From: Gammaproteobacteria bacterium
Lineage (GTDB): Bacteria; Pseudomonadota; Gammaproteobacteria; BMS3Bbin11
Assembly: GCA_013150915.1 (NCBI GenBank)
Contig: JAADJE010000084.1
Coordinates: 1-64,000 of the forward strand
Reading direction: 5' to 3'
Length of the DNA: 64,000 nucleotides
The notes below the pieces were generated by a model that was given only the letters and a program-made list of their open reading frames with translations, was not told where the DNA came from and made no database searches. Numbering within the stretch: the first letter of the stretch is position 1; each line of letters starts with the position of its first letter. Of this stretch, positions 1 to 64,000 are shown piece after piece. A program made the translations under genes and the position numbers.

Positions 1-64
1 CTTGACCCGGTATCCAGTAAGTCGTTGAAACCGCTGGATTCCGGCCTGCGCCGGAATGACAACA
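1..64. repeat. Dispersed intergenic palindromic repeat (ATTCCGGCctgcGCCGGAAT core)
   Basis: ctggattccggcctgcgccggaatgac contains a perfect inverted repeat; the motif type is common in proteobacterial intergenic DNA. Confidence 0.5.
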
Positions 65-366
65 CCATTGGGTTCCCTGCATCCCAGGCACGACGACAAC
101 GACAGCAAAATAAGATCAGCTTAACGGGACAGCAGTGGCATACGAAATAAGGCTCGGATGCGCAACGTACTTAGGGAGATTCTGATTTATTCGTCATTGT
201 AGAGAAAGTCGTGACGAGGAAATCTCTAAGTGCCTGATCATATTGTACACGCTTGCTATGCCTCGGTACTCGTGGCCATAAAGAAGGCGTAACCATTCTG
301 CAAGAAATGCCTGAAGGGTGGCGTGACAAGTTTTTTGAATTAATCAAAGATTCCTTGGTGTGATTC

Positions 367-416
367 GGGTCAGATTCCAGACCTTGCTTTTATTAGAGAA
401 AAACAGAATCTGACCC
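367..416. repeat. Inverted repeat gggtcagattc...gaatctgaccc followed by T-run
   Basis: Perfect 11-bp arms at 367-377 and 406-416, then tattttttt; could act as a terminator for the minus-strand or plus-strand flanks. Confidence 0.5.
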
Positions 417-423
417 TATTTTT

Positions 424-891
424 TTACCGGGTCTGAGTCCGCTTTGCTTCCTTGGGTGTACAACGCGCACTCATATGCTTAGGTCCCTGGCAAGAGAGTG
501 TCTTTGGCCCCCACAAGCTCTTGATATATGAAACGATATATTGTGCATCCTTTTCTGAAATTGTACCCTTCCACGCTGGCATACGTTTCGTACTTGGCGT
601 GCCATTAAGGATTGTATTCACCATCTGTTTATCGGTATGGTGCCAGGCGTGTGATGTTTCATTCAGTGGCAAGGCCGGAATGTAGCCAGGCTTACGTAGC
701 GCTGGCGGAACCGGCTTCTCGCCAACACCCTGTTTTTGATGACAGGCCTGGCAGTATTGCCCGTATAATTCTTTCCCATTTGAAACGGATGTCGGGTCAG
801 GCTTCTTACCTGTTTCTCCGTAGACAACAGCACTGAACATTACAATAAAAGTAAACAATATAAATTTAAATCCGTAACTCATTATAGACAT
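424..891 (-). CDS. Class I c-type cytochrome, exported
   Basis: Signal peptide, CQACH haem motif, distal Met (RMPAW). Confidence 0.85.
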   Translation of the reverse strand: MSIMSYGFKFILFTFIVMFSAVVYGETGKKPDPTSVSNGKELYGQYCQACHQKQGVGEKPVPPALRKPGYIPALPLNETSHAWHHTDKQMVNTILNGTPSTKRMPAWKGTISEKDAQYIVSYIKSLWGPKTLSCQGPKHMSARCTPKEAKRTQTR

Positions 892-1147
892 AGACTTAAC
901 TCCTCACAAAGATGTAGCGCTAAGCACTTATAAATTCAGGAGAATCACAGTACCTGCGGGATCAGACTCGATTGAACCTGGAAGCGATGAAAATATGATC
1001 AAACCACTGACCCGCATTATAGCATTATGCCCATGAGGTGTTAAATGGCACGTGACCCAGAATGGTAATAATTATAGCGCTATTTACCTCCAGGCACTGA
1101 CAGATATGTACGGACTAATACTCCTGGTGAGCTAAAAAAAAGGGGCG

Positions 1148-1555
1148 CTAGTGGCTAGAAACCACCAGAGGTTTATGCCTCACCTGCCCATCCTTCGGAT
1201 CCATCATATCAACCTGCCCCCGATGCAGCTCCATCGTTGATACCTGGGTCGATTCCAGCGTATCGCGCAGACAGTTGAAGGCGGTTTCAGATGACACCGT
1301 ATCCCCACAGGTGAACAGATCCACTGCAGCATATCCGTATTCGGGCCAGGTATGGATAGACAAATGACTTTCAGCAATGATTACTGCTCCGGAAACACCG
1401 TGTGGGGAAAAATGATGGAAGGTCTTTGCTACGATCGTCGCACCGGCCTTTTCGGCTGCATCAACCATCACAGCACGAATGAAATTCACATCATTCAGCG
1501 AATCGCGATTGCAACCATAAAATTCAGCAACTATCTGATGCCCAAGTGAACGCAT
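1148..1555 (-). CDS. speH: S-adenosylmethionine decarboxylase proenzyme
   Basis: ESHLSIHTWPEYGYAAVDLFTCG motif with the pyruvoyl-generating Ser. Confidence 0.93.
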   Translation of the reverse strand: MRSLGHQIVAEFYGCNRDSLNDVNFIRAVMVDAAEKAGATIVAKTFHHFSPHGVSGAVIIAESHLSIHTWPEYGYAAVDLFTCGDTVSSETAFNCLRDTLESTQVSTMELHRGQVDMMDPKDGQVRHKPLVVSSH

Positions 1556-1694
1556 TGGCCTGTACCTAAGAATATTTTGGGAATTTTGGGGCGCGAAGTG
1601 TAACGTTGACCCGGCCGTTGTGCAATAGGAGAAAAGATGTCTTGCGGGTCACGGGCAACGATTCCTGTTTCCCGTAAAACGGCGCCCGTCAGCC

Positions 1695-2291
1695 CTAATT
1701 CGCCTCTATTTTAAGGCGTAACGGTTTAATCCCCAAAACCCCCAGGCGCTTAACAACGTCTTTTTTCGTGCGTGTGCTGCTATAGGGGCCTAATCTGACA
1801 CGATAATACTGGCCCTTGCCATCGACTGAAATCTTCTCTATGCGGGAGGACAGTCCATTCAGTGCCAGTTTAGCCTTAAGCTTATCTGCATCCTTGAATG
1901 AGGAATATGAGGCGGCCTGTAAGATATAGGTACTTTCAGTTTTCTGCTTCCTGGCTGGCTTCGGACCTTCACGGAAAAACTGTTTTTCATCAACCACTGT
2001 TTCATATTCTGGTAACACAGTGTAAAAATCAAAAACCAGTTTTGGCTTATCGGGTATTTTTTTGTCTTTACGGGCGGTCTTTTCAGAATTAGCTGTACGA
2101 CTATCGACCAGATTTTTGATGCCCGCACCCAGGCTCATCTTCATCCCGCTGGAGTAAATATACATGCCACCAAAACTAAACAATACACCGAGTAAAATGC
2201 CCGCAATTAAAGTTGGCCATCTGTGCACTGTAGATGATGTGGATTTACGACTGGCTCCTTTATGTTTTCCAGACTTTTTTCTCGGTGGCAT
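1695..2291 (-). CDS. SPOR domain-containing membrane protein
   Basis: N-terminal TM; C-terminal YILQAASYSSFKDADKLKAKL...YYRVRLGPYSS SPOR repeat; adjacent to argS. Confidence 0.85.
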   Translation of the reverse strand: MPPRKKSGKHKGASRKSTSSTVHRWPTLIAGILLGVLFSFGGMYIYSSGMKMSLGAGIKNLVDSRTANSEKTARKDKKIPDKPKLVFDFYTVLPEYETVVDEKQFFREGPKPARKQKTESTYILQAASYSSFKDADKLKAKLALNGLSSRIEKISVDGKGQYYRVRLGPYSSTRTKKDVVKRLGVLGIKPLRLKIEAN

Positions 2292-4051
2292 TACATACTC
2301 TCCGGTGCTGAAACACCCAGTAAACCAAGACCGTTGGCCAGCACCTGTCGCGTAGCCTGAATCAATGCCAGCCTTGCATCGCGAAGCCCCTTATCCTCAA
2401 CCAGAAATTGACTGGCGTTGTAGTAGCTGTGGAACCCATTGGCCAACTCTCGCAGATAGTAGGCTATCTGGTGCGGCTCATGGTTTGTCGCAGCCCATTC
2501 TATCACTTCAGGGTAACGGGATAATTCATTCATAAGATCCTTCTCATGTTGTTCGGTCAGCAATTCCAATTTTGCATCGGCAGGGTTGGCTAATTTCAAC
2601 TTCTTTTCAGACAACTGGACCATCACACTGCAGATCCGTGCATGCGCATACTGTACATAGTAAACGGGATTTTCACTGGAGCGGGACCTGGCCAGATCAA
2701 GGTCAAAATCCATGTGCTGCTCGCATTTTCGCATGACATAAAAGAAACGTGCCGCATCATTCCCAACCTCACTGCGCAACTCTCGCAAGGTCACAAATTC
2801 ACCTGAGCGGGTAGACATGGCGAGCTTTTTACCCCCCCTGTAGAGAACGGCGAACTGCACCAGCAGTACCTCAAAACGATCCCTGTCAGCATTCAGTGCC
2901 TGCAAAGCCGCCTTCACTCGGGCCACGTAGCCATGGTGGTCTGCACCCCAGACATCAATCAGCCGGTCAAAGCCCCTGTCCAGTTTGTCCAGATGGTAGG
3001 CTATATCGGAAGCAAAGTAGGTACTCTGACCATTATCACGAACGATAACACGGTCTTTTTCATCACCGAAATCGGTGGAACGAAACCATTTTGCACCGTC
3101 TTTCTCATACAGATAACCCCCACTTTCCAGTGTTTGTATCGCTTTCTCCATTTCACCGCTATTGTGCAGACTGCGCTCAGAAAACCAGCGATCAAACTCA
3201 ACACCGAACTCTACAAGGTCGCGCCGAATATTATCCGTAATCTCATTCAATCCCTGATCAAATACCCGTGCATAGTCGTCTGCCAACAATTTTTGTGCGC
3301 GCTCAATCAAGCCGTCAATATGGGATTCCCTGTCGCCACCGAGAGGCTCATCGGGGGGGACACCAACAAAAACATCACTGATCTTCCGGTACAACGCATC
3401 ACCCTGGCTACGGTGTAGGCTGGCCGCAATGTCCCAGACGTAATCGCCCTGATAAGCATTCACTGGAAAGTCCATCTCTTCCCCGCACAACTCCAGGTAA
3501 CGCAACCACACGCTGACCGCAAGTATATTCATCTGACGACCGGCATCATTCACATAGTACTCGGTACAGACCTGGTAGCCAGCAGCACGTAACAAACGAG
3601 CCAGCGCATCACCATAGGCTGCACTACGACCGTGACCGACATGCAAAGGGCCTGTCGGGTTAGCTGAAACAAATTCAACGATCACCTTCTGCCCGACTCC
3701 AATATCTGTCCTGCCAAATTCGCTGCCCTCAGAAATAACATCTCTGATCGCCTGGTAAAGTGGCTCATCGGTGAGAAAAAAGTTGATAAACCCAGGCCCA
3801 GCCAGCTCTACCTTGTTGACGATACCCACTGCAGACAGCCTGTCCAGGATTAATTTAGCCAGGTCGCGTGGGGCACAACGGACGTGTTTTGCCAGTAGCA
3901 TGGCGATATTACAGGAAAAATCACCGTGCTCTTTTTGTCGGGTTCGATCTATGTTGATATCAGGCAAATCAATTTCAGGCAGGAGATTCTCTTCAACAAG
4001 CCGCTTAAGAGCATTACTCACAAGCGCCTGTAACTGTGGTTTCAGCTTCAT
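2291..4051 (-). CDS. argS: Arginyl-tRNA synthetase
   Basis: [27 protein letters not shown]-type motif; full-length class I aaRS. Confidence 0.97.
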
Positions 4052-4193
4052 TTAATAAGTGTCTCTTCAGACGGGGAACCGGGATGCGGATTGTAGCATC
4101 TCTGAAAGCTCAGATTGAAGGGAGAATAATGTGAACCTTGTAGGCGTGACGCTCCTACAGCATATTATTCAACAACTATGCAATCATTACGTC

Positions 4194-6467
4194 TCAATAC
4201 AAATCAACCGGGTCCACGTCCAGTGACCAGCGTACACGACGTGCGCTACGGTCGCTCTCAATCTCTCCGCGCCATTGATAAAGAAAATCATGCAGAGGTT
4301 TTCTACTTGCCGCCTGTACCAGGAGCTGGGCCCGATAACGGCCGGCGCGTTTTTCCATAACCGAAGGTACCGGCTCGGATAAGTTGACAGGCCGCATCGC
4401 TGCACTGGATACAATCAACGATCTTGCCTTACAGTGCATGGCTTCTAAAAATTTCAGGGCTTCCTGCTGTTTTGTCGCCTCGGCACGCAGCAGGGCGATA
4501 TGGGTGTAGGGGGGATAATCTGCACTTTTGCGTTCCTTCAATGCCATCCTGGCAAAGGCTTTATAGTCATGCTGTGCAATGGCCTGCAGCCAGGGACTAT
4601 CAGGAAAACGCGTTTGGACCAGAACCGTACCCTGTTTATCCGCTCGCCCTGCTCTGCCAGCCACCTGCGTGATCAGCTGGAACAAACGCTCACTGGCACG
4701 AAAATCGGAGGAGAATAATAATTGATCACTGTCCAGTATGCCAACCAGACTTAGGTTCGGAAAGTCATGGCCCTTTGACAACATCTGTGTCCCCACCAAC
4801 ACATCTGCTTCTCCATTGTGTGCGCGCTTCAGACGCCGTTCAAGCTCACCTTTTCGTCGTGTGCTGTCTCGGTCAATGCGCTCTATTGATGCCCCAGGAA
4901 CCATCTGCTGAATGGTCTGCTGAATATTCTCTGTACCCTGTCCAAGGGTAACCATTTCACCGCCCCCGCAATCAGAGCAGTGCTCAGGCCATTGGCTGCT
5001 CTTGCCGCAATGATGGCACAGCAAACGGCCTGCCTTCTTGTGCCAGGTCATGCGCGCATCACATCGCGTACATTGCACGAGTGTATTGCATGACGTACAG
5101 CAGACAGCGGGCGCAAAACCCCTACGATTCACAAATAACAGACTTTGTTCACCCCGCTCCAGGCCTTGCCTGACACCGTCACGCAAAGGGATACTGATAC
5201 CGTTCTCTAGCGGCTGTTTTTCAATGTCCAATAGGTGAATTTCGGGTAGACCTCCGGCGGTCGCCCGTTGTTCCAGTCTCAATAATCCAAACCTGTTCTG
5301 GTTTGCATTGTGCCAGCTCTCCAGTGATGGTGTCGCACTGCCCATGACGACAGGAATGCCCTCCATACTTGCTCGCTTGATTGCCACATCTCGGGCATGG
5401 TATCGAAAGCCATCCTGCTGTTTAAACGAACTGTCGTGTTCTTCATCGAGAATAATAATCCCCGGACGTGCAAGCGGCACAAATACCGCAGAACGTGTCC
5501 CGATCAAAACTGCCGAGCTACCGCACCTTGCCCGCGCCCATGCCCGCATGCGTTGTGTGTCGTTCATGCCGGAGTGCAGCACATCGATTACAACCTCAAA
5601 ACGCTGTCGAAAACGATCGACCAGCTGCGGTGTAAGGCTGATCTCCGGAACCAATATCAGGGCCTGCTGGTTTCTCTCCAGAACCGCACGAATACAACGC
5701 AGATAGACCTCGGTCTTGCCGCTGCCAGTGATGCCATGTAACAGAAAGCATTTAAATCTGCCTAAGCTGGCGGTAATGCTGTCAATGGCCTGTTGCTGGT
5801 CTGGGGTTGTGCTCAGTGCGGGCAGGGAGGCTACCCGTTCGGTGGCAGGCGGCTCTGCTCTCTCAATCAGACCCTTCCCTTCAATTACTTCGATGGCTTT
5901 TTTCCAAGCCCTGGAGACGGCTTTACAGGCCTCAGATCCCTGCGGCATTTCTGCTTCAGAAAACATTTCCAACAAACGATGCTGAATGGCAGCACGTCCC
6001 GGTCCCTGCTTCAATGCCTCCATGCCCAGCGCCGTAATTACCCAGAATGGCCTGTCCGGTAACTTTGCTGATTTTCCTTCACGCAACAACTTTGGTAGTG
6101 CAGAGAAAACCACCTCGCCCAGAGGGTGTATATAATAATCAGCCACCCAACACAGGAGCTGAAGCATTTTACTGTCCAGTACGGGCTCAGAATCAAGCAC
6201 TGCCCTGACCGCCTTTAATTTTTTTATATCAAGCCGTGATGAATTGCTCACCTCTATAACCAGCCCGGTCATGATCCTACTGCCAAAGCCAACCCGAACC
6301 CTGCAGCCCGGACAGGGCAATACCAAAGTCGCCGGAACAATGTAATCAAATATTTTACGTACTGGGACTGACAGGACAACTCGGACGACAATGTCCTGCT
6401 CTAGCCGTTCATCTGAAGTTTCTGACAGATTATCTGACAAGGTATCGGTATTTTTTTTATTTGACAT
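4194..6467 (-). CDS. priA: Primosomal protein N' (replication restart helicase)
   Basis: LLHGITGSGKTEVYL Walker A, DEEH box, paired Zn-binding Cys motifs. Confidence 0.97.
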   Translation of the reverse strand: MSNKKNTDTLSDNLSETSDERLEQDIVVRVVLSVPVRKIFDYIVPATLVLPCPGCRVRVGFGSRIMTGLVIEVSNSSRLDIKKLKAVRAVLDSEPVLDSKMLQLLCWVADYYIHPLGEVVFSALPKLLREGKSAKLPDRPFWVITALGMEALKQGPGRAAIQHRLLEMFSEAEMPQGSEACKAVSRAWKKAIEVIEGKGLIERAEPPATERVASLPALSTTPDQQQAIDSITASLGRFKCFLLHGITGSGKTEVYLRCIRAVLERNQQALILVPEISLTPQLVDRFRQRFEVVIDVLHSGMNDTQRMRAWARARCGSSAVLIGTRSAVFVPLARPGIIILDEEHDSSFKQQDGFRYHARDVAIKRASMEGIPVVMGSATPSLESWHNANQNRFGLLRLEQRATAGGLPEIHLLDIEKQPLENGISIPLRDGVRQGLERGEQSLLFVNRRGFAPAVCCTSCNTLVQCTRCDARMTWHKKAGRLLCHHCGKSSQWPEHCSDCGGGEMVTLGQGTENIQQTIQQMVPGASIERIDRDSTRRKGELERRLKRAHNGEADVLVGTQMLSKGHDFPNLSLVGILDSDQLLFSSDFRASERLFQLITQVAGRAGRADKQGTVLVQTRFPDSPWLQAIAQHDYKAFARMALKERKSADYPPYTHIALLRAEATKQQEALKFLEAMHCKARSLIVSSAAMRPVNLSEPVPSVMEKRAGRYRAQLLVQAASRKPLHDFLYQWRGEIESDRSARRVRWSLDVDPVDLY

Positions 6468-6518
6468 ACTTTCAAAAAAAGACTAGCACGGAAATATTCA
6501 TCTCTAGCGCAAAGAACC

Positions 6519-6539
6519 TGTGGATAACTTTGTTGATAA
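6519..6539. promoter_or_regulatory. Two DnaA-box-like sites upstream of priA
   Basis: tgtggataa (perfect reverse complement of TTATCCACA, 6519-6527) and tgttgataa (one mismatch, 6531-6539). Confidence 0.45.
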
Positions 6540-6878
6540 AGAGCAGAAAACGGCCAGTAGACACGCTTACAGGAAACGCTAGCCTAAAATGAAAAAATTT
6601 CAAGAAATCATTAATACATGAAAAAGATCAATATGTTAAATGATTTGCTTATATAGGCATCTTGCGGCGCCCCCAGTTTATTACATCTTTGTGACAGAAT
6701 CCCAAAAATGTGAATAAGTGATCGCAGTCAAGCTCATGAACTATCAATCACTTAGGCTATATAGCTAATCCTGAAACGTTGTTTCACCTGTGAAATACGG
6801 CCTTTTGTCCTTAAGCCGTTACGGCTCCCCTGCAAAAAATCTTCAGGCGACTTCTATAAATGCCATAATCACACAAGC

Positions 6879-7772
6879 ATGAAAAACAACATTCCGCTGC
6901 AAAAAAATATTGCCACCTCCATTTCTGCCGCTATTCGTCAGAAATTTTCCATAACCAAACTAAACACCCTTGCTGGCGGTTGTATCAACACCGCCTACGC
7001 TGTAAATGATGGCGATCGTTACTTTTTCATCAAATTAAATACGGCCAGATCTCTCTTCATGTTTGAAGCTGAATATCAGGCACTGCTTGAACTGGAGAAC
7101 GCCAATACCCTCCACGTACCACATCCCATCAGCACGGGCCATTACGACAAATACGCATGGCTGGCAATGGAGTACCTGCCTTTACAAAATGACGGCAACC
7201 ACCACAAACTGGGCGAGCAACTGGCCGCCATGCACAAGGTCACTCGAGACCGCTTTGGCTGGGACAGGGACAACACGATAGGGTCTACACTGCAAATAAA
7301 TACCCCTGGCGATGACTGGCTAAAATTTTTCCGCCACAACCGTCTGGAATATCAACTAAAGCTTGCTGCAGCAAAAGGCTATACCGGCTCACTGCAAAAA
7401 GCAGGTGCTACCCTGGTAGATTGTATGGATGATTTTTTCAGCGACTATACCCCCGTGCCATCATTGCTGCACGGTGACCTCTGGAGCGGTAATTACGCCT
7501 TTATCGAGAACGGTGACCCCGTCCTGTTTGACCCGGCTTTATACTATGGGGATCGTGAAGCCGACATCGCCATGACGGAACTATTTGGTGGTTTCAGTAA
7601 CGATTTTCGCTCCTCATACGAGGCATGCTGGCCACTTGATGACGGCTTTAAAACTCGCAGACATCTCTACAATTGCTATCATGTACTCAATCATCTTAAT
7701 CTCTTCGGTGGGGGCTATGCTCGACAGGCTGAAGATATGATGATGAGGCTACTGAGTGAACGAAATGCATAG
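6879..7772 (+). CDS. Fructosamine kinase family protein
   Basis: GGCINTAYAV...LLHGDLWSGNYAF...DPALYYGDREADIAMTELFGGF kinase motifs. Confidence 0.92.
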   Translation: MKNNIPLQKNIATSISAAIRQKFSITKLNTLAGGCINTAYAVNDGDRYFFIKLNTARSLFMFEAEYQALLELENANTLHVPHPISTGHYDKYAWLAMEYLPLQNDGNHHKLGEQLAAMHKVTRDRFGWDRDNTIGSTLQINTPGDDWLKFFRHNRLEYQLKLAAAKGYTGSLQKAGATLVDCMDDFFSDYTPVPSLLHGDLWSGNYAFIENGDPVLFDPALYYGDREADIAMTELFGGFSNDFRSSYEACWPLDDGFKTRRHLYNCYHVLNHLNLFGGGYARQAEDMMMRLLSERNA

Positions 7773-7797
7773 AAAAAGTAATTGGTTAACAAATCTT

Positions 7798-8526
7798 TTA
7801 TTCTTCTGAGTAGCTACCCGCCTCTTTCGGCAAGGTACCACGCAAGGCCTCTCGATCTACCCACCATTTATCGCCGACGATGACATCGAGCATCATGCCC
7901 AGTCTCGGCAGAAATTTATCGGGCTGATTCAATTCAAGCCTCTCTACCCACATATCAATCAGTTCGCGTTCTTTATATCCACTGTGCCGATAAGCCACAC
8001 TTGCCAGTAAATTTCCGGTTAAAAACCCCAGACTTTCTCTTTGTGTATCATCGCTGGCACGCAGTTCGGCAAGGTAATGAGCGGCCGCAGCCGCGACGGC
8101 CCCGCCATCCGACTCTGCAGGTGTTTCTTCAATAACATGATCCAGCATGTTGACACTCAATGTCGGATCAACCGGAAAGGTCACGGCAAGCCATACGCCA
8201 TTACCCAGCGCAATAATCGAGTCATCCTGATCCGTTGCATACAGGATCTCGCTGGTTTCGACTGCATCCTGCCAGGCGGCCAGCCTTATAAAAGAATCAA
8301 ATAACGGACGCGCAATATCCCAGGCCTCTTTTTTTCGTTCCATTGCAACCAGCAAGGTTGCGATATCTAACTGCAGCCTTTTCCCTGTCAGTTCATCACT
8401 GACTTTGGGGAGTTCTGCCAGCCTTTTCTGTAGGCGGCCAAGCTCCTGCTGCATCTGCTGTACTGCTTTTTCACCAGGTTCTAAAATATTATTACTGAGA
8501 CCCATACCAATAAGATTATCTGTCAT
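7798..8526 (-). CDS. Conserved hypothetical protein (start likely at MTDNLIG; longer ORF runs to 8634)
   Basis: Intact ORF, acidic and Leu-rich helical; no family recognised. Confidence 0.65.
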   Translation of the reverse strand: MTDNLIGMGLSNNILEPGEKAVQQMQQELGRLQKRLAELPKVSDELTGKRLQLDIATLLVAMERKKEAWDIARPLFDSFIRLAAWQDAVETSEILYATDQDDSIIALGNGVWLAVTFPVDPTLSVNMLDHVIEETPAESDGGAVAAAAAHYLAELRASDDTQRESLGFLTGNLLASVAYRHSGYKERELIDMWVERLELNQPDKFLPRLGMMLDVIVGDKWWVDREALRGTLPKEAGSYSEE

Positions 8527-8654
8527 CGTACTAAAACCGGTAGAATTGGTGGCAATACCCTTAAGGGCCACACTAAGTACAGCGGCATCAATTTTAATTG
8601 ACTCAATGCAAACTTGCCACGTAATAACCACCAAATATACAGGGTATTAACCTA

Positions 8655-9050
8655 ATGGATAATACTGGCCTGGGCATACTCCTGATCGTTGCGGTAGTTT
8701 TTACTGTTCCCTATCTATTAAAGCGCTTTTCATCAGGCCGCGCCGTTGGCAAGACCGCACCTTCCTTTGAACATCTGCTGCCTGAGGGCGCAGATGTCCA
8801 TAAAACCCTCTATTTTTACTTTATGTCGAACAACTGTCCTATGTGCTCACCGATGAGTCTGCTAATAGAAGAACTGCAGACCCTGAATCCAAATATTATT
8901 ACTATCAACGTGAACAAAATGCCCGATCTTGTCCGGGGATTTTACGTGCACGGCACGCCAACACTGCTGGCGGTAAAGAATAATATAATCTTAAAAGCAA
9001 AACTGGGCGGTTTGAGTGAAAAAAAACTAAGACACTTTATTGATGGCTAA
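8655..9050 (+). CDS. Thioredoxin-fold membrane-anchored protein
   Basis: N-terminal TM, CPMC motif, GTPTLLAVKNN cis-Pro region. Confidence 0.8.
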   Translation: MDNTGLGILLIVAVVFTVPYLLKRFSSGRAVGKTAPSFEHLLPEGADVHKTLYFYFMSNNCPMCSPMSLLIEELQTLNPNIITINVNKMPDLVRGFYVHGTPTLLAVKNNIILKAKLGGLSEKKLRHFIDG

Positions 9051-9054
9051 ATAA

Positions 9055-9081
9055 AAAAGGGCACCTTTCGGTGCCCTTTTT
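9055..9081. terminator. Rho-independent (bidirectional) terminator
   Basis: aaaagggcacctttcggtgcccttttt hairpin between convergent genes. Confidence 0.9.
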
Positions 9082-9118
9082 ACTTCGATATTCGAATCAA
9101 CCGGTGTGCAAGAAGCCG

Positions 9119-9466
9119 TTACTTCGATTTATCCATCATATACTGAACAACCCCTTTCAGGTCGTCAGCAGAGCAATCTGTACAGGTCCCTTTAGGTGGC
9201 ATTGCGCCTTTACCTTTAATAACAATTACCATCATTGCATCCATGCCAGCCGCAATACGTGGTGCCCAGGCAGCCTTATCACCAAACTTTGGTGCGCCCG
9301 CCACACCGGAAGCATGACAGGTGAAACATTTAGTGTCATAAATCTTTTTACCATCAGTGCTGGCATTGCCAGCAAATGCGAATAATAAAGAGGCAGCCAT
9401 TACCAGGCTTGTGGTTAATTTCATGTGAATTCTCCAGTTTTGTTTAAGATCCCCCCGAACAGACAC
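9119..9466 (-). CDS. Cytochrome c5-type protein
   Basis: CFTCH haem motif, signal peptide, GAMPPKGTCTDCSADDLKGVVQYM cytochrome c5 C-terminus. Confidence 0.9.
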   Translation of the reverse strand: MSVRGDLKQNWRIHMKLTTSLVMAASLLFAFAGNASTDGKKIYDTKCFTCHASGVAGAPKFGDKAAWAPRIAAGMDAMMVIVIKGKGAMPPKGTCTDCSADDLKGVVQYMMDKSK

Positions 9467-9581
9467 GCGATCCGTCTCCCCAGGCTTTTAGACATATTAT
9501 GCGGCTGAACCTGAATAAGGGCTGAACATTCTTACAAAGACAGGCACTAAAAGAAAGGAAGTTTTTTTTATCGTAGCCCAA

Positions 9582-9741
9582 ATAGGGCGCCTCTTAATAC
9601 ATGAATAAGCATCTTGAGTCCAAAATCCGACATCTCTGCGTTAAGAATCTTCGCAATAGCCCACTATTGCGTGCGATTCTTGCCTGGATCTGACAGATTT
9701 TGAATCACAATCTGATTATCCAGTATTGAGAGGCGCCCTAT
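9582..9741. mobile_element. MITE-like element, copy A
   Basis: About 19-bp terminal inverted repeats ATAGGGCGCCTCTTAATAC / GTATTGAGAGGCGCCCTAT with one mismatch; internal palindrome gcaatagcccactattgc shared with the copy near 46.3 kb. Confidence 0.7.
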
Positions 9742-10646
9742 ATTTTTACATCAAGCAAAAATTCAATTAAGGCCTTCTGGGCGTGCAGGCGGTTTTCGGC
9801 TTCGTCCCAGACCGCGCTCTGTGGGCCTTCCAGTACTTCTTTCGTTACTTCATAGCCGCGATAGGCAGGCAAACAATGCAGAAAAATAGCATCCGGCATG
9901 GCATTCTCCATTAGCTTCGCATCAACTGTAAAGCTCTCGAATACCTGCTTACGCTGCTGTTGCTCATCCTCCTGGCCCATACTTATCCAGGTATCGGTAA
10001 CCACCACATCGGCATCACGAATCGCCTCTAGCGGCAGATTCGTGAGTGTTACTTTGTCTTTACAGGCCTCCAGCAAATCAGCCTCAGGCTCAAAGCCTTT
10101 TGGTACCGCAATCTTGATATTAAAGCCAAACTGCCGGGCTGCGATCATCCAGGAATGGCACATATTGTTGCCATCGCCAACATAGGCGACATCAATATCA
10201 TCAAGCCTCCCCAGTCTTTCCCGCACTGTCATCATGTCAGCCAATAACTGACAGGGGTGATTAAAATCTGTCAGGGCATTAATCACTGGCACCTTGCTGT
10301 ACTCGGTAAAACGGATAATATTGCCGTGGGAACCGGTGCGTATGGCGATGATGTCCACCATGCTGGAAATCACTCTTGCCGTATCCTCTATCGGCTCACC
10401 ACGACCGATTTGTGCATCGGCAGGAGACAGAAACAGGGCATTGCCACCCATTTGATTCATACCAACTTCGAAGGATACACGTGTGCGTGTAGAAGACTTA
10501 TCAAACAATAGTGCCAGTGTTTTACCCTGCATGGCCTGTGATGTCTGGCCAGATTTGATCTCTTTTTTAAGTTGATCTGCACGATCCAGCAGAGACAGCA
10601 ACTCATTTGGAGAAAGGTCCAGCAGGCTGATAAAGTGTCGTGTCAT
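9738..10646 (-). CDS. argF: Ornithine carbamoyltransferase
   Basis: SSTRTRVSFEVGM, HCLPAYRGYEV motifs. Confidence 0.97.
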   Translation of the reverse strand: MTRHFISLLDLSPNELLSLLDRADQLKKEIKSGQTSQAMQGKTLALLFDKSSTRTRVSFEVGMNQMGGNALFLSPADAQIGRGEPIEDTARVISSMVDIIAIRTGSHGNIIRFTEYSKVPVINALTDFNHPCQLLADMMTVRERLGRLDDIDVAYVGDGNNMCHSWMIAARQFGFNIKIAVPKGFEPEADLLEACKDKVTLTNLPLEAIRDADVVVTDTWISMGQEDEQQQRKQVFESFTVDAKLMENAMPDAIFLHCLPAYRGYEVTKEVLEGPQSAVWDEAENRLHAQKALIEFLLDVKI

Positions 10647-11833
10647 TGGACAAAAAACTCTTCAATAAGAGGATTCAGACGGTTCACAATCTCGCGGATA
10701 TCTGCTTCATTGCAGATCAAGGGTGGCAGCAGACGGATTACATTCTCTGCCGTAACATTGATCAACAACCCCTTGTCAGCGGCCTTCATTACCAATTCCC
10801 CACAGGGACGATCCAGCTCGATGGCAAATAACAGACCCATGCCACGAATGTCTTTAACATGAGCATTACCACTTAGCGCGTCGTTAAACAATTTCTGTAG
10901 CAACTCACCCGATCTTGCGGCCTGTTCAGCAAGATTATCACGCTCAAGGACATTTAGGACGGCCAGAGCGGTCGCACTGGCTAATGGATTGCCACCAAAG
11001 GTAGACCCATGGTTTCCGGGCTCGAAAACATTCGCCGCCTTGCTGCCCACCACACATGCCCCTATCGGGAATCCATTGCCCAACGCTTTAGCCAGTGTCA
11101 TGACGTCAGGTACGATCCCGGCATATTGATGACAGAACCATTTGCCGCTACGGCACAGACCTGTCTGTATTTCATCCAGCATCAGCAACCATCCATTTTC
11201 ATCACAAATCTCACGAAGTGAAGTCAGGTAATCCTTATTCGGGACAATTATTCCGCCTTCACCCTGTACTGGTTCGACCAGTATGGCGACCACATTGGGA
11301 TCATTTCTTACCGCGTCACGTACGGCATCCAGATCATTGTAGGGGATGCGACTAAAGCCTCTTAACAGGGGCTCGAAGCCTGCCCTGACTTTGCGACTAC
11401 CGGTTGCACTCAGCGTCGCCATGGTGCGGCCATGAAAACTGCCTTCACAGACCAGAATTGATGGTGTGTTTATGCCCTTTTTGTGCCCATACAGACGGGC
11501 AATTTTGATTGCTGCCTCATTGGCCTCTGCACCGGAATTTGCAAAAAAAACCTTGTCCATCCCTGTCAGCTCTGCAAGCCTCTCTGCAAGTTGTGCCTGT
11601 AACGGGACCTCATACAGATTTGAGGTATGCAACAGTATTGATGCCTGCTCACAAATCACCCTGCTGATATCCGGGTGACAATGCCCGAGCCCACATACAG
11701 CTATACCGGAAATCGCATCGAGATATTTTTTACCCTCGATGTCTTCCAGCCATACGCCCTCACCGCGTGAAAACGTCAGGGGTAACCGATTGTATGTCGA
11801 CATAAGATGCTGCATGTTAGGCCCATAAAACAC
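10643..11833 (-). CDS. argD: Acetylornithine aminotransferase
   Basis: Class III aminotransferase, LDEIQTGLCRSGKWF, GSTFGGNPLA; overlaps argF. Confidence 0.95.
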   Translation of the reverse strand: MFYGPNMQHLMSTYNRLPLTFSRGEGVWLEDIEGKKYLDAISGIAVCGLGHCHPDISRVICEQASILLHTSNLYEVPLQAQLAERLAELTGMDKVFFANSGAEANEAAIKIARLYGHKKGINTPSILVCEGSFHGRTMATLSATGSRKVRAGFEPLLRGFSRIPYNDLDAVRDAVRNDPNVVAILVEPVQGEGGIIVPNKDYLTSLREICDENGWLLMLDEIQTGLCRSGKWFCHQYAGIVPDVMTLAKALGNGFPIGACVVGSKAANVFEPGNHGSTFGGNPLASATALAVLNVLERDNLAEQAARSGELLQKLFNDALSGNAHVKDIRGMGLLFAIELDRPCGELVMKAADKGLLINVTAENVIRLLPPLICNEADIREIVNRLNPLIEEFFVQ

Positions 11834-11922
11834 AAAAACGCCCTTTTTTGGGCGCGAAACAGAACCTTATATCACAATATTATCGGCTGGAAAAGAAAAA
11901 ACCCGGACGTAGCCAGGAAAAA

Positions 11923-12070
11923 TCAGTAAGAAACCATGGTACTCATGTGTGCCGTACTGCCTGCAACCATGAAAAACAACATGGGAATGGACAACAGAGT
12001 ATTGGTGCGAGATGCCAGCAGCGCAACCCGCCCGGCCTTCGACTTGATTTCATCACTGGTTTCAACTATT
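11923..12070 (-). pseudogene. Possible C-terminal fragment of a PuuD/urate-hydroxylase-like membrane protein
   Basis: IKSKAGRVALLASRTNTLLSIPMLFFMVAGSTAH resembles the last TM segment of that family; reading frame differs from the pyrC tail it overlaps. Confidence 0.3.
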
Positions 12071-13132
12071 CCCAGAACCTTTTTCTGGTTCGGCCCTATC
12101 AGTACCCAGTCGCCAGCGCAGTATTTCACCTGCACACAACGGGACGATTTCTTCAGTACCTGCCTGGATTATCGTTGGCACCTGCCAGGCCTCATTTTTT
12201 AAGGTGATACGCTCCTGATTAACGGGCAAACCATAAAACTCGGGGCCATACAGGCTGGCAAAGCCCTCCAGTTTATCCAGGGCATTATTGTCTTCAAAAA
12301 TCTGTGCGTACAACTCAAGCGCAACAGGAGCGGAAAAGATACCCCCGCAACCGCAGGATGATTCCTTACGGGCCCGGTCGTGTGGAGCGCTGTCTGTACC
12401 GAGAAAAAACTTGTGATTACCGCTGACGGCCACGGCGAGCAGGGCCTGACGATGTTCTTCTCTTTTTAATACCGGCAGGCAATAGTGATGAGGGCAAATT
12501 CCTTGATTGAACATTGCATTACGGTTGAGCAACAAATGGTGCGCAGTCAACGTGGCGGCAACATTGTCTCCAGCATCTATAACGAACTCCACGCCCTGTC
12601 GTGTTGTCAGGTGTTCAAATACCACCTTTAGTCCCGGCACGGCATCCAGTAACGGCGACATCACATGCTCAATGAACACGGCCTCCCGATCAAACACATC
12701 GATCGTGGGGTCTGTCACCTCGCCATGCACCAGTAGGGGTAGCTGGTATTCCGCCATCGCCTCCAGCGTAGGCATCAGGTCGGGCAGGCTGGTCACGCCC
12801 GACGCTGAATTGGTTGTTACGCCTACCGGGTATAGTTTGAATGCATGGATATGCGGATTTTCTGCCGCGGCCTGTACCTCTGCAGGTAAGGTATGATCGG
12901 TAAGATACAGTGTCATCAGCGGTTCAAATACACAGTCAGCAGGACAGACATTGAGTATGTCCTGCCGATAAGTCATTGCCATTTCGACATTTGTTACCGG
13001 CGGAATCAGGTTTGGCATGACGATAGCACGCCTGAATGAATTTATCGTTGCAGGCAGAACAGCCTCAAGAATTTGGCCTTCACGCAAATGCAAATGCCAG
13101 TCGTCCGGTTTAATGATACTTATAGATTTCAT
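12062..13132 (-). CDS. pyrC: Dihydroorotase (start chosen at MKSISIIKPDDWHLHLREG)
   Basis: DDWHLHLREG metal-binding motif; FLGTDSAPH. Confidence 0.95.
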   Translation of the reverse strand: MKSISIIKPDDWHLHLREGQILEAVLPATINSFRRAIVMPNLIPPVTNVEMAMTYRQDILNVCPADCVFEPLMTLYLTDHTLPAEVQAAAENPHIHAFKLYPVGVTTNSASGVTSLPDLMPTLEAMAEYQLPLLVHGEVTDPTIDVFDREAVFIEHVMSPLLDAVPGLKVVFEHLTTRQGVEFVIDAGDNVAATLTAHHLLLNRNAMFNQGICPHHYCLPVLKREEHRQALLAVAVSGNHKFFLGTDSAPHDRARKESSCGCGGIFSAPVALELYAQIFEDNNALDKLEGFASLYGPEFYGLPVNQERITLKNEAWQVPTIIQAGTEEIVPLCAGEILRWRLGTDRAEPEKGSGNS

Positions 13133-13433
13133 CAAAATAATAATTAACTCTATGAATAGATTGAATAAATAAGCTATACCATACGCCTTACAAGCTTTAT
13201 TTCCCTTGACCCTGAGGGTCAAAATAACGATTATACGCGTTTGAAATCACAAATTTATCATATTCAGGTTGTTGTACGCTCATAGGCCATGCCCGCTCGA
13301 GCAATAATGATCCCAGGGCCGCTTGTACTAACACAGCATTATCCGTTTACAGAACTCATTGCCTGACCGCAATCGCAGTTTGCAGGACACGCAGGGTCAT
13401 GCACCATATAGACACCTGCATCAAGGGGAAGCA

Positions 13434-16088
13434 ATGTCGACAGAAAAAGATTCTGATCCACGCGAAACCAGAGAATGGTTGGAAGCGCTGGATTCGGTAA
13501 TAGAATTTGAGGGCACCGACAGAGCACACTATCTAATTGAGAGACTGGTCGACAAGGCACGTCGCGCCGGTGCCTATCTGCCTTTCAGTGGCAACACAGC
13601 ATACGTCAATACCATTCCTGCCAATAAACAGATCCGTAAACCTGGCGATATGGCTATTGAAAATCGACTGAAATCCTATATACGCTGGAATGCCATGGCC
13701 ATGGTGGTTAAAGCGAACCTTAAACCGGGTTCGGTCGGCGGGCATATCGCAAGTTTTGCCTCAGCGGCCACACTCTATGAAGTGGGTTTCTGTGATTTCT
13801 TTCACGGACATGATGCTGAAAAGGGTTGTGACCTGGTATTTTTTCAGGGCCATATTTCGCCTGGCATTTATGCCCGCGCCTATATGGAAGGGCGGATCAC
13901 AGAAGAACAAATGCTTAACTTCCGCTTTGAAACTGACGGCAAGGGCCTCTCTTCCTATCCACACCCGTGGTTAATGCGTGATTTCTGGCAGTTCCCAACG
14001 GTCTCGATGGGCCTGGGGCCGATCATGGCCATCTACCAGGCACGCTTCATGAAATACCTGCATGACCGTGAGATGCTCGATACCGATGGTCGCAAGGTTT
14101 GGGCCTTCTGTGGTGACGGTGAAATGGATGAGCCGGAGTCCATTGGTGCAATCGGTCTTGCCGGCCGTGAAAAACTTGATGATCTGATATTTGTCATCAA
14201 CTGTAATCTACAACGCCTTGATGGCCCGGTACGCGGTAACGGAAAAATTATCCAGGAACTGGAATCCCTGTTTCGGGGTGCCGGCTGGAATGTCATCAAG
14301 GTGATCTGGGGCTCGGGCTGGGATCGCCTGCTCGCACGTGACAAGGACGGGTTGCTGTTAAAGCGCATGGAAGAAGCCGTTGATGGCGATTACCAGGCCT
14401 ATAAATCCAAAGACGGTGCCTTTGTCCGCAAACATTTCTTCGGCAAATATCCCGAACTACTGGAAATGGTCTCAGACATGACCGATGAGGACATCTGGCA
14501 TCTATTGAGAGGTGGCCATGACCCACGCAAGGTTTATGCAGCCTATCACGCTGCCGTTAACCACAAAGGCCAGCCCACTGTAATCCTCGCGAAGACAGTC
14601 AAGGGCTACGGAATGGGGACCGCCGGTGAAGCGCAAAACACCACCCATTCGCAAAAAAAAATCAACCAGGAACAGATCAGACGCTTCCGCGACCGTTTTG
14701 GCCTGCCGATATCCGATGAAGAACTGGAGCATATTCCCTTTATCAAGCCCGAGGAAGACAGCGAAGAAATGCGCTATCTCCACGAACGCCGCAAGGAGCT
14801 TGGTGGCTATCTGCCCCTGCGTAAAACAGAAGTACCTGTGCTGGATGTGCCCGGCCTGGATGTCTTCGACGCCTTAATCAAAAGCAGTGGCGACAGAGCG
14901 CTGTCCACGACCATGGTATTCGTCCGCATGCTGTCTATCCTGATCCGCGACAAGAATCTGGGTAAACGGCTGGTGCCGATCATTCCTGATGAAGCCCGCA
15001 CATTTGGTATGGAAGGACTGTTCCGTCAGCTCGGTATCTATTCCTCTTCCGGCCAATTGTATGAACCGGAGGATCACGACAAGATTATGTGGTATCGCGA
15101 AGACACGAAAGGTCAAATTCTCCAGGAAGGCATCAATGAGGCCGGGGCCATGTCTGACTGGATTGCCGCGGCCACGGCCTATACCAATCATGGTATCAGC
15201 ATGATTCCCTTCTACATCTATTATTCGATGTTCGGCTTCCAGCGCGTTGGAGATCTGATCTGGGCCGCCGGCGACCTGCAGGCACGGGGCTTTCTACTCG
15301 GTGGAACCGCTGGTCGTACAACACTAAACGGTGAAGGTCTACAGCACCAGGACGGCCACAGCCTGCTGGCCTCCGGCGGTATACCGAACTGTATTTCCTA
15401 CGATCCGACCTATGCCTATGAGCTGGCTGTCATCATCCAGGACGGCATACGCCGCATGTATCATGAACAGGAAAATATTTTCTACTACATCACCCTGATG
15501 AATGAAAATTACACCCATCCTGATATGCCAAAGGGAGCAGAAAAGAACATCCTGCGTGGTCTGTATTTACTGAAAAAAGGCGGCCGGAAAAAAAGGCACG
15601 TACAACTGCTCGGCAGCGGCACTATCCTGCGCGAAGTGGAAGCGGCCGCTGAACTGCTGGAAAAAGACTGGGACGTTTCAGCCGATGTCTGGAGTGCTAC
15701 CAGTTTTAATGAACTGCGCCGTGATATGGCTGACTGCGAACGCTGGAATCGTCTCAATCCCGGGAAGAAGGCCAGGATCTGCCATGTGGCCAAAAGCCTG
15801 TCGGAGAAAAATGGTCCGGTTATCGCCGCCACAGACTATGTGCGTCTGTATGCCGATCAAATCCGTGCCGCTGTGCCCGGTAGCTATCGCGTACTGGGTA
15901 CTGACGGCTTTGGCCGCAGCGACACCCGCGAAGCCCTGCGTGACTTTTTTGAGATCAGCAGTGCACATATCGTGGTTGCCGCGCTGCAGTCGCTGGCCGA
16001 ACAGGGAGGGCTCCCCGTGAAAAAGGTCAGCGAAGCGATAAAAAATTACGGCATTGACAGTACCAAACCCAATCCTGTCACTGTTTAA
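13434..16088 (+). CDS. aceE: Pyruvate dehydrogenase E1 component, homodimeric type (start chosen at MSTEKDSD)
   Basis: GDGEMDEPES TPP motif; full-length match to AceE architecture. Confidence 0.96.
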   Translation: MSTEKDSDPRETREWLEALDSVIEFEGTDRAHYLIERLVDKARRAGAYLPFSGNTAYVNTIPANKQIRKPGDMAIENRLKSYIRWNAMAMVVKANLKPGSVGGHIASFASAATLYEVGFCDFFHGHDAEKGCDLVFFQGHISPGIYARAYMEGRITEEQMLNFRFETDGKGLSSYPHPWLMRDFWQFPTVSMGLGPIMAIYQARFMKYLHDREMLDTDGRKVWAFCGDGEMDEPESIGAIGLAGREKLDDLIFVINCNLQRLDGPVRGNGKIIQELESLFRGAGWNVIKVIWGSGWDRLLARDKDGLLLKRMEEAVDGDYQAYKSKDGAFVRKHFFGKYPELLEMVSDMTDEDIWHLLRGGHDPRKVYAAYHAAVNHKGQPTVILAKTVKGYGMGTAGEAQNTTHSQKKINQEQIRRFRDRFGLPISDEELEHIPFIKPEEDSEEMRYLHERRKELGGYLPLRKTEVPVLDVPGLDVFDALIKSSGDRALSTTMVFVRMLSILIRDKNLGKRLVPIIPDEARTFGMEGLFRQLGIYSSSGQLYEPEDHDKIMWYREDTKGQILQEGINEAGAMSDWIAAATAYTNHGISMIPFYIYYSMFGFQRVGDLIWAAGDLQARGFLLGGTAGRTTLNGEGLQHQDGHSLLASGGIPNCISYDPTYAYELAVIIQDGIRRMYHEQENIFYYITLMNENYTHPDMPKGAEKNILRGLYLLKKGGRKKRHVQLLGSGTILREVEAAAELLEKDWDVSADVWSATSFNELRRDMADCERWNRLNPGKKARICHVAKSLSEKNGPVIAATDYVRLYADQIRAAVPGSYRVLGTDGFGRSDTREALRDFFEISSAHIVVAALQSLAEQGGLPVKKVSEAIKNYGIDSTKPNPVTV

Positions 16089-16111
16089 GCGTAACCCACA
16101 CAAAAAATATC

Positions 16112-17428
16112 ATGGCAAATATAATAGAAATACCGGTTCCGGATATTGGTGACTTCGACGAGGTCGAAGTCATAGAGATTCTGGTGAGTGCCGGTGACCG
16201 TGTCGAGGCGGAAGACTCGCTGATCTCACTGGAAAGTGATAAGGCAACAATGGAAATTCCATCACCCGTCTCCGGTGTGGTGAAAGAGGTCAAAGTCGCA
16301 ATCGGCGACAAGGTTTCTCAAGGCGCTGTCATACTGCTGCTGGAAAGCAGTGAGCCAGTAGCCTCTACTGCTGATGATACGGTTGAAGAGGCAAAAATAG
16401 ACGACCAAACGTCTGACATAACCGAGATATCTACTGATACACCCGCAGCGGAGGGGCCCTCTATTTCAGCAACACAAAGCGTTGATGTCGTTCCCTATGC
16501 ACCGGACACCGTAGCCGGTATGGTTCGCGCTCATGCATCGCCTTCCGTGCGCCGTCTTGCCTTTGATCTCGGTGTCAACCTGAACCAGGTGAGCGGCAGT
16601 GGCCCGAAGGCCCGCATCCTGAAGGAGGATGTGCAGAACTTTGTAAAACGGGCCATGCAGCAGGGTGCTAGCACCCCATCGTCTACCGGCGGTGCTATTC
16701 CACCCATCCCCAAAGTTGATTTTGCCAAATTCGGTGACATTGAAACCCGCCCATTATCACGCATCAAGAAAATTGCCGGCAAACACCTGCATGCCTGCTG
16801 GCTGAATATCCCACATGTTACCCAGTTCGACGAAGCAGATATCACCGACCTGGAAGAATTTCGGCAAACCATGAAGGATGAGGCCGCGCACAAGGGTGTC
16901 CGGCTGACACCTTTGGTCTTCATTATGAAAGCCGTGATCTCGGCACTTAAAGAGCACCCGCAGTTCAATGCATCGCTTGACGAAACGAAAGAAAACCTGG
17001 TCATCAAAAACTATTACAATATTGGGGTAGCTGTTGATACGCCCGAGGGCTTGATGGTGCCTGTCATTCGTGATGTCGACAGTAAGGGCTATTACGAACT
17101 GGCGGAGGAGTTGATGGATATTAGCGCCCGTGCACGTGAGGGTTCGCTAATGCCGACTGACCTACAGGGCGGCACTTTTTCAATCTCCAGCCTTGGCGGT
17201 ATCGGTGGCACCAACTTCACACCGATCGTGAATGCACCAGAAGTGGCGATACTGGGCGTGGCACGTTCACAGATGAAACCCGTGTGGAAGGGTGAAAATT
17301 TTGAACCCCGTTTGATGCTGCCACTGGCGCTTTCCTATGATCACCGAGTCATTGATGGCGCGGATGGCGCGCGCTTTATTATCTATCTGAGTAAAATACT
17401 CACGGACATTCGCAAGGTCCTCCTCTAA
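16112..17428 (+). CDS. aceF: Dihydrolipoamide acetyltransferase (E2), one lipoyl domain
   Basis: [11 protein letters not shown] lipoyl motif, E3-binding domain, SYDHRVIDGADGARF catalytic motif. Confidence 0.95.
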   Translation: MANIIEIPVPDIGDFDEVEVIEILVSAGDRVEAEDSLISLESDKATMEIPSPVSGVVKEVKVAIGDKVSQGAVILLLESSEPVASTADDTVEEAKIDDQTSDITEISTDTPAAEGPSISATQSVDVVPYAPDTVAGMVRAHASPSVRRLAFDLGVNLNQVSGSGPKARILKEDVQNFVKRAMQQGASTPSSTGGAIPPIPKVDFAKFGDIETRPLSRIKKIAGKHLHACWLNIPHVTQFDEADITDLEEFRQTMKDEAAHKGVRLTPLVFIMKAVISALKEHPQFNASLDETKENLVIKNYYNIGVAVDTPEGLMVPVIRDVDSKGYYELAEELMDISARAREGSLMPTDLQGGTFSISSLGGIGGTNFTPIVNAPEVAILGVARSQMKPVWKGENFEPRLMLPLALSYDHRVIDGADGARFIIYLSKILTDIRKVLL

Positions 17429-17554
17429 CCCGGATATTTCAAAAGACCGCTCAAAATTCTATCTACGAGTAAAATATAATGAGAAATATTAGTATATTAG
17501 GAAGACGCATTATGTGCCCACGATCGCTATGCAGTTTTTGGAAATGTCCGGGCT

Positions 17555-19357
17555 ATGGAACAACAGATGAGTAAACTGACTGAAGTTCGCCTGCCCGATA
17601 TCGGTGATTTTGACGAGGTTGAAGTTATTGAAATACTGGTTGCTGTCGGCGATACCGTGGAACAGGAAAACTCGTTGATCACCCTGGAAAGTGACAAAGC
17701 AACGATGGAAATCCCGTCACCTGCTGCGGGCCTGGTTAAAGAAATTCTAGTCTCGGTAGGAGATAAAATAGCCGAAGGCGCAGCTATACTGATGCTGGAA
17801 GAGCCGGTTGGCGCAGCCGCTGACTCCCCCCCGGCGACGGAAACAAAGGATTCAGCAGAAATACATCCGGTAAAACCGGCTCAGGCACAAGCCAACAGAC
17901 CGGTATCCGCCTCTTCTGTACCGACTGACATTGAAAAAGGCGACAAACATGCCGAGCTGCTGATACTTGGCTCTGGTCCGGGTGGCTATACTGCCGCCTT
18001 CCGGGCAGCTGACCTCGGCAGACAGGTCATCATGATTGAACGCCATGAGCGTATCGGCGGTGTCTGCCTGAATGTGGGCTGTATCCCCTCCAAGGCGCTT
18101 TTGCATATTGCTACGGTTATCACCGATACAGAAGAAATAGAGGACTGCGGTATCCGTTATGGTAAGCCAACGATCGACATTAAAAAAATCGTCAGTTGGA
18201 AGAACGCTGTCGTTGAACGCCTCACGGGCGGCCTGAAAATGCTTGCCAAACAGCGCAAGGTGGAAATCGTCACCGGTGAAGGAAAATTCACCTCGGCTAA
18301 TCACATTACCGTCACGACTTCTGATGGCGAGCTAAACATCTCATTTGATCACTGCATCATTGCTGCCGGCTCGAGGGTAACAAAAATTCCAGGTTTTCCA
18401 CATGATGATCCACGTATGATGGATTCGACTGACGCACTTAAACTGGAAGAGATACCCCGGCGACTGCTGGTCATCGGTGGCGGCATTATCGGCCTGGAAA
18501 TGGCCACGGTCTATGATGCCCTGGGATCAAAAATTACCGTTGTGGAAATGCAAGATGGCCTGATACTCGGTGCGGACAAAGATATTACCCGCCCACTGAC
18601 AAAGCGTTTAAAGTCGCGGTATGAAAATATTTATCTGAAGACCGCTGTCACCCAGATCAAGCCCTTAAAAAAGGGGCTTAAGGTAAGCTTTGACGGAAAG
18701 GATGCCCCCAAAACCGATACATTCGACCACATCCTCGTTGCTGTCGGCCGCAATCCTAACGGCCTACTGATTCATGCCGATAAAGCGGGTATCAATGTGG
18801 ATAAATTCGGTTTCATTACTGTCGATAATCAGCAGCGCACCAATGTCCCACATATCTATGCTATCGGCGACATTGTTGGCCAGCCGATGCTGGCACATAA
18901 AGCCACCCATGAAGCGAAAGTTGCCGCCGAAGTAATCTCCGGCATAAAATCCACCTTTGATCCGATGACTATACCCTCTGTCGCCTACACCGACCCGGAA
19001 GTAGCCTGGATGGGGCTGACCGAAGCACAGGCAAAAGCCGAAGGCGTACAGGTAGAGAAGAGCACTTTCCCCTGGGCCGCCAGTGGGCGTAGCCTGTCCA
19101 TCGGTCGCGACGAAGGTTTAACCAAGGTATTATTTGATAAAGAGTCTGGCAGAATTGTCGGTGCTGGAATCGTTGGAACCCATGCAGGGGAACTGATAGC
19201 AGAAGCCGTACTGGCGCTTGAGATGGGTGCGGATGCCGAAGACCTGGGGCTAACGATACATCCGCATCCAACTTTGTCCGAGACGCTTTGCTTTGCGGCG
19301 GAAATGAGGGAGGGGACGATTACGGATTTGATGTCGAAAAAGAAAGGGAAAAGTTGA
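17555..19357 (+). CDS. lpdA: Dihydrolipoyl dehydrogenase with N-terminal lipoyl domain
   Basis: [12 protein letters not shown] lipoyl motif followed by [16 protein letters not shown] redox motif and HPHPTLSE. Confidence 0.95.
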
Positions 19358-19468
19358 AAGTGAAAAGTGAAAAGTGAAAAGCTTAAAGTAGAAGATCAAA
19401 TTCCCGTGGCCCTTAAGCTTAGGTATTAGCTTTGAGCTTTAAACTTTGAGCTTTGAGCTTTAAACTGA
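19357..19468. repeat. Short degenerate tandem repeats (gaaaagt units, then tttgagc/tttaaac units)
   Basis: gtgaaaagtgaaaagtgaaaag and gctttgagctttaaactttgagctttgagctttaaac in the lpdA-argG spacer. Confidence 0.7.
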
Positions 19469-19544
19469 TAAAAGAATTCACCGCGAGATGCGCCTCCCAC
19501 ATAAGTAATATACTCTGTAACAATAACCATGCACGGAAAAACCC

Positions 19545-20762
19545 ATGTCTGAAGTAAAAAAAGTTGTCCTCGCCTATTCCGGCGGTCTTGATACTTCCAT
19601 TATCCTGCGCTGGTTACAGGAAGAATATCAGTGTGAGGTAGTTACCTTTACTGCCGATATCGGCCAGGGCGAAGAGCTAGAACCTGCCCGCGCCAAAGCC
19701 GAGGCCGCCAACATCAAGGAAATTTATATCGAAGACCTGCGTGAGGAATTTGCCCGTGACTATGTCTTTCCGATGTTTCGTGCCAATGCCATTTATGAAG
19801 GGGAGTACTTACTGGGCACTTCCATAGCACGCCCGCTAATCGCTAAACGCCTGGTTGAAATCGCGCGCGAAACGGGTGCCGATGCAATTTCTCACGGTGC
19901 CACGGGAAAAGGCAATGATCAGGTGCGCTTCGAACTGGGCGCCTATGCTCTGATGCCGGATGTGAAAATTATTGCGCCATGGCGTGAATGGGCACTTGTG
20001 TCACGTGACAAATTGATGAAGTATGCCGATGAGAAGGGTATTGCGGTGGAAAAAAAGCGCGGCACCAAATCCCCATACTCGATGGATGCAAATCTGCTAC
20101 ACATCTCCTATGAAGGCAACATCCTGGAAGACCCGTGGAATCAGCCGGAAGACGATATGTGGCTGTGGACGGTGTCTCCAGAACAGGCACCGGACAACCC
20201 ACTCTACATCGAACTCGAATTTAACAACGGCGATATCATCGCTGTCGATGGAAAAGCCATGTCACCCGCCGGCGTAATGGAATACCTGAACAAGATCGGT
20301 GGTGAAAATGGTATCGGTCGTGATGATATCGTTGAAAACCGCTATGTCGGTATGAAAGCCCGTGGGTGCTATGAAACCCCTGCCGGAACGATCATGCTAA
20401 AAGCCCATCGCGCAATGGAGTCCCTGACACTGGATCGCGAAGTCATGCACCTGAAAGACGAGCTGATGCCACGCTATGCCAAACTGATCTATAACGGTTA
20501 CTGGTGGAGTCCGGAGCGGGAAATGCTACAGACCATGATTGATCAATCTCAACAAAACGTAACCGGGAACGTAAGGCTGAAGCTCTATAAAGGAAGCATA
20601 ATGGTTGCAGGAAGAAAATCGGAAACCAACAGTCTGTTTGACAAGAGTATCGCTACCTTTGAGGATGACGCAGGGGCCTACAATCAGGCAGATGCGACCG
20701 GATTTATTCGTCTTAATGCCTTACGCCTGCGGATTGCTGCAAGCAGGAAAGCCCTCAAGTAG
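19545..20762 (+). CDS. argG: Argininosuccinate synthase
   Basis: [19 protein letters not shown]-loop. Confidence 0.97.
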
Positions 20763-20776
20763 GAGGGTCTCTAACG

Positions 20777-21160
20777 ATGCGCATACTGCACACCATGTTG
20801 CGTGTGGGCAACCTTGATCGCTCGATCGATTTCTATACCGGTATCCTGGGTATGCAATTACTGCGCCGCAAGGACTATCCTGGTGGAAGATTTACCCTTG
20901 CCTTTGTTGGCTACGGAGATGAAGTGGATCATACCGTCATTGAGCTTACCCACAACTGGGGGACCGACAGCTATGACCTTGGCAACGGCTACGGTCATAT
21001 CGCCCTGGCTGTCGACGATGTGGCGGCAGCCTGTGAATCTATTCGCCGGCAAGGTGGTAATATTGTTCGTGAGGCCGGCCCAATGAAGCATGGCAGCACA
21101 GTGATTGCATTTGTTGAAGATCCGGATGGTTATAAAATCGAACTGATTGAGGGCAGGTGA
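20777..21160 (+). CDS. gloA: Lactoylglutathione lyase (glyoxalase I)
   Basis: [34 protein letters not shown]-type C-terminus. Confidence 0.95.
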
Positions 21161-21322
21161 TGACATAGAGATCCTGCGGTTCGTTGCCTTACGGCACATT
21201 ATCGACCGATTATTGACATGTAGGCGTGAATTCATTTTCAAAGAGGCGCCCGGTAGTTTTGTCCGATGTTGTCAGATTGACAGAACAAAACGGGTAATGC
21301 GTATACAAACTTTAACTATCAT

Positions 21323-21340
21323 CTGTCATCAAACTGTAAC
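21323..21340 (+). promoter_or_regulatory. Candidate Pho box upstream of phoB
   Basis: CTGTCATCAAACTGTAAC, two 7-bp half-sites at 11-bp spacing. Confidence 0.7.
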
Positions 21341-21386
21341 ATTCACTCTCTAGAGTTGAAAATCTTTGCTATAAATAAGGCTGAAC

Positions 21387-22085
21387 ATGCAGAAAAAAAT
21401 CCTGGTCATCGAAGACGAAGCCGCAATACTCGGCATGATAACCTTTACCCTGGAAAACGAAGACTTTCTGGTGGTCGGTGTTGAAAATGGCCAGGATGCC
21501 CAACAGGCCGTTGCAAAATCCATTCCTGACCTGATGCTGGTGGACTGGATGCTGCCTGGTATCAGTGGCCTGGAGTTGGTACGTGGGTTTCGTCGATCAG
21601 CGGCCACACGCACTGTCCCTATCATTATGTTGACCGCACGTAGCGAAGAAAATGACCGGATTGATGGCCTCGATTCCGGTGCCGATGATTATATTACGAA
21701 ACCTTTTTCTACACGTGAGTTGCTGTCACGTATCTCTGCTTTATTGCGGCGTGCAGAAGCCTTCGAGGGTTCTACACAGCCTCTACTGGCAGGAGAGATA
21801 AAACTTGACCCGCTGGCACATGAACTAACGATAGCAGGAAAACCGGTAAAGCCCGGCCCCACCGAGTACCGGCTGCTCTTTTTCCTCATGCAGCACCCCA
21901 ACCGTGTGTACTCACGGGGTCAGCTGCTGGATTATGTCTGGGGCGAAAACATCTACATTGAAGAAAGAACGGTGGATGTCCATATTTTGCGTCTGCGCAA
22001 ACTTCTTAAACGGTTCGCCGTTGATCATATGTTACAGACAGTTCGAGGTATCGGTTACCGTTTTAGTATTTCGGTTGGACAATGA
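21387..22085 (+). CDS. phoB: Phosphate regulon response regulator
   Basis: Receiver plus winged-helix DNA-binding domain (YSRGQLLDYVWGENIYIEERTVDVHI). Confidence 0.95.
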   Translation: MQKKILVIEDEAAILGMITFTLENEDFLVVGVENGQDAQQAVAKSIPDLMLVDWMLPGISGLELVRGFRRSAATRTVPIIMLTARSEENDRIDGLDSGADDYITKPFSTRELLSRISALLRRAEAFEGSTQPLLAGEIKLDPLAHELTIAGKPVKPGPTEYRLLFFLMQHPNRVYSRGQLLDYVWGENIYIEERTVDVHILRLRKLLKRFAVDHMLQTVRGIGYRFSISVGQ

Positions 22086-23398
22086 ACAAAAATTTATCCC
22101 TGGAGGCCTGGCGCCTGTTCTGGGTTCTTGTTGCCGGAATTATTGCTGGCTTGATGACATCACGGCTTTGGCCAACTATTGTCCTGGCTCTCCTGGCGTA
22201 CTGCATCTGGCAGATGAACCAGCTCTTCAGGCTCGATCGCTGGATACAGCAGGGCCTTAAGCGTTCACAAACACCGAATGCAGGGGGGTTACTGGAAAAT
22301 ATAATTTCCAATATCTACCGCCTTAAAACCAGCAGGAAGCGCGGTAAAAAACAGCTGGCCCTGTTACTGGGTCAATACAGAGCCTCTGCGGAAGCACTGC
22401 CTGATGCCACGGTTATCCTTACCAGCACCGGTGAAATCCAGTGGTTCAATGAAGCGGCCGAAATCTTGCTGCGCCTGCAGACACCGAGAGACTTGGGTCA
22501 ACGTATTGATAATCTGTTACGCGACCCCAAGTTTCGTAAATTCCTGCGAGCGACAAAACGGCAACAGGAACTACGCCTCACATCTCCGTTGGATAATGAA
22601 GTCATTTTATCCTGTCGCCTGATCAATTATGGCCAGGATAAGCTTTTACTGACAGTACGTGATGTCAGCATCCGCGAACAGCTCAATCGTGTCAGGCGTG
22701 AATTTGTTTCGAATGCTTCACATGAGCTACGTACTCCACTCACGGTGATTCGGGGTTATCTTGAGATGATGTCTGCCGACAACGGGGGGGAGGATGAGTT
22801 GCGAGACAAGATACACATCTTGCTTGAACAAACGGCACAGATGGAGAATATAATCAACGAAATGCTGACACTTTCCCGACTGGAAAGTTCTACGCTGGAA
22901 GCCAGCGAAGGAGAGGCCCTCAGCGTTGCACAAATATTACGGCAACTGGTATCGGATGCCGTTCGGTCCGGCAAAGCCGAGAGCGATCAAATCACAGTTA
23001 CTGTGGATGACAGCCTTTGTCTAATTGGCATACGGGCAGAGATAATGAGCCTTTGCAATAATCTTCTGTACAACGCTCTGCAGCACAATCCTGCGCAAAC
23101 ACCCATAGAGCTACAATGGTTCCGCAGTGGTTCCGATGCGCCATGCCTGGCCGTAAATGACGATGGTGAGGGCATTGAGCAGCAGCATCTGAGCCGCCTG
23201 ACGGAACGATTCTACCGTGTTGATTCCAGCCGCTCACGAGAATCCGGCGGCACCGGCCTGGGACTGGCCATCGTCAAACACATTGTTCAGCGCCATGGCG
23301 GGCATATTGATATTTCCAGTACGCCTACTGTCGGCTCATCCTTTACCTGCTGTTTTGCAACATCGCGGGCCGTTGAATGTGTCGGTGATGAAGTCTAA
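22082..23398 (+). CDS. phoR: Phosphate regulon sensor histidine kinase
   Basis: PAS domain, SHELRTPLTVIRGYLE H-box, GTGLGLAIVKHI. Confidence 0.95.
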   Translation: MNKNLSLEAWRLFWVLVAGIIAGLMTSRLWPTIVLALLAYCIWQMNQLFRLDRWIQQGLKRSQTPNAGGLLENIISNIYRLKTSRKRGKKQLALLLGQYRASAEALPDATVILTSTGEIQWFNEAAEILLRLQTPRDLGQRIDNLLRDPKFRKFLRATKRQQELRLTSPLDNEVILSCRLINYGQDKLLLTVRDVSIREQLNRVRREFVSNASHELRTPLTVIRGYLEMMSADNGGEDELRDKIHILLEQTAQMENIINEMLTLSRLESSTLEASEGEALSVAQILRQLVSDAVRSGKAESDQITVTVDDSLCLIGIRAEIMSLCNNLLYNALQHNPAQTPIELQWFRSGSDAPCLAVNDDGEGIEQQHLSRLTERFYRVDSSRSRESGGTGLGLAIVKHIVQRHGGHIDISSTPTVGSSFTCCFATSRAVECVGDEV

Positions 23399-23466
23399 TA
23401 ATCGCCACTATATAATCCGTAACACCCCTCTTGGGGCGACATTTACAGCGGCTGGTTGAATGGCCA

Positions 23467-23527
23467 TGCGATCCCCATGCCTTGTGATGACAGATTTTTA
23501 ATCACAATCTGACATATCCAGAATTAC
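23467..23527. mobile_element. MITE-like element, truncated remnant (copy D)
   Basis: gcgatccccatgccttgtgatgacagatttttaatcacaatctgacatatccag aligns with copy A gcgattcttgcctggatctgacagattttgaatcacaatctgattatccag. Confidence 0.6.
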
Positions 23528-23548
23528 CGGATATCCCAAAAAAAGGTT

Positions 23549-23566
23549 TTGTCATAATCCTGTAAC
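23549..23566 (+). promoter_or_regulatory. Candidate Pho box upstream of pstS
   Basis: TTGTCATAATCCTGTAAC, Pho-box half-sites at 11-bp spacing. Confidence 0.7.
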
Positions 23567-23689
23567 AATAGGTTTCTAGAATCTTGTCCAGTAACAGAGG
23601 CCCTGATGCTGAAGCTAAGGATTATTAAAGGTTCCCTTAACTCAGACCCGGCCTGATCATAAGTAAACTTAAACTTCGGGACAATCAAC

Positions 23690-24832
23690 ATGAAAAAATT
23701 TATTCTGCACAGCGTTGTCATTGTGGCCGCCATGGGTAGCATTAATACCGCCCATGCCATAGGCCGTGATACCATAAACATTGTCGGGTCTTCGACAGTG
23801 TATCCCTTTGCCACAGTTGTTGCTGAGCGTTTTGGACGTTCCAGTAATTTCAAAACACCCAAGATTGAATCAACCGGTTCCGGTGGTGGACTCAAGTTAT
23901 TCTGCAAAGGCGCAGGGGCCAACACACCGGATATTACCAATGCCTCACGCCGTATCAAGAAAAGTGAGTATGATAAATGCCAGAAGAATGGGGTCACCAG
24001 CATAACCGAAGTACTGGTCGGTTACGACGGTATCGTCATTGCAAACTCAAAAAAAGCAATTCGCTTAAACCTGACACGCAAGGACTTATACATGGCACTG
24101 GCCAAAATAGTGCCCGGTCCTGATGGTAAACTGATTCCCAACCCCAATACTACCTGGAAAGACGTCAACGCCAAGTTACCCGCGATAAAAATTGAAGTGC
24201 TCGGACCACCACCAACATCTGGAACCCGTGATGCCTTTGCTGAACTGGCTCTTGGCGGTGGTGCAAAAACGATTCCTGATCTCAAGGCATTGCGTGGCAT
24301 GAAGGCCTCTCAGGCTGATGAGATCAAAGCCATGATGACCAAACTGGGTATTCCGTTGACTGTTTATGACAGCATGAAGAAGAAAAAAGGCAAGGCGCCT
24401 AAGGGAAAGAAAATCTTCAAGGCGGTTGTCTATGCGGTACGCGAAGACGGTGCCTATATTGAGGCAGGCGAGAACGATAACCTTATCGTACAAAAACTGC
24501 AGACCAACCCAAATGCGCTGGGTATCTTCGGCTTCAGCTATCTAGAGGAAAATGCTGACAAGGTACAGGGGTCTATAATTGATGGTATTGAGCCAAGCTT
24601 TGATACAATCGCCAGTGGTGACTACCCGGTATCACGTCCGCTATACTTCTATATCAAGAATGCGCACGTGGGTAAAATCCCCGGTATTCTGGAATACGCC
24701 CTGGCATTCGCCTCAAAAAAGGCTATGGGCGAGGACGGTTACCTGCCCGAAAGAGGGCTAATCCCATTAAACAGTAATGAATTGCTACAAGTTCAGAAAA
24801 ACATAAAAAATCTTAAAGTACTGAAAATGTAG
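23690..24832 (+). CDS. pstS: Phosphate ABC transporter substrate-binding protein
   Basis: Signal peptide, IVGSSTVYPF, STGSGGG phosphate-binding motifs. Confidence 0.94.
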   Translation: MKKFILHSVVIVAAMGSINTAHAIGRDTINIVGSSTVYPFATVVAERFGRSSNFKTPKIESTGSGGGLKLFCKGAGANTPDITNASRRIKKSEYDKCQKNGVTSITEVLVGYDGIVIANSKKAIRLNLTRKDLYMALAKIVPGPDGKLIPNPNTTWKDVNAKLPAIKIEVLGPPPTSGTRDAFAELALGGGAKTIPDLKALRGMKASQADEIKAMMTKLGIPLTVYDSMKKKKGKAPKGKKIFKAVVYAVREDGAYIEAGENDNLIVQKLQTNPNALGIFGFSYLEENADKVQGSIIDGIEPSFDTIASGDYPVSRPLYFYIKNAHVGKIPGILEYALAFASKKAMGEDGYLPERGLIPLNSNELLQVQKNIKNLKVLKM

Positions 24833-24866
24833 TTATTTCCTGATTGTTGAGTCGTTTTTTATACGC

Positions 24867-26255
24867 ATGCAGACATCTACAATCTTTCTCGCACTGATCA
24901 TCCTAACGGTGATCAGTTTTGCGCTGGGATACAAACGTTCGCATGCTGTAGCAGCCGGGCACGGCGGCATCAAGTCGCTGCACTCTTTGCCCCGGCATTA
25001 CGGCTATATGACAGCACTGTGGGCCGGCTTGCCGGCCTTACTCATTCTACTCCTGTGGATGGGGTTTGAACAAAGGGTACTCCACAGCCTTGTGTTGGCC
25101 AGCCTGCCGGAAAGTGTGCAAAGCATGCAGGAAAGCCAGCTCGGGCTCTACTACAATCAAATCGTCAGTTTTGCCACTGGCAATATAGACAGTTCACAAC
25201 TCAATGCAGATCAAATTGGAGCCGCTTCCTATTTTAACTCATTGCTAGCTTCAGGCCGTATAATCAAGAGCGCCCTGGTCTTTGTCATAATCGTCTTTGG
25301 TGCAGGGTTGGCCATGCAGCGAATCAGGCCTTCATTCCGTGCCCGCAATAATGTTGAGAATATTTTCAAGTGGGTACTCTTCGCCTGTTCATTTATTGCG
25401 GTACTGACGACAGCCGGTATCGTCCTGTCTGTGTTATTTGAAGCCGTGCGTTTTTTTCAGGTTATTCCCCTTACAGACTTTCTGTTCGGGCTGGAATGGA
25501 GTCCACAGATGGCCATTCGTGCCGACCAGGTGGCAGCATCCGGTTCATTTGGCTTTGTGCCTTTGTTTGTCGGCACAATGCTGATTACCCTGGTTGCCAT
25601 GTTGATTGCCGTACCTGTCGGCCTGATGTCCGCCATCTATATGTCGGAATATGCCACTAAGCGTTTTCGCACTATAAGTAAACCGATGCTGGAAATACTG
25701 GCCGGGGTGCCCACAGTCGTTTATGGTTTCTTTGCCGCACTCACTGTGGCACCTTTTATCCGCAATTTGGGCGAGTCCTTTGGTCTCAACGTATCTTCCG
25801 AGAGTGCCCTGGCCGCCGGTCTGGTTATGGGAATCATGATTATTCCTTTCGTCATGTCATTGTCAGATGATATTATCACTGCAGTACCCGATGCCATGCG
25901 TGAAGCCTCGCTGGGCCTGGGCGCAACGATGAATGAGACGATACGAAAGGTCGTGTTGCCTGCTGCCCTACCGGGCATCATTGGGGGTATATTACTCGCT
26001 GTGTCACGCGCCATTGGCGAGACCATGATTGTTGTCATGGCCGCCGGGCTATCGGCAAAACTGACCATCAATCCGCTGGAGGCGGTGACCACGGTCACAG
26101 TACAAATCGTTACCCTGCTAGTTGGTGACCAGGAATTCGACAGTCCAAAAACACTGGCCGCCTTTGCCCTGGGTTTGTCGCTTTTCTTCGTGACGCTACT
26201 GCTCAACGTCATCGCCCTCTATGTGGTCAGAAAATACCGTGAGCAATATGAATAA
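24867..26255 (+). CDS. pstC: Phosphate ABC transporter permease
   Basis: EASLGLGATMNETIRKVVLPAALPGI EAA loop; multiple TMs. Confidence 0.94.
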   Translation: MQTSTIFLALIILTVISFALGYKRSHAVAAGHGGIKSLHSLPRHYGYMTALWAGLPALLILLLWMGFEQRVLHSLVLASLPESVQSMQESQLGLYYNQIVSFATGNIDSSQLNADQIGAASYFNSLLASGRIIKSALVFVIIVFGAGLAMQRIRPSFRARNNVENIFKWVLFACSFIAVLTTAGIVLSVLFEAVRFFQVIPLTDFLFGLEWSPQMAIRADQVAASGSFGFVPLFVGTMLITLVAMLIAVPVGLMSAIYMSEYATKRFRTISKPMLEILAGVPTVVYGFFAALTVAPFIRNLGESFGLNVSSESALAAGLVMGIMIIPFVMSLSDDIITAVPDAMREASLGLGATMNETIRKVVLPAALPGIIGGILLAVSRAIGETMIVVMAAGLSAKLTINPLEAVTTVTVQIVTLLVGDQEFDSPKTLAAFALGLSLFFVTLLLNVIALYVVRKYREQYE

Positions 26256-27558
26256 ACAGATAGACAGCAATACAGATAGAAGCACAAACCGGAATACCGC
26301 CGTAATAGCGGCATCATTAAAGAAGCGCTATGCGCGAGAGAAACGCTTCCAGTGGTATGGCCGGCTGGCTGTGTTAACAGGCTTTATCTTTTTGTTTCTG
26401 TTGCTTGCAGATATCGTCAGCAAAGGGACGCCTGCCTTTACTCAAAGCTTTATCAAGCTCTCCATTAATCTAGATCCTGAGAAGCTCGGCGTAGACGCTA
26501 ATTCAACGGAAAATGAATTACGGCAGGCGAATTATGCCGCGGTGATTAAACGCAGCTTGCGTAAAAAATTTCCTGAAGTCTCCGGACGAAAAGAGAAGCG
26601 CCGGCTATACCGACTAATTAGTATCGGGGCCGAATATAAGCTGCGTGATTATATTGTCGCCCACCCTGAGGATATCGGGAAGCGTAAAGAATTCTGGCTG
26701 CGGGCACATTCCGAGGCAGACAGTTACCTGAAGGGGCAGGTGGATAAAAACACCCCGGAAGCTGACCGGCGTGTAAAAGACAATCAAGTAAACTGGCTAA
26801 ATCAGCTACACAAAGAAGGCCTTACCGATACTCGCTTCAACACCACATTCTTTACTGCCGGCGATTCCCGTGAGCCTGAACTGGCGGGGATAAAAGCCGC
26901 CTTGTTTGGATCCTTCTTCACCCTGTCGGTTACCTTTCTGCTTTCTTTCCCGATCGGTGTCTTTGCCGCAATTTATTTACAGGAATTTGCACCACGCAAC
27001 CGCCTCACCGATCTAATTGAAATAAATATCAATAATCTGGCCGCCGTGCCTTCCATCGTTTTTGGTCTACTGGGGCTGGCTGTTTTCATCAATTTTTTTG
27101 GGCTGCCGCGCTCTGCGCCGCTGGTTGGTGGTATCGTGCTGGCGCTGATAACATTACCAACTATCATCATTACATCGCGCACCGCGATTCAGGCCGTTTC
27201 ACCTTCCATCCGTGAGGCCGCCCTCGCCATAGGTGCGTCAAAGTTACAGACCATATTTCACCATGTCCTGCCAGTCGCCATGCCCGGTATTTTTACCGGG
27301 GCGATAATTGGTATGGCCCAGGCACTGGGTGAATCCGCGCCTTTGCTAATGATCGGCATGGTCGCCTTTATCATGGATGTACCTGGCAGCATAATGGACT
27401 CGTCGACAGTACTGCCAATACAGGTTTATTTGTGGGCCGACAACCCAGAACACGGGTTTATGGAAAAGACCTCGGCAGCCATTATGGTACTGCTACTCTT
27501 TTTGATCATAATGAATGCGCTTGCTATTTATCTGCGTAAACGCTTCGAATTAAAATAG
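26248..27558 (+). CDS. pstA: Phosphate ABC transporter permease with large N-terminal periplasmic segment (start chosen at MNKQIDSN)
   Basis: [29 protein letters not shown] loop. Confidence 0.93.
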
Positions 27559-27569
27559 GGTCTGATAAG

Positions 27570-28514
27570 ATGCAGACGGTAACAATGATAAAGGACAATT
27601 CCGCAGTGACTGACAAGAACACAACTGACGAGGGTACGCTTGCATATGTCACTGCAAACAAGCCTGTAAACGAAACGCTGCAGGGCCTGCGTGAATTTGA
27701 TATCCACGAGTCGGGGGATAACGAAAAACATGAGACAGTCGGTCAGCCTTTCATCGACAATGCCAGGATTTCTGCGCGTAATGTCAATGTCTACTATGGT
27801 GATAAACAGGCTATTATAGATGTATCACTGGACATCGCTGGGAATCAGATTATTGCCATGATTGGCCCCTCAGGCTGTGGTAAATCCACCTTTTTACGGA
27901 CCATCAACCGGATGAATGACATCATTCCCGGCTGCCGCTTTGAAGGTAATATCAAGCTTGACGGTGAGGATATTTATGATACAGAAATGGATATCGTACT
28001 GCTGCGTGCACGTGTCGGCATGGTATTCCAGAAACCGAATCCGTTTCCAAAGTCAATCTTTGAAAATGTAGCATACGGGCCGCGCATCCATGGCCTGGCG
28101 CACAATAAGGCCGAACTGGATGACATCGTCGAAAAGAGTCTGCGTCGTGCCAGCCTGTTTGATGAAGTGAAAGATCAGCTGGATAAACCGGGCACCGGTC
28201 TGTCAGGCGGCCAGCAACAACGCCTGTGCATCGCACGTGCCATAGCGGTCAGCCCCGAGGTTATACTGATGGACGAACCCTGCTCAGCACTGGATCCGAT
28301 CGCCACCGCACGCATTGAAGAGCTGATGGATGAGTTAAAGGAGAAATACACCATAGTTATCGTCACCCATTCCATGCAGCAGGCCGCTCGCGTGTCGCAG
28401 CGTACGGCCTATTTCCATCTCGGAAAGCTGATGGAGGTCGGTAATACACGAGAGATATTCACCACGCCCAAGCACCAGATGACGGAAAATTATATTACCG
28501 GACGATTCGGTTAG
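27570..28514 (+). CDS. pstB: Phosphate ABC transporter ATP-binding protein
   Basis: GPSGCGKST Walker [17 protein letters not shown] signature. Confidence 0.95.
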
Positions 28515-28529
28515 GCTAAGGAAAATACC

Positions 28530-29240
28530 ATGGAAAACCTGCAAATTGATCAACATATTTCAAGAAAATATAATGAAGAACTCGAAGAATTGCGCAGTAA
28601 AGTTATGACCATGGGCGGTATGGTTGAGAAACAGTGTAAGAATGCATTACAGGCCCTGATCAAGGGCGACAGCAGCCTGGCAGAAACAGTCGCCACATCG
28701 GACTATCTGATTAATGGCCTGGAAGTCGAAATCGATGCGGAATGCACTAATATTCTTGCTCGTAGACAGCCTGCTGCCAGTGATTTACGTATGATTCTGA
28801 CCGTTATCAAAACCATATCGGATCTTGAACGGATTGGTGATGAAGCAGAAAAGATTGGTCGTTTCGCTCTAAAACTGGCCAATAGTCAGGAGCCTCAATC
28901 CTATTATTCAGACTTACTGCACCTGGGTGAACATGTCATCGAGATGCTACACGGTGCGCTCGATGCCTTTGCCCGTATGGACGTGGAGGCTGCAGTCAGA
29001 GTGGCGGGGCGTGACCCCGAGATCGATCAGGAATTTGAGTCGCTTACCCGTATGCTCATTACCCACATGATGGAAGACTCTCGTGAGGTAAAAAATGTAT
29101 TGCGCCTGAACTGGTGCGCACGCTCACTGGAGCGAATCGGTGATCACTCTACCAATATCTGTGAATACGTGATCTATCTGGTGAAGGGGCATGATGTACG
29201 ACATGTCAGTCTGGAGCAGATACAGCAACAGTATAGTTAG
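28530..29240 (+). CDS. phoU: Phosphate signalling protein PhoU
   Basis: Two PhoU repeats; RIGDEAEKI and RIGDHSTNI. Confidence 0.95.
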   Translation: MENLQIDQHISRKYNEELEELRSKVMTMGGMVEKQCKNALQALIKGDSSLAETVATSDYLINGLEVEIDAECTNILARRQPAASDLRMILTVIKTISDLERIGDEAEKIGRFALKLANSQEPQSYYSDLLHLGEHVIEMLHGALDAFARMDVEAAVRVAGRDPEIDQEFESLTRMLITHMMEDSREVKNVLRLNWCARSLERIGDHSTNICEYVIYLVKGHDVRHVSLEQIQQQYS

Positions 29241-29405
29241 AAAGATCACCGTCACACAAAATCGGTATTCCGGCGTATTGCACGGCCCCTGGCTAAGTGG
29301 GTTAAATATCCAGAAACCCTTGATGTGTGAGGATGAAGTAGACTGTGATAAAAATATTCAGATCCCCGCCGTAAATGTCGAGTTCGTAGCTTGATCAACC
29401 GTTCC

Positions 29406-30389
29406 CTAGAGATAGCCTTCGCTCCGATACCATTCAGCCGTTTTGGCCAGACCTTCATCAAGACCCACTTTTGGCTCATATCCCAGCTCTTTTTTGGCCC
29501 GGGTTATGTCAAAGGCGCGGTTCTGCCGATACCAGTCGACTCGCCTGGGAAATATTGGCGGTGTAATTTTGAACGGTTTGCATACTTTTTCGAATATGTG
29601 CCCTGCAACAATAAGGGGCCATAGAGGGAAATACTGAATTTTTACATCCACACCCAGGGCATTGCCGACTCTTCTGACCAGATCATTAATGGAAACATAT
29701 TCTTCATCACCAATGAGGAATGTCTGACCATCACCCTTGCCTGGCTCCATAGCCAGCATATGTGCATCCACAAGGTTTTCCACATAGAGAGGGTGATACA
29801 GGGTTTTACCGCTACCGAACATCGGAAATCGACCATTGTTCACGCGTTTAAAAATCATATAAAAACGTTCCGGATCCCCAGGCCCATAGATGGCGGTGGG
29901 TCTTAATACGACTGTTTTGAGCCCCCTGTTTGCAAACTCATACACCACCGGCTCAGCCGCATATTTGGTCTGTTGATAGTAGTCCGCTGCATTGATGGGC
30001 GCATCTTCATTTGCAGGTGGATTTTCAACATCACCGTGTACCCCACAGGTACTGCAGTAAATAAATTTACTCACCCCCTGTTTTTCGGCGGCCTCCAGAA
30101 CATTTCGAGTTCCACCAACATTGATTTCATCATAATAGCTATTAGGTACATTGAGCTCCCTGAATGCCGCTGCCAGATGCTGAACCACATCGACCCCCTG
30201 CATGCATTTTTCGACCACATCCTTATCCACCACACTGCCAATAACCACATCGGCCCCCATATTGCGGAGCTCATCGGTCGCCAGTCCCTCCTTATAATCA
30301 AGTGCTACGACCTCATGGCCTTCATTAATCAGGCGCCTGACCAACGCTTTGCCCGTAAACCCCGTCCCACCAGTAACCAATATTTTCAT
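29406..30389 (-). CDS. NAD-dependent epimerase/dehydratase (extended SDR)
   Basis: TGGTGFTGKALVRRL Rossmann motif, YYQQTKYAAE YxxxK catalytic motif. Confidence 0.92.
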   Translation of the reverse strand: MKILVTGGTGFTGKALVRRLINEGHEVVALDYKEGLATDELRNMGADVVIGSVVDKDVVEKCMQGVDVVQHLAAAFRELNVPNSYYDEINVGGTRNVLEAAEKQGVSKFIYCSTCGVHGDVENPPANEDAPINAADYYQQTKYAAEPVVYEFANRGLKTVVLRPTAIYGPGDPERFYMIFKRVNNGRFPMFGSGKTLYHPLYVENLVDAHMLAMEPGKGDGQTFLIGDEEYVSINDLVRRVGNALGVDVKIQYFPLWPLIVAGHIFEKVCKPFKITPPIFPRRVDWYRQNRAFDITRAKKELGYEPKVGLDEGLAKTAEWYRSEGYL

Positions 30390-30670
30390 TTTATACCCTC
30401 TAAAAAAACAGTCTCGTCGTTGATTGTCTTTCCAACGTCAAACAGGAATTATAGACACCCAGGTAACCTCCAATCAATTAGCATTTTTCAAAATTACCGT
30501 TTTGAGTTTTGCTAAAACACTTCTCCCTGTTTTGAATGAATGATTTTCCAGCACTGCCTGTCATTATTTGGTGAATTATTCATCAAATCACCTGTTTTAG
30601 GTCACTGCTACCCCATAAAAAACGATATTATCTGCCCTGGTGTTTTGGTCTGCACAGGTAGAAGAGAAAG

Positions 30671-32617
30671 ATGAACGTAGTGATATTTTCTGGAGGACGT
30701 GGTTCAACAGTGCTATCGAAGCGACTGGTCAGGCAACCGGGGCTTTCGCTAACGGTGTTGATCAATGGTTACGATGACGGCGCATCAACGGGTGAGGTCC
30801 GCCGTTTTCTGGGGGATTGCCTGGGGCCCTCGGATTTCCGTAAGAATGCTTCCCGCTTCGCCAGCGAACTGAATACCTGCGAGTGCGCGCTGATAGACTT
30901 ATTTGATCTGCGCCTCCCCATGGGGCTGTCTGATCAGGATGGTATAAGCACCGTCAAACTGCTGGTAGCGCAGCACATCGATAAATTGCCCCCTGCGGTT
31001 AATGCTGTCAGATCTGTGGCACAACGGTTGAGTGCGGAAACACTGGCAAGGGTTGCGGACAGGCTGGGACACTTTCTCTCAATAGTCAAATCAGGTGGCT
31101 TTGCATTTGCTGATTGTGCCATTGGCAACCTGGTATTTGCAGGTTGTTATCTGTCAGAAGGGCGAAATTTTAACCGAGCAGTCAATAATTATTGTGGCCT
31201 CATGGGCCTGCCTGATGGATTGATCGTTAATGTTACCAATGGTGAAAATCTCTTCCTGGTAGCACTGGACAGGAGCAACCATTTCCTTGCCAGTGAAGAA
31301 GCCATTGTTGATTCGGCCCGAAAAAATCATATTGAAGATATCTACCTGATTGCTCACCCCATCGGGGAATCAGAAAAGACCTTATTGGAAAAAATGGACA
31401 AAGTGGCCGTTATGGAATGGTTGCAGCAACGCTCCATTGCCCCAGTAGCGAATCCGGCTGCGCTGGAGGTGCTGGAAAGGGCTGATCTGATTATTTATTC
31501 TCCCGGTACACAGCACTCAAGTCTTTACCCCTCCTACATGACCCCTAAAATTGGTCTTGCAATCACGGCCAACTTCAAGGCGATCAAGCTATTGATCACC
31601 AACATCTACGAAGATGCAGAGATTACGAACTATCAGGCCGTTGATATCGCCGATCGTGCTCGGTTCTATCTGCGCGAAAAAGACAGGAGGGATTATCCAG
31701 ATCCACTGCTGGTGACACATTCGCTGATCAATTACCCGGACCAGGCCCGAAGCAGTACTGCTCATATTGCACCCGGTGACCTCGGCCTGATTGATGACCC
31801 ACGTGCTATTCGTATTGGGGAATACGAAGATGCTTCTTCTGGATTTCATGATGCAGATAAAGCGCTGACGCCATTTATCAATACTATCTTCCGCCAGAGG
31901 CAGAGCCTGAAATTGGCGGTTTTGATGCAGGAAGCGATATCTGCCGATAAAATCACCCAGAGTGTGTTGCAAATGCTCCGTCATGGCACAGCGGAACAAC
32001 TGCAGAAGATAGACCTCCTCAGCGAATTGGAATCGCCCTTGCCGAGCTCATTGCAAGAGCGCCTGCCTTTCCAGACTATTCATGTTCTGCCTGAGGATAT
32101 CCAGCAATTCCTGTCAGAATCAGATTATGACTATGTCGTACTTTTTGAATCCTCCGGGATGTATCACGGCGGTGATATCATGAAGCTGATTAGTGTCCTT
32201 GAATCCAGTGACCTGGATGCAGTGTGGGGAAGTCGGAGGCTGTCAGTAAATGATATTCATGATTCCTACCGTCTACGTTTCCAGCATCGGCACATTATTG
32301 GTGCAATCAGTTATCTTGGCAGCCATTTACTCAGCCTGGTCTATCTGTTTTTATTCGGCCGCTACATCTCCGATTCGTTGTCGGGGGTACGCGTAATCCG
32401 TAAAAACCTGTTGGTAGAGATCCCCTTTAATCAGGAACCAACGATTTATAACCAGCAATTGCTCTCCGGTATCTTAAGAAAAAGAGGTGAAGTACTGGAA
32501 ATGCCCGTACGTTTTTTTTCCCAGTCTCCGAAAAAGGTCAAGCGGACGACGATAATAGACGGACTGAAAGCTCTAGGGGTAATCCTGAAGAATCGCCTGT
32601 TTGGCCAACACGGATGA
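30671..32617 (+). CDS. CofD/YvcK-like (2-phospho-L-lactate-transferase-like) protein fused to a C-terminal GT2-like region
   Basis: N-term FSGGRGSTVLSKRL, GNLVFAG, ADLIIYSPGTQHSSLYPS; C-term WGSRRL...YISDSLSGVRVIRKNLL resembles the C-terminal half of DPM-type glycosyltransferases. Confidence 0.75.
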   Translation: MNVVIFSGGRGSTVLSKRLVRQPGLSLTVLINGYDDGASTGEVRRFLGDCLGPSDFRKNASRFASELNTCECALIDLFDLRLPMGLSDQDGISTVKLLVAQHIDKLPPAVNAVRSVAQRLSAETLARVADRLGHFLSIVKSGGFAFADCAIGNLVFAGCYLSEGRNFNRAVNNYCGLMGLPDGLIVNVTNGENLFLVALDRSNHFLASEEAIVDSARKNHIEDIYLIAHPIGESEKTLLEKMDKVAVMEWLQQRSIAPVANPAALEVLERADLIIYSPGTQHSSLYPSYMTPKIGLAITANFKAIKLLITNIYEDAEITNYQAVDIADRARFYLREKDRRDYPDPLLVTHSLINYPDQARSSTAHIAPGDLGLIDDPRAIRIGEYEDASSGFHDADKALTPFINTIFRQRQSLKLAVLMQEAISADKITQSVLQMLRHGTAEQLQKIDLLSELESPLPSSLQERLPFQTIHVLPEDIQQFLSESDYDYVVLFESSGMYHGGDIMKLISVLESSDLDAVWGSRRLSVNDIHDSYRLRFQHRHIIGAISYLGSHLLSLVYLFLFGRYISDSLSGVRVIRKNLLVEIPFNQEPTIYNQQLLSGILRKRGEVLEMPVRFFSQSPKKVKRTTIIDGLKALGVILKNRLFGQHG

Positions 32618-33270
32618 TTTCACTTCAGCCCCCTATTGAATACCTTATATTCGACCTGGACGGCGTGTTAATCGACTCATCCCCCTGCCATCGGGCGGCC
32701 TATCAGAAACTCTGGGATAAACTTGGAATCCACGGGCCAAAATATAGCAGTATTGCCGGTAAAAGGACGGCTGATGTTGTTTCAGCCATCACTCAGTCTC
32801 TGGCGCCCACAGAAACAGAAATCAACGAATGGGTGATATTCAAGCAGAAAATGGCGCGACAGGAGATGGAACACGACCTTAAGGTTTGTTCGGGTGCAGT
32901 GGAGATCATTAATAGACTTCATGCTGAGGGTTGGCGCATGTCTGTCGCAACGGGGGCATCACGGACATCCGCACTTCTGGCGCTAGGAAGCCTGGGCCTT
33001 ACGGCGTGTTTCGACTTTATTGTAACGGCCGATGAAGTGATCCAGGGCAAACCCGACCCTTTGGTGTTTAATGAAGTACTGAGAGGATCCAGGGTTCCTG
33101 CGGAAAAAGCCCTGGTCCTGGAAGACAGTCAATCGGGTGTAGACGCTGCTATAGCGGCGGGCATTCGGGTCTGTACGGTTCACACTGGCGTGCGTTCAGA
33201 TGCTGACTTGTTCATGGGCGCCTACGCTAATTTGAATGAAGGGTTGATCGAGCTGGGGGTATTTCAGTGA
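32614..33270 (+). CDS. HAD-superfamily hydrolase (beta-phosphoglucomutase-like)
   Basis: FDLDGVLIDSSPCHRAAY, ATGASR, GKPDPLVF, VLEDSQSGVDAA. Confidence 0.9.
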   Translation: MISLQPPIEYLIFDLDGVLIDSSPCHRAAYQKLWDKLGIHGPKYSSIAGKRTADVVSAITQSLAPTETEINEWVIFKQKMARQEMEHDLKVCSGAVEIINRLHAEGWRMSVATGASRTSALLALGSLGLTACFDFIVTADEVIQGKPDPLVFNEVLRGSRVPAEKALVLEDSQSGVDAAIAAGIRVCTVHTGVRSDADLFMGAYANLNEGLIELGVFQ

Positions 33271-34010
33271 AGATACTGATCGTTCCAGCGGCAGGGCGTG
33301 GGTCGCGTCTGGGTTACGATAAGCCGAAGTTTCTCTATCCATTATGTGGCAAACCCTTGATTGATCATGTGCTGAATTTACACTGTCGTTTTGTTGATGA
33401 GGCCGTGGTTGTGGTGAGTGGTGATGCGTTTGAACTGGCGCAGGAATATTTCAGAAACGCAGAATTGCCCATCAGGCTCGTCGTTCAGGATAAGCCTACC
33501 GGTATGCTGGATGCAATTCTTGAGGCCGGGAAAGCCGTGCGCAAAATCCATCCCGATAGAATATGGATTACATGGTGTGATCAAATCGCCATACAAACTG
33601 AGACCCTGGACCGTATGAAGGGGCTTGAGGAGAAAAGCGATCCGGCCATGATTGTTCCGATAATCCGGAAGACATCACCTTATATTCATTTTGATATGGA
33701 TGATAAAGGACAGATATGTCGTGTCCTGCAACGTCGAGAAGGGGATGAGATGCCGGATGTCGGCAATAATGACATGGGACTATTTTCCCTGTCGCTCACC
33801 GCTTTTCAGCAGCTGGAAAATGATTTTTCATCCTCCCCGGAAATCGGTGGAGCAACCGGAGAGCGTAATTTTCTACCCTTTATTCCCTGGCTTGCCGGGC
33901 GGGAAAGGGTGATGCTAATGAGGGGAACGGACGAAATGGAGACTGTCGGTGTCAACACTCCTGATGATGTATGCCGGCTAGCGCAACAGTTATGTGGTGA
34001 GAATTACTAA
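33267..34010 (+). CDS. Sugar nucleotidyltransferase-like protein
   Basis: IVPAAGRGSRLGYDKPKFLYPLCGKPLIDHV signature; overlaps the HAD gene. Confidence 0.88.
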   Translation: MKILIVPAAGRGSRLGYDKPKFLYPLCGKPLIDHVLNLHCRFVDEAVVVVSGDAFELAQEYFRNAELPIRLVVQDKPTGMLDAILEAGKAVRKIHPDRIWITWCDQIAIQTETLDRMKGLEEKSDPAMIVPIIRKTSPYIHFDMDDKGQICRVLQRREGDEMPDVGNNDMGLFSLSLTAFQQLENDFSSSPEIGGATGERNFLPFIPWLAGRERVMLMRGTDEMETVGVNTPDDVCRLAQQLCGENY

Positions 34011-34044
34011 AAAATTAAAAAGAAACTTTTTGTAGCCCGGCGAC

Positions 34045-36084
34045 TCAACAACCCGTCTGGCCTTTACACGGGGTGCCAAATTCTAACTGACTCATTCTCC
34101 ACAGTCTCCCTTTCCTCGGGACAACGATCTCTATTTTTATCGCATCAAGCTGGACAGGTTCAAACCAGAAAGTCTGGTGCATACCGCCGTAGACCGGGTG
34201 TTTTTTTCGGAACCGGACCCTGTCAAAATGCTGCACCCTCTTGTCTACAATAACTGTCCAGGAGTCCCCTCTTCGACCGAGTATTCTGATTGACCTGGCG
34301 GTCTCGTCGGGAAGGTCTGGATAGATAAAGGGATAAACCAGTGTCACCCGCTGGACGGTACGCAGGGGTTTAAACTCTGCCTGTAACCACATGCCCGCCT
34401 TCTGCTCAGAGCCACTACTCCAGGAACTGCGCACATTACCGTCACCGAGGTTTTCCAGGCCCGACCCCTGAGTGCTGCTGTTTAGCGAATAGGCCCGGCT
34501 GGAAATTCGGGTATCCACATCGCCCTGTTTATGGTGAAAATCCTCGTAGGTATAGAATGGCCCAACATTCCACCTCGAATAGGAGATATTCTGTTCTTTC
34601 ATGTGCCGCTCAAATGCGGTAATGGGTAACCTTGTATCGTAGCCGTGTGTGAGGACATAGCGGGCGTTTGGTGATTTATCGACAACATCCTTGTATGGAA
34701 TCGGCCAGCCGAGAAAGCGCTCATTGTAGGGTGGTGCACATACAATTTTCTCATCCGTTCGAAAGATTATTCGATACCCCAGCCAGAACGAGGCATAACA
34801 ACGGTCAATGCCTTTCTTCTTCAGCGCCTCGATTAAGGGAATGATTCCGGGTGTTTTTGCTATCTCCCCTGCAAACTGTGGTGTACGCCAGGAACGTATT
34901 ACCTCTATAGAGCTTGCTATATTGAACAGCCCCAGGCCCACGGCGACCGTACCCACAACATAGCGTAATTTTCTCCCGGCAATTGAAAAGGCATAGCCAA
35001 ACAAAAAGGGAAAGAAGATTACCGGAACCAGCAGATACCTGTACGACTCCGGACCCGCACGCTCACTGAAGGCAAACAGGACAATGGCAATGAGACTGGA
35101 GCCCAGAAAGAAATCCTGGGTATCAAGATAAGGCCAACGACCCTGTTTAACATGGCGAACAAACCGGATCAGTCTATGAAAAAATACAACAAGGACCAGT
35201 AGCGAATAAGCGACGGCAAAAATATTCCTCAATAGGGGTAATTGCCCCAGGTGGGCGGTAAAATCGGGAAACAGCACCGGGTTGACGCCCATCGCGCCAG
35301 GCAGTACCTGACTGAGAGCTGGGTCCCACAGACGCTGGATCACTTCAAGGATTGGTCGGGTTTTTGAGACGGCTTCCTGTGCGTGGGGGTAGAGCACAAT
35401 AGAAAGAATAAAGGGGACAAGTCCTATCAATGCCCCAAACAGAAAGCTGCCCGTACGCTTCGCAGCATCCACCAGACTTCGACCCAGCAGTATCAAAATA
35501 AAAGCGGGAAGTATGTAGGAAATTGCCAGCATGTGTACGCTAAAGGCCGTCCCGGCTACGATTCCGATAACCAGGAACAGACGGTAAGCTTGAGAGGAAT
35601 TGAAAGACGCGGCCAACAGATAAGAGGTTACCCAGGCAAAGGTAATACTGGTCGCATAATTTGGTGGCACATATCCCGACTGGAGGATCAGGAAGTAGGC
35701 AGAGGGGAAAAGAACCAGGAGAAACGCCGGCCATTGGCTGTCTTTGGGCAGGACCTTTTTAACGAGGAAAAAAAATCCGCCCAGGGAGAGCAGGCCAAGG
35801 AACAAGGTTAGATAGCGGGCACCGACAACGTTTCTGGGCATCCACTCCACCAGGGGCGCCATTAAATAACCCTCTATCGGGAACAGATAGGGTGTTCCAC
35901 TGATCAATAGCGGCCACTCGCCTCGGGCCACCTGCTTGGCGATCAAAACGGTCAGGGCCTCGTCTCCGGTAACAGGCAGGTGGGTGATGCTGGTCCAGAT
36001 AAAGAATACGCGCAGGCCCAGTGCCATCAACAAAACCGCGCCGAAGACGAGAATTACAGATCGCTTTTCAGATAAAAAACGCAT
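34045..36084 (-). CDS. GT-C (GT39/PMT-like) membrane glycosyltransferase with C-terminal discoidin-like domain
   Basis: Many TMs with early LPVTGDEA acidic loop motif; C-term SSGSEQKAGMWLQAEFKPLRTVQRVTLVYP resembles F5/8 type C. Confidence 0.72.
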   Translation of the reverse strand: MRFLSEKRSVILVFGAVLLMALGLRVFFIWTSITHLPVTGDEALTVLIAKQVARGEWPLLISGTPYLFPIEGYLMAPLVEWMPRNVVGARYLTLFLGLLSLGGFFFLVKKVLPKDSQWPAFLLVLFPSAYFLILQSGYVPPNYATSITFAWVTSYLLAASFNSSQAYRLFLVIGIVAGTAFSVHMLAISYILPAFILILLGRSLVDAAKRTGSFLFGALIGLVPFILSIVLYPHAQEAVSKTRPILEVIQRLWDPALSQVLPGAMGVNPVLFPDFTAHLGQLPLLRNIFAVAYSLLVLVVFFHRLIRFVRHVKQGRWPYLDTQDFFLGSSLIAIVLFAFSERAGPESYRYLLVPVIFFPFLFGYAFSIAGRKLRYVVGTVAVGLGLFNIASSIEVIRSWRTPQFAGEIAKTPGIIPLIEALKKKGIDRCYASFWLGYRIIFRTDEKIVCAPPYNERFLGWPIPYKDVVDKSPNARYVLTHGYDTRLPITAFERHMKEQNISYSRWNVGPFYTYEDFHHKQGDVDTRISSRAYSLNSSTQGSGLENLGDGNVRSSWSSGSEQKAGMWLQAEFKPLRTVQRVTLVYPFIYPDLPDETARSIRILGRRGDSWTVIVDKRVQHFDRVRFRKKHPVYGGMHQTFWFEPVQLDAIKIEIVVPRKGRLWRMSQLEFGTPCKGQTGC

Positions 36085-36104
36085 TAAATTGAGGGATCAA
36101 CAGA

Positions 36105-36893
36105 TCAGGGAAGTCTACGGAATCTGAACCTGAGAAAGGTGATCAAGGCAATAAAAAAGTCCGTGGCCTTTATCTTTTTTCCATCTTCTACACTCCTGGG
36201 ATAGTAGTGGATCGGCAGCTCTATGATTTTGATATTGCTCCTGACCAGGAAGGTCGTCAATTCATGATCTGTCTCAAATCCGCTGGTTACGATCTTATAT
36301 GAGCGAATCAACTTACCGGGATAAAGTTTATAGGCCGTTAAGGTATCGGTAATCCACTTACCCAGTAGCATAAAGGCAAAGACCGTAAGCACGCGGTTGG
36401 CAAACCAGTTGACGAACTTCTGATCCCTGTGCTTGCTCTTGATGAGCTTTCCCTCCGGAGAGAACACACACTGGCCTAGCAGGCGGCTACCATAAATGGA
36501 CGTGTGCTCAGGGTCATGGCTCGCCGCCTCAATCATAGGAATGTAGTCGTTTGGCTCATACTCAAGATCCGCGTCCTGCACCAGCACCCAGTCGCCTGTA
36601 GAAACCGATATCCCCCGCTTGACCGCTGAACCCTTTCCACGGTTTTCCGGCTGCAGGTAATAGGACACATTCTTGTGTTGTTTGACTATCTCACCGGTTC
36701 GATCGCTGGAACAGTCGTCAACGACAATCACTTCCTTATTCACTCCGACAGATTCCAGATCCACCCGGCCAATCTTCTCCAACAGCGTTCCAATAGAGGC
36801 TTCTTCATTATAGGCAGGAATGACTATAGAAAGTATTCTCATGGTGTCTTTCTGCTCAGTGATAAGAAAATCCGTCTGACACAACCCCTGCAC
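36105..36893 (-). CDS. Family 2 glycosyltransferase, dolichol-phosphate-mannose-synthase-like (start may be MRILSIVIPAYNEE)
   Basis: IPAYNEEASIGTLL, VDDCSSDRTGE, VQDADLEYEPNDY, ITDTLTAYKLYP. Confidence 0.93.
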   Translation of the reverse strand: MQGLCQTDFLITEQKDTMRILSIVIPAYNEEASIGTLLEKIGRVDLESVGVNKEVIVVDDCSSDRTGEIVKQHKNVSYYLQPENRGKGSAVKRGISVSTGDWVLVQDADLEYEPNDYIPMIEAASHDPEHTSIYGSRLLGQCVFSPEGKLIKSKHRDQKFVNWFANRVLTVFAFMLLGKWITDTLTAYKLYPGKLIRSYKIVTSGFETDHELTTFLVRSNIKIIELPIHYYPRSVEDGKKIKATDFFIALITFLRFRFRRLP

Positions 36894-36999
36894 GTGCTAC
36901 CAGGTAGGTAGACAGCATTCTCCGTAGCCACGAAAAAGTGGAATTATGGAATGCTTCAACACATCATTTCATAGGGCATTAAAATGCATTACAAACACA

Positions 37000-39207
37000 C
37001 TAGAACCTGAGTCCAACTGTCGTAAACACGGACAGTCCTTTCCCAATATAACTGGTATTTTCCGGGGTATCGCGATAGGTCAACGTCGTGCCGACCTGGG
37101 TACGACGGTTCAGATTCATCCTATAAAAGGCTTCAAAATCGATTTCCCTGCCCTCTGGGGCAAGCGAAACACGTGTTCGGCTATTAATAACATTGCGCTG
37201 ACTGTCGAGTGACTGTGGCACAAGGAGATCAGCACTGCCGTTGCTAATACGCAGAGGGCTGGACACAGCGAATCCTGCACGGTCATTATAACGGAACAGG
37301 CTCTTGCCGATTATCCCGGTTCCCCATGAATAGCTTCTTAACGTTGTAAAACTCTGCAGGAATGAGCCTCGCTGCTGCTTTACGCCGGTAAATCCTTCGG
37401 TAAAGCTACCAAACAGGGAAAATTTATCAAATATTCGGTACTGCCCGGTCAGGCCAATTGCAGTGGTGTTGGCATTCGCGACACTGAAGGCGCCACTCGA
37501 CGCGCCACCAAGCAGGTTCCCGTCTTCAAAAAGGTTGTTTACACGTAATGAAACACTCATTTTTTCAGTTGGGGAATAACTGCCCTGCAGCATCACCGCC
37601 TCACTGCTTAGTCTGTTTTGCTTATTATTATTTAGACGATTGGCGCCAAACTGGAACGAAAGTTTTTTACTGGCCTTATAGCCCATGCTGACATTATCGG
37701 AACGATTGCCGAAACCCATATACTGTAAGCCATATGAGCTGGCCCAGATAAAGTTCTCACTTAATGATAAATTCCCGACCTTATCGAACCCGCTTGAAGG
37801 CGTATAGTTATGCTGAAGATTGAATGAAAAACCACTGTTAAAACTTCCCGCCACTTTCATTGAAAGATCGCGGTCCCTTACCTCATCGTAGTTCTCAAGG
37901 AAAGGATCTGAATCCTTCAAAAAAACATAATCTGCCGGGTTAGTCGCCCGTGTGTGTAGAGACATTGAAAGATTATCAGACATGATGACATCTACAGTAC
38001 GTGTCTGACGATCAAACATATTCATAACATTGAACAATGTTGGTGCGCTGTTTTGTACATTTAAGGTCTGGTTCAAATTCATGATATACGGACGGTTGTA
38101 CTTATCAAAAACCAGTGTCTTTTCAAGGTCTTTTTCTGCTTTTTTATTCTCGCTCCAGAAATATGCCAGCCCACCACCAACAGCCAGGGCGGCTATTCCT
38201 ACGCCCAGTCCGCCGCTGGAGCCACTTGAGGATGCTCCAACACCGCCCTGTGCTGCAAGTGCCGCACCGACGTTCAACATGCCGTGCCCGTAGATCGCAT
38301 CAACACCCGGCGCGCCAAGATCCGTAGCACTGTTAAACAGAATTTCCACCACCTGCTGGCTAGTAAGCTCAGGGTTTTGTGCCAGTATCAATGCTGCCGC
38401 ACCGGCCACATGTGGTGTTGCAACGGATGTGCCTGTCCAGGTTACATAGCTCGTATTGCCACGATTACCCGGCGCATAAATACTCAGGCCCGGCGCCACC
38501 ATATAGACAGCTGCAGCACCGCCCGCACGATTTGACATATCAAGAAGGGTGTTATTTTGTCCTGTTCCGCCCACAATGATGCCACCCCCATTAAACTGGC
38601 CATAGACTGAGGGAGGAATATCCGGGTTTGCCTGACTGTCATTTCCAGCTCTAATTATCACGAGCTTCCCGGCTTTTGTGGCATTTATGATTGCGCTATT
38701 CTGAGGCTCGGAAAAAATGGTGCCTGCGGTAAATGTGATTACACGCACATCACTGCGGGCAGCGGCCCGGTTAAATCCTGCTGCCGCGGCATCTGAACCG
38801 GCAAAGCGGTTTGAATCTGTGACACGTATCGGCAGGATTGATGCATCATAAGCGACACCGATAATACCCTGGCCATTAAAATTCGAGGCGATAATTCCCG
38901 CGACAGATGTGCCATGGCCACCACCCGTATCCACATCACCGACATCACCCCCTGCAGCTATTCTCCCAAGCAACTCAACGTGAGTAACATTCACCCCAGA
39001 GTCCAGCGTAGCAATGGTAATCCCACTGCCTGTTGTATTGCTCCAGGCGGGAAACACGTTAACGAAACGGAGACCGTATTGCTTGAGGAATTCCTCCGAA
39101 GCGGGATCAGGTAATGCCTGTGCCAGTGCGCGACCGGATAAAGTAAGCAAACAGGCCATAAAAATTACCCTGGAGGGAGCAGATTTAAACGTCATAGAAC
39201 ACACCAT
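37000..39207 (-). CDS. S8 subtilisin-like serine protease with C-terminal outer-membrane beta-barrel (autotransporter-like)
   Basis: Signal peptide; TLDSG (Asp), GHGTSVAGI (His), GTSVATPHVAGAAA (Ser); terminal strand ending VGLRF. Confidence 0.88.
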   Translation of the reverse strand: MVCSMTFKSAPSRVIFMACLLTLSGRALAQALPDPASEEFLKQYGLRFVNVFPAWSNTTGSGITIATLDSGVNVTHVELLGRIAAGGDVGDVDTGGGHGTSVAGIIASNFNGQGIIGVAYDASILPIRVTDSNRFAGSDAAAAGFNRAAARSDVRVITFTAGTIFSEPQNSAIINATKAGKLVIIRAGNDSQANPDIPPSVYGQFNGGGIIVGGTGQNNTLLDMSNRAGGAAAVYMVAPGLSIYAPGNRGNTSYVTWTGTSVATPHVAGAAALILAQNPELTSQQVVEILFNSATDLGAPGVDAIYGHGMLNVGAALAAQGGVGASSSGSSGGLGVGIAALAVGGGLAYFWSENKKAEKDLEKTLVFDKYNRPYIMNLNQTLNVQNSAPTLFNVMNMFDRQTRTVDVIMSDNLSMSLHTRATNPADYVFLKDSDPFLENYDEVRDRDLSMKVAGSFNSGFSFNLQHNYTPSSGFDKVGNLSLSENFIWASSYGLQYMGFGNRSDNVSMGYKASKKLSFQFGANRLNNNKQNRLSSEAVMLQGSYSPTEKMSVSLRVNNLFEDGNLLGGASSGAFSVANANTTAIGLTGQYRIFDKFSLFGSFTEGFTGVKQQRGSFLQSFTTLRSYSWGTGIIGKSLFRYNDRAGFAVSSPLRISNGSADLLVPQSLDSQRNVINSRTRVSLAPEGREIDFEAFYRMNLNRRTQVGTTLTYRDTPENTSYIGKGLSVFTTVGLRF

Positions 39208-39426
39208 AATTTAGGTTTTGGACTGATATTTTTTATTATGCGAACGTAAAAAAGTGGCTCATTATAAGCACTTTACCCCTTAAACTCCATTACTAATCCA
39301 AACCTTGTTTTGTCGATATACAGCTAACCGGGTCCCGTACACGCTGTTTATACCCACGACTCTAAACTGCCGTATTTTTTATCACGACAGACGTTTGTAT
39401 GGAGACATAAGCCAGCTGGCCCCAAC

Positions 39427-41070
39427 CTATCCATGACGGTACGCTCTGGTACTTTCCACACGGCTGATTTCCTTGCTCACACGCGTCTTGCTCCAGCCAA
39501 GTTCAGCGGCCATGATGTTCGCGCATCGTTTGAGGGTCTCACGGACGGGAATACCGGTACTTCCCAGGCCCGTTCGTCTGTAGACCACATCTGGCAACGT
39601 GACCGCCATCTCTTCGCGAACCGCGTAGATGACCTCCGCAATAATCGTGTCGCGGTCAGTTCCGACGAGGTCTCGTAATCCACTCACATTTTTAGCACTT
39701 TCCAGCACATCACGGCCATGACAGCCATATCGATGGTACAGCCTCGAGTCGTAGACCCGCTCAGTCCCAATGCCTTCTTTCTCTGCACCGTACAAAACAG
39801 GCTCAACATCCGGTCTCGCTGCGCGGACATCCAGCCTGGCCAATACCCTGTCGATCACACCAATAACCACCTGCGGGGCAACCGTATACTTGATGCCCGT
39901 TACTGTAAACAGGCCCCGTGTGCCGGCGCTTGTTTCATGGTCGACAACTCTGGTGTGTTTGAGCAGGCGAGAGGCGGCATCGGTCGCTGGATCTGCACTG
40001 TTTGCCGGCAACAGGCCGACGTGGCAAAAGCCGATATCCTTCCTGCTTATGCCTGCACAGGGATACAGCATATTTATCTCATCAATGACAGCTTCCAGCT
40101 CCGGACGGCTAAGGTTTGTTGAATCATCACCTGGACTAGCCGTCACATACTCTGTGCCTATCAGAGTCCCTCCCTTCCAGGGTACGAAAAAATAGAACCG
40201 CTTACCCCGGTTGATGACGGCATCCCTGTCAATGTGCCGGGTCGCACTGCTCAGCCCCACCGCCATATCGTCGAAGAGCGGGCGTTTGAGAAATACATTA
40301 AATGCCTTGACCCATGCCTGAGGCATATCACCGGGCTGCCGGCTTAAATCCGCATCCAGCGCAGCCGCCCCGGGGCCGGCTGCATTAATAACCATGCGAG
40401 ACCGTACATTAATGGCTTTACCGTCCAGCTTGTCTCGGGCATGAACACCGGTTACTCGATTGCCATCCAGGGTGTAAGCTTCGGCTGTAACATAATTGGC
40501 CGCGACGGCTCCCTGCTGTACAGCAGTATGAATAATGGCGAGCATCAACCGCTCTGTGTCCTCGATAAATCCATCCTGCCACTGGGCTGCGCCGGTTAAC
40601 CCGTCCTGATCGATGCAGGGCGATATGGCCAGACATTGTCGCCGCGAAATAATCCTGCCCGCAGGTATTCGCTTGCCAGTATCGACACCCCTGTTACGGT
40701 CTACGCTGATTAAGTCATTCAGCAGTAGTGCAGCACGCATGATCCATTTACCTTGCATACCATAGCCATAAGTCGGCACTAGAAATCGTTGTGGTCGCAC
40801 TAAATAGGGGGCAATGGTAAGCAATTGCCGTCGGGCACGGATCGACTCCCGCATTCGCACAAGGTTCAGGTGTTGCAAATAGCGGAGGCCGCCGTGAACA
40901 ATTTTCTGACTGTTTGCAGACGTTGCGGACCCAAAATCACCCTGCTCAATCAAGGCTACACTCAGTCCACGCATGGCGGCCTCACGCGCGAGAAATGCAC
41001 CGTATATGCCGCTGCCGACAATCAGTACATCAAAGGTATTCTCAGCAAGCAGCCGGAGGTCACGCTTCAT
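39427..41070 (-). CDS. FAD-dependent glycerol-3-phosphate dehydrogenase/oxidase-like protein
   Basis: DVLIVGSGIYGAFLAREAAMRGLSVALIEQGDFGSATSANSQKIVHGGLRYLQ. Confidence 0.88.
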   Translation of the reverse strand: MKRDLRLLAENTFDVLIVGSGIYGAFLAREAAMRGLSVALIEQGDFGSATSANSQKIVHGGLRYLQHLNLVRMRESIRARRQLLTIAPYLVRPQRFLVPTYGYGMQGKWIMRAALLLNDLISVDRNRGVDTGKRIPAGRIISRRQCLAISPCIDQDGLTGAAQWQDGFIEDTERLMLAIIHTAVQQGAVAANYVTAEAYTLDGNRVTGVHARDKLDGKAINVRSRMVINAAGPGAAALDADLSRQPGDMPQAWVKAFNVFLKRPLFDDMAVGLSSATRHIDRDAVINRGKRFYFFVPWKGGTLIGTEYVTASPGDDSTNLSRPELEAVIDEINMLYPCAGISRKDIGFCHVGLLPANSADPATDAASRLLKHTRVVDHETSAGTRGLFTVTGIKYTVAPQVVIGVIDRVLARLDVRAARPDVEPVLYGAEKEGIGTERVYDSRLYHRYGCHGRDVLESAKNVSGLRDLVGTDRDTIIAEVIYAVREEMAVTLPDVVYRRTGLGSTGIPVRETLKRCANIMAAELGWSKTRVSKEISRVESTRAYRHG

Positions 41071-42223
41071 GCTTATCGGCTTCCAGTTGCCGGTAGACGC
41101 TCAGTAATTTATTCTTGAAGACGCCGTAGGTGTGACGGCCTTCGGCAAGTTCCCGAGCGGCATGTCCCAGTGTTTCGCGCAGGCTGGCATCCTTACACAA
41201 TATAGCCAGTCCAGCTGCAAAGGCTGCCGGTTCACCTGCTACCAGCACTGCGGAGTTTTCGTCCAGAACCTGCGTATGTGAGGGTATATCTGTTGTAATA
41301 ATAGCCTTGCCTGCTCCCATATAGGAGTAGATCTTCATTGGGGTATTGACACCCTTGATACGCGGCGAAATGAGGATGTCCGCTTGCTCAAGGTATAACA
41401 TCAGATCGGCAACGGGTCTCGAACCGAGGAAAATGCACAGTGCCGACACCCCTGCCGTTTCCGCCATGTCTTTATATCGTTCAATGTCCTCATCATTGCC
41501 ACCGATAAACACGACGCGCAGTGCATCACAATCGTCGAGTTCAGCCAACGAATGGATAAGCAGATCGATACCCTGATAATGTTCAAGGTTACCGACATAC
41601 ATCGCCACAACAGTATTGTCGGGGACCCGTTTGTGAATATCGTCAATCGGTTCACCGCTTGGCTGAAGATCCATTGCGACATCTTCCAGAACACACAGGG
41701 GTAGTTCGGGGGCATAATCCTGTACGCGGACGGCCAGTGCATCACAGACAGGCAACACGACATCTGAGCGTCTTATCGCCAGGCGTTCAAAACCGTACAT
41801 CACTGGGGCCACAACACGCAGGAAAGACCACTTTTCGAGGAGCTGGTCAGGCATGGACGAATCCATATCATAGACGATTACCCGTTTACCCCTGGGAATA
41901 AACAATGTGAAAAATATACTTTCCTCGCCGGCGTGCAACACATCATACGACCCTTTCCTGAGCATGTTGAGTGTCTTGAAGAACAACAGTACATCGTATA
42001 GCAGCTTGCCGAAAGAGAACCCTATTGGTATCTTTTTGACGAAAGGCAGGGATCGGGTACGAAAAATTCGCAGCCCTTCAATTGCGACATCATCACCAGG
42101 ATGAAAGGTCAGCATGTCAACCGAATGGCCAGCGCCACACAGAGCCCTGACCAACATACGGGTAGCAATGGGCGTACCACGCTCCTGATAAAAGGGTTGT
42201 GGTACGAGCAGTAAGATCTTCAT
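41060..42223 (-). CDS. Family 4 glycosyltransferase (start chosen at MKILLLVPQPFYQERGTP)
   Basis: GT-B N-term RGTPIATRMLVRALCGAGHSVDMLT; C-term PMKIYSYMGAGKAIITTDIPSH. Confidence 0.9.
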   Translation of the reverse strand: MKILLLVPQPFYQERGTPIATRMLVRALCGAGHSVDMLTFHPGDDVAIEGLRIFRTRSLPFVKKIPIGFSFGKLLYDVLLFFKTLNMLRKGSYDVLHAGEESIFFTLFIPRGKRVIVYDMDSSMPDQLLEKWSFLRVVAPVMYGFERLAIRRSDVVLPVCDALAVRVQDYAPELPLCVLEDVAMDLQPSGEPIDDIHKRVPDNTVVAMYVGNLEHYQGIDLLIHSLAELDDCDALRVVFIGGNDEDIERYKDMAETAGVSALCIFLGSRPVADLMLYLEQADILISPRIKGVNTPMKIYSYMGAGKAIITTDIPSHTQVLDENSAVLVAGEPAAFAAGLAILCKDASLRETLGHAARELAEGRHTYGVFKNKLLSVYRQLEADKHEA

Positions 42224-42233
42224 CGTTGTGGTT

Positions 42234-42956
42234 TCACTGCTTCTGAATAACTCTGTCTGCACGGAGAACGACGGGCGAACCAAACAGGGAGGTAATGCCG
42301 GTGATCAGAAACAACTTTTCTAATACCTGAAGAAACTTTGCACCATTCAATCCACGGTGCAAAAACATAGGTAGCATGAACTGGGAAATATGCGCAGTAA
42401 TTTTGTATCCATGCTTTGCCAGCTCAGCTTTCAATTGACGTTTTGAAAAACTCAAGTAGGTTCGGGTGTTCTTTTCAATACCTTTTTTCAAACCAAACAT
42501 TAGTGGCGTTAGTGCATTTGCACTAAACAAACTCGGGTAATCGAATACCACGGTCTGTCTGGATATACGGCAGGATTCTGCAATTAGTGCAGGCCAATTG
42601 TCGATGTGCGAGATGAGTCGAACGAAAATTACCAGATCGACAGACTGGTCTGCAAACGGTAATTCAAGCATATCGCCTGTCACCTTATGCAGTTCAGCTT
42701 CAGGATGACGTTGGCCAAGCATTTTGTGGCAGCTGGCATCACTCCCGTACTCGATGATGTCACAGCCTGTCTGTTCGAGTACAGGGATCAACTGCCCATG
42801 GCCACCGCCAAGATCGATGACAGTCCCCTTACAATCTCTGCCAAGAACACGCTCTACAGCTGAATTTTGAGTATCCAGAAAATACACGCCAGCCGCCCCG
42901 GAAAAGCGGCTGGCGTAATCATCAGATGCCGTTTCTATATCAGGGGTTTCACGCAT
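42234..42956 (-). CDS. Class I SAM-dependent methyltransferase
   Basis: VIDLGGGHGQLIPVLEQTGCDIIEYG motif I; LPFADQSVDLVIFVRLISHI. Confidence 0.88.
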   Translation of the reverse strand: MRETPDIETASDDYASRFSGAAGVYFLDTQNSAVERVLGRDCKGTVIDLGGGHGQLIPVLEQTGCDIIEYGSDASCHKMLGQRHPEAELHKVTGDMLELPFADQSVDLVIFVRLISHIDNWPALIAESCRISRQTVVFDYPSLFSANALTPLMFGLKKGIEKNTRTYLSFSKRQLKAELAKHGYKITAHISQFMLPMFLHRGLNGAKFLQVLEKLFLITGITSLFGSPVVLRADRVIQKQ

Positions 42957-43023
42957 TCTTGATCATGTCCTTAAATTCCACAGATCTTTACACAATACAT
43001 TATTGTACTACGACAGAAGCGGC

Positions 43024-43842
43024 CTATGTTCTGATTGCGCGCTGCCGGGAAAGGAACTGCCAGACTCCCTGCGGCCGGCCAAAGCGGGTCATTACAAGCT
43101 GCTGATTTTTGAGTATGATGCGCATCGAACGAGACGGCCTTTCCGGATCCCAGGGTGCAATAGTAGAAAAACCGAAGCTCCCGGTACGGCATGCTTCGGT
43201 GGATATGGGCAGAGGATCTGTCCCTGCAATAACGCGTGGGCCCGAGTTGAATAACCCTGATCTGGGCCACACCCACGGGCGGATGCCAGAATCACTGAGC
43301 AATACACCTGCCTGCACAAACTGGCGGCTCATGGAAGTCAGAACCTTGCCACGCCGTCCCAGCCATTTGCCTGTCCCCCATGGCACGGCAGCTACTCCCC
43401 CGCTACGATTTATTGCCTCGATCAGTTCCAGCAGAGGCCTGCCTTCATCAAATAATGCATCCGTCGCCAACGCATGTACCTCAAGGCCCTCATGGCTGAC
43501 TATTTGCCTGCCCGCAATAACATATAACACTTTTCCTGAGCGATTCCTCAGACTAACAGAGCCCGTTTCTTCCGTTGCATGGCTATACCAGCTCTCGCTC
43601 CCTGTACATATTGGCTGTGCCAGGTCTTCGCTGGCATCCAGCAGTCGTAGAAAGCCCTTCTCACCGGGGGTTTCTGTCAGAAGCAGGACTTTAACAGAGA
43701 TCTCATTATCCATCGCGGCCTCTGTCGTAGGTGACAGGTTGGCATACGCAGAACCAAAAAAGGTACAGGGATCGAAACAATCGTAAAAATGCACATGGGC
43801 GTCGACAAACAGCCTTGTCTCTCTCATCGTCGGTTCGTTCAT
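43024..43842 (-). CDS. PHP/amidohydrolase-like putative metal-dependent hydrolase
   Basis: LFVDAHVHFYDCF His-x-His motif near the N-terminus; head of the operon. Confidence 0.6.
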   Translation of the reverse strand: MNEPTMRETRLFVDAHVHFYDCFDPCTFFGSAYANLSPTTEAAMDNEISVKVLLLTETPGEKGFLRLLDASEDLAQPICTGSESWYSHATEETGSVSLRNRSGKVLYVIAGRQIVSHEGLEVHALATDALFDEGRPLLELIEAINRSGGVAAVPWGTGKWLGRRGKVLTSMSRQFVQAGVLLSDSGIRPWVWPRSGLFNSGPRVIAGTDPLPISTEACRTGSFGFSTIAPWDPERPSRSMRIILKNQQLVMTRFGRPQGVWQFLSRQRAIRT

Positions 43843-43940
43843 AGCTTTTATTAACCCTGCTGGGATACGCCGCCCAAGTGCCTATCACAGCACCTTTAAA
43901 CACCGCTTACGATCAACCCCAACGGCGCACACTTGATCCT

Positions 43941-44483
43941 TTACGGTACAGGTATAAAAACAATCCTGTGCCACTTGGCATAGGCGCCATTACCACTACA
44001 GGCAAATTGTTCTTTTCCATAAAATTGTATGACATCACCGGTATTGACCTGATGGATGCCTGCGTCAAAATCCACGTCTATATCGGGACATACCGACCGC
44101 CAGTCTTTAGGGCAACTGCACCCTAAAGAACTGGACACAGGATATGTTCCTGATTTCACAACGACACCATTTATTGACACACTATAAGGCGGTCGGCCAT
44201 CAAACTCCGTTTGAACCGTTAGTGTTAATCTGTACTTACCCGAAACGCCTGGAAATTTAGCTTGACAGGTGCCGCTTCCAGAATACGCTTTCAACCCGAG
44301 GGCGCCGTCCCGGTTTGTCCAGTTGCTGGTACAGGAAAAATCTTTAAACGCGCCCAATGTGACTGCCGTGGCAACCGCTCCACCTCCACTGCTGGTCGTT
44401 TCTACCTCGGTACTGCTGTTGCATGCCGATAATATTCCCAGCAACGCCCCGGCCACAAGAACCATAAATACCTTTCGCATCAA
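43941..44483 (-). CDS. Putative lipoprotein with Cys-rich C-terminal domain
   Basis: Lipobox GILSAC; beta-rich secreted domain with several Cys. Confidence 0.65.
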   Translation of the reverse strand: MMRKVFMVLVAGALLGILSACNSSTEVETTSSGGGAVATAVTLGAFKDFSCTSNWTNRDGALGLKAYSGSGTCQAKFPGVSGKYRLTLTVQTEFDGRPPYSVSINGVVVKSGTYPVSSSLGCSCPKDWRSVCPDIDVDFDAGIHQVNTGDVIQFYGKEQFACSGNGAYAKWHRIVFIPVP

Positions 44484-44659
44484 CTCAACCCCTGTAATCT
44501 CATGTTAAAAGGGCCGAGTATAGACACAATTTTCCCCGCAATCCATTTGGCATTGACCAGGCACCTGTTCTCTCTCTTCCCTGAGTGATGAGAAATGAAG
44601 GTATTGTTTAAGGGGGTCCCAAAGGCGACCTGTAGACAAAAATGTGCTCAAGCGAACAC

Positions 44660-46018
44660 TTAGTGCAATAGCACCAGTTCTTCAGAGGCCGTTGGATGAA
44701 TAGCCACCGTACCGTCCAGGTCTGATTTACAGGCGCCCATTTTGATTGCCACGGCGAAACCCTGCATCATTTCATCGGCACCTTCGCCAATGACATGGAT
44801 ACCGACAACTTTTTCTCTGGCGCCGACTGTAATCATTTTTATTGATGATCGTTTCTTATGGTTCGACAGGGCATGAACTATATTCGTATAGCGTGACTGG
44901 TGGACTTTTACCTCACCATAGTATTCGCGCGCTTCGCCTTCAGTCATGCCAACCGTGCCGATAGGCGGGTGACTGAAGATCACACTGGGAATGTTATTGT
45001 AATCGAGTTTTGCCTTCGGCTGATTATTAAACAAGCGCTCCGCAAGGTGACGCCCGGCGGCAATAGCCACCGGGGTCAGGGCCGCTCTACCGGTAATATC
45101 GCCCACCGCATAAATGCCTTGAATAGACGTATTCTGGTACTCGTCAGTTTCTATAAAGCCCTCTTTTGTCACCTCCAAACCAACAGTATCCAGACCAATA
45201 TTCTCCGTGTTGGGGCGACGTCCTATGGCCCATATAAGGCAATTATTATCCGAGATTTTCTGATTATTACTGCTTACAATTTCAATCAGACCATTGGCCG
45301 ACTTTTCTACACAACTGACCTGTGTGCTGCCAAGGATGTTAACCCCGTTATTCAACATCTCTTCCATCAAACATTCCCGCAGACTGGCATCAAAATTCCG
45401 TAAAAAAATCTCTTTGCGCAGCATCATCGTTACCCTGCTACCGAGCATATTCAAGACACCGGCAAGCTCGACGGCGATATAACCTGCACCGATGACGACG
45501 ACACGTTTCGGTAAATCTTCAAGCTCAAAAAATCCGTCACTGGTAATTCCGTACTCAGCCCCCGGGATGTCCGGCACGACCGGTCTGCCGCCGGTCGCAA
45601 TCAGTATATGTTTTCCTTCAATTAACTGTTTTTCATTTTCACAAATGACTTCGATCCTGCCTGTGTCAACAAGGCGCCCGTGCCCCTGAAAAATTTTTAT
45701 ATTATCCAGATCAAGATTGCGCTGATAAATACCGTTCAGGCGGGCTATATACGCATCACGTTTTTTCTTCATCAGCGACCAGTCATAGCCGTGGCGCGTG
45801 ATATCGAAGCCATAATCTGCCGCCATCTCCAGACCATGTGCCAGTGCCGCAGCGTTCCACATTACCTTTTTGGGCACGCAGCCGACATTGACACAAGTGC
45901 CGCCGAGTCGCCCACTTTCAATAATAGCAACGCGGGCGCCATAAGATGCGGCCCGCCTGGCGGTTGCAATGCCACCGCTTCCGGCGCCAAGGACGAGCAA
46001 GTCATATCTCTCTTTCAT
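44660..46018 (-). CDS. gorA: Glutathione-disulfide reductase
   Basis: [19 protein letters not shown] redox motif, HPTASEELV. Confidence 0.95.
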
Positions 46019-46225
46019 TGTGTCTACTTCATTTGTGGTGAGTAATAAATAGTCTTAGATGGCCGCCATTACGAGGAATGAAGCAAGCTCCTGCTGACCG
46101 TTTTAACCTCTCGAGATTACCACGCTATGTTCACACAGGCGACATCCTGGTTTTTCCAGACTACGATTCACAGTATTATCAACTGTTAGCTGATACAGTA
46201 AAACCTTTATTTACTGCACCGAAGC

Positions 46226-46392
46226 TTAAGGAACCTCTGATTGATTCTGGACGAAGTAGATTGCGATCTAAAATATTCAGGTTTGAGGCGCAAATCGCAC
46301 GTAATAGCGAGCTATTGCGAAGGTTTGCAACGAAAAAACTGAGTATTTTAGGCGTAAGATACGCGTTCATGAATTGATCAGAGGTTCCTTAA
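46226..46392. mobile_element. MITE-like element, copy B
   Basis: Perfect 16-bp TIRs TTAAGGAACCTCTGAT / ATCAGAGGTTCCTTAA; internal cgcacgtaatagcgagctattgcgaag matches copy A. Confidence 0.75.
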
Positions 46393-46418
46393 ATAACCGA
46401 CACCCAGAGGTCTCCACT

Positions 46419-48449
46419 TTGGCAAAAGATAACCCCCTATTGATGCCACACGATATGCCGCCATTTTCTTCAATTAAGGCAAAGCATATCCGTCCTGCAC
46501 TTGAATCTATCATCGCTGACAACCAGCGAACCATTGATGCCCTGGTAAAAATAGAGGACCCTGACTGGGATATTTTTATCCAGCCACTCGAAGAACTTGA
46601 TGAACGTCTGTCAAAAATGTGGGATACCGTCTCTCTCCTGAACGCAGTACTGGATGATGAAGTATTCAGGGAGAACTATCGGCTATGCCTGCCAATCCTC
46701 TCCGACTATACCACCCGTCTGACACAGAATAAGCAACTTTACCGGCGGTACCAATCCGTACGGGACAGTTCCTCTTTTGCTGATTTTGATCTGGCACAGC
46801 AGACACTGATAGAAAATGCACTTCGTGACTTTCGGCTCTCCGGTGTTGCACTGCCTGAGGCTAAAAAAGAAAGCTTCAGGGCAATACAGTCTGAACTCTC
46901 AATATTGAGTAACCGTTTTGAAAAAAACGTGCTTGATGCAACGGACCACTGGTTCCTGCACATCCTTGATGAGAAAAAACTCTCCGGTCTTCCCGACACA
47001 GCGATTAGCCTTGCCAGAGAACAGGCCACTCATAAAGCACTTGATGGTTGGGTATTCAGCCTGCAGGCGCCGTACTATATTCCCTTTATTATGTTTGCCG
47101 ATGATCGTGTCCTACGCCGACAGATGTATGAGGCCCATGTTACACGTGCCAGTGATGCAGGACCAGATGCCGGTCGCTGGGATAATTCTACAATTATTGA
47201 CAATATACTTAAGCTGCGGCGGGAAAAAGCGGCTTTACTGGGCTTTGATGATTATGTCGATTATGCGCTACAGACACGTATGGCCGAAAATAGTCATACG
47301 GTAAGCGCGTTTCTCTCGCAGCTTTCAGCTGCCGCCAAACCCGCGGCTCAACGGGAACTTCTTGAGCTAAGTGCCTTTGCCTCGCAGGAGGGAATTTCGG
47401 AACTTCAGGCCTGGGATCTGCCCTATTACAGTGAAAAACTGCGCCAACGGCTTTATGACATCTCGCAGGAGGATGTGCGCCCCTGGTTTCCACTGGATAG
47501 CGTTCTGCATGGACTTTTTGAGGTCATTAATCGTCTTTTTGGGCTCACCGTCAAACGAAACAATAATGTCGAAATATGGCACACAGATGTGCGTTACTAC
47601 GAGATTTGTGACAACGCAGGGGCGGTACGCGGGCGTTTTTTTCTTGATCTTTTCGCTCGCAAAGGAAAGCGCGGCGGGGCCTGGATGGGTGACGGCATTA
47701 GCTACAAAAAAACATCTAAAGGGGTACAGAAACCCCTTGCCTGGCTGGTAACAAACTTCAGCCCGCCAGCGCCAGACAAGCCATCGCTGTTAAGCCATGA
47801 TGAAGTCATCACCCTGTTCCATGAATTTGGCCATGGTCTGCATCATCTGCTGACGCGCGTTGCCTATCCGGCCGTCTCCGGGATCAATGGCGTCCCCTGG
47901 GATGCGGTTGAATTACCCAGCCAGATGATGGAAAACTGGGCCTGGCAAAATGAAGTATTGAAAATGATTTCTGGTCATTTCGAAACAGGTGAACCGCTGC
48001 CTGTAAAAATGGTCACCCGCCTAAATGAGACAAAAATTTTCCAGGCCGGGATGTTGTTGCTGCGCCAGCTTGAATTCGCCCTGTTTGATTTGACTATCCA
48101 TCAGGGAACGGTTTCTGTAGACGTACAGCAGACTCTCGATCAGGTTCGTGCTGAGGTTTGCGTCTTTATCCCGCCTGAGTTCAATCGCTTTCAAAATAGT
48201 TTCTCTCACATATTTTCTGGCGGTTATGCCTCTGGCTACTATAGCTATAGCTGGGCAGAAGTGCTTTCAGCTGATGCCTTCAGCCTGTTTGAGGAAAAAG
48301 GAATATTTGACTCAGATACGGCCCTGTCTTTCCTTAAAAATATATTGGAAAAAGGCGGTAGTCAGGATACTCTGACATTGTTCAGGGCCTTTCGCGGTCG
48401 TGACCCTGTGATTGATGCACTTTTGCGACACCGGGGGCTAACGGCCTAA
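46419..48449 (+). CDS. prlC: Oligopeptidase A, M3 family (start chosen inside the supplied ORF at ttg 46419; alternative ATG 46443)
   Basis: LFHEFGHGLHHLLT zinc motif. Confidence 0.94.
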   Translation: MAKDNPLLMPHDMPPFSSIKAKHIRPALESIIADNQRTIDALVKIEDPDWDIFIQPLEELDERLSKMWDTVSLLNAVLDDEVFRENYRLCLPILSDYTTRLTQNKQLYRRYQSVRDSSSFADFDLAQQTLIENALRDFRLSGVALPEAKKESFRAIQSELSILSNRFEKNVLDATDHWFLHILDEKKLSGLPDTAISLAREQATHKALDGWVFSLQAPYYIPFIMFADDRVLRRQMYEAHVTRASDAGPDAGRWDNSTIIDNILKLRREKAALLGFDDYVDYALQTRMAENSHTVSAFLSQLSAAAKPAAQRELLELSAFASQEGISELQAWDLPYYSEKLRQRLYDISQEDVRPWFPLDSVLHGLFEVINRLFGLTVKRNNNVEIWHTDVRYYEICDNAGAVRGRFFLDLFARKGKRGGAWMGDGISYKKTSKGVQKPLAWLVTNFSPPAPDKPSLLSHDEVITLFHEFGHGLHHLLTRVAYPAVSGINGVPWDAVELPSQMMENWAWQNEVLKMISGHFETGEPLPVKMVTRLNETKIFQAGMLLLRQLEFALFDLTIHQGTVSVDVQQTLDQVRAEVCVFIPPEFNRFQNSFSHIFSGGYASGYYSYSWAEVLSADAFSLFEEKGIFDSDTALSFLKNILEKGGSQDTLTLFRAFRGRDPVIDALLRHRGLTA

Positions 48450-48558
48450 TGTAAACCACCCTGTAAGCAAGAGATATGGCATAATCGGCCAAAGGCAACC
48501 TGGAATTAGCTGCTGATCAATTCTGTGCATACAGACAGGGTGCCTCCATTAAATAGAA

Positions 48559-48648
48559 CGTGCCATCACGGTGAGCGAAGCGCGGCAATCTCTTTGCTTG
48601 AAATCAGTCAGTTAGACATTGCTTCGTCACGACGTTCCTCGCCATGAC
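48559..48648. repeat. Imperfect inverted dispersed repeat
   Basis: Arms gccatcacggtgagcgaagcgcggcaatct and acattgcttcgtcacgacgttcctcgccatgac. Confidence 0.6.
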
Positions 48649-48709
48649 AACGCAAAGAGGAGTCCAAAAAAAGGCCTGTCTGGTCTATCCATTTCTGGAG
48701 AATTATTAT

Positions 48710-49633
48710 ATGCAAACGTGCAAAGTAGCACTCATACAATTACTGACCGGAATTTTCGTCGTCCTTTTTCTGGTGTTTCTAAATTACAATTTTCTGCATG
48801 AATTTTATATTGAAAACCAGGAAACACTTGCCGGCCCTATCATCAATGGTTTCATACTTGTTCTGTTCTTTTCCGGGCTAATACGAATTATCCAGGGTTA
48901 TCGTTTTTATTCACGTGAAGAGGCTGCCTTAAAAAAATTTCGCAAGAACCTGACCCGTGATATTGATGAACTGGATGAAGGAATCTCCAGCCAGAGCATA
49001 ATCGCACAGAGGTACCAGCGCGTCAGAGAGCTGCAGAAAGCGGGCACAAATGTAGACCAAAATGCACTGGCCGCCACTTTAATTGCACAACAAAGCCTGA
49101 GAACCAGTTATCCCATTTTCATTAATAATATTCTTATTCTGGCAGGGGTATTCGGCACTATTATCTCTCTGTCGATTTCACTGGTCGGTGCCAATGAAAT
49201 GATTTCCAGTGGTGGTAGCATCACTGGCATGACCACGGTTATACATGGCATGTCTACAGCATTATCTACCACCATGACGGCCATTTTCTGCTATGTGTTT
49301 TTCCATTTTTTCTATAGCAAGCTGACAGATATCCAGACAAACATTCTAAGCCAGATCGAAGAAATCACTCAAAGCCTGCTAGACGGTCACAATGTTACCG
49401 AATCAGATGTTTTGAGAAATACAGATAATATTCTTCAGCAGTTGCAATCATTGATTACCGAAATGAAAAACACCCAGGTGGAAAATAGCCATGCCGCCAT
49501 ACAGCTTGCAAACGTTATTAAAATTTCCCAGCAAAACAATGGCAGTATTAATCACCATATGGACAGACTGGAAACCTTGCTACGCGACGGCTTTCGTTTA
49601 CCGAAATTAAAGGGACCCTCTGATAATTCATGA
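48710..49633 (+). CDS. MotA/TolQ/ExbB-like (ZorA-like) inner-membrane proton-channel protein
   Basis: FINNILILAGVFGTIISLSISLVGA...GMSTALSTTMTAIFCYVFFHFF matches the MotA/ExbB TM3-TM4 pattern; long Gln/Asn-rich C-terminal helix. Confidence 0.7.
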   Translation: MQTCKVALIQLLTGIFVVLFLVFLNYNFLHEFYIENQETLAGPIINGFILVLFFSGLIRIIQGYRFYSREEAALKKFRKNLTRDIDELDEGISSQSIIAQRYQRVRELQKAGTNVDQNALAATLIAQQSLRTSYPIFINNILILAGVFGTIISLSISLVGANEMISSGGSITGMTTVIHGMSTALSTTMTAIFCYVFFHFFYSKLTDIQTNILSQIEEITQSLLDGHNVTESDVLRNTDNILQQLQSLITEMKNTQVENSHAAIQLANVIKISQQNNGSINHHMDRLETLLRDGFRLPKLKGPSDNS

Positions 49634-49775
49634 AGAACGCTCTTATGCCCAAAGACTGCCATCTCTTTATTAAGACGCTTCACAACAGTGCACCACTGTG
49701 TGCGCAGCTTAGCTTGATATGACAACACATGAATCACCCTCTGGATTATCCATGATTATTGGAGGAACCCTTAAA
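49607..49775. mobile_element. MITE-like element, copy C
   Basis: Imperfect TIRs ttaaagggaccctctgataattcatg / catgattattggaggaacccttaa; internal attaagacgcttcacaacagtgcaccactgtgtgcgcagctt resembles copy A. Confidence 0.6.
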
Positions 49776-50704
49776 TGAGTGGCTTTGTGGATCTACGGCT
49801 TAATCGCCGTCGTGGTGAAGATGAGGGCTTCTGGCCCAGCTTTACTGACATTATGACGGTTGTCGTGATGATCTTTCTGATGGGGATGGTCGTGGTGATG
49901 CTACAAAATATAGAAGTCACCAATAACATGAAATCCGCTTTGCTGGAAAAACAGAAAGCTACTCGGCTGGCAGAATCGACCTCACAGGAAAAGAACCTCG
50001 TAAGCAGCCAGCTATCTGAGGCAGAAGAAGAGCTGGCACGTCTGCGTATGTTGATAATTCTTGCCAACGACCGACGAAAAACTATGGAAGGCCAACTATC
50101 AACGGCTCAAAAGGAGCTACAATCCTTAGGCGATCTTTATTCTGCCCTGCAGGAATCGCATGACGCCGTAAGGCTTGAAAAAGAAAATGTTGATAAGCAG
50201 CTTGAAGACAAATCACGAATTCTGGCACGAATTGAAGCCCAGCTGAAAAAACTGATTCAACAGCAGTCGGTATTAACATCAGACCTTGCGCGCAGTAAAG
50301 AAGCTCAGAAGCTCTCCGAAAACAAACTTGCTATTATTACCTTACAGGCCACCGGTACCGACCAGGAACTGGCCAGTATCCGTGGTGAATTCAGCACGCT
50401 GCAGGTGAAATATGACAAACTGATAAAACCTGCCAGAACATCAAAAGGAAAACATGTTGTTGAAGTTTATTACACAAAGAAAGGTTCGGCAGATCTCTAC
50501 AAGATTAAGAACACAGGCCAGACTTCAATGACGACCGTTAATTATAAACAACTTCACAGCCGGCTTTCCAAATTGAAAAAAAAATACGGTAAGAATCTCT
50601 ATATTCGTTTAATCTTCCCGGAAGACAGTCGGCTTTCCTACAATGAAGCCTGGAAATTCTCAAAAGATATCCTGGGTAAATATGATTACTACCATACGAA
50701 TTAG
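49775..50704 (+). CDS. MotB/ZorB-like N-terminal TM + coiled coil + ExbD-like C-terminal domain
   Basis: FWPSFTDIMTVVVMIFLMGM (Asp in TM, MotB/ZorB-like), long coiled coil, C-term LYIRLIFPEDSRLSYNEAWKFSKDILGKYDYYHT. Confidence 0.7.
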   Translation: MSGFVDLRLNRRRGEDEGFWPSFTDIMTVVVMIFLMGMVVVMLQNIEVTNNMKSALLEKQKATRLAESTSQEKNLVSSQLSEAEEELARLRMLIILANDRRKTMEGQLSTAQKELQSLGDLYSALQESHDAVRLEKENVDKQLEDKSRILARIEAQLKKLIQQQSVLTSDLARSKEAQKLSENKLAIITLQATGTDQELASIRGEFSTLQVKYDKLIKPARTSKGKHVVEVYYTKKGSADLYKIKNTGQTSMTTVNYKQLHSRLSKLKKKYGKNLYIRLIFPEDSRLSYNEAWKFSKDILGKYDYYHTN

Positions 50705-50769
50705 TTTGATGGGAGAAGGAATAAGCATGAAAGCATAGATCAACGGTAGAGTTCGAGATACCCAAAACC

Positions 50770-50961
50770 ATGCCGAAAAAGTTCAAAGATCTCCTTTCAC
50801 ACAATTCTGTTTCCTATTCGAGACATCGTCCAGATTATCCTGACTTACTGTTCAAATATTTATCGTCTGTTTGCCGACAGCACCGGCTGGCATGGGGCTG
50901 CGCGACCGGCTCTGGGGAAACCCAGAAACAAGGGCGTGTATGCAATGGCCGCTTTCCGTAA
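50770..50961 (+). pseudogene. 5' remnant of a class I SAM methyltransferase
   Basis: FKDLLSHNSVSYSRHRPDYPDLLFKYLSSVCRQHRLAWGCATGSGE resembles the N-terminus of full-length methyltransferases (YAxxRPxYPxxLFxxL...AWDCATGNGQ) but stops after 63 aa. Confidence 0.6.
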
Positions 50962-51038
50962 GGGCCTGGAAAAAACCTGAACGAGCATCCGCACGATGAT
51001 CGCTTCACTGTTATACTTCATTAACAGGTGAATATTTA

Positions 51039-51590
51039 GTGGCTAAACAATATCCGGGTATAACCGATGAATTGTCTGCTTTCATTGCAGATCAAAAAAT
51101 ATTTTTTGTTGGCACCGCCGCAGAAAGGGGCCGGGTGAATATCTCACCGAAGGGCATGGACTCATTACGTGTGATAAATGAAAACCGTGTCGTCTGGCTT
51201 AATCTTACCGGCAGTGGCAATGAAACGTCGGCACACATTCAACAGATCAACCGTATGACGATCATGTTTTGTTCCTTTTCAGGGAAACCGGTAATTCTTC
51301 GTCTCTATGGCGGCGCCCGGGAAATTACGTCTGAGGACGAAGAATGGCGTGAGCTCTATTCATTATTTTCGCCTATACCAGGAAGCCGTCAGATATTCGA
51401 TATTGATGTAGACCTGGTTCAAACCTCCTGTGGGATGGGCGTCCCTCTTTTTGATTATTCTGATGACCGAGACCTGCTTAATGACTGGGCACGTCAAAAA
51501 GGTAAAGAGGGGATAAAAAAATACTGGGAGGAGAATAATCAGCTAAGTATTGATGGTTTTCAGACAAATATACTGAAAAAAAATACCTGA
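51039..51590 (+). CDS. Pyridoxamine 5'-phosphate oxidase family protein
   Basis: FFVGTAAERGRVNISPKGMDSLRVINENRVVWLNLTGSGNETSAHI. Confidence 0.88.
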   Translation: MAKQYPGITDELSAFIADQKIFFVGTAAERGRVNISPKGMDSLRVINENRVVWLNLTGSGNETSAHIQQINRMTIMFCSFSGKPVILRLYGGAREITSEDEEWRELYSLFSPIPGSRQIFDIDVDLVQTSCGMGVPLFDYSDDRDLLNDWARQKGKEGIKKYWEENNQLSIDGFQTNILKKNT

Positions 51591-51886
51591 AGCGTCCCCG
51601 GCTAATGATATGGGATACGGTGACCTGGCGATACACCAGGGAATCTCTGATTTATTCATCCTTGCACCCGTCACGAAAGCCAGCGCCGCCCGAGTCAATT
51701 TTTGGGGTACTACGCGGACATCTCACGACAATTGTTTGCGGGACCGTATTGCTTCCTGGGGCATGGCCTGTGCCTGTCGCGCCCCCATTCGTGACAGGCA
51801 AGCAACTTTTCTTATTTAAACCTGTGTGCCAATACGTCAAATAGCGACATTTTACATCTCTAGCCGGGCTCCTTAATATCATCCCT

Positions 51887-54784
51887 ATGAATCAGGATTC
51901 AATTAATCACTTCAACAAACGGCTTTTTCAGCTCCCAGATGAACTCCGGCAGAACGTGACCACCATCTTTGATGAAATCGCCGATCAATTACCTAATGAA
52001 TCAAGCAACACCACAGATTGGCTCGGTGCTTTGCCAGCAGTCCTCAGCGGCAGCCCTTTTATTGTCAGCCTTATCCGCAGAGACTCGACATATTTAACTG
52101 AACTGATAGACAATGGCAGCCTCTTTGCACCATTGGATACAAATGCCTTATTCTCCACCGTGGAGGCCTCCCTTGCCGCCACAGAGAATGAGCAGGAAAG
52201 GATGCACTGCCTGCGCTATGCACGTAATCAGGCCATGCTGCATATTGCCTTTCGTGACCTTGCCGGCTGGACAACACTCAACGAAGTAATGACCAGCCTG
52301 ACGAACACTGCCGTTGCCCTTCTTTCAGCAACGCTGGCACAGTCATACGATCTGATCGCGGCGAGGTATGGCACACCCCTCGGCTCTGAATCTGGCAGTG
52401 CTCAACGCTTGATCATTCTGGGTATGGGCAAACTGGGTGGCGGTGAACTAAATTTTTCTTCCGATGTCGATCTGATTTTCTGCTTCCCTGAAAATGGCCA
52501 GAGCTCTGCCCGGAGGCCACTTTCAAACCAGGATTTCTTTAGCCGTCAGGCAAAATTATTTATAAAGTTGCTGACAACACAGACGGCCGATGGCTTCGTC
52601 TACCGTGTCGACACACGTCTGCGGCCAAACGGTAACAGTGGCCCCTTATGTCTATCATTCAATGCCATGGAAAATTACTACCAACTGCACGGCAGAGACT
52701 GGGAGCGGTACGCCTATATCAAAGCCAGCGTGGTTGCTGGTGATCGGGGAAAGGGGCAGCAGCTTTTATCCCTCCTTCGCCCATTTATCTATCGCAAGTA
52801 TCTGGATTTTTCCGCAATTGAATCAATCCGTGATATGAAAGAAAAGATAGAACGCGAACTGCAACGTAAACAGGCGGCACAATGCAACATAAAACTTGGC
52901 CCTGGCGGCATCCGTGAGGTCGAGTTTATCGCTCAGGCTCATCAATTAATTCGTGGGGGGAGAACCCCGCAATTGCAGCAACAAAGCCTGCTACCAACTC
53001 TCGACCGGCTTCGTGCCTCCGCCTTAATCTCAAAAAAAGAATTTATCACTCTAACTGACGGTTATAAATTTTTACGCCGTTGTGAAAACCGCCTACAGAT
53101 GTATGCTGACCAACAAACCCATACCCTACCACAAAGCTCATTACAGCAGCTTATCCTTGCCTTCGTTATGAACTATGTCGACTGGCCGACCTTTCACCAT
53201 CACCTACAATGTCACATGCAGGACATCCATGAAATTTTTCATCGGCTTTTCATCTCTACAGCAGACCCGGAAGCGAGCTCTCCAATGCGGATCCTGAGCC
53301 ACTTATGGAACAACGAACTTGATGAGAAAACAACCGGCCAGACATTGCTAGACAATCATTATAAAAAACCTGACGTGCTGTTTTCACGCCTGCAGGCCTT
53401 TCGTAAGGGCTCCCTCTATAACAGCCTCAGTGCCTCAGCAAGAAGTCGCCTCGATCGTTTACTGCCCGTTCTGTTGTATGAAGTGGGCCATGTCGCTACG
53501 AATACAGATGAAACTGTTTTTCGTTGCCTCGACCTGCTTACTTCAATCGTCAGGCGCCCGGTCTATCTCTCCCTGTTGCTGGATAATAAAGCGGTACGAC
53601 ATCAGCTAATACATCTTACTTCTGCCAGCCCTTATGCGTCAGTATTAATTCAGCGCTATCCAATCCTCCTTGATGACCTGCTTACCGGTTATTCCCTGAG
53701 TGACTTTTCCTGTGAAGCATTATCAGCCGATCTTGGGCGGCGATTACAAACGACTGAACCGGGTGACCTGGAGCAACAGATGGGTCTACTCAGGGAGTTT
53801 AATCACAGCAAACTGCTTGCCGTGGTCTCACTGGATGTATCAACCCGGTTGACTGCAAGAGAAACGGGCAGAGCGCTTTCTGCAATTGCAGAAGCCTGTA
53901 TTAGAGAAAGCCTGAGAGTAAGCATAGAAGGCATCATTGCCAGGCACGGTACACTTGAGAATAGCGATCCAGCTAACGTGCCTTTCTGCATCATCGCCTA
54001 TGGAAAATTAGGCAGTCAGGAACTTGGCTTTGGTTCAGACCTGGATCTGGTCTTTGTTTCTGCCAGCCTGGCCGATTCAGTAAAAACGTCGGGCCCAAGA
54101 AAGGTCTTTGCCACACAATTTTTCGCTCGCATCGGTCAGCGCCTGGTTCATATAATATCGACCCGCACACCCGCCGGTCAATTGTACGAAATAGACATGC
54201 GGCTACGGCCAAGTGGAAATTCCGGGCCCCTGGTTACAAGCATCAGCCGATTACAGCGCTATCAGAGAGAAAAGGCCTGGACCTGGGAGCACCAGGCCCT
54301 GGTCAGGGCCCGCGTCATTGCCGGTGACCCGGTGCTTGCACAGGCCTTCAGCACCCTGCGTGAGGAAATTCTTTGCCGCAGGCGTGATGAAGAAAAGCTG
54401 CGGATTGATGTTATCGACATGCGTGAAAAGATGCGGCAGGCAAAAAATACGGTTAATGGCAATAAATTTGACCTTAAAGAAGGCCATGGAGGTATTGTTG
54501 ACATCGAATTTATGGTGCAATATATGGTTCTGCGCTGGGCCCATAAGTATCCGCAGTTGACAATGCACACGGAAACAATGTCTCTGCTTGATGCCCTTAA
54601 GGATCTTGAGCTGCTTGAGCCGGAAACTCACCAGGCTTTGACCGGCGCATTTTCGAGCTGGCTGGAAAAAAGCTATCGGCTTAAATTAAATGAACACCAG
54701 GCAATAATACCTGTTGCGGCCGCGAGGACCCTGTCACGACAAGTAACTGAAATCTGGAACACACTGCTTTCTGGAAAGCAATAA
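51887..54784 (+). CDS. glnE: Bifunctional glutamine synthetase adenylyltransferase/deadenylase
   Basis: Two nucleotidyltransferase domains: GKLGGGELNFSSDVDLIF and GKLGSQELGFGSDLDLVF. Confidence 0.97.
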   Translation: MNQDSINHFNKRLFQLPDELRQNVTTIFDEIADQLPNESSNTTDWLGALPAVLSGSPFIVSLIRRDSTYLTELIDNGSLFAPLDTNALFSTVEASLAATENEQERMHCLRYARNQAMLHIAFRDLAGWTTLNEVMTSLTNTAVALLSATLAQSYDLIAARYGTPLGSESGSAQRLIILGMGKLGGGELNFSSDVDLIFCFPENGQSSARRPLSNQDFFSRQAKLFIKLLTTQTADGFVYRVDTRLRPNGNSGPLCLSFNAMENYYQLHGRDWERYAYIKASVVAGDRGKGQQLLSLLRPFIYRKYLDFSAIESIRDMKEKIERELQRKQAAQCNIKLGPGGIREVEFIAQAHQLIRGGRTPQLQQQSLLPTLDRLRASALISKKEFITLTDGYKFLRRCENRLQMYADQQTHTLPQSSLQQLILAFVMNYVDWPTFHHHLQCHMQDIHEIFHRLFISTADPEASSPMRILSHLWNNELDEKTTGQTLLDNHYKKPDVLFSRLQAFRKGSLYNSLSASARSRLDRLLPVLLYEVGHVATNTDETVFRCLDLLTSIVRRPVYLSLLLDNKAVRHQLIHLTSASPYASVLIQRYPILLDDLLTGYSLSDFSCEALSADLGRRLQTTEPGDLEQQMGLLREFNHSKLLAVVSLDVSTRLTARETGRALSAIAEACIRESLRVSIEGIIARHGTLENSDPANVPFCIIAYGKLGSQELGFGSDLDLVFVSASLADSVKTSGPRKVFATQFFARIGQRLVHIISTRTPAGQLYEIDMRLRPSGNSGPLVTSISRLQRYQREKAWTWEHQALVRARVIAGDPVLAQAFSTLREEILCRRRDEEKLRIDVIDMREKMRQAKNTVNGNKFDLKEGHGGIVDIEFMVQYMVLRWAHKYPQLTMHTETMSLLDALKDLELLEPETHQALTGAFSSWLEKSYRLKLNEHQAIIPVAAARTLSRQVTEIWNTLLSGKQ

Positions 54785-54804
54785 ACAATCCTACAGGAGA
54801 TACA

Positions 54805-55734
54805 ATGATGTCGATGGCTGACCGTGACGGTGTCATCTGGTATGACGGTCAACTGGTTCCCTGGCGTGAAGCCACTACCCACGTTTTGACCCACACCCTG
54901 CACTATGGGCTGGGTGTTTTCGAAGGCGTTCGCGCCTACGATGCGAAGGGCGGAGCGGCGATCTTCCGTCTGGGAGATCACACCAACCGATTATTCCAGT
55001 CTGCGCATATTCTGAAAATGGATATTCCTTACAGCAAACAGGAACTAAATGATGCTCAGCGAATAACCGTGCGCGAGAACGGCCTCAAGAATGCCTACCT
55101 GAGGCCCATGTGTTTCTATGGTGCAGAAGGCATGGGGCTGCGTGCAGACAATCTGAAAACCCACACCATCATCGCGGCCTGGGACTGGGGCTCATATTTT
55201 GGTGGGGAAGTAATGGAAACGGGTATTCGCATACACACATCGTCCTTTACCCGTCACCATGTCAACGTCACGATGTGCAAGGCAAAGTCGAATGGAAATT
55301 ATATCAATTCGATACTTGCGCTACAGGAGGCCCGTGCCAATGGTTATGATGAAGCCCTGCTGCTTGATACGGAAGGATTTGTTGCTGAGGGCAGCGGTGA
55401 AAACATATTTATCGTCCGGGATAATATCATCTATACCCCAGAGCTGACTTCTGCACTGGAAGGAATTACTCGCGACACCATAATTTATTTCATTGAAGAG
55501 CTGGGCCTCCGGTTGATCGAAAAACGCATCACCCGCGATGAGGTCTATATTGCCGATGAGGCCTTTTTTACCGGCTCTGCGGCAGAAGTTACGCCAATCC
55601 GTGAACTGGATAATCGACAGATCGGTGAGGGCAACAGGGGGCCAATAACGACGAGGCTTCAGGCGATGTACTTCGATCAAATACATGGCCGTAAAGACGG
55701 GCATGATGAATGGCTAACCCGAGTCTACGATTGA
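54805..55734 (+). CDS. ilvE: Branched-chain amino acid aminotransferase
   Basis: Class IV aminotransferase, HYGLGVFEGVRAY, EGSGENIFIVRD. Confidence 0.96.
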   Translation: MMSMADRDGVIWYDGQLVPWREATTHVLTHTLHYGLGVFEGVRAYDAKGGAAIFRLGDHTNRLFQSAHILKMDIPYSKQELNDAQRITVRENGLKNAYLRPMCFYGAEGMGLRADNLKTHTIIAAWDWGSYFGGEVMETGIRIHTSSFTRHHVNVTMCKAKSNGNYINSILALQEARANGYDEALLLDTEGFVAEGSGENIFIVRDNIIYTPELTSALEGITRDTIIYFIEELGLRLIEKRITRDEVYIADEAFFTGSAAEVTPIRELDNRQIGEGNRGPITTRLQAMYFDQIHGRKDGHDEWLTRVYD

Positions 55735-55760
55735 AGGCGCGCTAAAGCAGGAGAAAAACT

Positions 55761-55976
55761 ATGCACAATTCTACTCGTGAGCAGGCGAATACCACAACAA
55801 CAAAACCGTCCATACGCGTTCATTCTATCACCCAAAATGATCTACCCCTGTGCTGCCCGCTACCCAGCGCCAGCCAGTGGAATGCCCATCCCCGTGTCTT
55901 TCTGAGACTGGATGAGGAGGGCAGGGCCACCTGCCCTTATTGCAGTATGGTCTATGTCCTGCAGCAGGAAGACTAA
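55761..55976 (+). CDS. Small zinc-finger domain protein
   Basis: LCCPLP...HPRVFLRLDEEGRATCPYCSMVYVL. Confidence 0.85.
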   Translation: MHNSTREQANTTTTKPSIRVHSITQNDLPLCCPLPSASQWNAHPRVFLRLDEEGRATCPYCSMVYVLQQED

Positions 55977-55989
55977 AGAGCCGCTCTAC

Positions 55990-57023
55990 GTGACCACCCA
56001 ATACCGGATCCTTGTCATCGGACCATCCTGGATTGGCGACATGATGATGGCACAATCTCTTTTTATGCTACTAAAAAAGAACAACCCTGATTGCCACATT
56101 GATGTCCTCGCCCCTGGCTGGTCACTGCCACTGCTTGCACATATGCCGGAGGTGTCCGGGGCAATATCATCGCCGTTTCAACACGGTGAAATGGCTTTCT
56201 ACCAACGTTATCGGCTGGGAAAATCACTCCGCGTCCATCATTATGACCAGACGATAATTTTACCGAATTCAATGAAGTCCGCACTGATCCCTTACTGGGC
56301 GCGTATTCCTCTTCGTACGGGTTTTGTTGGAGAAATGCGCTATGGTCTGGTCAACGACACCAGAAAACTAGACAAAGCAAGCTTGCCCAAAACAGTCATG
56401 CAATTTACTTCTCTGGGCCTTCCTGCCAGACAAGCACTGCCAGACAATATACCCATACCGCGTTTAGCAAGCAATGAACTCGATATTTCTGCCAGTCTCA
56501 ATGCATTAAACCTGGCGGATGCGGAGACCCCAGTTCTTGGATTGTGCCCCGGTGCGGAATTTGGCCCGGCAAAACAGTGGCCCGCCCGCCACCTGGCAAC
56601 CCTTGCAAATGACCGTCTTGATCAGGGCTGGCAGGTCTGGCTACTGGGTTCAAATAATGATCTGGACGTCTGCAGCGACATCAATACCTCGACCAGGGCT
56701 GTAAAAACCTGGCATGCAAAACAGAGCTGGGACAGGTGATTGATTTAATGTCTCGGGCAACGGCTATCGTCTCCAATGACTCGGGACTGATGCATATTGC
56801 TGCTGCACTGAATAAGCCCCTGGTGGCTATCTATGGCTCATCAGACCCAGACTTTACGCCGCCCTTGTCCGATAAGGTAAAAATTCTAAGCCTGCATCTT
56901 TCCTGTTCCCCCTGTTTTAAAAGGAAATGCCCGCTGGGTCACCTCGATTGCCTGAATAAGCTGGAACCGGAAAGGGTGGCCAGGGCAATTGACTCATTGT
57001 TGGAAGAAGAAAATAATGGCTGA
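55990..57023 (+). pseudogene. waaF: Lipopolysaccharide heptosyltransferase II, interrupted by an apparent -1 frameshift near 56.70 kb
   Basis: N-term ILVIGPSWIGDMMMAQSLF in ORF 55912-56739; C-term IDLMSRATAIVSNDSGLMHIAAAL in another frame, ORF 56736-57023. Confidence 0.85.
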
Positions 57024-57708
57024 CTGGCAGACTATTCCCCTTGAGGAAATTCGGCAACATGTTACGGCCACCCATCGTAAAGCACACGGTTCCAGGCCCG
57101 ATGTGCTACAAATAAATATTGGGGGCGATGAAGCAGTACTAAAAGATTATACTCATAGCGATACCTGGTTCAGACGTTTACTGGCCCCTTTACTGGTCAT
57201 TCGGGAGCTTCGTTCCCTTAAAAAGCTCAATACTGTCGCAGGCGTACCTCGCCTGTATCATGTCTATAATCGACATACCTTTCTTATTGAATCCATTCGC
57301 TGTACCCCCGCCAGTCAAATACAAAAAGGGGTGTTGGCCAATGACTTTTTTGAACGCATGGTTTCAACGCTTGATGAGATTCACGAAAGGGGGGTGGCCC
57401 ATTGTGATCTTCGTAGCGCCGCAAATACCCTGGTAACCGAAGACCACCAGCCCTGGCTGGTTGATTTTGTTGCCAGTATTCACCAAAGCAGTCACTGGAA
57501 TATAATCGGACGCTGGATATTCGAGCAATTTGTTGATGCTGATTATGGTGCAGTGCTAAAACTCAAAAAACGCCTTGCACCACAACTGTTGACTAGCGAT
57601 GAACGGGAACGGCTTGAACACCCTCGATCAGTGGTTGAACGAGTAGGGAGAAAAATGGGTCGGTCCGTGCGGTTTATTACCAGGAATCTTTTTCCCAGTA
57701 AGAAATAG
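57016..57708 (+). CDS. Lipopolysaccharide kinase-like (RIO/WaaP-type) protein
   Basis: GVAHCDLRSAANTLVTEDHQPWLVDFVASI kinase motifs. Confidence 0.75.
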   Translation: MADWQTIPLEEIRQHVTATHRKAHGSRPDVLQINIGGDEAVLKDYTHSDTWFRRLLAPLLVIRELRSLKKLNTVAGVPRLYHVYNRHTFLIESIRCTPASQIQKGVLANDFFERMVSTLDEIHERGVAHCDLRSAANTLVTEDHQPWLVDFVASIHQSSHWNIIGRWIFEQFVDADYGAVLKLKKRLAPQLLTSDERERLEHPRSVVERVGRKMGRSVRFITRNLFPSKK

Positions 57709-57765
57709 TATTTCAATAACGGGTGCCATCGATACTTGTAAGAAAAAACAAAAGAACTAAAAACT

Positions 57766-57886
57766 GTTTTCTCTCGCTGGGCTCGCAAAGTACGCAGGAA
57801 AGTCAACATAATAAAACATCTAAGGAAAATCTGAAGAAAAAGAAGATGTTGATCTCCCTGCGTACTTAGCGAATCCTGTGAGAAAA
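57766..57886. repeat. Imperfect long inverted repeat
   Basis: Arms gttttctctcgctgggctcgcaaagtacgcaggaa and tccctgcgtacttagcgaatcctgtgagaaaa. Confidence 0.6.
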
Positions 57887-57925
57887 TAAGAGATAGGCGT
57901 TGCCGCCCTTGTTATGGGGTGTTAT

Positions 57926-59281
57926 TTATTTTCCAATACAAAATGAACTGAATATTTTTCCAAGCAGATCTTCACTGCCAAATTCACCGGTGATCTCATT
58001 CAATGAATTCTGTGCCCGTCGACAGTCTTCTGCAAACAACTCCAGTTGTACCGATGCTGAAATGTGCCTGCCTGCATCTTGTAATGAAACATCCGCTTTT
58101 TGCAGGGCCTCAACGTGCCTGCGCCGGGCAGTATAAACACCTTCGCTCAGGGTATCTGACGACGTGATTTCTTTCAGGTGTCGATAGAGCAAATCGAGTC
58201 CGGCGCCTGATTTTATAGATAACAAAATTTCGACCCATCGTTCCCGATATTTTATTTCTGGCTCTCTGTTCTGTAGATCTATCTTGTTTCTAATAATTGT
58301 CACGGGAATATCATGTTCAAGGTATGACATCAGGGCATTCCTGGATGCTTCTGAGTAATCTGCCTCGTCAATTATCAGCAAAACCCTGTCTGCACTTTCC
58401 AGTTCATTTTTTGTTCGTCTGATACCCTCTGATTCTATCGTATCTGATGCCTGTCTAAGGCCCGCTGTATCAGAGATGTCTATCACGATCCCATCAAGAT
58501 CTATTCGGTCCCGAATGATGTCTCGTGTCGTGCCTGGCTGCTCGCTGACAATGGCCGTATCATTTTTTGTCAGCACGTTGAGTAAGCTTGATTTTCCTGC
58601 ATTTGGCCTGCCTACAAGTACCAGGTGAAAACCATCCCTTAATAAACTGCCGTTTCGTGCAAAACGCAGCAACGGTTTGATTTTCTCTTGCACAGATAAA
58701 AGTCTCTGTTCAACCTCCTTAACCGGAAGCTCGTCGATTTCCTCATCTGGAAAGTCTAAACAGGCTTCTGCCAGCATTCGTAGATGTATAAGACCTTCTA
58801 AGAGCGCGTATATTTCTTTAGAGAAATCACCCTGTAAGGAACGCATGGCACCGCGCACAGCAGAACGCGTCTGTCCTTCGATTAGATCAGCAATTGCTTC
58901 CGCCTGGCTAAGGTCAATCTTACCGTTTAAAAATGCACGTTCTGAAAACTCGCCTGCCCTTGCCTGACGGCATCCAAGCGAAAGAATATGCTCAAGCAGC
59001 ATATCTTGTAACACCATCCCTCCATGTCCCTGCACCTCAAGAACGTCTTCGCCGGTAAAGGAATTTGGTGCGGGAAAGAATATCAGCAATACCCGATCAA
59101 TCAGACGCTGTTGCTGATCATAAATTTTGACCAGTGTTGCCTTGCGAGGCTCCAGCTTCCCAGCAAATAACTGCCGCTGGATATCACAGACAGCAGGACC
59201 TGACAGTCGGATTATCCCGATGCCCGCATTGCCACGTGCTGTGGCAATGGCGGCGATGGTGTCAGAGTTACCTGTTGTCAA
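57926..59281 (-). CDS. mnmE: tRNA modification GTPase
   Basis: GRPNAGKSSLLN, GTTRDIIRDRI, C-terminal CIGK. Confidence 0.97.
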   Translation of the reverse strand: MTTGNSDTIAAIATARGNAGIGIIRLSGPAVCDIQRQLFAGKLEPRKATLVKIYDQQQRLIDRVLLIFFPAPNSFTGEDVLEVQGHGGMVLQDMLLEHILSLGCRQARAGEFSERAFLNGKIDLSQAEAIADLIEGQTRSAVRGAMRSLQGDFSKEIYALLEGLIHLRMLAEACLDFPDEEIDELPVKEVEQRLLSVQEKIKPLLRFARNGSLLRDGFHLVLVGRPNAGKSSLLNVLTKNDTAIVSEQPGTTRDIIRDRIDLDGIVIDISDTAGLRQASDTIESEGIRRTKNELESADRVLLIIDEADYSEASRNALMSYLEHDIPVTIIRNKIDLQNREPEIKYRERWVEILLSIKSGAGLDLLYRHLKEITSSDTLSEGVYTARRRHVEALQKADVSLQDAGRHISASVQLELFAEDCRRAQNSLNEITGEFGSEDLLGKIFSSFCIGK

Positions 59282-59304
59282 CGAAACGAGTCAAGGGGAG
59301 GGGC

Positions 59305-60969
59305 CTAAACACCCATTTTTTTGTTAATCGTATATTGCTGGGCGATCGTCAACAAATTGTTTACGGTCCAGTACAATACCAGGCCCGACGGGAAAAACAG
59401 GAAGAAGAAAGTAAAGACAATTGGCATCGCCATCATAATCTTCTTCTGCAGGGGATCCATCGCAACAGCACTGAGCAGTTGTTGCCCCAGCATGGATGCT
59501 CCCATCAGTATTGGCAGGACAAAATAAGGGTCCGGTGCTGACAGATCCTTGATCCAGAAAATCCAGGGGGCCTGGCGTAACTCGACGCTCTCCAGCAGGG
59601 CCCAGTACAGGGCAATAAAAACAGGGATCTGAATCAGTACTGGCAGACAGCCACCCAGAGGGTTTATCTTTTCCTCCTTATACAGCTTCATCATTGCTTG
59701 ATTCAGCTTCTGCTTGTCATCACTAAAACGCTCTTTCAGGGTTTTTATCCTGGGCGTCATTTTCCGCATGTTGGCCATTGATTTATGGCTGGCAGCAGAA
59801 AGTGGATAAAACATGAGCTTAATCAGAATGGTCAGAATAATAATTGCCCAGCCCCAGTTACCCACCACTAGATGGATCTTGTCGAGTAACCAGTAAAGGG
59901 GTGACGAAATAGGCGTTAACCAGCCATAATCTACGGTAAGCTCCAGGCCCGGAGCCGCCTTAGCGAGCCTTCTTGTTTCTTTTGGTCCTATGTATATGCG
60001 GGTTGAAAGCTCCCCGGCCGCACCAGGCTGTATGCTTAATGGCTCCAGCGTCTTATATCCAATAAAATATCGGCTGCCGTCTAATTCATTGGTAAATATT
60101 TCATAGTCCCCGTCATCTTCAAGCAACCAGGCACCGACAAAGTAGTGTTGCAACATACCTACCCAGCCATTTGTTGTCAGAATAGACAGGTCCTCATCCT
60201 GCATGTCTGAAAATTTGATTTTTCTGTACTTGTCCTGCTTGTTATAGATTGCTCCACCTGTATAGCTTGGTACCATTCCCGCTGGATTAAATGTCTTCTT
60301 GCCTTTATTCTGCGACCTCAGAAATTGATGGTATTGAAAACCATTCCAAATCGTTGAACTCCTGTTAAACACCTTGAATATTATGTCTACTGTGTAGCTG
60401 TTGCGATGAAACCTGTAGATCTTCTTGTAGCTAATGCCGTCCGGTGAATTCCAGACAAACTCGACGTCCAGTGTGTCCTGCCCATCGGGCAGACGGTACG
60501 ATTTTTTTGACACCGTAAACAGTGTTTTGTGGGTTGGGAATTCTCTTCCTTGCACAAGTAACCCACCCTGTGTTGTATAAATATCTTTTCCGGCATCATT
60601 CATAAGCTGAAACAGCTCATCGGGATGATTTATATCAACAGTGTATTTTCTCAGCCATACTTTATTGAAACCAGCCCCATAGGTATTTAGCTCAACCTTA
60701 AGGAGATCGGTTTCGATTGTTACCGCTTCACCGGAACGTACAGGATTCGACAATAATTCTGTTTTAGGGGTTCCCTGTGCCGACACAGAGACGTCAGAGC
60801 CTGTCTTTGGTGTAGCTGGAATGGCTCCCTTATCAACAACCTTGTCGGTGACTGTTTTCTGTTTTTCCTGTGCCGGCTGTTGTGGTGTACTGTATTCTAC
60901 CCATGACTGCCAAAGTATTAAGGAAAGAAGGCCCAGTACCACAAAAAGTATTAATCTTTGATTATCCAT
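59305..60969 (-). CDS. yidC: Membrane protein insertase
   Basis: YidC periplasmic domain plus [39 protein letters not shown]. Confidence 0.97.
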
Positions 60970-61207
60970 CTACATGTTCCTTGTGCTTACAGGGCACATA
61001 ATCCAGGCCACCTTCATTCCACGGGTTGCAGCGGAAGACCCGTTGTATTGACATCCAGCCGCCCCGAAGAACGCCGTATTCCGCTATTGCCGTTGCAGCA
61101 TATTCCGAACATGTGGGGTAAAAACGGCAGTGTTGGCCTAATAACGGGCTGATCCAGCGCTTATAAAACCTCAGTATACTTACAGGAATGTTACTCATCC
61201 GAACCAT
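60962..61207 (-). CDS. yidD: Membrane protein insertion efficiency factor
   Basis: [23 protein letters not shown]. Confidence 0.95.
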
Positions 61208-61209
61208 AA

Positions 61210-61560
61210 TTAGTACACATTGTCTGAATTTTTCCGCCAGTATGATTCAAGTGATGAGCGTAGAGTGAGCCGATCGATTCCTGCGGCCGCATTTTTTGCA
61301 ACAACCACAAAATCGAGACCCTTGAGTAAATTTTTCTTACGTCTGAATGATTCCCGTATCTGTCTTTTAATCTGATTTCTCACAACGGCCCTTGGTGACA
61401 CTTTACGGGAGACGACAACCCCCACTCTTGCCGTTTCAAGTTCGTTTGGGCAAACGATAACTAGAAAATATTTTCCATGGTGTCGCAGGCCTTTTTTGAA
61501 CACGTGTTCATAATCGGCTTTCTCCAGCAGTCTGCTGGTTTTTTTTAAAGCCTCTGACAC
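61210..61560 (-). CDS. rnpA: Ribonuclease P protein component
   Basis: [25 protein letters not shown]. Confidence 0.94.
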
Positions 61561-61575
61561 GAAAAGGCTTAAATG

Positions 61576-61710
61576 TCAGGCGCTTAGTGAAGCACGGCCT
61601 CTAGCGCGTCGAGCATTGATAATTGCTCGACCACTACGGGTTTTCATTCTTGCGCGAAAACCGTGACGACGTTTACGTTTTAACACACTGGGTTGAAATG
61701 TTCTTTTCAT
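61576..61710 (-). CDS. rpmH: 50S ribosomal protein L34 (44 aa, below the ORF-track cutoff)
   Basis: Translated by hand: [44 protein letters not shown]. Confidence 0.97.
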
Positions 61711-61877
61711 GGTCTCGTCTTCGATATGTACCCCGAAAAACTTTTTCAGGCCACAGCCAGCAAAGAAGTTCGGTCAAAATGTAAAAGGGCGGAAAATGTA
61801 CTTTTTGTTGGCTTTCATGTCAACCTGTATTTGGCTTTTCCGAAAAATCAGCCCCTGGAAAGATAAGTGCTTTTACC

Positions 61878-61886
61878 TGTGGATAA
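61878..61886 (-). promoter_or_regulatory. Perfect DnaA box in the rpmH-dnaA spacer
   Basis: tgtggataa = reverse complement of TTATCCACA. Confidence 0.65.
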
Positions 61887-62010
61887 CTATAATTCTATTG
61901 GTTAAACTAGTAGGCCGCACATGCTGGTATTTTCTAAACATGCTGCAACGCTTAAATAATACATAATAATATAACTATATGATTATATTATATAAAACCA
62001 GGGAACTACT

Positions 62011-63366
62011 TTGCCTAGAAAAAGCTTATGGAATGACTGTCTGTCGCACCTGGAAGGAGAGCTGTCCAGTAACCACTTTAATACCTGGATCCGTCCCCTA
62101 CAGGCTGAAAAGGATCACAACAAATTATCCTTACTGGCACCAAATCGTTTTGTCAAGGACTGGGTAGAGACGCACTACCTGGATCGTATCACAGAAATTG
62201 CCAGTTCTGTTGGCAATACCGATTTTATTGTTAATCTGAAAATCGGCAGTAAACATGTCATAAATGCTGATCGACCAATAGAAAAAAAAACGTTCGGCAA
62301 TGGTGCGCGGAATAATGTCGGCAGAAAAAAAATATGGCAGGATTTCCCCACCGCCCTAAATCCAAAATTTACATTCCACAGCCATGTTGCTGGCAAATCC
62401 AATCAACTGGCACGTGCGGCCGCGTTACAGGTTGGTGAAAATCCAGGTCAAACGTATAATCCATTATTCATCTATGGCGGCTCTGGTGTCGGTAAAACAC
62501 ACCTGATGCAGTCTGCCGGAAATATGATCCTCCAGCAAAAACCCACCGCAACGGTTGCTTATGTGCGGTCAGAATTTTTTGTTCAAGGGTTTGTTAAGGC
62601 CCTGCAACATGGAACCATTGCAGATTTTAAACTCCACTATCGTTCTGTAGATGCCTTGCTAATTGATGATATTCATTTTTTTGCACGTAAAAATCAATCC
62701 CAGGAAGAGTTTTTCCATACCTTTAACTCCCTGTTGGATCTGAACCATCAGATTGTTATGACCAGCGATAGAATGCCGCAGGAAATTGAAGGGCTGGAAG
62801 AGCGCCTGGTTTCCCGATTCGGATCCGGCCTGACTGTTCCCATTGAGCCACCCGAACTTGAAACCAGAGTGGCGATTCTAATCACCAAAGCAGCAGAAAT
62901 GGGGATCAACCTGGCACAGGAAGTTGCCTTTTTTATTGCAAGACAAATTCGCTCTAATGTTCGTGAGCTTGAAGGGGGCCTGAACCGAATAGTTGCCAGT
63001 ATGCGCTTCACAGGCCGTGAGATTGACCTCGACCTGGCAAAAGAGGCCCTCAAGGACATCGTCGGTTTTCAACAACGCATGATTAGCCTGGAAAACATAC
63101 AGAAAACGGTTGCCGATTATTACAAGATCAGGGTCTCAGATATTCGATCAAAAAAACGGACCCGGAATATTACACGGCCCAGACAGATCGCAATGACCCT
63201 GTCAAAAGAATTAACAAACCATTCATTACCCGAGATTGGAGACGCTTTTGGCGGTAGAGACCATACAACGGTCATCCATGCCTGCAAAAAAGTGAAAGAG
63301 CTGACTGATGATATACCTCAACTGAACGAGGATTATGAAAACCTGTTAAAAATTCTCAGTAGTTGA
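62011..63366 (+). CDS. dnaA: Chromosomal replication initiator protein (TTG start)
   Basis: IYGGSGVGKTHLMQSAGN Walker A, LLIDDIHFFA, C-term GGRDHTTVIHACKKV. Confidence 0.97.
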   Translation: MPRKSLWNDCLSHLEGELSSNHFNTWIRPLQAEKDHNKLSLLAPNRFVKDWVETHYLDRITEIASSVGNTDFIVNLKIGSKHVINADRPIEKKTFGNGARNNVGRKKIWQDFPTALNPKFTFHSHVAGKSNQLARAAALQVGENPGQTYNPLFIYGGSGVGKTHLMQSAGNMILQQKPTATVAYVRSEFFVQGFVKALQHGTIADFKLHYRSVDALLIDDIHFFARKNQSQEEFFHTFNSLLDLNHQIVMTSDRMPQEIEGLEERLVSRFGSGLTVPIEPPELETRVAILITKAAEMGINLAQEVAFFIARQIRSNVRELEGGLNRIVASMRFTGREIDLDLAKEALKDIVGFQQRMISLENIQKTVADYYKIRVSDIRSKKRTRNITRPRQIAMTLSKELTNHSLPEIGDAFGGRDHTTVIHACKKVKELTDDIPQLNEDYENLLKILSS

Positions 63367-63411
63367 TGAATAAATTGGGGATAAATCAGAAATACGCTTA
63401 TGATTACATAC

Positions 63412-63463
63412 TTATGCACATTAACACACATTGTTTCCCCGCTATACCAAGCCGTTATCAACA
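63412..63463 (+). promoter_or_regulatory. DnaA-box-like sites in the dnaA-dnaN spacer
   Basis: ttatgcaca (63412-63420) and ttatcaaca (63455-63463), each one mismatch from TTATCCACA, in AT-rich DNA. Confidence 0.45.
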
Positions 63464-63575
63464 GGGATATATTTTTTATAACCAATTGAATTAATAGAGA
63501 AATTTTGGCTTTTGCACAATGATTCTATGACTAAACAGCAGTAGAAGTAATATATATATATAATAAGGTAATACT

Positions 63576-64000
63576 ATGAAAATAACATTATCCAGAAGTG
63601 GGTTGCTCAAACCACTTACTTATGTAAGCAGTGTTGTAGAAAAGCGTCAAACATTACCCATACTATCAAATGTATTGCTGCAATTTGATGGTAAAAGCAG
63701 ACTAAACCTTACGGGTACTGATCTTGAAGTTGAAGTCATTACATATTGTGATCAAGCAACAGGCGAAGCGGGTGAATTATCAATCAATGCCAGAAAATTG
63801 TTTGATATTACTCGAGCGTTGCCTGAAGATTCAAAAATATCAATTTCCACAGAAGAAAATGGCAGAGCCGTAATTCGCTCTGGGAAAAGCCGGTTTACCG
63901 TTCAAACACTGCCCGTTGATGATTTTCCTAAAATCGAAACAGAACAATGGAGCCAGGTCTGGAAATTACCCGCCCGCACGTTTAAGCAAGCACTTACTCG
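63576..64000 (+). CDS. dnaN: DNA polymerase III beta clamp, partial (runs off window)
   Basis: MKITLSRSGLLKPLTYVSSVVEKRQTLPILSNVLLQ. Confidence 0.95.
   Translation, partial: MKITLSRSGLLKPLTYVSSVVEKRQTLPILSNVLLQFDGKSRLNLTGTDLEVEVITYCDQATGEAGELSINARKLFDITRALPEDSKISISTEENGRAVIRSGKSRFTVQTLPVDDFPKIETEQWSQVWKLPARTFKQALT

Follow-up and report, generated by a model that had tools for sequence, protein, structure and literature searches.

A conserved two-domain fusion of a CofD/YvcK-like domain and a DPMS-type pseudo-glycosyltransferase, found in a module with a nucleotidyltransferase and an active GT2

The fusion gene and its surroundings

The window we have studied is a stretch of 64,000 nt from a Gammaproteobacteria bacterium (assembly GCA_013150915.1, contig JAADJE010000084.1, positions 1–64,000). 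It contains a gene with a single open frame, which is a real gene and a genuine fusion of two domains: a domain of the CofD/YvcK superfamily is followed by a glycosyltransferase (GT) fold. The features of the locus are given in Table 1. The genes of the fusion, the HAD phosphatase and the nucleotidyltransferase (NTase) overlap end to end, with the start of the NTase (33267) inside the stop of the HAD gene.

Table 1. Features of the fusion gene and of the genes which accompany it
Feature	Position	Strand	Remarks
CofD/YvcK-like domain + DPMS-type pseudo-glycosyltransferase fusion	30671..32617	+	single open frame, 648 aa
CofD/YvcK-superfamily domain, residues 1 to ~405	30671..31885	+	Pfam CofD, Foldseek, YvcK alignment (boundary)
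Predicted metal/nucleotide loop D35-D36 + D55 (YDDG...GPSD)	30773..30835	+	invariance in 13 sequences, YvcK alignment
DPMS/ArnC-type GT-A pseudo-glycosyltransferase domain, residues ~411-645	31901..32605	+	AF2, Foldseek, hhalign
FESSGMY (492-498), in place of the QDADLEY metal/donor motif of the paralogous GT2	32144..32164	+	
WGSRR (519-523), GSR arginine kept	32225..32239	+	counterpart of PfDPMS Arg117
HAD phosphatase, beta-PGM type	32614..33270	+	start overlaps fusion stop; optional member, 7/27 loci
MobA/GlmU-type nucleotidyltransferase (NTase)	33267..34010	+	catalytic residues conserved; obligate module member
Polytopic GT-C-like membrane protein, C-terminal F5/8-type-C-like domain	34045..36084	-	both Pfam matches below cut-off
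Intact DPMS-like GT2 (QDADLEY, DDCSSD, GKG, FETDHE)	36105..36893	-	pseudo-GT paralogue; module member

Directly upstream there is a phosphate regulon (21387–29240, forward strand): a PhoB-like regulator, PhoR, a phosphate-binding protein and PhoU are recognised by Pfam, and between these matches lie ABC permeases and a PstB-like ATPase, identified by sequence. An NAD-dependent epimerase/3beta-HSD-type dehydrogenase (29406–30389, reverse strand) diverges from the fusion; it has the same position in genome G002 and weaker relatives near loci L070, L096 and L104. On the other side an S8-like serine protease (37000–39207, reverse strand) has a repetitive C-terminus resembling an outer-membrane barrel, as in autotransporters; its only relative, a weak one, is found in L013. 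No RNA element was detected in the window by Rfam, and the promoter and terminator scans of the window did no better than on shuffled sequences.

The CofD/YvcK-like domain

Pfam CofD (PF01933) matches residues 3–354 with an E-value of 1.4e-18 and 67.6 bits (cut-off 30), and all 13 fusion homologues match the same model, each with E < 0.01 (best 3e-20). The fusion is the sole PF01933 member in its own genome. No library model covers it as a whole above cut-off: Pfam CofD, which covers the N-terminal domain alone, is the one match above cut-off, while the NCBIfam matches are all below it (GAK-CofD 6e-17, YvcK 7e-14 and, at residues 478–638, AglJ 9.6e-6). The full-length AlphaFold2 model, built from the alignment of 13 sequences, is of moderate quality (pLDDT 70.5); Foldseek separates its two halves, and the N-terminal one finds UPF0052/YvcK (2ppv, 1.6e-9) and CofD (3c3e, 5e-5). 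A preliminary description, made from the sequence of the window, had placed about 350 aa in this superfamily. The identity is borne out; the domain is longer and runs to about residue 405, since a GxHxxxK motif near 391–397 aligns with the C-terminal RHxxxK of YvcK.

The family has a clear signature: GGRG...INGYDDGxSTG...GPSDFRKN...PGTQHSSLFPSY. The aspartates D35, D36 and D55 occur in every one of the 13 sequences. Aligned through YvcK, D35/D36 and D55 are the counterparts of D45 and D57, the metal ligands of FbiA (PMC7253369). D35/D36 also align with D40/D41 of Listeria GlmR, in which the triple mutant D40A/D41A/N198A lowers uridyltransferase activity about 100-fold (PMC10128056); N198 is replaced by S288 in the fusion. 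YvcK binds UDP-sugars through T13, N217, Y264 and R300 in B. halodurans numbering (PMC5482804). Among these contacts N217, which touches the nucleotide, has a conserved counterpart, N311. T13 is replaced by R10 in the fusion, and no confident counterpart emerged for Y264. The probable equivalent of the arginine (R301 in YvcK) is residue 392, and this position varies: the window has F and most homologues have R, others having H, Q, T or V. The aspartate loop is also present in YvcK, for which the role of a regulator binding UDP-sugars is described, so its conservation is no proof of a transferase chemistry.

The pseudo-glycosyltransferase domain

The preliminary description took the C-terminal part for the second half of a DPM-type GT2, with about 180 aa and no nucleotide-binding half. 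The type is right, as it is apparent from AglJ, Foldseek and hhalign, and the motifs ESSGMY, WGSRRL and ISDSLSGVRVIRK are indeed present in the sequence. The extent is not: in the predicted structure this part has about 235 aa and a complete GT-A topology with interface helices. The N-terminal Rossmann half is there (strands 413–419, 445–451, 468–471 and 488–492), stripped of its motifs. A model of the GT half with the paralogues in the alignment reaches pLDDT 82.9 and pTM 0.80. Its Foldseek matches over about 250 columns are ArnC (2.8e-8) and the Pyrococcus DPMS 5mlz (1.1e-7, 19% identity); the C-terminal half of the full-length model gives ArnC (7e-6) and GtrB (2e-5). When the pseudo-GT profile is compared by hhalign with that of the neighbouring active GT2s, the probability is 98.4% (E 5e-15).

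The 13 fusion copies have all lost the same residues relative to the GT2s which occur with them: the NEE glutamate, both DDxSxD aspartates, GKG, the metal aspartate and the glutamate of QDADLEY (DAD becomes ESS), the FELDHE block and the A-loop arginine. All 13 have kept others: the arginine of G-S-R, the aspartate of DT(L/V) (D568), E-x-P (E610 and P612) and the lysine/arginine pair of the A-loop (K/R624 and R625). The GSR arginine, R522, is invariant in the 13 fusions and also in the 11 co-occurring GT2s. The motif which replaces the metal site is itself conserved: [ED]SS[GA]MY is found in essentially all fusion homologues, one copy having ESSGRY. The metal ligands of PfDPMS are D91 and Q93; its GSR arginine, R117, binds the Dol-P phosphate together with S135 and R131, and R202 shuts the A-loop over the donor (PMC5526996). 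Our correspondence with these residues is a reading of shared motifs rather than a residue-level structural superposition. By the roles of these residues the domain has no donor pocket left, and its acceptor-phosphate site remains at least in part. The domain should thus be read as conserved but donor-dead. The putative recognition of a lipid carrier, proposed in the preliminary description for the CofD-like fold coupled to this domain, would fit the retained arginine and the interface-helix region, with the donor/metal site lost.

A conserved three-gene module

The fusion, the NTase and the DPMS-like GT2 form a conserved module of three genes. An NTase is near the fusion in all 27 loci examined, and an active GT2 orthologous to 36105–36893 in about 25 of them. 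In the class of genome G059, which is Vicinamibacteria judging by the titles of the relatives found, 19 of 193 sampled genomes have the fusion and 19 have the NTase, with 18 in common; in the two exceptions, G301 and G327, we are dealing with fragments at contig ends. The hypergeometric probability of this co-occurrence is 4e-23, a value not corrected for shared ancestry. The GT2 orthologues follow the genomes with fusion and NTase, with a clear drop in score elsewhere.

In locus L106 the order is GT2, GT-C, fusion, HAD and NTase, all on one strand, which links the two opposite-strand genes of the window (34045–36084 and 36105–36893) to the module. The GT-C neighbour is conserved as a type only, not as one family. 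The scores of L106:6363–12676 (genome G578) against the window are uneven: 504 bits for the GT2, 1292 bits for the GT-C protein and 580 of 1443 bits for the fusion. The far greater closeness of GT2 and GT-C suggests that the two halves of the module have been exchanged separately.

The NTase has invariant G10, G12, R14, L15, K21, D105 and N230, and a nearly invariant Q74. We take these to correspond residue by residue to GlmU, with its GxGxRL..PK motif and including the metal asparagine; the GlmU residues are K25/Q76/D105 (PMC10128056). The protein matches GlmU structures in the PDB. Its best family is also GlmU (7e-17, far below cut-off), and this match points to no particular substrate. In our search of the open-access literature we found no description of the fusion or of the module.

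Distribution and evolution

Homologues of the fusion are found in Vicinamibacteria (Acidobacteriota) and in a few Gammaproteobacteria. A scan of GTDB genomes gave 16 loci: by their titles, 12 in Acidobacteria/Vicinamibacteria/Luteitalea, three in Gammaproteobacteria and one in an unspecified bacterium. In the class of the window the fusion is present in 3 of 321 sampled genomes, the window included, and only one other sampled genome of the same genus carries it. A tree of the GT half only, rooted at its midpoint, suggests that the fusion was transferred horizontally, because the window and the other gammaproteobacterial copies branch from within the remaining sequences. No fusion was found among the viral contigs scanned; the plasmid search yielded standalone CofD-family relatives only and no fusion.

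More than 20 genomes carry an intact fusion. When the window gene is compared with a relative of the same genus, to which it is 88% identical, dN/dS is 0.16 overall; the GT half has 0.17 and the core of the GT 0.07, by a simple Nei-Gojobori count on this one pair of genes. The purifying selection indicates that the pseudo-GT is maintained; with the conserved ESS motif, it shows that "degenerate", the word used in the preliminary description, does not suit this domain. A broken reading frame, a frameshift or a chance overlap is ruled out by the intact copies and the overall dN/dS.

Locus L070 has the architecture of the fusion and the same neighbours, with 31% identity overall and 37% in the CofD half. 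Its GT2 half is near-canonical: it has DGGSTDRS, GRG, PGDNEY, LETE and PRT..GKK. This sequence suggests that the GT was functional when the fusion arose and lost its donor site later, with the CofD loops kept; the CofD part would have been retained while GT activity was dispensable. In the tree the GT half of L070 falls among active GT2s, so it may also have been gained independently. In L014:7947–11942 the reading frame of the fusion does not end after the GT domain and goes on into a membrane protein; this added part has about 690 aa, about 12 predicted TM segments and a weak DUF6541 match. Two other copies, L015:5169–7054 and L016:1093–3004, are split between two frames and lack a piece of the GT region: this may be either real fission or an assembly error in the MAGs.

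Possible functions

We tentatively consider the fusion as a component of a lipid-linked glycan pathway, in which a CofD transferase is coupled to a pseudo-GT acceptor platform. The NTase would convert X-phosphate and NTP to NDP-X; from the binding of NDP-X onwards the steps are those we infer. The CofD-like domain would bind NDP-X by way of a Mg2+ ion coordinated by D35/D36 and D55; as in CofD chemistry, it would then transfer phospho-X to an acceptor with release of NMP. The donor-dead GT domain would bind the acceptor and dock to the membrane, presenting a polyprenyl-phosphate or a polyprenyl-P-sugar, the latter probably made by the partner GT2. Steps before and after the fusion would fall to the optional HAD phosphatase and the nearby GT-C membrane transferases. 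This mechanism draws on the CofD/YvcK matches, the invariant aspartates, the acceptor residues kept, the co-occurrence of NTase and GT2 and a pairing similar to that of CofC/CofD; the operon of L106, the architecture of L070 and the membrane fusion of L014 add support. Against it are the presence of the aspartate loop in the regulator YvcK, the variability of residue 392, the change of N198 to S288, the possible independent origin of L070 and the GT-C neighbour conserved as a type only.

Nearly as likely as the transferase mechanism is a regulatory subunit. The CofD/YvcK-like domain would sense NDP-sugars and the pseudo-GT would form hetero-oligomers with the paralogous GT2, tuning the synthesis of lipid-linked sugar to the NDP-sugar pool. 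Descent from the same ancestor as a co-occurring active enzyme is the usual setting for pseudo-enzyme partners, and GtrB, among the closest folds, has been solved as a tetramer and an octamer; furthermore the PDB sequence matches are YvcK chains only, and YvcK binds UDP-sugars (PMC5482804). However, a pure dimerisation partner does not need the acceptor-site residues which are kept, and the UDP-GlcNAc contact R301 of YvcK is apparently not conserved. L070 also argues against regulation: its near-canonical GT half lies beside the same partner GT2, so that the fusion may once have held a second functional GT.

It is improbable that the CofD-like domain is an accessory nucleotidyltransferase which makes an NDP-sugar, as in Listeria GlmR, and passes it to the GT machinery. 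The aspartates altered in the GlmR triple mutant are D35/D36 here (PMC10128056), but N198 has become S288, and such an activity would be redundant because a dedicated NTase with conserved catalytic residues always adjoins the fusion. We give similarly little weight to an active, metal-independent glycosyltransferase working with the surface formed by FESSGMY, WGSRRLS and YISDTLSG. FESSGMY is conserved to the degree expected of a catalytic motif, and the mutants D89A/D91A of PfDPMS retain some residual activity (PMC5526996); yet the loss goes beyond the metal ligands to the entire donor pocket, as the metal aspartate and glutamate, the base-binding aspartate, GKG, FELDHE and the A-loop arginine have disappeared jointly in the 13 copies. 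A decaying fusion or an assembly artefact with no function is hardly credible: the homologues in L015 and L016 are broken in their GT part, but the number of intact genomes, the low dN/dS, above all in the GT core, and the conservation of motifs all speak against it.

A stronger form of the transferase mechanism is rather unlikely: a new class of phospho-sugar transferases for lipid carriers, with the reaction NDP-X + acceptor giving phospho-X-acceptor + NMP by means of a donor-dead DPMS domain to which polyprenyl-phosphate or polyprenyl-P-sugar is bound. If true, it would make polyprenyl-diphospho-X or phosphodiester-decorated lipid-linked glycans, by a route independent of the known phosphoglycosyl transferases of WecA and PglC type.

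What the bacterial members of the CofD/YvcK superfamily do is disputed: they have been seen as sensors of UDP-sugars, as accessory uridyltransferases or as phospho-X transferases. The module described here ties the superfamily to one nucleotidyltransferase and one GT for lipid-linked sugars, which makes its ligand and its chemistry directly testable. It also provides a conserved pseudo-glycosyltransferase of DPMS type, and L070 appears to be its near-canonical relative, with an equal architecture.

Comparison with known systems

CofD/FbiA (PF01933), a 2-phospho-L-lactate or PEP transferase of F420 synthesis, resembles the fusion in fold, Pfam score and metal-ligand aspartates. The genetic pairing with a MobA-type nucleotidyltransferase also recalls CofC/CofD. 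However, the sequence is nearer to those of YvcK and GAK-CofD than to that of CofD, the domain is joined to a GT fold, and its setting is one of glycosyltransferases rather than an evident F420 context. YvcK/GlmR (UPF0052, TIGR01826), the only family with PDB sequence matches to the fusion, has in common with it the DDG...P-x-D-x-R loop, GN, PG[ST]..[TS]S and N311. It differs in having no GT domain, in its motifs (GGTG becomes GGRG, PGDxRN becomes PSDFRKN and PGSLYTS..PN becomes PGTQHSS..PS) and in score, 51.9 bits against a TIGR01826 cut-off of 196. The GAK-system CofD (TIGR04357) gives the best NCBIfam E-value (6e-17) and matches all 13 copies (best 5e-28), but with 62 bits the fusion is far from its cut-off of 340, and this model has no GT domain either. 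An ordinary YvcK or GAK-CofD is therefore ruled out by the curated cut-offs.

A standalone CofD-family protein of the Acaryochloris plasmid pREC4 (WP_261892555.1, locus L113) shares GPSDLRKN and PGTQFSSLFPTYLT with the fusion. It has 365 aa and no GT domain, and no NTase or GT is annotated within 8 kb, in a gene table which is incomplete. Since it has GPSDxRKN and PGTQxSSLFPxYLT, this subtype of CofD also exists without a GT domain. The second half of the fusion has the GT-A topology, the interface helices, the GSR arginine, DT(L/V) and E-x-P of DPMS/ArnC/GtrB and of the archaeal AglJ. It differs from these enzymes by the loss of DxD, DDxSxD, GKG, the FELDHE block and the A-loop arginine.
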